The notes beneath the pieces are model-generated. The model worked only from the letters and a program-made list of their open reading frames with translations, ran no database searches and was not told the origin of the DNA. Made by a program: the position numbers and the translations under genes. From Weissella confusa (GTDB lineage Bacteria > Bacillota > Bacilli > Lactobacillales > Lactobacillaceae), in the NCBI RefSeq assembly GCF_004766315.1, contig NZ_PVSN01000008.1:1-45164 (forward strand): a DNA stretch of 45,164 nucleotides, read 5' to 3'. Of the stretch, positions 1 through 45,164 are shown piece by piece; position 1 is the first letter of the stretch; each line of letters begins with the position of its first letter.

Positions 1-211
1 TAACTTGAATGAGCATTTGCAATAACAATTCTACCTTAGCATAGCGTGGATTTTTGCGATTATCGTTGAATTCAACGTTATTAAAGAGCCTGGAAACTAC
101 AGGTGAATTCAGAAACATACTAAGCAGAACGTTGCCACCATCCGAGGTAATTGGTGCCCCATTGTCTGAAACTACAACTAAAGGGTTGCTATGTAATACT
201 TTTTGAGTCAT
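1..211 (-). CDS. IS1380-family transposase, N-terminal 70 residues
   Basis: I translated this by hand on the minus strand from ATG at 211; the frame is open to the window edge. It begins MTQKVLHSNPLVVV and contains an ITSDGG motif near residue 21, followed by NPRYAKVELLLQMLIQV. An (I/L)TSDGG motif near the N-terminus and a following basic, leucine-rich helix are typical of IS1380 DDE transposases. A GGAG lies about 10 bases upstream of the ATG. The catalytic residues are outside the window, so I cannot say whether the enzyme is intact. A further-upstream ATG at about 276 runs into a stop after four codons. Confidence 0.75.
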   Translation of the reverse strand, partial: MTQKVLHSNPLVVVSDNGAPITSDGGNVLLSMFLNSPVVSRLFNNVEFNDNRKNPRYAKVELLLQMLIQV

Positions 212-288
212 AATTTTAGACGCTCCAATTTTTGAGTATTTGGTTTGTTTTTCACTAACAAAATATCATAAAAAAGAGCTCCTATGGT

Positions 289-356
289 TTTCACCCAACG
301 GGTGAAAGCGCAAAACCCGCTGAAACGGTATTAACTTGCCGTTTCAGCGGGTTTTT
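289..356. terminator. Paired hairpins inside the IS1380-type end
   Basis: Two perfect inverted repeats lie between the IS tip and the transposase gene. The first is TTTCACCC/GGGTGAAA (289-307). The second has a stem of about 17 bp (312-328 with 339-355) flanked by A and T runs, so it can act as a rho-independent terminator in either direction. In IS elements such structures usually block read-through transcription into the transposase. The same pair is present in the copy at 45039-45164, with one stem mismatch. Confidence 0.6.
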
Positions 357-456
357 GTTTGTCTTGATGAATAATCCGGGATTAAAGTACTAATAAAGTA
401 ATTAATGTCCGTTGTATGTACAAGTTGACGTATAATGTATATATAAACAAGAAGCG

Positions 457-866
457 GTGATTATTATTCTAGATAAGGTCATGAATGTTCGAATGTCGGC
501 CAATGATGTAACTACAATCGCAATCAAAGGAACGGACACGACGTATCTAGAAGCGAATATGTGCGGAACACGGTGGTGAATGTGTTGGCCACCTTGGACC
601 AAATACGACTAATTCAGTTGAATGCTAAGACAATGATGCAGGACGGTGACGTTGAATTTGGATTTGTTGGTATGTTCATTGCTGAAAGAGACAAATTTAA
701 GACGTTATCCCAGTATCAAAAGTGGGTAGATAAGCGACTATCCGAAGAGTTGATGTCACAGAATATTGACGTCAGCGATCAATCTTGGATTCAGCTGAAC
801 GTTACTGGTGACCAGTTGTTTAGCTTTTCTCAGGCGTTTGGGGATTACCTGGATTCGGTGAAGTAA
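457..866 (+). pseudogene. Small unknown protein gene, probably frameshifted
   Basis: I do not recognise a family. The longer open stretch (561-866, GTG first codon) encodes about 101 residues, mostly hydrophilic, with no signal peptide or membrane segment. A second frame, open from GTG 457 or ATG 481, runs straight into it and ends at a TGA around codon 35. The two frames together read as one plausible protein joined near 555-565, and GTG 561 has no good ribosome site. The simplest reading is one gene of about 135 codons with a single-base frameshift. It could instead be a short intact ORF that starts internally. It lies in the degraded accessory region next to IS elements. Confidence 0.4.
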
Positions 867-896
867 TAAAACAATACAACGCCAAGATGAAAAATA

Positions 897-915
897 GCGC
901 TGATGTCAAGATTAT
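897..915 (+). repeat. 19-bp direct repeat, left copy
   Basis: The sequence GCGCTGATGTCAAGATTAT occurs here and again, identically, at 1875-1893. The two copies flank the ISL3-type remnant. The right copy is part of the mod reading frame. At 19 bp it is longer than the usual 8-bp target duplication of ISL3 elements. Confidence 0.75.
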
Positions 916-1874
916 GGACAGGTTTTTTCGGCACCGAGAGGTGCCGGACTCCGAAAATTTTTCAAAACCTGGATTTCAGCTTAAAACGGCGTGATTTCAG
1001 GGTGTTTTGTGGTTCAAAGTCAAATGGTACTGATGACCGGTAAAATTTAATATTTTGAACCTTGCTTAGGCAGCTGACTTCACATTGTTGAAATCAGCTG
1101 CCTTTTGCTTATAGTTCATTGAGTAGAAACTATTCTTGAATGAGATAAGAATACGTAGACGGAAGTTTTTGAAACTACGGAAGCCGTATGCCGTGCGCTT
1201 AATTGCTTTGATTTTATTGTTTGAACCTTCAATTGGCACATTTGAGAATTCGTAGATAAAGCTGTTTATTATTTCGTCGAAGTGCTTGCGGATAGTGCGA
1301 CGAGCCTTCTTCATTGCCTTTGGCAATGAGCGGTATTGGGCATCATTTTTTGTGGGGTATAGAACAGACTTGAGTTCAGTTTCATCACGAGTTTCGATGG
1401 CGTAAAGAATCCCTTGGTAGAAAGCGTATGCGTCACGCAGTTCATCAGAGAGCGCCAGTAGACGGTCGATAACTTCTTTATCAGTTAAATAGGATGGTTA
1501 AAATTGATTCGATTTTTGCGGGTCGTGTAATCAAGTGCAGTTTCGCGCTTCATAAGTAGTTTCCAGAACCGCTTTAGTTGGCGATACTCTTTTCTATCTG
1601 ATCCGAATTGCTGCATAACGCTGATTCGAACCTTGTTGAGTTCACGGTATGCTTGAGTTACAACGTGAAATCTATCAGCCACGATGTTTGCGTTTGGAAA
1701 CAAATCCTTAATCATGGCTCGGTAAGGAGTAAATAAGTCTACCGTTATGGTTTTAACAGCAGCTCGAGCTGCTGGGCTGTATTTATTGAAATAGGCGCGG
1801 AGCTGACCAGCACCGCGATCCTTCATGACATCTAGAATGCGGTGGTCAACCGAATCGATTAAAATCATGCTCAG
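916..1874 (-). mobile_element. ISL3-family element, degraded remnant
   Basis: The segment between the 19-bp direct repeats holds a 5'-truncated, frameshifted ISL3-type transposase on the minus strand. It also holds about 150 bp of non-coding DNA downstream of the transposase, including a small hairpin (GGCACC...GGTGCC near 930-946). The original terminal repeat may lie near 1009-1040, but I cannot confirm this because the other end, with the transposase start, is missing. The element sits directly against the surviving 3' part of mod, so its insertion or later deletion probably removed the first part of that gene. Confidence 0.6.
1066..1868 (-). pseudogene. ISL3-family transposase, truncated and frameshifted
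   Basis: Two minus-strand reading frames make up one broken transposase. The first (1868-1485) contains VDLFTPYRAMIKDLFPNA and IVADRFHVV, the central DDE-region signatures of ISL3 transposases. The second (ending at 1066) contains the family's C-terminal pattern, ending NVPIEGSNNKIKAIKRTAYG. Between them, near 1480-1500, a single-base deletion (most simply one T in the ACCATCCTATTTAAC context) shifts the frame; the linking sequence TDKEVIDRLLALSDELRDA is still readable. The N-terminal zinc-finger and helix-turn-helix part, some 150 residues in family members, is absent beyond 1868. The protein cannot be functional. Confidence 0.85.
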
Positions 1875-1893
1875 GCGCTGATGTCAAGATTAT
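1875..1893 (+). repeat. 19-bp direct repeat, right copy
   Basis: This is the second copy of GCGCTGATGTCAAGATTAT. It overlaps the first codons of the surviving mod frame (ATG at 1881), and identity to the left copy stops exactly at both edges. Confidence 0.75.
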
Positions 1894-2493
1894 TTGATGG
1901 GACCAGTGCATTCGGAACACCAAAACCCGAACGTCTATTACAACGCATTTTGACTATTGGTTCTAACGAATCAGACATAGTACTTGATTTCTTTATGGGA
2001 TCTGCGACAACTCAAGCAGTCGCCATGAAGATGAACCGTCGCTTTATTGGGATTGAACAGATGGATTATATTAAAACGGTGTCTGTTGAACGCCTCAAAA
2101 AAGGTGATTGCGGGCGAACAAGGTGGGATTTCTAAAGATGTTAATTGGCAAGGTGGCGGATCATTTGTCTATGCTGAATTGATGGAAAAGAATCAAGGTT
2201 ATCTCAAAGATGTCCAACAGGCCGAAACAACGAAGCAATTAGAAGATGTTGTTCATCGCATGATTGAAGGCGGCGCTGATTTTGATTTCCGAGTTGATGT
2301 TGAAAAAGTCCTGCAAGATCTTGAATACCAAGCCATGGCATTGGCTGATAAAAAGCAGCTGATAGTCAAGGTCATTGATAAGAATCAGTTGTATTATGCG
2401 TACAGTGATATGGACGATCATAATGTACAAGAGCTGATGTCTGATAGTGATATTGCGTTCAATAAGAGCTTTTATGGGGAGCGTGATCTGTAA
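1881..2493 (+). pseudogene. mod: Type III restriction-modification methyltransferase (Mod), 3' remnant
   Basis: Mod subunits of type III systems recognise DNA and methylate adenine N6. Only the C-terminal part remains. It shows GTSAFGTPKPERLLQRI and the SAM-binding motif DIVLDFFMGSATTQAV, then, in another frame, NWQGGGSFVYAEL, a hallmark of type III Mod C-termini. The N-terminal half, with the catalytic DPPY motif and target-recognition domain, is missing; the ISL3 remnant abuts the break. A frameshift lies at the AAAAAAGG tract near 2096-2104: removing one G joins VERLKK to VIAGEQGG. The stop overlaps the res start by one base (TAATG), the usual mod-res coupling. Its A/T-rich, mixed codon use differs from the TTG/AAG-biased core genes and suggests acquisition by transfer. 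The remnant is inactive. Confidence 0.85.
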
Positions 2494-5115
2494 TGGCCAA
2501 AAAGAAAGCACGAGAACTTGTCTTACCAATTATTCATGAGATTAATGACTATACGAGTGACTTTTTGAAAAACGACGAACCCAGACACGCTTTTGTTTAT
2601 CCAGACTACATTAAGCACAATCTCAAACACCAGTTACGTGATTATCAAAAGCAATCACTATACAACTTGAATTACACGCAAAAGGATGCCAATGTTGCCA
2701 GTCGCTTTAATCAGTTGTTATTCCATATGGCCACTGGTTCAGGAAAGACTGATGTGATGGCAGCTGATATGCTGTATTTTTACCATGAATTTGGCTATCA
2801 AAATTTTCTATTTGTCGTTAATACAAACGCGGTGATTGCTAAAACCCGTGAAAACATGCTGAATGTTCAGTCACCAAAGTACCTCTTTTCACAACTACTC
2901 AATATTGATGGTACTCCGATTGAATTGCGAGAAGTCACCCGCTTTCCAACAAACAGTGAACCAGGCGTGATTTACTTGCGGCTAACAACAATCCAAACTT
3001 TAGCAAATGAATTAAATACACCACGCGAAAATGGTTTAACTTATGGTGATTTAGAGAAACAGAAGTTGATTATTCTAGCTGATGAAGCGCATCATTTTTC
3101 TGCCGGCACAAAGAGCAAAGCAGATCAAAAAAATAAAGCGTGGGAATATGTCTTAGATCGTATTCGACAAGCTAATAAAGATAATCGACAGTTAGAATTC
3201 ACGGCTACGATTGATTTAAATAATGAGTCTATTTACGAAAAATATCGGGATAAGGTCATTTTTCAATATGATTTAAAAGAGTTTCAAAATGCCGGGTATT
3301 AAAAGAAAATCGCTCGGTTGCAAGCCAATGCTGATGATAACGAGAAGATGCTGAATGCGGTGTTGTTATCACAATATCGTAAGCGCATGGCGATCCAGGT
3401 GGGTGTACGAGATTTTAAGCCAGTTATTTTATTTAAATCAAATAAAATTGACGTTTCAAAAGCGGCGCGTTATCAATTTTTGACGTTGCTGGATCAATTA
3501 ACGACTGAAGATCTGGCGCAATTTATTGCAAAGCAACGCCAAACCACGCAATCATCTACTTTGCGCCAAGCCTATACTTATTATCAAACAATTGATATGG
3601 GTATCTTGGTCCGTGAATTGCAACGTGATTTTCAACCAATGAATACTATTAATGTTAATGATACGAGTAGCAATGGGATTTTAGGTGACTTAAATGATTT
3701 ACGTAATTTAAATACTTTAGAGGAACCAAGTAATCCCTTTAGAGCTATTTTCGCCGTTGCTAAGCTTTCTGAAGGTTGGGATGTCTTAAATTTATATGAT
3801 ATTGTCCGAATTGGGGAGCAACCCATTACGTCAACACAAACCAATAGTGAGGCGCAATTAATTGGTCGTGGTGCGCGCTACAATCCCTTTGTCTATGAGG
3901 GGGCAACATCGTTTACGCGACGGTTTGACCATAGCACGCCAGAATTACAGATATTAGAGTCCTTACACTATCACACGATTAACGATAAAAAATATATTGA
4001 TAATTTAACGAAATCATTTGAAGCAATGCAGCTTCAAGTTGAAGATGATAAAGACTTTGATATTTTAACCACGACAGTTAAAGCGTCATTTAAGCGGTCT
4101 GATGTCTATCAATATGGCAAGCTGTATTACAATGACGTCGAAGATGTCCCTGAGAGTGAATACAATGGGTTGGCAAAATACGGTGTTCCCGTTGCGGAAC
4201 TGCTTACCGTCAATATTGAGACGGCAGCCCTAGAAGCAACTGCCTTTGATACACAAAATGTTGCTGGTATGAATGAGACACGACTGGTGAAGATTGATGA
4301 TGCCCTCGTCAAAAAAGCAATGGCACGGAATCCTTTCTTCAGATTCAACACCATGAAAAAATATATGCCGACTCTAAATTCTATCTCGGAGTTTATGTAT
4401 GAGGCACAGTGGTTGGGGCAAATAAAAGAAATCCAAGCAACGGTATCGATGGGTTCAGATGCAGTGCTTAGTCGAGAAACACAGCTATTAGTCGTTGAAA
4501 AATATCTAGCCTATATTCAGCGCATGTTAATCATGAACTATAAGCGCCAACGCGGAACCAATAAGTTTATTGGGTTGCCAATTAAAGATGCCGTTCAGGA
4601 TTATCAGAAGCGTGTCCCCGTTAACTATTCTGATGCTGGGGGTTCATGAGTTAATTCAAATCTATGACTATAAAAAGGCACCTTGGTTTGTCTATAACGA
4701 GGCTATTGTTGATAAATTGGAACGCAGTTTAATCGAACTGGTTCAAGGATATGTTGAAGAGCTACAAAACAAGTACAAAGACGTTTATCTCATCCGGAGT
4801 GATGAGCGTAATACTAAGCTAAAATTGCATGAATTTGCTGGAGATGTCTCTCACTATGCTGGTTTCTTACCTGACTTTGTCTTGTATTTGGCCAATGAGT
4901 CGTACATTTATCAGATTTATATTGAACCCAAGGGTACCCAATTGCTGGCTCAAGACCAATGGAAAGAGGACTTGTTAACGAGTATTTCGCCTGAAAGTGT
5001 CGATGTGATTGGCGAAAATGATTAAGTTAAGTTGTATGGTGTTAAATTTTATGTTGCAGGTGATGAACGTCAAGTTCGAAAAGACATAGCGGGTATGCTT
5101 AGTGAATCAATATAA
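2493..5115 (+). pseudogene. res: Type III restriction enzyme (Res) subunit, inactivated
   Basis: Res is the ATP-dependent translocase and endonuclease of type III systems. In order, the remnant shows: Walker A ATGSGKT (residues 80-86), DEAH (about 197-200), FTATI (motif III), EGWDVLNLYDIVRIGE and QLIGRGARYNPF (motifs V and VI), and a C-terminal PD-(D/E)xK nuclease signature LPDFVLYL...YIEPKGT. Three lesions break it: an in-frame TAA at 3300-3302 (AGY*KKIARL); a frameshift at the GGGGG run near 4637-4641, where the frame moves into VHELIQIYDYKKAPWF; and an in-frame TAA at 5023-5025, after which VKLYGVKFYVAGDERQVRKD continues to the natural stop at 5113-5115. Two of the lesions are substitutions, so sequencing error is an unlikely explanation for all three. 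Confidence 0.9.
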
Positions 5116-5290
5116 ACGGAAGTCTATATAAATGTGACTACACGCTTTAGAAGTAGTTTGAATAAGTGGAAATAATCTTTTGAGTATACAAATCCAAATC
5201 GGCGATTAGTAATCAATATTAAAAATCCGTCAGAAAGGCATATGTTGCATCTGACCGACTTTTTGTATAGGCAACGAATTTCATCCCCAT
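5116..5290. other. Intergenic DNA between dead res and the tRNA-Asn region
   Basis: This A/T-rich stretch has no credible gene. A minus-strand ORF that runs through it and on to 5464 is composed of terminator and repeat sequence and is not convincing as a protein. I see nothing else recognisable here. Confidence 0.5.
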
Positions 5291-5334
5291 AACAAAACAA
5301 AAAGCCCCTGCTACAATGGGTATGTAGAGGGGCT
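5291..5334 (-). terminator. Rho-independent terminator, minus strand
   Basis: AGCCCCT(G)CTACA pairs with TGTAGAGGGGCT around a 7-base loop, and on the minus strand the stem is followed by TTTTTGTTTTG. It lies beyond the tRNA-Asn terminator, so it probably served a minus-strand gene, perhaps an integrase, that has since been lost. Confidence 0.7.
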
Positions 5335-5390
5335 GATAGAGTTGGCTGCTCGTATTAAATTTTACTTCCCCTTTTACTCCCCCAGTTTGA

Positions 5391-5416
5391 TGCCAATTGG
5401 TGCCAATCGGTGCCAA
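5391..5416 (+). repeat. Short 10-bp tandem repeats
   Basis: TGCCAATTGG, TGCCAATCGG and a partial TGCCAA follow each other with a 10-bp period, one helical turn. They lie between two minus-strand terminators and next to the tRNA 3' end. They could be binding sites or the eroded coding end of an integrase; there is no further support for either. Confidence 0.4.
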
Positions 5417-5450
5417 GAAAAAGGGGGGAGTAAGTGGGGGAGTTGGTGCT

Positions 5451-5495
5451 AAAAACCCCATCACACAGGCGTTAAGCCTTGGTGTGACAGGGTTT
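5451..5495 (-). terminator. Terminator of tRNA-Asn
   Basis: On the minus strand AAACCCTGTCACACCAAGGC pairs with GCCTGTGTGATGGGGTTT around TTAAC, followed by a T run. It starts about 16 bases after the tRNA 3' end and must be its terminator. Confidence 0.8.
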
Positions 5496-5510
5496 CAGGT
5501 TTTCTATGAC

Positions 5511-5581
5511 TGCTCTGGCTGGGATCGAACCAGCGACCTCCTCATTAACAGTGAGTTATTCTACCGCTGAACTACAGAGCA
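5511..5581 (-). tRNA. tRNA-Asn (GTT)
   Basis: The minus strand folds as a 71-nt tRNA. The acceptor stem is TGCTCTG/CAGAGCA. A D arm contains AGCGGTAGA, the anticodon stem CTCA/TGAG carries loop CTGTTAA with anticodon GTT, and the T arm is CTGGTTCGATCCCAG. No CCA is encoded. It has its own promoter (5610-5638) and terminator. The degraded R-M and IS region begins at its 3' side, the usual integration point for tRNA-targeting elements. Confidence 0.93.
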
Positions 5582-5609
5582 TTTATTCCTTTTGCTAAGG
5601 TATGTTTAT

Positions 5610-5638
5610 AATATACTGGATGGTTTATGAGAAGTCAA
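5610..5638 (-). promoter_or_regulatory. Promoter of tRNA-Asn
   Basis: Read on the minus strand: TTGACT, a 17-base spacer, then TATATT, ending about 29 bases before the first tRNA base. This is a near-consensus sigma-A promoter. Confidence 0.8.
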
Positions 5639-5739
5639 CAAGTTAAATGAGAATAATTTAATATTCGTTTATGAACAATTTTGACACCTAAACAAAACGT
5701 TAAGCAAGGACAGTCATGTAGGCGGTTACATGGTTTTCC

Positions 5740-5748
5740 TGTTAGAAT
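5740..5748 (+). promoter_or_regulatory. Extended -10 element before the MucBP-like gene
   Basis: TGTTAGAAT is an extended -10 (TGnTAnAAT). I see no good -35, which extended -10 promoters can do without. A 6-bp hairpin (CATGTA/TTACATG) lies just upstream, near 5715-5732. Confidence 0.5.
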
Positions 5749-5782
5749 AGACATAAGAAACTACAACTAGGAGGCAGCAAAG

Positions 5783-6505
5783 ATGGCTGACTTTGAATTA
5801 CAAGGCATGCCCGTTTGGGTATACAGCAAGGATGCTGATTCAAAAGCATCTATTGCGCCATCTCGCTTGATTGAGGGGACGGTTGGGGAGCATTTCTCAC
5901 TTGATCCAGCGGATGTTGCAGGATATCGCTTTGTTTCATCAGAAGGAACTCTAACGGGAACGTTTGATGAGAAGACGATGCACACGGTAACGTTCTATTA
6001 CCGCCGTGATGCTATTGCAGAAACTGAAAAAATCCATGATAAGTACTTGCACATGCTAGATAGCGTGCAACCGGTTGATGAAATTGAATCAACGACGCCG
6101 CTTGGCCAAAAGCTTTGGGCGGATTCATACATGAAGGTCGTGGAACGTGTTGCGACACGCGATGGTAAGTTCTGGTATCAACTAGCCGATTCACGTTGGG
6201 TGGCTTATGACATGCAAACGATGAAGCTAACGGATACCGACGGTCGCGTGACGAAGCCGGTTTCTGAATGGAACCGACCAACAACGTGGGCACCTAAGCC
6301 ATTTGTTGCCCGTGCGACGATTGATTACCTGCCAGGTGGGGATGTGGCAGTGTATGCACAACCATACGGACGTGAAATCGGTCGTGTGATTCACGGCGCT
6401 GTGGTGGATATCACAGAGCGCGTGGATGATCCATCTGGTGTCGTTTGGTACCACGTGGCACAACACGGTTGGTTGTCAGGTATTTACCTACACTTCAACA
6501 ACTAA
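5783..6505 (+). CDS. MucBP-like / SH3b-like protein without signal peptide
   Basis: A 240-residue protein starting at ATG 5783 after a strong AGGAGG. Residues about 30-75 resemble a MucBP repeat: a VGEHFSLDPADVAGYRFVSS stretch, then GTLTGTF and VTFYYRR. Two later segments (about 110-150 and 185-240) have the small beta-barrel pattern of bacterial SH3 domains, with WYQLADSRWVAY and WYHVAQHGWLSG. MucBP domains normally sit in secreted, wall-anchored adhesins, yet I see no signal peptide, no membrane helix and no LPxTG. It may be cytoplasmic, or released by a non-classical route. Codon use matches the core genes. It is followed 38 bases later by manA and may be co-transcribed with it. Function unknown; the domain calls are pattern-based. 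Confidence 0.7.
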   Translation: MADFELQGMPVWVYSKDADSKASIAPSRLIEGTVGEHFSLDPADVAGYRFVSSEGTLTGTFDEKTMHTVTFYYRRDAIAETEKIHDKYLHMLDSVQPVDEIESTTPLGQKLWADSYMKVVERVATRDGKFWYQLADSRWVAYDMQTMKLTDTDGRVTKPVSEWNRPTTWAPKPFVARATIDYLPGGDVAVYAQPYGREIGRVIHGAVVDITERVDDPSGVVWYHVAQHGWLSGIYLHFNN

Positions 6506-6542
6506 ATAGATAGTTTCATGTACATTTCGGGGGAGATTTATT

Positions 6543-7508
6543 ATGACTGAACCATTGATTTTGCAACCAGCATTGCACGAAAAGATGTGGGGTGGCACTG
6601 CGCTACGTGACGTTTTTGGCTTTGATATTCCATCAGAGACCACGGGTGAAGCTTGGTTAATTTCGGGACACAAGAATGGGAATGTGTTCTGTGAAAATGG
6701 TCGATTCGCTGGGAAGACGGTGGCTGAATTGTGGCGTGAGGAACCACAACTGTTCGGTAACACGAATCCTGACAAGCCGTTTCCACTGCTAGTGAAGTTG
6801 TTGGATGCGCACCAGGATTTGTCAGTACAGGTGCACCCAGATGATAGCTACGCTGGGGAGCATGCTGGCGAATTGGGGAAAACGGAATCTTGGTACATTG
6901 TGGCTGCGGAGCCGGGTGCTGAGATTTACTACGGACACAACGCGCAGACGAAGGCAGAATTTGATGCTGCCGTTGATGCGGGTGACTGGGATAACTTGTT
7001 GCGCAAGGTACCAGTAAAGGCGGGCGACTTCTTTTACGTGCCAGCTGGCACACTCCACGCTTTGGGGGCTGGTGTGCTAGCGCTTGAAACGCAACAATCA
7101 TCAGACGTAACGTATCGTGTGTACGATTTTGACCGTGTTGATGCCAAGACGGGCGAATTGCGTGAGCTACATTTAGAAGACGCAAAGAATGTGACGACGG
7201 TACCGTTTGTACCTGAGCAGCCAGAACGCAAGTCAGCCCAATACGCTGGCTTGAATGTGACGACGTTGGTCGAAGCGCCATACTTCAATGTTTACAAGTG
7301 GACGTTGGACGGACGCGCAACGTTGGATGCACGTGATCCATATTTATTGGGAACGGTTATTGACGGTGAACTCGACATGACTGTTTTCGGGGTGACCTAT
7401 CACCTTGAAAAGGGTAAGAGTTTCATCTTGCCAAACGACATTGAGGCTTGGACATTGCAAGGAAATGCGACTTTGATTACGTCTACGCCAGGACCGCTAT
7501 CTAAATAA
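6543..7508 (+). CDS. manA: Mannose-6-phosphate isomerase, class I
   Basis: This zinc enzyme interconverts fructose-6-phosphate and mannose-6-phosphate, linking glycolysis to mannose use and sugar-nucleotide synthesis. At 321 residues it matches the short Firmicute ManA type. It shows the cupin metal motif QVHPDD (Q96, H98), the ligand Glu in KTESWY (E115) and the later His in PAGTLHALG (H172). The N-terminal KMWGG and EAWLIS motifs are also typical. GGGGGAG lies 8 bases before the ATG at 6543. A terminator follows directly, so it ends its transcript. No sugar-transport genes adjoin it. Confidence 0.93.
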   Translation: MTEPLILQPALHEKMWGGTALRDVFGFDIPSETTGEAWLISGHKNGNVFCENGRFAGKTVAELWREEPQLFGNTNPDKPFPLLVKLLDAHQDLSVQVHPDDSYAGEHAGELGKTESWYIVAAEPGAEIYYGHNAQTKAEFDAAVDAGDWDNLLRKVPVKAGDFFYVPAGTLHALGAGVLALETQQSSDVTYRVYDFDRVDAKTGELRELHLEDAKNVTTVPFVPEQPERKSAQYAGLNVTTLVEAPYFNVYKWTLDGRATLDARDPYLLGTVIDGELDMTVFGVTYHLEKGKSFILPNDIEAWTLQGNATLITSTPGPLSK

Positions 7509-7515
7509 ATTTTCG

Positions 7516-7541
7516 AGACCGGAATAATCCGGTCTTTTTTG
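7516..7541 (+). terminator. Terminator after manA
   Basis: AGACCGG/CCGGTCT around AATAAT, followed by six T. It separates manA from murT. Confidence 0.85.
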
Positions 7542-7698
7542 TTATTTGCGTCACCTATTGAAACCAAGTCCAAAATTGCGTACTATTAAGTTTCGTTTGT
7601 TTACCTATTACCCTAACTTTTTATGCGGGACAATGGTAAACTGTAAGTTAGTTAATTTGACAGATAAACATCGTTTAACGATGCAGTAGGAGGACGAC

Positions 7699-9051
7699 AT
7701 GAGCTTTAAGAGTGCATTGGCAACTTTTGTTGGTAAAAGTTCATACGTGGTATTGCACGACATTTTGCGTCGTGGCGGTACATCATTGCCAGGAAAGTTG
7801 GCAACGAAGATTGATCCTGAAGTGATGACGACGTTGGCAGAACACTACGACGTTATTTTGATCACAGGAACTAACGGAAAGACGTTGACGACAACTTTGA
7901 CGACCCGCGTTTTGCGTGAAAAGTACCCTGACGTTATCACGAACCCATCAGGTTCAAACATGATGCAAGGAATCACGGGAACGATGTTGACGGCCAAGGT
8001 GACCGATAAGTCACAACGCCCAATCGCACTTTTGGAAGTTGATGAAGCTAACGTGGAAGCCGTTGCACGTCAATTGAAGCCTAAGGCGTTTGTTTTGACA
8101 AACATCTTCCGTGACCAATTGGACCGATTCGGTGAAATTTACACGACCTACGACAAGATTTTGAAGGGAATCCGTTTGTTCCCTGAGGCAACGGTTATCG
8201 CCAACGCAGATTCACCAATCTTTATGCGTGGTAACTTGCCAAATCCAAAGGTTTACTTCGGTTTCAACCACTTGCCAGCTGATGGTGACATGAAGGCACC
8301 GCACAATACTGACGGTATTTTGTCACCAACTGACGATACGGTGCTACACTATCACTTTATGACGTTCGGAAACCAAGGTGACTACTTCTCAGTCACCGAC
8401 GATTTCAAGCGTCCAGAGTTGGATTATGCTGTAACAAAGGTTAACGAGATGACGCCACGTTTCTCAAACTTTGATATCGATGGTGAGACGTACCAAATCG
8501 AAATTGGTGGAATGTACAACATCTACAACGCCTTGGCTGCTTATGCTGTTGGTCGTTACCTAGGTGTTTCTACGGAACAAATTCACCACGCCTTCGAATC
8601 AAATGCCCAAATCTTTGGTCGCCAAGAAGCGGTTAAGGTGAACGGCAAGGAAGTAACGATTGTCTTGATTAAGAACCCAGTCGGTGCGAACCAAGTTATC
8701 GACATGATGAAGACGGATGATCAACCATTCTCATTGATTGCTTTGTTGAACGCCAACTATGCTGACGGTATCGACACAAGCTGGATTTGGGACACTGATT
8801 TCGAGTCTTTGCAAGATTCTGGTATGCAAAAGATTGTCACTGGTGGTGAACGTTATAAGGACTTGTATGTCCGTTTGAAGATGGCTGGTTACGGTGATCT
8901 TCCGGTCTACCAAGACCTCAAGCAAATTGTTAAAGCAATCGACAGCATGCCTACTGAGCGTGTTTACATTGCGGCAACCTACACTGCGATGTTGCAATTG
9001 CGTGCTCAATTGGCACAAGAAGGTTTCATCAAGACTGGTATGGGAGAATAA
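7699..9051 (+). CDS. murT: Lipid II isoglutaminyl synthase, MurT subunit
   Basis: MurT, with GatD, amidates the alpha-carboxyl of D-Glu in lipid II, giving D-isoglutamine in the peptidoglycan stem. The 450-residue protein shows the Mur-ligase ATP loop TGTNGKT (56-62), EVDEANVE (113-120), NIFRDQLDRFGE and the C-terminal DGIDTSWIWD motif, which contains the residues proposed to complete the amidotransferase site. It starts at ATG 7699 after GGAGGA. Oddity: MurT proteins normally carry a four-cysteine zinc ribbon in the middle domain (CPxC...CxxCGFKRP). Here the matching positions read SPTD (209-212) and SVTDDFKRP (231-239), and the whole protein has no cysteine. The gatD start follows five bases after the stop. 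Confidence 0.95.
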   Translation: MSFKSALATFVGKSSYVVLHDILRRGGTSLPGKLATKIDPEVMTTLAEHYDVILITGTNGKTLTTTLTTRVLREKYPDVITNPSGSNMMQGITGTMLTAKVTDKSQRPIALLEVDEANVEAVARQLKPKAFVLTNIFRDQLDRFGEIYTTYDKILKGIRLFPEATVIANADSPIFMRGNLPNPKVYFGFNHLPADGDMKAPHNTDGILSPTDDTVLHYHFMTFGNQGDYFSVTDDFKRPELDYAVTKVNEMTPRFSNFDIDGETYQIEIGGMYNIYNALAAYAVGRYLGVSTEQIHHAFESNAQIFGRQEAVKVNGKEVTIVLIKNPVGANQVIDMMKTDDQPFSLIALLNANYADGIDTSWIWDTDFESLQDSGMQKIVTGGERYKDLYVRLKMAGYGDLPVYQDLKQIVKAIDSMPTERVYIAATYTAMLQLRAQLAQEGFIKTGMGE

Positions 9052-9056
9052 GGAAC

Positions 9057-9767
9057 ATGGCAGCAGAATACGTTTTGCACACCGCACACTTGTACGGTGA
9101 TTTGATGAACACTTACGGTGACTATGGAAACATCGTGGCGATGCGTTATTACGCTTCACAAATCGGTGTCGACGTAGATGTTCAATTGATTTCATTGGGC
9201 GATGAGTTTGATGATAAGAAGTACGACTTCGTTTTGTTCGGTGGTGGTCAAGACTACGAAGAGCAAATCGTTGCGGAAGACTTGAAGTTTAAGGCAGATG
9301 CCATCAAGCGTTACATCGAATCTGATGGACCTTTGTTGGGCGTTTGCGGTGGCTTCCAATTGTTGGGTCACTACTTCTTGATGGCTGATGGTACGCGTGT
9401 TGAGGGTATCTCAGTTATGGATCACTACACGTTGAACCAACAACACAGCCGTTTCATCGGTAACGTGTTGATCAAGGACGAAGTTAACGGTAACGAATAC
9501 CGCGGTTTCGAAAACCACCAAGGACGTACGTTCCTAGGCGAAGGAGAGCGTCCTTTGGGTATGGTTCTTCAAGGTAAGGGAAACAACGGTGAAGACGGCG
9601 GTGAAGGTTTGGTTTACCGCAATGTTTACGGTACGTACTTCCACGGACCTATCTTCACGCGTAACGGAAACTTGGCTTTGCACGTTTTGCAAACGGCATT
9701 GGAGCGCAAGTACCCTGAAGTGAACTGGGCAGAAAAGATGGCCAACATTGAGCCTGAATCATTCTAA
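9057..9767 (+). CDS. gatD: Lipid II isoglutaminyl synthase, glutamine amidotransferase GatD
   Basis: GatD hydrolyses glutamine and passes the ammonia to MurT. At 236 residues it is a class I (triad) amidotransferase of the CobB/CobQ-like type. The nucleophile is C97 in PLLGVCGGFQLLG and the likely catalytic His is H196 in GTYFHGPIF. A conserved RFIGN segment (R132) and GFENHQGRT fit the substrate site known for the family. The start ATG lies five bases after the murT stop with a GGAG within the murT end, so the two are translationally linked. The frame and codon bias are intact. A terminator follows. Confidence 0.95.
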   Translation: MAAEYVLHTAHLYGDLMNTYGDYGNIVAMRYYASQIGVDVDVQLISLGDEFDDKKYDFVLFGGGQDYEEQIVAEDLKFKADAIKRYIESDGPLLGVCGGFQLLGHYFLMADGTRVEGISVMDHYTLNQQHSRFIGNVLIKDEVNGNEYRGFENHQGRTFLGEGERPLGMVLQGKGNNGEDGGEGLVYRNVYGTYFHGPIFTRNGNLALHVLQTALERKYPEVNWAEKMANIEPESF

Positions 9768-9781
9768 ATATAAGAATTCTA

Positions 9782-9808
9782 AACACTCATCTTGTGATGG
9801 GTGTTTTT
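9782..9808 (+). terminator. Terminator after murT-gatD
   Basis: AACACTCATC/GATGGGTGTT around TTGT, followed by six T. The 237 bases from here to abiH hold only a TATAAT at 9944-9949 with a poor -35. Confidence 0.85.
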
Positions 9809-10045
9809 TCTTATGAGAATGTACTTGTTTATTTTTGGTGAATAAGGCCTTTTGTTAGTTTGGTTGTGGGCAACGCAAGCTCATGTAAACAGCGTACTGT
9901 AACGTTGACTTTTAATTGGTCTCTAAAAAATATGGACGTGCGATATAATTTTACTGTTTAGTAAAATAAGGAGTAGTGGGTTGTGTATCTGAAATGAAAT
10001 ACATAGCTTATATTTTGTTGAATGGATGTAGGGAAGGTGGAATGT

Positions 10046-11299
10046 ATGCAGGTGGACACTTCAAATCCGCAGTTGCTTATTTTGGGAAATGGGTTTGACA
10101 TGGCGGCGGGATTGGCTTCAGGATTTAAAGATTTTTTTGATTCTCGCCAGGGGATGATTAATGCGGGCGAGTATTCAAATACTGTTTGGGATGAGGTTTT
10201 TTCACATTGGCGCAGAAATCATACGTTTTCATCGGATGATGCGTCATGGCGAGACGTTGAAAATGTGATGTATGCTTTTCTGACGACACATGAGAAGATT
10301 GTAACTTCAATTATGATGTACATTCGTTTGCGTCAAATTGGGGTGGACAGATCGAGTGAGACAGCTTTGAATGCAGAGAAAATTTCTTCCGCATACAATT
10401 TAACTGAAAAAGAAGCTGAAGAAATATGGAGACTGTCTAGTCGTATTTATAATATTGTCGGTTCACGATATTCTAATGTGTTTTCTGACGCGTTTGAACG
10501 GGCGGGCTTTGATTTTTTCTTGTCGGGTACAAGCCGTATGCCTTTGAATGAATTTAAGCAGTACGATTTTGGACATGTGACCACAATTTATCTAGATGAG
10601 TTGCATTTGTTCGAAGCTGATTTCAAAAAGTACTTGGATGGCGCAGTTGAAGACAAACAAGAGACATATGTTAAAGCTGCTCAGGCACAGTTTAATGAAT
10701 TGCTTGTGGATCTCTCACCACGTGCTGACAAGCAGTCGACGTACGTTATGAATTTTAACTACACAATGAAAGCGTGGAAAATTGGTTCGTATGATACGCC
10801 ACGTAGTCATGCGCTCTCGGTGCACGGCAACTTAGATGCAGGGGACATTGTATTTGGTATTGATTCTTTCCATATTCACAAGGGTGAGACTGATGAAATG
10901 TTAGATACTAAATTATTGCCGTTTAGCAAGACTTATCGTACTTTGATGTTTGCTACACCAAACCGTGTGAAACTCGACGCTCAGAACTTTAAAGTGTTTA
11001 AATTCTACGGACAGTCATTAGGTGTTCAGGACTATTCATACTTCATGTCGCTTTTTGATGAGGCTAATCTGTACGGTGGCGATGTTACGTTGATTTTCTA
11101 TTACTCACTTTATCCTGGCGTCACTAAGAAAGAGGTGCAGATGGAGACATTCAATCGAGTAAGTGTGTTAATTAACCGCTATGGGCAGACCTTGGATAAT
11201 GAGGCGCATGGTCGAAATTTGTTACATAAGTTACAACTTGAAGGACGAATCATTGTTAGAGATATTGAATTTACGGATAATGCAGAAATTTCTAAGTGA
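10046..11299 (+). CDS. abiH: AbiH-family phage abortive-infection protein
   Basis: AbiH proteins protect lactic acid bacteria from phage by abortive infection; their biochemistry is not settled. The protein shows the family pattern: an N-terminal LLILGNGFDMA motif (residues 10-20), a long helical middle, FNYT (237-240), VHGN (259-262), IVFGID (about 268-273) and a C-terminal YGQSLGVQDYSYF. In family members I recall the last motif as GHSLG; here the His is Gln (Q323), which may matter. I chose ATG 10046, because GGAAGGTGG lies 6 bases before it; the frame also has an ATG at 10022 without a ribosome site. The result is 417 residues. Codon use is more mixed and A/T-rich than in the neighbours, as expected for an acquired gene. 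No partner toxin or antitoxin is obvious. Confidence 0.85.
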   Translation: MQVDTSNPQLLILGNGFDMAAGLASGFKDFFDSRQGMINAGEYSNTVWDEVFSHWRRNHTFSSDDASWRDVENVMYAFLTTHEKIVTSIMMYIRLRQIGVDRSSETALNAEKISSAYNLTEKEAEEIWRLSSRIYNIVGSRYSNVFSDAFERAGFDFFLSGTSRMPLNEFKQYDFGHVTTIYLDELHLFEADFKKYLDGAVEDKQETYVKAAQAQFNELLVDLSPRADKQSTYVMNFNYTMKAWKIGSYDTPRSHALSVHGNLDAGDIVFGIDSFHIHKGETDEMLDTKLLPFSKTYRTLMFATPNRVKLDAQNFKVFKFYGQSLGVQDYSYFMSLFDEANLYGGDVTLIFYYSLYPGVTKKEVQMETFNRVSVLINRYGQTLDNEAHGRNLLHKLQLEGRIIVRDIEFTDNAEISK

Positions 11300-11410
11300 G
11301 CTACTAGTTGAAAACTAGGCCTGCTTTTTTATTCCTCCTAGTGAATAAGTAGATTAATATAAATAACAAATGGTGAGCAAACGACGATGCACCAAAACAA
11401 AAGGAAAAAC

Positions 11411-11542
11411 ATGGCACAACGCGAAAAATATATTGCTCGCTTTATGGCGGAACTAGCATTACGAGAAAAAGAAAATAATGGCAAGCCAACGTACACGACT
11501 GCTCAGATTAAAGAGCGATTTGGCATTAAGCAGACTTATTAA
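11411..11542 (+). CDS. Small 43-residue ORF, unknown
   Basis: A short ORF in the 316-base gap between abiH and the secreted HExxH gene. AAAGGA lies 5 bases before ATG 11411. The product is hydrophilic and charged (MAQREKYIARFMAEL..., ending KERFGIKQTY), and its last 18 residues look like the first half of a helix-turn-helix. It has no signal or membrane segment. It could be a real small protein or the remnant of a longer regulator. The rest of the gap holds a weak hairpin after abiH (CTAGTT/AACTAG, 11304-11318) and no other gene. Confidence 0.4.
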   Translation: MAQREKYIARFMAELALREKENNGKPTYTTAQIKERFGIKQTY

Positions 11543-11615
11543 AAGACAATTCTGCAAACTTTTTGTAAACTAATCGTATTAATCAAAAACAAAAAGTTGA
11601 AGGTGGGACTGTACG

Positions 11616-12725
11616 ATGGAGTTCAAGAAATCAGCAATCGTTTTGGGAGCAATTGCAGCGGTTGCTGGCTTGGGGCTAATGACCTCACATGCGCATGCAG
11701 CTGGCACTGAGTTTGGGATTACGAATGCGCGTGCTGATAAGGACGTCGACACATATGTTCACAAGACGTTTGCCAATCAAGTGAAGACATACCACAAGAT
11801 TGCGCCATCACTTTGGCCAAAGAATAAGAATGTTAATCAATATGCCATCGTTAATGGTGTGGACGATAAGAAGTTTTGGATGGTCACGCCGACTGGTAAG
11901 GTGTCAGACATGACTAAAAAGGAAGCGCTTAGCTATGACATTGACCCACAACCAATATCAGGTTGGTTCATGGCATTTAATGCACACGGTAAGTCAGGTG
12001 CGTTCATGGCCGTAACGAATGAGGAGTTGCACGACACGAAGCGTTTGGTACGTTACCCACACTTGGGAACGTACGATTTGTTTATCACATACGCGCACGA
12101 AATGTTCCACGCAACGGAGCAAGAAGGTTGGGCGTCACCAAAGAAGCACTACAATGCAGAGCAAAATGAATTCATGAAGCACACTGATGCGCGTCGTATT
12201 CGTTTGCAATTGCAAGAGCAATTGATGGCAGCTTATACGAATAAGTCTGAAAAGTCATTGGCGCAAGCATTGGCAACGTACCGTTACTACCAGGAAAACT
12301 ATGAGAAGGACTACAAGGCAACCTTTGAGGACGATCGTATGGAAGGAACGGCGTACTACTACGAGATTCGTTCATCACTATTTGCTGGTTATCCAGATAA
12401 GGTGAAGACAATGAAGCAAAACGATGCCGCTGTGCGCATGCTGTTTAAGCAAAATCGTTTGGCTTACCTAGATAGTGGTGCATATGCCGAGACATACAAT
12501 GTCGGAGCATTGGCGTCATTTGTGCTCGACTGGCAAGCCGACAAGCAAGGTGTGTCACGTGATACGTGGAAGAAGGCCATGGATTCTGCTAAGACGAACC
12601 CAATGGACTACCTTGATAAGCACGCCAAGATTTTCTACATCCCACCATACAAGGCCACGATGACGAACGATGAGTATAAGACGATGTACAAGAAGATTTT
12701 GAACTATAAGAATCTAGCTGACTAA
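11616..12725 (+). CDS. Secreted HExxH protein, putative zinc metallopeptidase
   Basis: A 369-residue exported protein. The N-terminus has a lysine-bearing start, a hydrophobic stretch (residues 8-22) and an AHAAG cleavage site near 28-30. The segment LFITYAHEMFHATEQE contains HEMFH at 161-165, the zinc-binding HExxH motif. A possible third ligand, Glu, lies 78 residues later in DDRMEGTAYYYE (E243), the arrangement of gluzincin peptidases. I do not recognise a named family, and neither substrate nor activity is known. No anchor motif is visible, so it is probably released or held loosely at the wall. It starts at ATG 11616 after GAAGGTGGG and is monocistronic, ending at a strong terminator. 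Codon use is like the core genes. Confidence 0.7.
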   Translation: MEFKKSAIVLGAIAAVAGLGLMTSHAHAAGTEFGITNARADKDVDTYVHKTFANQVKTYHKIAPSLWPKNKNVNQYAIVNGVDDKKFWMVTPTGKVSDMTKKEALSYDIDPQPISGWFMAFNAHGKSGAFMAVTNEELHDTKRLVRYPHLGTYDLFITYAHEMFHATEQEGWASPKKHYNAEQNEFMKHTDARRIRLQLQEQLMAAYTNKSEKSLAQALATYRYYQENYEKDYKATFEDDRMEGTAYYYEIRSSLFAGYPDKVKTMKQNDAAVRMLFKQNRLAYLDSGAYAETYNVGALASFVLDWQADKQGVSRDTWKKAMDSAKTNPMDYLDKHAKIFYIPPYKATMTNDEYKTMYKKILNYKNLAD

Positions 12726-12732
12726 AATTTCA

Positions 12733-12767
12733 AGAAGGGAACTGTTGCGAGTTCTCTTCTTTTTTTA
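12733..12767 (+). terminator. Terminator after the secreted HExxH gene
   Basis: AGAAGGGAAC/GTTCTCTTCT around TGTTGCGA, followed by seven T. Confidence 0.88.
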
Positions 12768-12845
12768 TAGGCGAAATTTCGTTATACTGTTAAATGAGTG
12801 TTAAACTAACTAATTTTAAATTTGGCAGAAGGAAGGTGGCAACAC

Positions 12846-13445
12846 ATGGCGCAACTGTTTTTTAGATATGGTGCAATGGCGAGTGGAAAAAGTATTGAGA
12901 TTTTGAAGGTCGCTCACAACTATGAAACGCAACAACGTCACGTGTTGCTACTAACGAGTGCCTTAGACAACCGTTCAGGGGTTGGTGAAATTGCGTCACG
13001 TATCGGGATGCAACGTTCAGCGTTGGCGATTAGCGATGCAGATGACTTGTTCAAGTTGATTCAAGATCAACAAGACGATGTCGCAGCGGTCTTGATTGAC
13101 GAGGCGCAATTTATGACTAAGGAGCAAGTACTTGAGTTGACGCAAGTTGTTGATGACTTGAACATTCCGGTGCTGGCGTTTGGTTTGAAGAACGATGCCT
13201 TCAATAACTTGTTCCCAGGTTCAGAAGCGCTATTGATTTATGCTGACAAGATCGAGGAAATGAAGACGCTTTGTTCATTCTGCGGTCGCAAGGCAACGAT
13301 GAATTTGCGTATTTCTGATGGGCAACCGGTTTATGAAGGTGCTCAAGTCCAAATTGGTGGGGATGAAGCTTACATGCCTGTATGCCGTTACCACTATAAC
13401 CACCCTGATATGGCTGCTATTGCACGTCGTATGGCAAAGAACTAA
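12846..13445 (+). CDS. tdk: Thymidine kinase
   Basis: Phosphorylates thymidine to dTMP in pyrimidine salvage. The protein has 199 residues, type II (bacterial/cytosolic) family. It shows the P-loop GAMASGKS (9-16), the DEAQF motif with the likely catalytic Glu (E86) and a zinc lasso with C143, C146, C180 and H183 (CSFC and CRYH). I chose ATG 12846 because GGAAGGTGG sits 6 bases upstream; the frame is open from TTG 12822 but that codon has no ribosome site. A TATACT near 12784 is the probable -10. It heads the conserved run tdk-prfA-prmC-sua5-glyA-upp. Confidence 0.95.
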
Positions 13446-13476
13446 TACATATTTAAGAAAAGGAATTTGAATCAAC

Positions 13477-14562
13477 ATGGATGAGATTTTTGAGAAGGTC
13501 CAAGCGGTTGTTGACCGTTATGATGAAATCAGCGAATTGATTTCTGACCCTGATGTCATTTCAGATACACAACGTTTCATGGCGCTTTCTAAGGAAGAAG
13601 GTAGCTTGCGTGAAACGGTTGAGACGTTCAAGCGTTACAAGGAAGTCGTAGAAGGCATCGAAGGTAACGAAGAGATGTTGAACGAAGGTCTTGGCGACGC
13701 TGAATTGGAAGAGATGGCCAAGGAAGAGTTGAAGGAGTTGAAGGGCGAGAAGGAAGAGATCGAAGAGAAGTTGAAGATCTTGCTTTTGCCTAAGGACCCT
13801 AACGACGACAAGAACATCATCATGGAAATCCACGGTGCTGCTGGTGGTGACGAAGCTGCTTTGTTCGCTGGTGACTTGTACGACATGTACTCACGCTACG
13901 CTGAAAAGCAAGGCTGGAACGTTGAAGTCATCGACGAGAACAAGACTGAAATCGGTGGTTACAAGGAAATCGTTTTGATGATTACTGGTGACAACGTTTA
14001 CTCAAAGTTGAAGTTCGAAAACGGCGCGCACCGTGTGCAACGTGTGCCTGATACGGAATCAGCTGGTCGTGTTCACACGTCAACGGCGACAGTTGGTGTC
14101 ATGCCTGAATACGAAGATGTCGACATTGAAATCGAAGACAAGGATTTGCGTGTCGATGTTTACCGTTCATCAGGTGCCGGTGGACAGCACGTTAACAAGA
14201 CGTCATCAGCCGTTCGTATGACCCACTTGCCTACGGGTATCGTGGTTGCCATGCAAGACCAACGTTCACAACAACAAAACCGTGCGAAGGCCATGGAAAT
14301 TTTGAAGGCCCGTGTCTACGACTACTACGCTTCACAAAACGAAGCTGAGTATGCTGAGCAACGTAAGACGGCCGTTGGTACTGGTGATCGTTCAGAGCGT
14401 ATCCGTACGTACAACTACCCACAAAACCGTGTGACGGACCACCGTATTGGTTTGTCATTGAACAAGTTGGACCGTATCATGAACGGCGAATTGGGCGACA
14501 TTATCGACGCCTTGATTATCGCTGATCAAACGGCCAAGTTGGAAGAATTGAAGCAAGGATAA
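13477..14562 (+). CDS. prfA: Peptide chain release factor 1
   Basis: RF1 reads UAA and UAG in the ribosomal A site and triggers peptide release. The protein has 361 residues. The catalytic GGQ is at 235-237 within [15 protein letters not shown]. The stop-codon recognition tripeptide, in RVPxTExxGRxHTS, reads P-D-T (191-193) rather than the usual PAT, PVT or PET. The early acidic helical domain (residues 60-105) is normal. AAAAGGA precedes ATG 13477. The next gene, prmC, encodes the methylase that modifies the GGQ glutamine. Confidence 0.96.
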
Positions 14563-14568
14563 GACACA

Positions 14569-15432
14569 ATGTTTGATGAACAATGGACAATTCAAGCAGT
14601 TCGCGATTGGGGTGATTGGCAACTTGAGCCATACATTCACGATGAAGAAGAGCGACTAGCACAAATCGATTATCTACTAACTGGGATGATGGATTGGAAT
14701 TATGCGCAATTGGCGAATAACTTGAATACCGTCTTGGAAGATGAGAAGCGCTTGCGTTTCATGGTGGCCGTGCGTGCCATCAAGGGTGGTCAACCGGTGC
14801 AATACGCATTGGGCCACGCTGCTTTCTATGGGCGCGAGTTCAACGTTGATCGACGTGTATTGATTCCCCGTCAAGAAACTGAAGAGTTGGTGGAATGGGT
14901 CCTCAATGATTACAAAGCCAGTGGTGAGCCTAAGCGCGTCCTTGATATTGGGACGGGTTCAGGTACCATTGCGGTAACCATCGGGGCTGAACGCCCAACT
15001 TGGGATGTGACGGGCGCTGATATTTCAGTTGACGCCCTTGAAGTTGCCAAGTCAAATGCTGAGCAATTTGCCAAGCAAGTGCAATTGATTGAGAGTGACT
15101 TGTTTAGTGCGGCTTCAGGCCAATACGACATCATCATTTCAAACCCGCCTTACATTAGTGAGCAAGAGCGCGACGTGATGGATGAATCAGTCATTATGTA
15201 CGAACCAGATTTGGCGTTGTTTGCGGACGACGAAGGATTGGCGTTGTACAAGAAGATGGCTGCTGAACTACTAGATTATCTAAGTCCACAAGGAGCAGCG
15301 TACTTTGAAATCGGCTATCAACAAGGACCAGCTTTGCTGGCGGTCTTTGGTGAGTTGCCAGGTGTCTCAGTATCATTGCGCCAAGACATGAGTGGACATG
15401 ATCGCATGATTAAAGTGTCACGGGAGGCATAA
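14569..15432 (+). CDS. prmC: Release factor glutamine methyltransferase
   Basis: PrmC (HemK) methylates the glutamine of the GGQ motif in RF1 and RF2, using SAM, which speeds termination. The protein has 287 residues: an N-terminal helical domain that binds the release factor, VLIPRQETEELVEW (97-110), the SAM loop VLDIGTGSGTIAV (124-136) and the catalytic NPPY (192-195). It starts six bases after prfA and ends one base before sua5, so the three are co-translated. Confidence 0.95.
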   Translation: MFDEQWTIQAVRDWGDWQLEPYIHDEEERLAQIDYLLTGMMDWNYAQLANNLNTVLEDEKRLRFMVAVRAIKGGQPVQYALGHAAFYGREFNVDRRVLIPRQETEELVEWVLNDYKASGEPKRVLDIGTGSGTIAVTIGAERPTWDVTGADISVDALEVAKSNAEQFAKQVQLIESDLFSAASGQYDIIISNPPYISEQERDVMDESVIMYEPDLALFADDEGLALYKKMAAELLDYLSPQGAAYFEIGYQQGPALLAVFGELPGVSVSLRQDMSGHDRMIKVSREA

Positions 15433-15433
15433 C

Positions 15434-16462
15434 ATGGCAGAGACAAAAATTTGGTCAGCTGATGAATTGCCCGCAGCGGTCCGCGCGATTAAGCGTGGGT
15501 CACTCGTTGCATTCCCAACTGAAACAGTGTATGGCTTGGGCGCGGATGCGTTTAACGATACGGCTGTTGGTAAGGTGTACGCTGCAAAGGGTCGTCCATC
15601 TGACAACCCGTTGATTGTGCACGTTTCTGACCCAGAACAAGTTGACCGCTTTGCTGAGGTGAACGACTGGGCGAAGAAGTTGATGGACGCCTTTTGGCCT
15701 GGTCCATTGACGATGATTTTGCCAGTTAAGCCAGGCACGGTGTCAACGACGGTGACGGGTGGTTTGGACACAGTGGCAGCGCGCATGCCAGATAACGATT
15801 TAACGCGTGCGTTGATTCGTGAGGCTGATGCGCCATTGGTTGGGCCATCTGCTAACACATCAGGTAAGCCATCACCAACCACGGCACAACACGTTTACCA
15901 TGATTTGCATGGTAAGATTGCCGGCATCTTGGATGATGGGGCAACAAAGATTGGGGTTGAATCAACGGTCATTGACCTATCAACTGATCAACCAGCCGTT
16001 TTGCGTCCAGGTAAGATTACGCCTGGTCAAATTGAAGCCGTGTTGGGTGTGGCGGTTGATTCTGAGATTCGTCACGTGGATGCTGATGAAGCACCCAAGG
16101 CACCAGGTATGAAGTACCGCCACTACGCACCTGACAAGGATGTGTACATGGTGGCACCAGAAGACTGGACGCAAGCCATCATTTGGGCCCAAGGACAATT
16201 GGAACCGGTTGGCTTGATGTTGACGAATGATTTAATTATTCAACACCAGTTGGCTGGCATGGACTTTGTGTGGTCTCTCGGGGATAATGGAGATACCGCA
16301 GCAGCTAAATTGTTTGCCGGTTTGCGTTACTTTGATGATCGCAAGGATGTGCGGACGGTTTTGGTTGCTGCCATGCCATCGACACCAGAAAACAGTGCCT
16401 ACAATAACCGTCTTGGAAAGTCTTCCGGCGGACATTGGGTAACGGAACTGTTAGCTGATTAA
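15434..16462 (+). CDS. ywlC: L-threonylcarbamoyladenylate synthase (Sua5/YwlC)
   Basis: Makes threonylcarbamoyl-AMP from threonine, bicarbonate and ATP, the first step of t6A formation at position 37 of ANN-reading tRNAs. At 342 residues it is the long Sua5 form: a YrdC-type domain (about 1-205) with GSLVAFPTETVYGLGADA and AAKGRPSDNPLIVH, then a linker with APGMKYRHYAP and a smaller C-terminal Sua5 domain. GGGAGG precedes the ATG. It follows prmC by one base. Confidence 0.94.
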   Translation: MAETKIWSADELPAAVRAIKRGSLVAFPTETVYGLGADAFNDTAVGKVYAAKGRPSDNPLIVHVSDPEQVDRFAEVNDWAKKLMDAFWPGPLTMILPVKPGTVSTTVTGGLDTVAARMPDNDLTRALIREADAPLVGPSANTSGKPSPTTAQHVYHDLHGKIAGILDDGATKIGVESTVIDLSTDQPAVLRPGKITPGQIEAVLGVAVDSEIRHVDADEAPKAPGMKYRHYAPDKDVYMVAPEDWTQAIIWAQGQLEPVGLMLTNDLIIQHQLAGMDFVWSLGDNGDTAAAKLFAGLRYFDDRKDVRTVLVAAMPSTPENSAYNNRLGKSSGGHWVTELLAD

Positions 16463-16510
16463 TTTTGGGGATATCGTTTATATTTGGGGATTTAATAGGA
16501 GGTCATGTGA

Positions 16511-17761
16511 ATGACAAATTATCGTGAGTTTGATCCAGAGTTGTGGGCTGCCGTTGACCGCGAGGCTGACCGTCAAGAGCACAACATCGAGTTGATTGCA
16601 TCTGAAAACATTGCATCAGCAGGGGTGCGTGCTGCGCAAGGTAGCATTTTGACGAACAAGTACGCTGAAGGTTATCCTGGCAAGCGTTACTACGGTGGAA
16701 CTGAGTTTATCGACCAAATCGAGCAATTGGCGATCGATCGTACCAAGGAATTGTTTGGTGCGGACTACGCCAACGTGCAACCACACTCAGGTTCACAAGC
16801 CAACGCAGCTGTTTATGCAGCTTTGCTTGAGCATGGTGACCACGTGTTGGGGATGGACCTCGACGCTGGTGGTCACTTGACGCACGGTTCTCCTGTTAAT
16901 TTCTCAGGTAAGACGTACCAATTCCACGCCTATGGTTTGGATGAGAACGAGTTGATTGATTACGACCAAGTCCAAGCTTTGGCTGAAGAATTTAAGCCTA
17001 AGTTGATTGTGACGGGTGCATCAGCCTACTCACGTTTCATTGACTTTGACCGTTTCCGTCAAATCGCTGATTCTGTTGGCGCATACTTGATGGTTGATAT
17101 GGCACACATCGCCGGCTTGATTGCTGCTGGGGTTCACCCATCACCAGTTGGTATCGCTGATGTGGTCACGACGACGACGCACAAGACATTGCGCGGACCT
17201 CGTGGTGGTATGATTTTGGCCAAGGAAGAGTTGGGCAAGAAGTTGAACTCAGCCATCTTCCCTGGTACGCAAGGTGGACCTTTGGAACACGTGATTGCTG
17301 GTAAGGCCGTTGCGTTCTACGAAGCGATGCAACCAAGCTTCAAGGAATACGGTAAGCAAATCGTTGCGAATGCTAAGGCTATGGCTGAAGTGTTTAGCCA
17401 ATCAGATTTGGTTCGCGTCATTTCTGGCGGTACGGACAACCACTTGTTCAACCTTGATTTGACGGCCACTGGTTTGACGGGTAAGGAAGCCCAAAACTTG
17501 TTGGACAGCATTCACATTACGACCAACAAGGAAGCCATTCCAAATGAGCCTCGTAGCCCATTCATCACATCAGGTATCCGTATTGGAACGCCAGCAATTA
17601 CGACGCGTGGATTCAAGGAGCATGAAGCACGCGAAGTCGCACACATGATTTTGCGTGCCTTTGAGAACCACGATAACCAAGAAGTTCTTGATATGATTGC
17701 CAAGGAAGTTATTGCGTTGACGGATAAGTTCCCATTGAGTGGAATTGAGCACGCTGAATAA
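16511..17761 (+). CDS. glyA: Serine hydroxymethyltransferase
   Basis: PLP enzyme that converts serine and tetrahydrofolate to glycine and 5,10-methylene-THF, the main one-carbon source for thymidylate and purine synthesis. It has 416 residues. The PLP lysine is K225 in [16 protein letters not shown]. The substrate motifs [10 protein letters not shown] and [17 protein letters not shown] are intact. It starts at ATG 16511 with AGGAGG ten bases upstream. The 48-base gap after ywlC has no terminator, so it is probably in the same transcript. Confidence 0.97.
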
Positions 17762-17789
17762 CATTTACCTGTATAATAGTAGAAAATGA

Positions 17790-18434
<645 letters not shown>

Positions 18435-18450
18435 TTAGTTAAAGAAAATT

Positions 18451-18488
18451 TGGAGACTGCAAGAATTAATTCATGCGGTCTCCATTTT
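18451..18488 (+). terminator. Terminator after upp
   Basis: TGGAGACTGCA/TGCGGTCTCCA around an A/T loop, followed by five T. Confidence 0.88.
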
Positions 18489-18539
18489 TGTCTTTGATAA
18501 TAGTAGTAAAGATGAAAATAGAAATTGAGGAGATACGCG

Positions 18540-19184
18540 ATGAAGGTATTAGTAGTAGGCGCTAGTGGGCGCGTCGGCGAAGAGTTGGTTAAGAATCTTG
18601 TGGCGGATGGCCGTCAAGTGATTGCGGGAACGCGTCACACGGACCAAGACTTTGGTGAAGGTGTTGAAGTAAAGAACATTGATTTGCTGGCAGATGAAGC
18701 GACGTTGGTTGGCGAATTGCGTCCATTGGAATTGGATTCCATTTACTTCGTGGCCGGATCACGTGGTAAGAACTTGTTGCAAATCGATGCTTTTGGTGCT
18801 GTGAAGCTTGAAAATGCTGCGGACAAGTTGGGCATCAAGCGCTTTATCATGTTGTCATCATGGCACTCACTATCACCTGCTGAGTGGCAAGACGAGAGCA
18901 TGATGAATTACAACATCGCGAAGTTCTTTGGTGATCACTGGTTGATGCACCACACGGAATTGAACTACACGATTTTGCAACCGGTTGGATTGACGGAAGA
19001 ACCTGCCACGGGCAAGGTTGACTTGAATCCAAAGAACGCCGGTACGGGCAAGAACACGATTGTCGATGTGGCTAAGGTGTTGTCAGAAATGTTGAAGTGT
19101 GAGAACACATTCCACCGCGTTATTTCAATGCGCCAAGGTGAAACTGACATCAAATTGGCACTAGATACACTTAAGTCAATTTAA
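18540..19184 (+). CDS. NAD(P)-binding oxidoreductase, SDR-like (YwnB/NmrA type)
   Basis: A 214-residue Rossmann-fold protein. The N-terminus MKVLVVGASGRVGEELVKNL carries the GxxGxxG dinucleotide motif of atypical short-chain dehydrogenases. AGRHT-like and FIMLSSWHSL segments and a YTILQPVGLTEEPATG segment match NAD(P)H-binding proteins related to NmrA. The substrate is unknown. I chose ATG 18540 because GAGGAG lies 8 bases upstream; the frame is open from TTG 18525, which lies within that ribosome site. It is a single gene between the upp terminator and the uraA leader. Confidence 0.85.
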   Translation: MKVLVVGASGRVGEELVKNLVADGRQVIAGTRHTDQDFGEGVEVKNIDLLADEATLVGELRPLELDSIYFVAGSRGKNLLQIDAFGAVKLENAADKLGIKRFIMLSSWHSLSPAEWQDESMMNYNIAKFFGDHWLMHHTELNYTILQPVGLTEEPATGKVDLNPKNAGTGKNTIVDVAKVLSEMLKCENTFHRVISMRQGETDIKLALDTLKSI

Positions 19185-19220
19185 TTTAGAAGGTTAAACG
19201 TTTAACGTGGCGCTGACTTG

Positions 19221-19249
19221 TTTACTAACTTTGTTAACTAGTTTATACT
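19221..19249 (+). promoter_or_regulatory. Promoter of uraA
   Basis: TTTACT, a 17-base spacer, then TATACT. Transcription would start near 19256, about 150 bases before uraA, leaving room for the attenuator. Confidence 0.6.
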
Positions 19250-19277
19250 GAGTGAAGTTAAGAAAAGACGTCTTTAA

Positions 19278-19375
19278 GTCAGCCCAGCGAGACTGACAAG
19301 TTCGGGTCAACGTGCAACCGTACGTTAGAAGATTTTTTACTGCTGGGATGACATGGTCGTCCTGGCTGTTTTTTG
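19278..19375 (+). promoter_or_regulatory. PyrR-type attenuator of uraA
   Basis: A hairpin at 19278-19297 (GTCAG/CTGAC) displays CCCAGCGAGA, close to the PyrR-binding consensus (ARUCCNGNGAGGYU). It is followed by a terminator: an 11-bp stem at 19342-19352 with 19356-19366 and a T run. In Firmicutes, PyrR with UMP stabilises the first hairpin, which prevents antitermination and lowers uracil uptake when pyrimidines are plentiful. Both structures are visible; the regulation is inferred from the family. Confidence 0.8.
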
Positions 19376-19407
19376 TATAAAGACGGGAATTATAGAGGAG
19401 TTTGCTC

Positions 19408-20685
19408 ATGGATATGAAGCGTGACGTCGTACTTGACGTTAATGAGAAACCTGGGTTCTTGCAATGGATTGGGTTGTCATTGCAACACATGTTCTCAATG
19501 TTTGGGTCAACGGTCTTGGTACCGTTGTTGGTTGGTTTGAATCCTGGAATTGCCTTGTTCAGTTCTGGTGTGGGAACTTTGCTCCACATCTTGATTACGA
19601 AGAAGCAAATTCCAGCGTACATGGGTTCTAGTTTTGCCTTCATCATTCCGATGGTGGCCTTGATGAAGACCACAGGATACCCTGGTGTTGCCACTGGTGT
19701 TATCTCAGTTGGTATTGTCTACTTGATTGTGGCGGCAATCGTTGCCGTAATCGGTACGAACTGGATTGAAAAGTTGTTGCCACCAATCGTGGTCGGCCCA
19801 ATCATCATGGTTATCGGTTTGTCATTGTCATCATCAGCTGCACAATCAGCAACGTTGTTGAACGGCAAGTACGACATCCGCGTCTTCGCGGTTGCGATGA
19901 TCACGTTGGGATTGACGATTGTCTTCAACATGTTCTTGAAGGGCTTCCTTGGTTTGATTCCAATCTTGTTGGGAATTGTTGGTGGATACATCTTCGCTAT
20001 CTTGTTCGGGTTGGTTGATTTGGCACCAGTTGCACACGCTGCTTGGTTCGCTTTGCCAGACTTCGACATTCCATTCGTTGATTACAAGCCAGTCATGCAC
20101 TGGGGCGCAATCATCGTTATGGCGCCATTGGCTTTGGTAACGATCACGGAGCACTTGGGTCACTTGATGGTCTTGGATGACTTGACGGGACGGGACTTCA
20201 TGCGTAACCCAGGTTTGCACCGTACGTTGGCTGGTGACGGTACTGCCTCAATCTTTGCCGGATTGGTCGGTGGACCTTCAACGACATCATATGGTGAAAA
20301 CATCGGTGTTATGGCCATTACGAAGGTGCACTCAGTTTACGTTTTGATTGGTGCCGCCGTATTCGCCATCTTGTTCTCATTCGTTGGTAAGTTGTCAGCG
20401 TTGATCCAATCAATTCCTGGCGCCGTTACGGGTGGTGTGTCATTCTTGCTATTCGGTGTTATCGCAGCGTCAGGTTTGCGTATCATCGTTGAAAACAAGA
20501 TCGACTTCAACTTGAAGCGTAACTTGATGATTGCCTCATCAGTTTTGGTTATCGGTATCGGTAACGCTTACCTACAAGTGGGTGAGGGTAACGACATCAT
20601 CCAATTCTCTGGTGTTGCCATCGCCACTGTCTTGGGGATTTTCTTGAATTTGGTCTTGCCAGAAAAGGCTGCTTCAGAGAAATAG
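19408..20685 (+). CDS. uraA: Uracil permease, NCS2 family
   Basis: Membrane symporter importing uracil for Upp. It has 425 residues, with about 12-14 hydrophobic segments throughout. NCS2 signatures are present: GLSLQHMFSMFGSTVLVP near the N-terminus, ALVTITEHLGHL with the substrate-contacting Glu, and GGPSTTSYGENIGVMAITK. The start is ATG 19408 with AGAGGAG seven bases upstream; TTG 19402 in frame is too close to the ribosome site. It is the only gene behind the attenuator and ends at a terminator. Confidence 0.94.
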   Translation: MDMKRDVVLDVNEKPGFLQWIGLSLQHMFSMFGSTVLVPLLVGLNPGIALFSSGVGTLLHILITKKQIPAYMGSSFAFIIPMVALMKTTGYPGVATGVISVGIVYLIVAAIVAVIGTNWIEKLLPPIVVGPIIMVIGLSLSSSAAQSATLLNGKYDIRVFAVAMITLGLTIVFNMFLKGFLGLIPILLGIVGGYIFAILFGLVDLAPVAHAAWFALPDFDIPFVDYKPVMHWGAIIVMAPLALVTITEHLGHLMVLDDLTGRDFMRNPGLHRTLAGDGTASIFAGLVGGPSTTSYGENIGVMAITKVHSVYVLIGAAVFAILFSFVGKLSALIQSIPGAVTGGVSFLLFGVIAASGLRIIVENKIDFNLKRNLMIASSVLVIGIGNAYLQVGEGNDIIQFSGVAIATVLGIFLNLVLPEKAASEK

Positions 20686-20704
20686 TTAATAATTATACAA
20701 ACTC

Positions 20705-20742
20705 AAACCGCGGTTTCCGATATGGAATACCGCGGTTTTTTC
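20705..20742 (+). terminator. Terminator after uraA
   Basis: AAACCGCGGT/ACCGCGGTTT around TTCCGATATGGAAT, followed by T6. Each arm contains the self-complementary core CCGCGG. Confidence 0.85.
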
Positions 20743-21028
20743 TTGTAAAAAGTGGGAATAGGCGTTGGCATGACTAGGATTATGCTATTTTTTAGAATAT
20801 CTAAAATATCAAATTATGGATATAAATATGAAACTATTCCGAAGTGGAATGTTTAAAACCGCGGTTTTACGGCGTTTCTAAATCTGATTGCACATTTGGG
20901 ACAAAAGTGTTGAAGCTTAAAACGTTGAATTCACATATAAAAGGCGTAATATTAGGGGGTAAAAGTTTTAAACGGTCTGTGTTCTGCGCATCACCGCGAT
21001 TATTTAGAAAGGAAAGAGGTGGATTTCT
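20743..21028 (+). promoter_or_regulatory. atp leader: Upstream region and leader of the atp operon
   Basis: No gene is credible here. It holds a hairpin at 20830-20853 (AAAC.ATTCC/GGAAT.GTTT), a 14-bp perfect palindrome AAAACCGCGGTTTT at 20855-20868 that repeats the uraA terminator core, and a likely promoter TTGAAT (20925-20930), 16 bases, TAATAT (20947-20952). The atpI gene that often precedes atpB is not present. Confidence 0.5.
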
Positions 21029-22001
<973 letters not shown>

Positions 22002-22025
22002 TAGTAACGCGGAGGCCAACTAATT

Positions 22026-22541
22026 ATGATTAATCAAATTGTTCTAGCAGGTGCTAGCGAAGGGTTGGCTTTGGGTAACATGTTGTTTGTACTAGTGGCA
22101 TTCCTTGTGTTGATGCTTCTTTTGAAGCACTTCGCTTGGGGTCCAGTAGTAAAGATGATGGAAAAGCGTGCGGAAAAGGTTTCTAACGATTTGGACTTTG
22201 CTGAAGAGGCCCGTAAGCAAGCCGAAGCTGATGCAGCTGAGCGTTCAGCTCAATTGCAATCAGCTCGCACTGAAGCAAACGGCATCATCGCTGACGCTAA
22301 GACTGCTGCAGGAAACCAACGTGATCAAATCGTTGCGGACGCGCACGCAGCTGCCCAAGCTACTAAGGATCAAGCTTCAGCTCAAATCGAGCAAGAGTGT
22401 GCCGAAGCAATGGCTGGCGTTAAGAACGATGTTGCTGAATTGTCAGTGACGATCGCACAAAAGATTATCCAAAAGGAACTAAAGTTAGATGATCAAAAGG
22501 CGTTGATTGACGCCTACATCGAAGGGTTAGGTAACAAGTAA
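22026..22541 (+). CDS. atpF: ATP synthase Fo subunit b
   Basis: Peripheral stalk subunit. It has 171 residues: one N-terminal membrane helix (about 18-38, MLFVLVAFLVLMLLL) and a long charged, alanine-rich coiled coil that dimerises and reaches F1. GCGGAGG precedes the ATG. Its stop codon shares one base with the atpH start (TAATG). Confidence 0.95.
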   Translation: MINQIVLAGASEGLALGNMLFVLVAFLVLMLLLKHFAWGPVVKMMEKRAEKVSNDLDFAEEARKQAEADAAERSAQLQSARTEANGIIADAKTAAGNQRDQIVADAHAAAQATKDQASAQIEQECAEAMAGVKNDVAELSVTIAQKIIQKELKLDDQKALIDAYIEGLGNK

Positions 22542-23083
22542 TGGCATTGGATCAAGCAACGATTGCTAAGCGATATGCCGTTGCTTTGTTCGAATTAACC
22601 CATGACCAAAACACGGATGCTGCTACTTTGGCCGAATTGGTTGAAGTACGTACAGTATTGGTGGAAAACCCAGAATTGACGAAGGCTATCGAATCAATGC
22701 GTGTGCCTGAGTCAGCTAAGCAACAAATGGTAGCAACGCTATCTGATGGAGCTAGCCAAGTGGTTAAGAACTTGTTGCAAATGGCGTATGATTATCGCCG
22801 TTTCAGCGACCTACCTGCAATTATCACAGCTTATGAAGACTTGGTTAACAAGTCTGAAGGTGTGGTATATGCCGAGGTTAAGACTGCTGTTGCTTTGAGC
22901 GACGAACAAGCTGCCCGTATGACGGAACAACTTGCAAAGCGCTTTGAAGCTAAGGAGATTAAGTTGACACAAGTTGTCGACGAAGCCTTGCTTGGTGGTG
23001 TTGTTGTACAAGCGAACAACCAGATTTTGGATGGGTCATTAGCAACTAAGTTAGCTGCTATTCGTCAGAGTATCATCCGCTAG
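22541..23083 (+). CDS. atpH: ATP synthase F1 subunit delta
   Basis: Joins the b stalk to the top of F1. It has 180 residues, with the N-terminal pattern IAKRYAVALFELT and the C-terminal LLGGVVVQANNQILDGSL typical of the family. It overlaps atpF by one base. A 75-base gap to atpA has its own ribosome site. Confidence 0.94.
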   Translation: MALDQATIAKRYAVALFELTHDQNTDAATLAELVEVRTVLVENPELTKAIESMRVPESAKQQMVATLSDGASQVVKNLLQMAYDYRRFSDLPAIITAYEDLVNKSEGVVYAEVKTAVALSDEQAARMTEQLAKRFEAKEIKLTQVVDEALLGGVVVQANNQILDGSLATKLAAIRQSIIR

Positions 23084-23128
23084 TAATCTGAAAATCTAGT
23101 AGAAATTGATGTTGTGTGTGATGAATAG

Positions 23129-24670
<1,542 letters not shown>

Positions 24671-24687
24671 TTAGGGAGGGGCGATAA

Positions 24688-25566
24688 ATGGCAGCTTCTT
24701 TGCAAGATATTCAACGCCGAATTGCCTCAACAAAAAAGACGCGACAAATCACGAGTGCCATGCAAATGGTCTCAACGGCTAAGTTGAGCCAAATTCAACG
24801 TCACGGTGGATCATACACAACGTATGCTAACGCCTTGCACGACGTTGTGGCTCACTTATCTAATGCGCACATCAACAATGTTTCTGGTACTTTGCTAGAA
24901 CAACGTGATGTGAAGAAGGTTGGCTTCTTGGTCATCTCTTCTGATCGTGGTTTGGTTGGTGGTTATAACTCAACGCTATTGAAGGGTATGATGGCGATTA
25001 TCGAAGAGCGTCAATTGACGCCTGACCAAGTGGTTATTTTGGCCGTTGGTGGTAATGCCTCAGACTTCTTCAAGAAGCGTGGCTACAACGTTGCGTACGA
25101 GTACCGTGGTGTGTCTGACGTGCCTACCTTTAACGAGGTTCGCGAAATCGTTAAGACCGTTACGACGATGTACGATAACGAAGTCTTTGATGAGTTGACT
25201 GTTGCATACCAACACTTCGTATCACGTATTCAAAATGAATTGCGTTTGGAGAAGATGTTGCCAGTTTCTACTGACGACATGGAACCAACGTCTGAAGATT
25301 CAGTGAAGGCGGATTACGAAATGGATCCTTCTCCAGAACAAATTCTTGGTGTGGTTTTGCCACAATATGCTGAGAGTTTGGTCTACGGTGCTATCTTGGA
25401 TGCCAAGACGGCTGAGCACGCGGCTTCTGCCAACGCAATGTCATCTGCAACTGATAACGCTAAGGAAATCATCCGTACGTTGGAATTGCAATTTAACCGT
25501 GCGCGTCAAAGTGCGATTACGACGGAAATTACAGAAATTACAGGTGGTATGGCTGCTTTGGATTAA
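24688..25566 (+). CDS. atpG: ATP synthase F1 subunit gamma
   Basis: Central rotor shaft. It has 292 residues. The N-terminal helix has [20 protein letters not shown] and the C-terminal helix [12 protein letters not shown] followed by [16 protein letters not shown], the paired coiled coil of the family. GGGAGGGG precedes the ATG, 17 bases after atpA. Confidence 0.96.
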
Positions 25567-25596
25567 TCCAAGCGTCATAGCAACCTTTTGAAATGA

Positions 25597-27012
<1,416 letters not shown>

Positions 27013-27024
27013 TGAGGGCGCGCC

Positions 27025-27444
27025 ATGAATGAACACAGCCTACATGTTAAGGTGGTAACGCCGAACGGTGTCGTGTTCGATTATGAGACTGCTACGTTGG
27101 TTGTGCTTAGCACGACTGGCGGTGAAGTAGGTGTCATGGCGAACCACGCACCAATTATCGCTGCTTTGAAGGTTAGCGAAGTTAAGATTGTCGATGACGT
27201 CAACGGTGTTGAAGAACGCCTTGCCGTTAGTGGCGGTTTTGCCGAGTTTTCTTCAAACGAGTTGACGGTTGTCGCTGACGCTGCAGAGCGTGCTGCTGAC
27301 ATCGACATTACTCGTGCGGAGTCAGCCAAGGAACGCGCTGAGCGCCGTTTGGCTGATGATAACTCAACTCGTGATGTGGAACGTGCACAGGTCGCTTTGT
27401 TGCGTGCCGTAAACCGTATCCACGTTGCTTCTGGAAAGAAGTAA
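27025..27444 (+). CDS. atpC: ATP synthase F1 subunit epsilon
   Basis: Regulatory and rotor subunit. It has 139 residues: an N-terminal beta-sandwich (HVKVVTPNGVVFDYE, GEVGVMANHAPIIAALK) and a C-terminal helical pair rich in Ala, Glu and Arg. It is last in the operon, 12 bases after atpD, and is followed by a terminator. Confidence 0.95.
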   Translation: MNEHSLHVKVVTPNGVVFDYETATLVVLSTTGGEVGVMANHAPIIAALKVSEVKIVDDVNGVEERLAVSGGFAEFSSNELTVVADAAERAADIDITRAESAKERAERRLADDNSTRDVERAQVALLRAVNRIHVASGKK

Positions 27445-27460
27445 TAGATTGCGAATTTAA

Positions 27461-27492
27461 GGGTCTTGAACATTTTGTTCAAGGCCCTTTTT
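27461..27492 (+). terminator. Terminator of the atp operon
   Basis: GGGTCTTGAACA/TGTTCAAGGCCC around TTT, followed by five T. Confidence 0.9.
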
Positions 27493-27543
27493 GTATACAA
27501 AATGGTACACTAGAAGCAATGATATTGTGAGGGGAATGCGAGA

Positions 27544-28332
27544 ATGAAATTTGGAAAACTTGTTGGTGGCGGTTTGGTTGTCGTAGCGTTGGCCGGTGGT
27601 GGTTATTGGCTAATGCATCAACAGCAACCAGCCGAGAAGACACAAACAACGACGAAGCAACCAGCTAAGCAACAACAATCCAGCAGTGAGAAGAAGGCGT
27701 ATCCGGTGACGATTAAGCCAGGTAGCGAAGAAGCGACGCTATTGATGGTTGTGAATAAAAAGCACCCATTACCAGCTGACTACAACCCTTATAACGGTGG
27801 TTTGAGTCCACGTACGGAAACGGCTAAGGATGAACTGATTGCGGCGATGAAGCAAGCTGGCTTTGACGTTGGTGACACAGTTTCAGGTTACCGTGGCTAT
27901 GATTATCAAAAGACGTTGTACGATGGTTATGTCGCTTCTGAAGGGCAAGCTGAAGCTGATGCGGTATCAGCCCGTCCAGGTTACTCAGAGCACCAATCTG
28001 GTTTGGCGTTCGATTTGCGTAACGGTAGCGGTGGCTTGTTTGCGGAAGGTGGTTCTGATCCAGCTGCCGCAAAGTGGTTGCGCGACAATGCCTACAAGTA
28101 TGGCTTGATTGTCCGTTACCCAGCTGACCTAACGAGTTCAACCGGATATTCCCACGAGGAATGGCACATGCGCTATGTTGGCATGACCGCTGCCAAGGTG
28201 ATTAAGGAACAAAATATCTCCCTTGAGCAATACACTGGTAATGCCGGTGGCGATTACAACAAGACAAAGAGCGATGATATTCCAGCGCTCGAAGAATATA
28301 CGGCAAAATACAGCGACCGCTTAACCAAATAA
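27544..28332 (+). CDS. VanY-family D-alanyl-D-alanine carboxypeptidase, membrane-anchored
   Basis: Zinc peptidase (M15B) that trims the terminal D-Ala of peptidoglycan stems. It has 262 residues. An uncleaved hydrophobic segment (about 7-24) is followed by a Gln/Lys/Thr-rich linker (25-50), then the catalytic domain. The family motif SxHxxGxAxD is SEHQSGLAFD (H150, D157), and ExxH at the end is EEWH (E205, H208). In this position in a vancomycin-tolerant genus it is a housekeeping cell-wall enzyme, not evidence of an acquired van cluster; no vanR/S/H/X neighbours exist. GGGGAATG precedes the ATG. Confidence 0.9.
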   Translation: MKFGKLVGGGLVVVALAGGGYWLMHQQQPAEKTQTTTKQPAKQQQSSSEKKAYPVTIKPGSEEATLLMVVNKKHPLPADYNPYNGGLSPRTETAKDELIAAMKQAGFDVGDTVSGYRGYDYQKTLYDGYVASEGQAEADAVSARPGYSEHQSGLAFDLRNGSGGLFAEGGSDPAAAKWLRDNAYKYGLIVRYPADLTSSTGYSHEEWHMRYVGMTAAKVIKEQNISLEQYTGNAGGDYNKTKSDDIPALEEYTAKYSDRLTK

Positions 28333-28402
28333 GGGAGTTTTAAGCACGCGGAAAATTTGCTAAAATAGAATTAATTATGATTTGAGAAAGCAGGACGACA
28401 CG

Positions 28403-29053
28403 ATGATTGTATTATCGGGAACTATTGGAGCTGGGAAGACCAGTTTGACGACGGTGCTCGCTGAGCACTTGGGAAGTGAAGCATTTTATGAGTCCGTAGA
28501 TGATAACCCAATTTTGCCTTTGTTCTACGAGAATCCAAAGAAGTACGCGTTCTTGCTACAAAATTATTTCTTGAACAAGCGTATGGATAACATCAAGGAC
28601 GCACAAGGAAGCAAGTTGAACGTTATTGACCGTTCAATCTTTGAGGACTTGTTGTTGTTCCAATTGAACGCTGACTTGGAGCGTGCAACGCAAACTGAAG
28701 TTGCCATTTACGGTGACTTGTTGAACAACATGATGGAACAAGTTGATTTTTCTGACGATGCTATCGTGAAGACGCCAGATTTGTTGATTTACATCCACGT
28801 TAGCTTCGACACGATGTTGGCTCGCATTCAAAAGCGTGGTCGTGACTTCGAGCAAATCGACCACGATCCATCATTGTACGATTACTACAAGAAGTTGAAC
28901 GAACGCTACATTGCTTGGTTCGAAAGTTATGATCGTTCACCAAAGCTAAGTATCGATGGTGACAAGCACGACTTTGTGAATGACCCAGAAGCTGCTAAGG
29001 CAGTATTGGCATTGATCGACGAAAAGATTGATGAATTGGGTTTGCGTGATTAA
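28403..29053 (+). CDS. Deoxynucleoside kinase (dAK/dGK type)
   Basis: Phosphorylates salvaged deoxynucleosides, most likely deoxyadenosine or deoxyguanosine as in other lactobacilli. It has 216 residues with P-loop GTIGAGKTS (6-14), the acidic DDNPILPLFYE segment, the DRSIFEDLLLF motif that binds substrate and a later RGRDFE lid. I chose ATG 28403 because AGCAGGA lies 7 bases upstream; the frame opens at TTG 28382. An extended -10 (TGCTAAAAT) lies near 28358. Homology alone does not fix the substrate. Confidence 0.88.
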   Translation: MIVLSGTIGAGKTSLTTVLAEHLGSEAFYESVDDNPILPLFYENPKKYAFLLQNYFLNKRMDNIKDAQGSKLNVIDRSIFEDLLLFQLNADLERATQTEVAIYGDLLNNMMEQVDFSDDAIVKTPDLLIYIHVSFDTMLARIQKRGRDFEQIDHDPSLYDYYKKLNERYIAWFESYDRSPKLSIDGDKHDFVNDPEAAKAVLALIDEKIDELGLRD

Positions 29054-29069
29054 TTAGGAGAATAAGAAT

Positions 29070-30353
29070 ATGTTAGATATGAAGTTGATCCGTAACGAAA
29101 CGGAAAGTGTCAAGGAACGTTTGGCAACGCGTGGTGTTGACCCATCAGAAATTGATGCGTTGATTGCTGACGATGCTAAGCGTCGCGAGTTGTTGGTACA
29201 AACTGAAGAGTTGAAGGCTCGTCGTAACACGGTTTCAGACGAAATTGGTTTGAAGAAGCGCAACAAGGAAGATGCTTCAGAGACTATCGCCGAGATGCAA
29301 GCAGTATCTGCTAAGATCAAGGAATTGGACGAAGAAGTTGCTAAGGTTGACGAGGCTATCCAAGACCGCATGTTGCACTTCCCTAACTTGCCAAACCCAA
29401 CGATTCCAGTTGGTGCTGACGAAGAAGCTAACCGCGAAGAGCGTACTTGGGGAGAAATTCCTTCATTCGACTTCAAGCCAAAGGCTCACTACAAAATTGG
29501 TGAAGACCTTGGTATCTTGGACTGGGAGCGCGGTGCTAAGGTTGCCGGTGCTCGCTTTGTCTACTACGTTGGTCAAGGTGCCCGCCTAGAACGTGCCGTT
29601 TACAACTTCATGTTGGACGAGCACCAAAAGGAAGGCTACAAGGAAATGATCACGCCATACATGGTTAAGGATGCTGCCATGTTTGGTACGGGACAATACC
29701 CTAAGTTCATGGAAGACGCTTACCGTGTTGGAACTAACGAAGATATGACGTTGATTCCAACGGCCGAAGTGCCTTTGACGAACTACTTCCGCGAAGAAGT
29801 GATTGATGCTGACAAGTTGCCATACTCAGTTACGGCTGTTTCACCATCATTCCGTCAAGAAGCTGGTTCAGCTGGACGCGACACGCGTGGATTGATCCGT
29901 ATGCACCAATTCAACAAGGTTGAAATGGTTAAGTTTACGAAGCCTGAGCAATCATACCAAGCTTTGGAAGACATGACGGCTAACGCTGAAAACATCTTGC
30001 AAAAGTTGAATTTACCATACCACGTCATCACGTTGTCAACGGGAGACATGGGATTCTCAGCTGCCAAGACTTATGACTTGGAAGTTTGGATGCCTGAGCA
30101 AGACATCTACCGTGAGATTTCATCAGTTTCAAACACGGAAGCCTTCCAAGCACGTCGCGCACGTATCCAATACCGTGACGAAGAGGGTAAGTTGCAATTT
30201 GTACACACGTTGAACGGTTCAGGTTTGGCTGTTGGACGTACGGTTGCTGCTATCTTGGAGAACTACCAAAACGAAGACGGAACGGTTACGATTCCTGAAG
30301 TTTTGCGTCCATACTTCGGTGCCGACAAGATCGTGCCAGAAGACACGTTGTAA
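29070..30353 (+). CDS. serS: Seryl-tRNA synthetase
   Basis: Charges tRNA-Ser. It has 427 residues: an N-terminal coiled-coil arm (about 1-105, [18 protein letters not shown]), then the class II catalytic core with motif 2 [18 protein letters not shown] and motif 3 [25 protein letters not shown] precedes the ATG, 16 bases after the kinase stop, so the two may be one transcript. No T-box leader is visible in the short gap. Confidence 0.97.
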
Positions 30354-30369
30354 AATTAAACATTAATTT

Positions 30370-30406
30370 AGCTCAACAATCGGATTTCGGTTGTTGGGCT
30401 TTTTTG
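30370..30406 (+). terminator. Terminator after serS
   Basis: AGCTCAACAA/TTGTTGGGCT around TCGGATTTCGG, followed by six T. Confidence 0.88.
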
Positions 30407-30433
30407 TTGTTGGTTTTTATGTAGTGGTGTGTG

Positions 30434-30519
30434 TCGACGCGTTGCGTCGAGGCATGGGTGCGCGGGACTATCTCCGGCAAAGTTCAAATTGGGGCAACCG
30501 AATGGCGCGGACGCCATTC
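30434..30519. other. GC-rich structured intergenic segment before dacA
   Basis: Two perfect stem-loops flank a G/C-rich core: TCGACGC/GCGTCGA with a 3-base loop (30434-30450) and GAATGGCG/CGCCATTC with a 4-base loop (30500-30519). The surrounding 100 bases are A/T-rich. Neither hairpin is followed by a T run, so they are not terminators. It may be an RNA leader, a small RNA or an intergenic repeat element. I do not recognise it. Confidence 0.45.
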
Positions 30520-30618
30520 AGCGAGGCAAATAATGCATAAGTTATTTGTAAATAATAAGTATATTAAGTAATGCGTTACGGAATGATGACTGTGGCGCGA
30601 TAAGAGTGAGGAAAAGAT

Positions 30619-31902
30619 ATGCGTAAGGTTACGAAGCAAATGATGGCAGGTTTGATGGCAGCAGGTGTGTTGGCATCAGTTGGGACGAGCGCGAGTGCCG
30701 CTTTGGTTGACCCAGGCCTACAATCAACAAAGGCGGGTGTTGTGGTTGACGCCCAAACTGGTCAAGTTATCGCTGATCAAAACGGAACGGAGCGTTTGCC
30801 AATCGCTTCAACGACTAAGTTGATTACGATGTACATGGTTAAGGAAGCTATCAAGTCAGGCAAGATTTCATTGTCACAAAAGGTGAAGGTGCCTGAGGAC
30901 ATTGCGGCCTTCAGTCAAGACTTGTCAGTGGCAAACACGCCAATGACGGCTGAGAAGACGTACACGGTGCAACAATTGATCGACGCGATGATGGTGCCAT
31001 CTTCAAACGGTGCTGCTTTGTTGTTGGCGAACTTGTTGGGTGGTAGCCAAGCTAAGTTCAAAAAGATGATGGAAGCTAAGTTGGAGAGCTGGGGAATTGC
31101 TGGCGTGAAGATTTACTCACCCTCAGGTTTGACGAACGGTGACATGAAGAAGTTCAAGGATTCATCAGCTGACGAAGATGTTGAAAACGAAATGTCAGCC
31201 CGCGAATTGGCTGTGGTGGCCCGTCGCTTGGTATTGGACTTCCCTGACGTGTTGAAGACAGCACAACAAAAGACGGTTGAGTTCCCTGCTGTTTCAGGTG
31301 GTACTGAAACGATGAACAACACGAACGAATTGTTGGGTAACGAAACGTTTGATTTGAACTGGCTTGGTTTGAAGACGGGAACGACGCCTAACGCCGGTGG
31401 AAACTTTGTTGGTGTAACGAAGATTCAAGGCCGTCCAGTTGTCTCAGTTGTTTTGAACTCAGGCGACAATGCTGATGCCGCTGCTAAGTTTAACGCAACG
31501 TTGACGATGGTTAAGAAGGCTGACGATGCAGTTAAGGTGCAAAAGGTTGCCTCAGGTTTGAAGCCAGCCAAGAATACGGTCTCAGTTTTGACGGCCAAGG
31601 ATGGTAAGATCTCATACAAGACTAAGGGAACGGCTACTTTCTTCGTGCCAGCTGGTGAGTCAGCAACGACGAAGGCTGTGAACGCAAAGTTGAGCAAGAA
31701 GATCACAGCACCATTGAAGCAAAACGAGAAGTTGGGAACGGCGCAATTGGAATCATCATTTGCAGCAGCCAACGACTGGTTGACGGGTGCTCCTGAAGTT
31801 GAGTTGGTTTCAGTTTCAGAAGAGCCACGTGCAAACTGGTTCGCAACGACTTGGCGTGGTATGTTCGGTAAGAGCAACTACGACATTACGGCAACTAAAT
31901 AA
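30619..31902 (+). CDS. dacA: D-alanyl-D-alanine carboxypeptidase, PBP5/6 type
   Basis: Low-molecular-weight penicillin-binding protein that removes the terminal D-Ala from pentapeptides. It has 427 residues with signal peptide MRKVTKQMMAGLMAAGVLAS and cleavage near ASA-A (about 27-28). The serine-peptidase triad of motifs is complete: STTK (64-67, nucleophile S64), SSN (128-130) and KTG (252-254). A C-terminal beta domain (about 300-400) is followed by an aromatic, basic tail (NWFATTWRGMFGK) that probably binds the membrane as an amphipathic helix. GAGGAAAAG precedes ATG 30619. Confidence 0.95.
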   Translation: MRKVTKQMMAGLMAAGVLASVGTSASAALVDPGLQSTKAGVVVDAQTGQVIADQNGTERLPIASTTKLITMYMVKEAIKSGKISLSQKVKVPEDIAAFSQDLSVANTPMTAEKTYTVQQLIDAMMVPSSNGAALLLANLLGGSQAKFKKMMEAKLESWGIAGVKIYSPSGLTNGDMKKFKDSSADEDVENEMSARELAVVARRLVLDFPDVLKTAQQKTVEFPAVSGGTETMNNTNELLGNETFDLNWLGLKTGTTPNAGGNFVGVTKIQGRPVVSVVLNSGDNADAAAKFNATLTMVKKADDAVKVQKVASGLKPAKNTVSVLTAKDGKISYKTKGTATFFVPAGESATTKAVNAKLSKKITAPLKQNEKLGTAQLESSFAAANDWLTGAPEVELVSVSEEPRANWFATTWRGMFGKSNYDITATK

Positions 31903-31910
31903 TTAGATAG

Positions 31911-31942
31911 AAGGGTGATCACAACAGGTGGTCACCTTTTTT
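31911..31942 (+). terminator. Terminator after dacA
   Basis: GGTGATCAC/GTGGTCACC around AACAG, followed by six T. Confidence 0.85.
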
Positions 31943-31974
31943 GTATGAAATGCGTTTTTTCTATGAAAAAAGTA

Positions 31975-32003
31975 TTGCCAAATGGCATTGAGGCGAGTAT
32001 TAT
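31975..32003 (+). promoter_or_regulatory. Upstream promoter of the tRNA cluster
   Basis: TTGCCA, a 17-base spacer, then TATTAT. It would start a transcript near 32010, about 140 bases before the first tRNA, reading through the structured segment at 32010-32050. Confidence 0.6.
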
Positions 32004-32009
32004 ATATCA

Positions 32010-32050
32010 AGTGGTTAGGCGACATGCCTACCGGGGCCGCTGCCGAGCGT
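32010..32050 (+). other. GC-rich hairpin segment between two promoters
   Basis: The 40 bases after the first promoter are unusually G/C-rich. They form a hairpin (GGTTAGGC/GCCTACC around GACAT, 32013-32032) followed by GGGGCCGCTGCCGAGC. No T run follows, and I recognise no known riboswitch or tRNA fragment. Confidence 0.4.
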
Positions 32051-32078
32051 TCCAAAATAACAAAGTTTGAAAAAAGTG

Positions 32079-32107
32079 TTGACACTTGCTTCTGTACTTG
32101 TTATTAT
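32079..32107 (+). promoter_or_regulatory. Main promoter of the tRNA cluster
   Basis: A perfect TTGACA, a 17-base spacer and TATTAT; the predicted start is about 35 bases before tRNA-Leu. Confidence 0.85.
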
Positions 32108-32149
32108 ATAAAAGTTGTTTCAAGCGAATAACTTGAAAAGACGTCTGTT

Positions 32150-32230
32150 GCGGATGTGGCGGAACTGGCAGACGCGCTGGATTTAGGTTCCAGTGCCTTC
32201 GGGCGTGCAGGTTCGATTCCTGTCATCCGT
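32150..32230 (+). tRNA. tRNA-Leu (TAG)
   Basis: Acceptor stem GCGGATG/CATCCGT with a G:T pair at the base, anticodon stem CTGGA/TCCAG with loop TTTAGGT and anticodon TAG, a long variable arm (TGCCTTCGGGCGT) as in class II tRNAs, and T arm GCAGGTTCGATTCCTGT. No encoded CCA. Confidence 0.93.
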
Positions 32231-32253
32231 ATTATCGGTTATCCGATAGACAT

Positions 32254-32326
32254 GCCGACTTAGCTCAGCTGGCAGAGCACTTCACTAGTAATGAAGGGGT
32301 CGCTGGTTCGAATCCAGTAGTCGGCA
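32254..32326 (+). tRNA. tRNA-Thr (AGT)
   Basis: Acceptor stem GCCGACT/AGTCGGC, anticodon stem CTTCA/TGAAG with loop CTAGTAA, which places AGT in the anticodon, and T arm CTGGTTCGAATCCAG. A at position 34 implies either inosine from a TadA-type deaminase or direct reading by unmodified A. Confidence 0.92.
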
Positions 32327-32332
32327 TTTGAT

Positions 32333-32405
32333 GCGAATATAGTTCAGTTGGTAGAACGCTACCTTGCCATGGTAGAGGTCGCGGGTTCGAATCCCGTTGT
32401 TCGCT
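32333..32405 (+). tRNA. tRNA-Gly (GCC)
   Basis: Acceptor stem GCGAATA/TGTTCGC, anticodon stem CTACC/GGTAG with loop TTGCCAT and anticodon GCC, and T arm CGGGTTCGAATCCCG. It lies seven bases after tRNA-Thr in the same transcript. Confidence 0.93.
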
Positions 32406-32439
32406 TCTGATTCTTTATAGGATCAAATAATTAAATAAT

Positions 32440-32512
32440 GGGCTTATATGCTAATTGGATAAACACCCCGGCTACGAACCGGGTATTGCAGGTTCGAGTC
32501 CTGCTAGGCCCA
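32440..32512 (+). tRNA. tRNA-Arg (ACG)
   Basis: Acceptor stem GGGCTTA/TAGGCCC, anticodon stem CCCGG/CCGGG with loop CTACGAA and anticodon ACG (normally edited to ICG), and T arm GCAGGTTCGAGTCCTGC. Last of the cluster. Confidence 0.93.
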
Positions 32513-32521
32513 TCGATTGGA

Positions 32522-32556
32522 AAAACCATCAAGTAATAACTTGGTGGTTTTTCTGT
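32522..32556 (+). terminator. Terminator of the tRNA cluster
   Basis: AAAAACCATCAAGT/ACTTGGTGGTTTTT around AATA; it starts 10 bases after tRNA-Arg. Confidence 0.88.
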
Positions 32557-32696
32557 CGTGTTTTACCACAAGATTTCGAACTGAATAGGCAAACTTGTTT
32601 GGTACGATTTACATAATCGATTAAGTGTGAAATTTTTTGTTTGGTTTTTGTGTTTAATGGTAAACTTACCTTAAGTCAGAACGACGTGACGAATTA

Positions 32697-32745
32697 TTGG
32701 CATTAGTGAACCGCACGTTCTATAATAATGTCAACATTGGTCAAG
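32697..32745 (+). promoter_or_regulatory. ctsR-clpC promoter with CtsR box
   Basis: TTGGCA, an 18-base spacer and a perfect TATAAT (32721-32726). Directly after it, at 32729-32745, lie two heptads TGTCAAC-ATT-GGTCAAG in direct repeat, matching the CtsR operator pattern (GGTCAAA, three bases, GGTCAAA) at 11 of 14 positions. The box covers the start site and touches the ribosome site, so a bound repressor would block transcription. This is the autoregulation known for CtsR. Confidence 0.8.
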
Positions 32746-32756
32746 GAGGCGCAAAG

Positions 32757-33164
32757 ATGGCTGAACAAAATATGTCAGACTATATCGAAGCATATCTCAA
32801 ACAGATTTTGCAGCAATCAGAACAGATTGAAATTCGGCGCGCAGAGCTTGCGGAACGATTCAACGTTGTGCCTTCGCAGATCAACTATGTCATTAAGACG
32901 CGGTTTTCAATTCAACAAGGTTATCGCGTGATTTCAAAACGTGGTGGCGGTGGCTTTATCCGCATTGAGCGGGTGCCGCTGAGGGCTGATCCTCATTATA
33001 TTGAAGAGTTGTTATCAAGTCTTTCTGACCAGGTGAGTGTTCGTGAGGTTCGCGATATCTTATCTAGTCTAGTACGCGATGAGATATTAACGGAACGGGA
33101 GCAGGAGCTGTTGCTGACAATGTTGTCGAAGGAAGCGTTGGACGTTGGGGATGTTCAAGTTTAA
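32757..33164 (+). CDS. ctsR: Class III heat-shock repressor CtsR
   Basis: Represses clp genes until heat unfolds its sensor loop. It has 135 residues: a winged helix-turn-helix with RAELAERFNVVPSQINYVIKT, then the glycine-rich thermosensor wing RGGGG (62-66) in SKRGGGGFIRI, and a C-terminal helical dimer domain. I chose ATG 32757 because AAGGAGG lies 8 bases upstream; an in-frame ATT/TTG extension to 32697 would place the promoter inside the gene. It is followed directly by clpC, without the mcsA and mcsB genes found between them in Bacillus. Confidence 0.95.
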   Translation: MAEQNMSDYIEAYLKQILQQSEQIEIRRAELAERFNVVPSQINYVIKTRFSIQQGYRVISKRGGGGFIRIERVPLRADPHYIEELLSSLSDQVSVREVRDILSSLVRDEILTEREQELLLTMLSKEALDVGDVQV

Positions 33165-33234
33165 GGACGTCTACGCGGACGATTGCTACGTCAATTATTA
33201 AACCGAATGCGGTTTGAAAGTGAGCGTAATTAAT

Positions 33235-35730
33235 ATGGATAATCAATACACACCAAGCGCCAAGAACGTACTTGTTTTGGCGCAAGAACAAGCAAAGTAT
33301 TTTAAGCACCAAGCAGTTGGTACTGAGCACCTTTTGTTGGCTTTGGCCATCGAGAAGGAAGGTATCGCTAGCAAGGTAATGCAACAATTTAACATCTCTG
33401 ACGATGATATTCGTGAGGAGATTGAGCGATTCACTGGTTACGGTACGTTGTCACGTGCTGAAAAGGAAGCTTACTTGCCATACTCACCAAAGGCTGGCGA
33501 AGTGTTGCAAATGGCTGGTGAAGAAGCACGCAACATGCAACAAAGCCGTGTTGGAACGGAACACATCTTGTTGGCATTGTTGGCTGATGATTCAATTTTG
33601 TCATCACGTATCTTGATTTCATTGGATGCAAATCCAGGTGAGATGCGTCGTGTCATTTTGCGTAAGCTTGGTATCAATGATACGGCACGCAAGAAGGATG
33701 CTCGTGGTGGCCGTCGCGGTAACCAACAAGCACAGGAAGGAACGCCAACCCTTGATTCATTGGCGCGTGATTTGACGCAACAAGCGCGTGATCACCGCAT
33801 GGATCCAGTTGTCGGCCGTTCTGCTGAAGTTAAGCGTGTCATCCAAATTTTGTCACGTCGTACGAAGAACAACCCAGTCTTGATTGGTGAGCCTGGGGTT
33901 GGTAAGACGGCGATTGCTGAGGGTTTGGCCCAAAAGATTGTCGCTGGGGATGTACCAGCTGACATGGCTAAGAAGCGTTTGATGATGCTTGATATGGGTT
34001 CTTTGGTTGCCGGCACGAAGTATCGTGGTGAGTTCGAAGACCGTTTGAAGAAGGTTATCGACGAAATCCAACGTGACGGAAACGTCATCTTGTTCATCGA
34101 TGAGTTGCACACGTTGATTGGTGCTGGTGGTGCAGAAGGTGCCATTGACGCCTCAAACATCTTGAAGCCAGCTTTGGCTCGTGGTGAGTTGCAAACGATT
34201 GGTGCGACAACGTTGGATGAGTACCAAAAGTACATTGAAGCTGATGCTGCTTTGGAGCGTCGTTTTGCCCAAGTGCAAGTTGACGAACCAACGGAAGCTG
34301 ATGCCATTGAAATCTTGAAGGGCTTGAAGTCACGTTATGAGCAACACCACCAAGTTGCCATTTCAGATGATGCCGTAGTTGACGCTGTTAAGTTGTCAGT
34401 GCGTTACATCACGGATCGCTTCTTGCCAGACAAGGCCATCGATATCATGGACGAAGCTGCGGCTAAGGTTCGTATCGATCGTTCAGGTCACAAGACGCCA
34501 TTGGCTAAGTTGGAAGAGAAGTTGCAAGCTATCCGCGCTGAAAAGGATGCCGCTATCGAGTCTTTGGACTTCGAATTGGCAGCGCAACTTCGTAAGAAGG
34601 AAATGACGCAAAAGAAGAAGGTTGATAAGTACATCGCCGAACGTGATGCTGAGCAACCTGAAGGAACGTCAAACTACGACTTGGAAGTTACGACGCACGA
34701 TGTTGCTGAAGTGGTTTCAGAGCAAACTGGTATTCCACTAACGCAAATGGAAAAGTCAGAACAAGAGCGTTTGTTGAACTTGGAGAAGGTTTTGCACGAC
34801 CGTGTTATCGGTCAAGACGAAGCCGTTTCAGCAACTGCGCGTGCCATCCGTCGTGCCCGTTCAGGTTTGAAGGATCCACAACGTCCAATTGGAACATTTA
34901 TGTTCTTGGGACCTACTGGAACTGGTAAGACTGAATTGGCTAAGGCATTGGCTGAAGCAATGTTTGGTTCAGAAGACAACATGATTCGTGTTGATATGTC
35001 TGAATACCGTGAAGCATACTCAGCAAGCCGTTTGGTTGGTTCAGCACCTGGTTACGTCGGTTATGACGAAGGTGGTCAATTGACTGAAAAGGTTCGTCGT
35101 AACCCATACTCAGTTGTGTTGTTGGACGAGGCTGAAAAGGCTCACCCAGACATCTACAACTTGATGTTGCAAGTGTTCGACGACGGTTACCTAACGGACG
35201 CTAAGGGACGTAAGGTTGATTTCCGTAACACGATTATCATCATGACGTCTAACTTGGGTGCAACGCGTTTGCGTGATGAGAAGTCAGTTGGATTCGGTGC
35301 GGTCGACAAGTCTAAGGACTACGACGCAATGAATGCAACTGTTCGTCAAACATTGCGTGAGACGTTCCGTCCAGAATTCATTAACCGTATTGACGAAGTC
35401 GTGGTCTTCCATGCTTTGACGAAGCCAGAACTACACCAAATCGTGAAGTTGATGGCCAAGTCAGTGTTGAAGCGTATTTCAGAACAAGGATTCGATGTTA
35501 AGATGACGCCAGCTGCTATTGATGCAGTGGCCGAAGCTGGCTTCGATCCTGAATACGGTGCCCGTCCAATTCGTCGTGCGCTACAAACGAAGGTTGAAGA
35601 TCGTTTGTCAGAGGAATTGTTGAGTGGCAAGATTACAACGAATGATGTTGTGACAATCGGTGCGAAGGCCGGCGAAATCACGATTAACGTGAAGGCAAAG
35701 GCTGAGCCAAAAGAGACGGTCACAGAATAA
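33235..35730 (+). CDS. clpC: ATP-dependent Clp protease ATPase subunit ClpC
   Basis: Hsp100 unfoldase that feeds proteins to ClpP and also acts as a chaperone. It has 831 residues: two N-terminal Clp repeats (about 1-150), AAA domain 1 with Walker A GEPGVGKT (218-225), a UVR-like coiled middle segment ([16 protein letters not shown] type, about 425-455) and AAA domain 2 with Walker A GPTGTGKT (559-566). I chose ATG 33235, which gives the family start [13 protein letters not shown]; a GTG at 33220 and TTG at 33214 are also in frame, and ribosome sites here are weak. It is transcribed with ctsR. Confidence 0.94.
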
Positions 35731-35743
35731 CCATAATTTATTT

Positions 35744-35799
35744 GAAAAAGCGAGTATTGACAAAGGACGCAAACCTTGATAATGCTTGCTTTTTCTTGT
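35744..35799 (+). terminator. Terminator of ctsR-clpC overlapping the rpoB promoter
   Basis: A 15-bp stem (35744-35758 with 35781-35795, two G:T pairs) with a second small stem AAGG/CCTT in the loop, ending in TTTTTCTTG. Its 3' arm contains the rpoB -35 and spacer. Confidence 0.8.
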
Positions 35800-35804
35800 A
35801 TACT
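35776..35804 (+). promoter_or_regulatory. Promoter of rpoB
   Basis: TTGATA, a 17-base spacer and TATACT, a near-consensus promoter. Transcription would begin near 35811, leaving a leader of about 197 bases. Confidence 0.8.
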
Positions 35805-35820
35805 ATAAGGTAGTTTAATT

Positions 35821-35920
35821 GTGCATAGACAACGGCTGACAGGAAATATTGTCCCTGAAAGCCTTTATAGCAGGGGCAGTGGCGTTTTCGAAGTCGGAAA
35901 TGTCGTTGTCTTTTTTGCAC
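35821..35920 (+). ncRNA. Structured rpoB leader, Lacto-rpoB-like
   Basis: A closing stem pairs GTGC (35821-35824) with GCAC (35917-35920) and AGACAACG (35827-35834) with CGTTGTCT (35904-35911), enclosing about 70 bases with further hairpin potential. Its position, as a 5' leader of rpoB in a Lactobacillales-type genome, matches the Lacto-rpoB motif described from comparative RNA searches. I matched it by place and overall fold, not by a covariance model. Confidence 0.6.
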
Positions 35921-36007
35921 TCAAAAACCGGTAAAAAACAGATTTTGTAATCAAACTGTAAAGAAACTGGTGTGCGCAGTTGGCCAAATCAAAGCGAGGT
36001 GGAAAAC

Positions 36008-39000
36008 TTGGTAGGAACGCTTGTAAAGTACGGTAAGCACCGTGTTCGTCGCAGTTACGCACGAATCAAGGAAGTCCTTGATTTGCCTAACTTGATTGAG
36101 ATCCAAACGGACTCATACAACTGGTTCTTGGATGAAGGATTGCGTGAAATGTTCACTGACATTTTGCCAATCGAAGATTTCCAAGGAAAGTTGTCATTGG
36201 AATTTGTGGACTATAAGCTCATGGAGCCTAAGTACACAGTAGAAGAAGCTCGTAACCACGATGCAAATTACTCAGCACCATTGCACGTAACGTTGCGCTT
36301 GACGAACCAAGAAACTGGTGAAATCAAGTCACAAGACGTGTTCTTCGGTGACTTCCCATTGATGACGCCATCAGGTACGTTCATCATTAACGGAGCTGAG
36401 CGTGTTATCGTTTCACAACTTGTTCGCTCTCCTGGTGTTTACTACAACGAGGAATTGGACAAGAACGGTCGTCCTAACTACGGTACGACGTTCATCCCAA
36501 GCCGTGGTGCTTGGTTGGAATTTGAAACAGACGCAAAGGGATTGAGCTACGTACGTATCGATCGTACGCGTAAGTTGCCTGTTACTGAATTGGTTCGTGC
36601 CTTAGGTTACGGATCAGATTCAGAGGTTTTGCAAATCTTGGGTGACCAATACGATTCAATCTCATTGACGTTGGATAAGGACGTTCACAAGGACATCAAC
36701 GACTCACGTGTCGAAGAGGCCTTGAAGGACATCTACGAACGCCTACGTCCAGGTGAGCCAAAGACGGCCGATTCATCTCGTGCCTTGTTGACGGCTCGCT
36801 TCTTTGACCCAAAGCGTTACGATTTGGCACCTGTTGGTCGTTACAAGATCAACAAGAAGTTGTCATTGAAGACGCGTTTGATGGGCTTGACGTTGGGTGA
36901 GACGTTGGCCGACCCTGATACTGGTGAAGTTATCGCCGAAAAGGGAACGGTTGTCGACAAGAAGGTTATGGCTGCTTTGGCACCATTCCTTGACCGCGAC
37001 GACTTTAAGACGACGACATTTACGCCTTCAGACGAAGGTGTTGTGACGACGCCTATGACGTTGCAAACTGTCTTGGTTGAAAACCCAGAGGATCCTGAAA
37101 AGGTTTTGCCAGTGATCGGTAACGGCCAATTTGACGAATCTGTTCGTACGATCCAACCAGCTGATATTATCGCTGGTATGAACTACTTCTTGAACTTGCC
37201 ATTGGGCATCGGCGCAACGGACGACATTGACCACTTGGGTAACCGTCGTATCCGTCGTGTGGGTGAATTGTTGCAAAACACATTCCGTATCGGTTTGAGC
37301 CGTATGGAGCGTGTGGTTCGTGAGCGTATGTCTATCCAAGACCCAGATACGGTTACACCACAACAATTGATTAACATCCGCCCTGTTGTGGCAGCTGTTA
37401 AGGAGTTCTTCGGTTCATCACAATTGTCACAATTCATGGACCAAACTAACCCTCTTGGAGAATTGACGAACAAGCGTCGTCTATCTGCCTTGGGACCTGG
37501 TGGTTTGACTCGTGACCGTGCCGGTTATGAAGTCCGAGACGTGCACTACACGCACTACGGACGTATGGACCCTATCGAAACGCCTGAAGGTCCTAACATC
37601 GGTTTGATCAACTCATTGGCTACGTACGGTCGTGTTAACCGTTACGGATTCATTGAGACGCCATACCGTCGTGTTGACTGGACGACTCACAAGGTTACGG
37701 ACAAGATTGACTACTTGACGGCCGACGAAGAAGATAACTTCATCGTTGCCCAAGGTAACTCAGTTTTGAACGAAGATGGATCATTTGCTTCTGACGTTGT
37801 TTTGGCTCGTAAGAGTGAGGAAAACGTCGAAGTTTCTATCGACCAAGTTGACTACATGGACGTTTCTCCTAAGCAAATTGTTGCCGTTGCCACGGCCGCA
37901 ATTCCTTTCTTGGAAAACGATGACTCTAACCGTGCCTTGATGGGTGCCAACATGCAACGTCAAGCGGTTCCTTTGATCAACCCACACGCACCATTGATTG
38001 GTACGGGTATCGAATACAAGGCTGCCCACGACGCCGGTGTTGCCATTATTGCTAAGTACCCTGGTACGGTTGAGTACGTTGACGGTCGCGAAATCCGCGT
38101 TCGTCGCGAAGATGGCTCACTTGATAAGTACGAATTGATGAAGTTCCGTCGTTCAAACGCTGGTAAGAACTACAGCCAACGTCCAATCGTTAAGGTTGGG
38201 GATGCAGTTGATGCCGACGAAGTTTTGGCCGATGGTCCATCAATGGAGCAAGGTGAATTGGCTTTGGGACAAAACCCATTGATCGCCTTCATGACTTGGC
38301 AAGGATATAACTTTGAAGATGCCATCATCATCAACGAACGTTTGATCCGCGATGATGTTTACACGTCAATCCACATTGAAGAATACGAATCAGAGGCTCG
38401 TGATACGAAGCTTGGCCCTGAAGAGTTCACTCGCGAAATCCCTAACACTGGTGAAGAGCAATTGAAGAACTTGGACGAGCGCGGAATTATCCGTATCGGT
38501 GCTGAAGTTGAAGACGGTGATCTTTTGGTTGGTAAGGTTACGCCTAAGGGTGTTACTGAATTGTCAGCTGAAGAGCGTTTGCTACACGCCATCTTCGGTG
38601 AGAAGGCCCGTGAAGTTCGTGATACGTCATTGCGTGTTCCTCACGGTGGTGGCGGTGTCGTTCAAGACGTTCGTATCTTTACGCGTGAGAACGGTGACGA
38701 ATTGGCACCAGGTGTTAACATGATGGTTCGTGTTTACATCGCACAACGTCGTAAGATTCAAGTTGGTGACAAGATGGCCGGTCGTCACGGTAACAAGGGA
38801 ACTGTTTCAGTTATCGTGCCTTCAGAAGACATGCCATTCATGCCAGACGGAACGCCTATCGACATTATGTTGTCACCAATGGGTGTGCCATCTCGTATGA
38901 ATATCGGACAAGTGCTTGAATTGCACTTGGGTATGGCTGCTCGCGAATTGGGTATCCACATCGCATCACCTGTCTTTGACGGTGCCCGTGACGCGGATAT

Positions 39001-39610
39001 CTGGGACGCTTTGAAGGAAGCTGGTTTGCCATCAGACGGTAAGACTGTCTTGTACGATGGTCGTACTGGTGAAGCCTTCGACAAGCGTGTTTCTGTCGGA
39101 ATCATGCACTACATGAAGTTGGCCCACATGGTCGACGACAAGATGCACGCCCGTTCAATCGGACCTTACTCACTTGTTACGCAACAACCACTTGGTGGTA
39201 AGGCGCAATTCGGTGGACAGCGTTTCGGTGAAATGGAAGTTTGGGCCCTTGAGGCCTATGGTGCTGCGCACACTTTGCAAGAAATCTTGACGTACAAGTC
39301 AGATGACGTTGTTGGTCGTGTTAAGACTTACGAGGCCATCGTTAAGGGTGACCAAATCCCTAAGCCAGGTGTACCGGAGTCATTCCGTGTCTTGGTTAAG
39401 GAATTGCAAGCTCTTGGTTTGGACATGAAGGTCTTGGACGCAGATGATCGTGAGATCGAATTGCGTGACATGGATGATGACGATTCAATCGTTAACATCG
39501 AAGCCGCTAATGCAGAAGCACAACGTTTGGCACAAGAATTTGCTGCCGACGGTGCCGAAGCATCAGCTCCAAAGGCTGACGGTGTCGTTAACTTGAACGA
39601 CGCTGAATAA
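36008..39610 (+). CDS. rpoB: RNA polymerase subunit beta
   Basis: Second-largest RNA polymerase subunit; it carries the rifampicin-binding region. It has 1200 residues. The N-terminus is [19 protein letters not shown]. The rifampicin cluster reads [20 protein letters not shown] and [10 protein letters not shown]-type (here [13 protein letters not shown]), with no obvious resistance substitution. Later come the catalytic [12 protein letters not shown] and the C-terminal [23 protein letters not shown] chose TTG 36008 because GAGGTGG lies 6 bases before it; the frame is open to 35972 but those codons lie in the leader without a ribosome site. Confidence 0.96.
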
Positions 39611-39654
39611 GAGATTATTCTTAGCCCTGCGCTACTTTTAAGAGATTGTTAGCC

Positions 39655-39715
39655 AACCTAGCACATTGCTAGGTTCGTGCTTACTGCGTTTGATCATTCG
39701 AGCATGGTAAGCACG
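39655..39715 (+). other. Twin stem-loops between rpoB and rpoC
   Basis: Two hairpins abut within the 163-base gap: AACCTAGC/GCTAGGTT around ACATT (39655-39675) and CGTGCTTAC/GTAAGCACG around a 22-base loop (39676-39715). No T run follows either, so they are not terminators. They may be an RNase processing site or translation control for rpoC. Confidence 0.5.
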
Positions 39716-39773
39716 GACTTAGTGAAGTGCTGGATTGGATTGTATATAGGAACCTACGAAAGGGGTCAAACCA

Positions 39774-42700
39774 TTGATTGATGTCAATAAGTTTGAAAGC
39801 ATGCAAATCGGACTGGCTAGCCCAGACAAGATTCGCAGCTGGTCTTATGGTGAAGTTAAGAAGCCTGAGACAATCAACTATCGTACGCTCAAGCCTGAAA
39901 AGGATGGACTTTTCGACGAGCGTATCTTTGGACCTACCAAGGATTACGAATGTGCGTGTGGAAAGTACAAGCGTATTCGTTACAAGGGAATCGTTTGTGA
40001 TCGTTGCGGCGTTGAAGTAACGTCTTCAAAGGTCCGCCGTGAGCGCATGGGTCACATCGAGTTGGCCGCTCCTGTATCACACATCTGGTACTTCAAGGGA
40101 ATCCCTTCACGTATGGGATTGGTCTTGGACATGTCACCACGTTCATTGGAAGAGATTATTTACTTCGCTTCTTACGTGGTTACAAAGGCCGGTGATACAC
40201 CTTTGACTGAAAAGCAATTGTTGTCAGAACGCGAGTACCGCGAGTTGAAGGCAGAATATGGTAGCGCATTTGAAGCTGGCATGGGTGCTGAAGCTGTACA
40301 AACGTTGTTGTCAAACGTTGACTTGGAAGCCGAAGTTGAGACGTTGAAGGCAGAATTGCGTGAGGCCACTGGTCAAAAGCGTGTTCGCGCCGTTCGTCGT
40401 TTGGACATTATCGAAGCTTTCGTTAAGTCAGGTAACAAGCCAGAGTGGATGGTTATGGATGTTATTCCAGTTATCCCACCTGACTTGCGTCCAATGGTGC
40501 AATTGGAAGGTGGACGTTTTGCAACGTCTGACTTGAACGATTTGTACCGTCGTGTTATCAACCGTAACAACCGTTTGAAGCGTTTGTTGGAGTTGAACGC
40601 ACCTGGAATCATCGTGCAAAACGAAAAGCGTATGTTGCAAGAAGCCGTCGACGCGTTGGTTGACAACGGTCGTCGCGGACGTCCTGTAACTGGTCCTGGT
40701 AACCGTCCATTGAAGTCATTGTCACACATGCTTAAGGGTAAGCAAGGACGTTTCCGTCAAAACTTGCTTGGTAAGCGTGTTGACTACTCAGGACGTTCAG
40801 TTATCGACGTTGGTCCTTTCTTGAAGATGAACCAAATGGGATTGCCACGTCCAATGGCTATGGAATTGTTCCGCCCATTCATCATGAAGGAATTGGTTGC
40901 GCGTGACTTGGTTGGAAACATCCGTGCCGCAAAGCGTATGATCGACCGTCGTGATGACGCTGTTATGGACGTCTTGGATGACGTTATCAAGGAGCACCCA
41001 GTTCTTTTGAACCGTGCACCAACGCTTCACCGTTTGGGTATTCAAGCGTTCGAACCTGTCCTAGTGCCAGGTAAGGCTATGCGTTTGCACCCATTGGTTA
41101 CTGAAGCTTATAACGCCGACTTTGACGGTGACCAAATGGCCATCCACGTTCCTTTGTCAGATGAAGCTCAAGCAGAAGCTCGTTTGTTGATGCTTGCCGC
41201 TGGACACATCTTGGCACCTAAGGATGGTAAGCCTATCGTGGCCCCATCACAGGACATGGTTATCGGTAACTACTACTTGACGACTGAAGAAGCTGGTCGT
41301 GAAGGTGAAGGTATGGTCTTCAAGGATATCAACGAAGCTCGTACTGCATTCCAAAACAAGTATGTGCACTTGCACACTCGTATTGGAGTTCAAACGTCTT
41401 CATTCCCTGCAGAAAAGCCATTCACTGACGAGCAACGTTCACGTATCATGACGACGACTGTTGGTAAGTTGTTCTTTAACGACATCTTGCCAGTCAACTT
41501 CCCATACTTGAACGAGCCAACTGAGGCTAACTTGCACGCCATTGACGACCGCTTCTTCTTGGAGCCAGGAACTGACATCAAGGCACACTTTGCTGAGACG
41601 CCAATCTTGCCTCCATTCAAGAAGGGATTCTTGTCAGACATCGTTGCCGAAGTCTACAAGATCTACAAGGTTACTGAAACGTCATTGCTATTGGACCGCA
41701 TGAAGGACTTGGGTTACGATGAGTCAACTAAGTCTGGTTTGACGGTTGGTGTGGCCGACGTTACTGACTTGAAGGAAAAGCCAGGAATCATCGAAGAAGC
41801 TCACAAGCAAGTCGCTACTGTTTCTAAGCAATTCCGTCGTGGATTGATTACTGACGATGAGCGTTATGAGCGTGTTATTGCCATCTGGAACCAAGCGAAG
41901 GATGACATTACTGCTAAGCTTATTGAGCACTTCGAGCCTGATAACAACATCTTCATGATGTCAGATTCAGGAGCTCGTGGTAACATTTCTAACTTTACGC
42001 AATTGGCCGGTATGCGTGGTTTGATGGCTGCGCCTAACGGACGTATCATGGAGTTGCCTATCATTGCCAACTTCCGTGAGGGATTGTCAGTTTTGGAAAT
42101 GTTCTTCTCAACTCACGGTGCTCGTAAGGGTATGACTGATACGGCCTTGAAGACGGCCGACTCAGGTTACATGACTCGTCGTTTGGTTGACGTTGCGCAA
42201 GACGTTATCATTCGTGAGATCGACTGTGGTACTGATCGTGGTTTGGATGTTTCTGCAATCATGAACGGTAACGAAGTCATCGAGTCATTGTACGAGCGTA
42301 TTTTGGGACGTTACGCACAAAAGGCTGTTATCGACCCTAAGACTGGTGAAGTCATCGTTGCTCACAACCAAATGATCGACGAAGACAAGGCTAAGGCCAT
42401 TGTCAACGCCGGCGTAACGACTGTTAACATTCGTTCAGCCTTTACTTGCAACACGGAACACGGTGTCTGCGTATACGACTACGGTCGCAACATGGCTACT
42501 GGTGACGTTGTTGAAGTTGGTGAAGCTGTTGGTACTGTTGCCGCACAATCAATCGGTGAGCCTGGTACGCAATTGACTATGCGTACTTTCCACACTGGTG
42601 GTGTTGCCGGAAACGATATCACGCAAGGACTTCCTCGTGTGCAAGAAATCTTTGAAGCACGTAACCCTAAGGGCCGTGCTATGATTACTGAAGTTACTGG

Positions 42701-43430
42701 TGAGGTTACTTCTATTGAAGAAAACCCAGCAGAACGTACTAAGGAAGTTACTGTTCAAGGTGAGACGGATACGCGTACTTACACGTTGCCAATGACTGCA
42801 CGCATGCGTGTGGCCGAAGGTGATCAAATCCACCGTGGTGAGACGTTGAACGAAGGTTCAGCTGACCCTAAGGAAATCATCCAAGTACGTGACACGTTGG
42901 CTACGGAAAACTACATTGTGCGTGAAGTGCAAAGGGTTTACCGTATGCAAGGTGTTGAGATCTCTGACAAGCACATCGAAGTTATGGCTCGCCAAATGCT
43001 TCGTAAGGTGCGTGTCATGGATCCGGGTGAGACGGACTTGTTGCCAGGTACGTTGATGGATATCGCGCAATTCCGTGATGCTAACGAAGAGACGTTGTTG
43101 AAGGGTGGCTTGCCAGCCACAGCACGTCCAGTTTTGCTTGGTATTACCAAGGCATCATTGGAGACGAACTCATTCTTGTCAGCCGCATCATTCCAGGAGA
43201 CGACTCGTGTCTTGACTGATGCTGCTATCCGTGGAAAGAACGATCCATTGATTGGTTTGAAGGAGAACGTTATCATCGGTAAGTTGATCCCAGCTGGTAC
43301 TGGTATGAAGCAATACCAAGCTGTTGAAGACAAGGTCGTTGCAGATCCTGTTGTTGTATCAACTGAAGAGGGTACGAAGATTCCTTCAATCGCTGATATT
43401 GAAAACTCAATGAACTTGCACAACGACTAA
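39774..43430 (+). CDS. rpoC: RNA polymerase subunit beta'
   Basis: Largest RNA polymerase subunit. It has 1218 residues. The N-terminal zinc ribbon has C60, C62, C75 and C78 (CACGKY...CDRCG). The catalytic magnesium site NADFDGD is at 447-453, preceded by [14 protein letters not shown]. The second zinc site and trigger-loop region ([16 protein letters not shown]) are intact. TTG start at 39774, 8 bases after AAAGGGG. Both RNA polymerase genes here use TTG starts. A double terminator follows. Confidence 0.97.
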
Positions 43431-43458
43431 TCTCGGTTAATCGCTGTTAGTTCATAAC

Positions 43459-43506
43459 AAAAAGCACTTCAACTTAGATGTGAATCTAGTTGAAGTGCTT
43501 TTTTGT
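43459..43506. terminator. Terminator after rpoC
   Basis: A long stem AAAAGCACTTCAACT.AGAT/ATCT.AGTTGAAGTGCTTTT around GTGA, with A and T runs on the two sides, so it can work in both directions. Confidence 0.9.
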
Positions 43507-43514
43507 ATACATAT

Positions 43515-43572
43515 GAAAAAAGAGCAACTGATACTTTTCTGCGATATAAGTACCAGTTGCTCTTTTCTTTTC
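43515..43572. terminator. Second terminator after rpoC
   Basis: AAAAGAGCAACTG.TACTT/AAGTA.CAGTTGCTCTTTT around a 10-base loop, followed by CTTTT; a few bases downstream of the first. Tandem terminators isolate the strong rpoBC transcript from the surface-protein gene. Confidence 0.85.
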
Positions 43573-43710
43573 AATGCTAAGCTCGTGGGTTGAGCCAGCA
43601 CATCTAGCGAAATTTGGGGTAGTCAGCTAGATAAAACGTCTTAGTTGAGAATTAGTAAGAGAATCTCACGACGTATTAACTATAAACCCAAGACGACCGA
43701 TTGCAGATGC

Positions 43711-43806
43711 ATTCCCATTTTCTTCTGGAATACAGTACACAAGGCACTTGTCCCACCCCAGAAACTAAAATTAGCGGGCAAAACGCTTGAAATTCCCATT
43801 TTCTTC
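43711..43806 (+). repeat. 15-bp direct repeats upstream of the surface-protein gene
   Basis: ATTCCCATTTTCTTC occurs at 43711-43725 and, identically, at 43792-43806, 81 bp apart (near eight helical turns). They lie in the roughly 300-base region between the rpoC terminators and the surface-protein gene, which otherwise holds no credible gene; a 63-codon ORF across them has no ribosome site. They could be operator sites. Confidence 0.5.
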
Positions 43807-43869
43807 ATAATTCGACCTTACAATAAATGCTTATAAAGAGTAAGAGAGAAGTAAGAAGGACGTTGTGTC

Positions 43870-45038
43870 ATGCGACAAATGAATATTAATAAGGGTAACT
43901 ATGAGGTAAAGTCTCACTACAAGATGTACAAGGCCGGTAAGCGTTGGGTAGTCGCTGGAATGGCCACGGTATCATTGTTAGGGGGGCTTTTAATGTTGTC
44001 AGCGGACGCATCTGCTGATAGCGTCGATGCTGTGGTTCCAGCATCAGAAAGTTCAGTAACAGCTGAGGTTAGCGCCCCAACTGACTCAGTTGTATTAGAT
44101 AGCGCGAGTGCATCAGTCGCACCCGCTTCTTCAGTGAGCGCTGAAGTTTCAGCCTCATCAGCAAGCTCAGTTGCACCAGTATCAGTTTCAACATCAGTGT
44201 CTGTTGTTTCAGCAGACGCTTCTTTGAGTGCGTCACAATCACTAGCAAGTAGTGTTGTTGTGCCAGCTGATGCTGTGAAGGTGCAAGATGATGTAGACGC
44301 AGATGGTAACGCGCGTAAGGCGTATGCTTTGGGCGCGTCAACTGATGTTAATCAAGATGTGCAAACGCCAGCGCCAGCTAAGATCAACATGGATAGTTTG
44401 GCAAATGCTGTGGCATCAGCCGCTCAAAAGGCGCAAACACCAACGCAATCAACGACAGTCAGCTCTTTGTCTATGCAGTCTGAAGGGACTGTTGCAACTA
44501 CAACGATTACTAATTCAGCCGAGACGAGTGCATCATTTGAGTACAAGGGTAGTGCACAAGTTACGCCACAATTTACTCACACGGGTGACATTACAAGTTT
44601 GGCAGGTAAGTCTGCAGATGAAATTGCTAGTTCTGCGTATGCAATGAACGGCAAGAAAGGTACAGACGCCGATAGAAGTAGTTTTATCAAGGCTAACAGC
44701 ACGTATGAGTCATACCTCACTAATTACTTTATGAAGTCTTATGATAGCTACATTGCCAAAGCTGCAACTCAAACTGGAACTGATCGTACGACCACGATGT
44801 CTTTGGCAAATTCAGTTTACACAGCTGCTAAAAATTACTTCCCATATACATCTTCATATTATGATGCGCCACAGTCCGTTTCTAATGCGATTAGTTATGC
44901 CAATTCGGCGGCTGGTCAAACGTTGATTGAAGCTGGTACCGGAGACCAAATTGAATGGCGTGCACTTACACCTGAAATCAGTAATGAAGCAGGGACATTA
45001 TCATATTGGAAGCAACTTGATACAACACGTAACTTTAA
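43870..45038 (+). pseudogene. KxYKxGKxW-signal surface protein, cut by IS1380-type element
   Basis: The first 389 codons of a large secreted protein gene. The N-terminus holds the KxYKxGKxW signal (K18-M-Y20-K21-A-G23-K24-R-W26) and then a hydrophobic stretch (about 27-45), as in glucansucrases and serine-rich adhesins, often exported through an accessory Sec route. Residues about 48-135 are rich in Ser, Ala and Val (SSVSAEVSASSASS type), a probable wall-spanning or glycosylated region. Residues about 215-389 are a folded-looking domain I cannot name, with many Tyr, Ser and Asn. After TTRNF the frame enters the IS and stops at 45075, adding NPDYSSRQTKTR. ATG 43870 follows AGAAGGA by about 11 bases. 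Any 3' part lies beyond the element. Confidence 0.75.
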
Positions 45039-45164
45039 CCCGGATTATTCATCAAGACAAACAAAAACCCGCTGAAACGACAAGTTAATACCGTTTCAGC
45101 GGGTTTTGCGCTTTCACCCGTTGGGTGAAAACCATAGGAGCTCTTTTTTATGATATTTTGTTAG
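45039..45164 (+). mobile_element. IS1380-family insertion sequence, 5' tip, inverted copy
   Basis: The first 126 bases of the element, beginning CCCGGATTATTCATC, in the opposite orientation to the copy at 1-380. The twin hairpins are present. The transposase start would lie about 60 bases past the window end, judged from the left copy. The bases before the tip are TTAA, a candidate 4-bp target site. Confidence 0.8.

Follow-up and report, generated by a model that had tools for sequence, protein, structure and literature searches.

The murT-gatD locus

The window analysed here, a 45,164-nucleotide stretch of a Weissella confusa genome, carries murT and, starting five bases past the murT stop, gatD (Table 1). 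The murT product combines a Mur ligase middle domain that begins at residue 55 (Pfam Mur_ligase_M, PF08245, 56.9 bits against a cut-off of 24) with a MurT C-terminal domain (MurT_C, PF08353, 122.4 bits against a cut-off of 25) and has no N-terminal Mur domain, the architecture by which MurT is recognised. It matches S. pneumoniae MurT (6fqb) with an E value of 3.4e-136, and it is the single full-length MurT of its assembly, where a second match is weak and partial (31% over residues 239-384). The identical protein occurs in the Weissella confusa records L003-L005. Its score against the equivalog MurT model of NCBIfam (NF045635), 541.6 bits, lies below the curated 800, as does that of W. paramesenteroides (538.3); since relatives with the full cysteine tetrad score 596 to 702 bits and none of the four tried reaches 800, this cut-off is narrow and its result is not evidence against the window MurT. 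On sequence grounds, the gene is best explained as encoding an ordinary MurT subunit of a MurT-GatD lipid II isoglutaminyl synthase.

Table 1 Features of the murT-gatD region and its surroundings, in window positions
Feature	Position	Strand	Basis
murT, lipid II isoglutaminyl synthase subunit MurT, 450 aa	7699..9051	+	Pfam, 6fqb alignment, model match
ATP loop GTNGKT, residues 57-62	7867..7884	+	sequence motif
Ribbon insertion, about residues 191-240	8269..8418	+	placed via S. pneumoniae MurT insertion 187-236 (PMC6085368)
First knuckle S209-P-T-D212, replaces CPxC	8323..8334	+	alignment
Second knuckle S231-V-T-D234, replaces CxxC	8389..8400	+	alignment
S231-V-T-D234-D-F-K-R-P stretch	8389-8415	+	alignment
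DGIDTSWIWD, residues 356-365, region of MurT aspartate completing GatD triad	8764..8793	+	
gatD, glutamine amidotransferase subunit	9057..9767	+	Pfam GATase_3 (PF07685) 144.9 bits, cut-off 27
AbiH-like protein	10022-11299	+	Pfam AbiH 59.9 bits, cut-off 30.9
Type III restriction-modification remnants	2047-5025	+	
Methyltransferase C-terminal piece	2047-2493	+	
Type III restriction subunit, three ORFs	2493-3302, 3318-4649, 4570-5025	+	successive segments of a single PADLOC REase_III model

A sequence-only reading of this DNA had held that the ATP loop and the DGxDxSWIWD motif of MurT are kept and that gatD is intact, and this is what we find. The loop reads GTNGKT and the motif DGIDTSWIWD, in the region of the aspartate that completes the GatD triad, D349 in S. 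aureus (PMC6113224). GatD has its C97 and H196, both invariant in 39 aligned GatD proteins (15 from Weissella including the window, 24 others). Between these two groups 16 GatD columns differ, mostly by conservative changes. The gene lies beside murT in 14 of 14 Weissella loci and 24 of 38 other loci, in the remainder of which it is beyond the 3-kb flanks or elsewhere. From the kept motifs, ATP- and glutamine-dependent amidation of lipid II is a putative activity of the complex in W. confusa. The AbiH-like gene lies about 250 bases downstream of gatD, and upstream of murT the type III restriction-modification genes look broken by frameshifts or stops.

Ribbon knuckles and their distribution

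In a Cys4 zinc ribbon, four cysteines are held in two knuckles. The window MurT has SPTD and SVTD at these places, and no cysteine in its 450 residues. Both stretches align without gaps to CPDC and CEGC of S. pneumoniae 6fqb and to CPKC and CLNC of S. pyogenes 9sq9; the second knuckle of S. aureus 6gs2 aligns with a one-residue gap (CQC), and D234 stands opposite a cysteine (organism names are from the structure entry titles). The alignments to 6fqb and 9sq9 bear out the earlier claim that all four ribbon cysteines are gone. The replacement itself has been known since 2018, when Morlot et al. described a tetrad shared by Firmicutes with the exception of three genera, Oenococcus, Weissella and Leuconostoc, in which pairs of Ser and Asp take its place (PMC6085368). 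This is the one paper on Weissella or Leuconostoc MurT among the literature matches listed, and our additions to what it says of the ribbon are that the replacement arose once, follows SxTD strictly and contrasts with a four-Ser mutant that is not viable.

Besides the window, 243 MurT rows were compared: 88 have the Ser/Asp form, 147 have four cysteines (CCCC) and 8 deviate otherwise. The tetrad of the 88 reads SDSD in 83, SDSQ in two, and SDSS, SDST and SNSD in one each, without a tetrad cysteine in any of them, and all 88 are intact ORFs that encode a protein of annotated length. Within the family we read 103 of 397 genomes, from 28 of 40 genera (8 Ser/Asp, 20 CCCC); 70 have the Ser/Asp form and 33 CCCC, and no intermediate between the two was seen among the family rows read. 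The 63 named loci, which were found with peptides of the window's own protein and are therefore biased to near kin, divide into 18 Ser/Asp (Weissella and one Lactobacillaceae MAG), 43 CCCC and 2 deviating; they overlap with the family-genome rows, several being of the same species. Other families of the order gave 25 CCCC and 5 deviating rows, plus a further 7 CCCC. In the phylum sample, 40 of the 135 genomes with a match, hand-picked over many groups among those with listed places, there were 39 CCCC rows and one without a ribbon. The presence of the Ser/Asp form in 18 named loci and 70 genomes rules out a sequencing slip in one strain.

In a quick maximum-likelihood tree of 132 rows, calculated with the ribbon columns excluded and with SH-aLRT support but no bootstraps, the 40 Ser/Asp rows make up one side of a single branch (SH-aLRT 100) that is nested within CCCC lactobacilli, and one change suffices to explain the Ser/Asp and CCCC labels on the tree. 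The check that had been proposed for the loss, an alignment across Lactobacillales, therefore shows it to be clade-wide. Because the relatives outside the clade have the tetrad (147 of the 243 rows), the cysteines were replaced rather than originally absent; that the ribbon lies elsewhere, or that relatives never had four cysteines, is ruled out by the alignments, the tree and these rows together. The distribution is best explained by a single fixation of the Ser/Asp form, on the stem lineage of the Weissella/Leuconostoc-type lactobacilli ('Leuconostoc-type' being a label taken from PMC6085368 and from kinship codes).

Among the rows examined, a fixed replacement appears only in this clade. 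One Tetragenococcus halophilus record (L050) reads RCCC, and is perhaps a strain variant or an error, because two others of the same species (L048, L056) read CCCC. CCCG is found in L054 (Atopobacter) and L158, and L174, L178 and L183 are also partly eroded; these five belong to other Lactobacillales families and have open frames of about 435-457 aa. In L184 (genome G477) and L244 (genome G1071), MurT aligns without a ribbon insertion, and such ribbon-free proteins bear on the purpose of the ribbon.

Cysteine content and other zinc sites

In a census based on crude ORF calls over 425 kb of the 2.2-Mb window genome, the ORFs of at least 150 aa hold 178 cysteines in 113,161 residues, and 37 of 44 ORFs of 400-500 aa have none. 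The complete lack of cysteine in MurT, although correctly noted by the earlier reading, is thus unremarkable for this genome, and we dismiss it as a notable feature; among the CCCC relatives, 43 of 147 have no cysteine beyond the tetrad. A rougher count over ORFs beside murT gives 0.39% cysteine in 14 Weissella loci versus 0.63-0.65% in relatives, the figure for the Weissella loci being higher than that for the genome sample by a factor of more than two. Together these counts suggest that cysteines are few in the window genome, and in Weissella loci relative to those of their relatives.

This raises the question as to whether the lineage as a whole has been relieved of cysteine or zinc, in which case MurT would be just one of many proteins to lose a zinc site, with no cause specific to it. 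Besides the cysteine-poor genome sample, this would account for there being a single ORF in 425 kb with two nearby CxxC motifs, and for DnaJ, whose whole zinc-finger domain is missing in 61 of 70 clade genomes. In those 61, the DnaJ_C match spans 441-468 bases, too short for the finger, as compared with 651-675 bases in nine clade genomes (genera g10 and g19) and in all ten CCCC genomes of the 80 measured. Six intact DnaJ proteins of the clade that were read directly have no or one cysteine and a gap in place of the finger. No report of this finger loss in the clade is apparent among the literature matches listed. The DnaJ of the window genome, encoded outside the window (L333, G000:C6:12141-12602, minus strand), lacks CxxCxGxG and retains its J domain, G/F region and DnaJ_C.

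Against a general relief stand the other zinc sites. In a survey of LigA, ClpX, DnaG and DnaJ in 14 genomes, nine of them from the Ser/Asp clade, the LigA cysteines are kept in all 14 and the two CxxC of ClpX in 13, the 14th having a broken reading frame. The DnaG family match is above its cut-off in all 14, with the ligands kept in all five genomes read by pattern; one of these is the window's own, which retains CPFH...CFSC. The CxxCxGxG domain of DnaJ is over its cut-off in seven of the 14, namely five CCCC genomes and two of the clade. Moreover, the finger is kept in two genera that already have the Ser/Asp MurT (nine of nine genomes), so that the MurT and DnaJ changes are separate events. 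With the LigA, ClpX and DnaG sites kept and the DnaJ finger lost in most of the clade, the sequences indicate a selective shedding of zinc sites that took more than one event. A lineage-wide relief without a MurT-specific cause is for these reasons rather unlikely, though to be taken seriously. An equally tentative account would combine both changes: in the clade stem, the metal-held ribbon of MurT, which is part of an essential cell-wall enzyme, would have been rebuilt into a metal-free SxTD form, and parts of the clade would later have excised the DnaJ finger. Structural zinc sites would on this view have been given up selectively and step by step in a life rich in manganese or poor in zinc, with the LigA and ClpX sites kept.

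The SxTD motif and the predicted ribbon

Conservation of the replaced positions was assessed in 59 nonredundant Ser/Asp rows (identity below 97%). Both serines, S209 and S231, are present in all 59. At position 212, 58 rows have Asp and one has Asn; at position 234, 56 have Asp and the other three have Ser, Thr and Gln, so that every departure from Asp is to a residue capable of hydrogen bonding. The motif extends to a threonine in either knuckle, T211 (55 of 59) and T233 (52 of 59). In 83 CCCC rows (family and named loci) the residue at either place is usually Lys, Val, Arg, His or Asn, and the threonines therefore belong to the new Ser/Asp state. The serines are written with both codon families (TCN 82 and AGY 7 for Ser209, TCN 54 and AGY 35 for Ser231, in 89 rows), which means that Ser was retained through two-step codon changes. 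Within the clade, 64-70% of columns are less conserved than three of the replaced positions, and 60% for D234; the mean share of the top residue is 0.81 in the ribbon versus 0.76 in the protein. Judged by these patterns, SxTD is a maintained motif and not decay. Altogether 21 MurT columns differ between the Ser/Asp and CCCC forms: the tetrad, the two threonines and 15 others in or outside the ribbon.

Near-invariant Asp and Ser at all four positions are also what would be expected of metal ligands, and the knuckle geometry is kept in a predicted model. A site for a hard metal (Mg, Mn or Ca) could be formed by the carboxylates of the two Asp and the hydroxyls of the two Ser, in which case the metal would have been swapped rather than lost; lactic acid bacteria can contain manganese in large amounts. 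Yet one of the carboxylates is missing in four of the 59 rows (N at 212; S, T and Q at 234), and a metal site leaves the conserved threonines without a role, which makes such a swap improbable in our view. Least probable of all is that the ribbon is dispensable and its knuckles are drifting remnants, a scenario in keeping with the partial erosion in other Lactobacillales (CCCG twice, CCCD, CC-C and C-CS) and with the absence of the ribbon from one Lactobacillales and one phylum-level row, but at odds with the replaced positions being among the well-kept columns of the clade and with a ribbon that is no more variable than the rest of the protein.

We instead favour a ribbon that is retained and held together by the new side chains, and its predicted structure is consistent with this. 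An AlphaFold2 model of the window MurT has a pLDDT of 85.9 overall, with the ribbon strands predicted. The ribbon blocks covering residues 211-240 score 90/88/93 versus 88/83/93 in a CCCC control (Secundilactobacillus), and both proteins score low over block 201-210, which includes the first knuckle (68 in the window protein, 65 in the control). Since AlphaFold is blind to metals and 27 non-Weissella rows were in the input alignment, the folded ribbon is weak evidence. Compared with solved MurT structures the model gives Z scores of 42.5, 42.0 and 40.7 (streptococcal) and 31.3 (S. aureus), the next family following at 27.7. In S. pneumoniae, the ribbon abuts GatD through a hydrophobic patch of Tyr198, Ile203, Leu204 and Ile211 (PMC6085368); in the 6fqb alignment the corresponding residues of the window protein are H202, I207, L208 and V215, three of the four remaining hydrophobic. 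The suggestion of the sequence-only reading that the ribbon has evolved to fold without zinc stands in so far as the ribbon is located, its cysteines are replaced and the structure prediction it called for yields a folded ribbon; metal-free folding is the part that we infer.

How the knuckles might work can be outlined as follows. Both zinc knuckles would have been turned into the same type of turn, S-x-T-D, in which hydrogen bonds from the side chains of Ser, Thr and Asp could cap the two beta-turns and brace them against each other, replacing the zinc cross-link, so that the shape of the ribbon and its GatD-facing hydrophobic face would be retained without the ion. The hydrogen-bond network, the absence of metal, the activity of the complex and the amidation of lipid II in W. 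confusa are all putative. Taken together, we consider it probable that the window encodes an ordinary MurT in which hydrogen-bonded SxTD turns, fixed once in the clade stem, have taken the place of zinc while the GatD-facing ribbon was kept.

The streptococcal proteins are the closest points of comparison. S. pyogenes MurT/GatD (9sq9, 9sqj) is the nearest structural match (9sqj: Z 42.5, rmsd 3.0 over 395 residues, 47% identity) and differs in having kept CPKC and CLNC. S. pneumoniae MurT/GatD (6fqb; Z 40.7, rmsd 3.0 over 381 residues) has the same subunit, domain order, 50-residue ribbon insertion and catalytic motifs as the window. Its tetrad cysteines form disulfides in the crystal, where no metal was found, and zinc is suspected in vivo (PMC6085368). 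S. aureus GatD/MurT (6gs2, 6h5e) has a homologous two-domain MurT with the ribbon at the same place but with a Cys4 zinc site (about 31% identity to the window, Z 31); a zinc ion was modelled in its crystal structure, and the same paper states that the ribbon is found in only a subset of bacteria (PMC6113224). The engineered loss of the tetrad is instructive: the pneumococcal four-Ser mutant has 23% activity, an altered MurT/GatD ratio and weaker GatD association, is degraded in storage and is not viable in vivo (PMC6085368), which implies that losing the cysteines carries a cost unless other changes make up for it. Whereas four serines fail in the pneumococcus, the window clade has a natural Ser/Asp tetrad with added Thr and manages without the cysteines that the mutant shows to matter in the pneumococcus. 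The SxTD motif may be regarded as a natural answer to the question of the 2018 paper as to the role of zinc in the ribbon (PMC6085368). A drug that acts on MurT by ejecting zinc would not be expected to act on the Ser/Asp genera. Other zinc ribbons have also lost their cysteines with the fold kept, for example in ribosomal proteins with C+ and C- paralogues; in comparison with these, the MurT clade is set apart by an identical S-x-T-D at both knuckles that is fixed throughout the clade.
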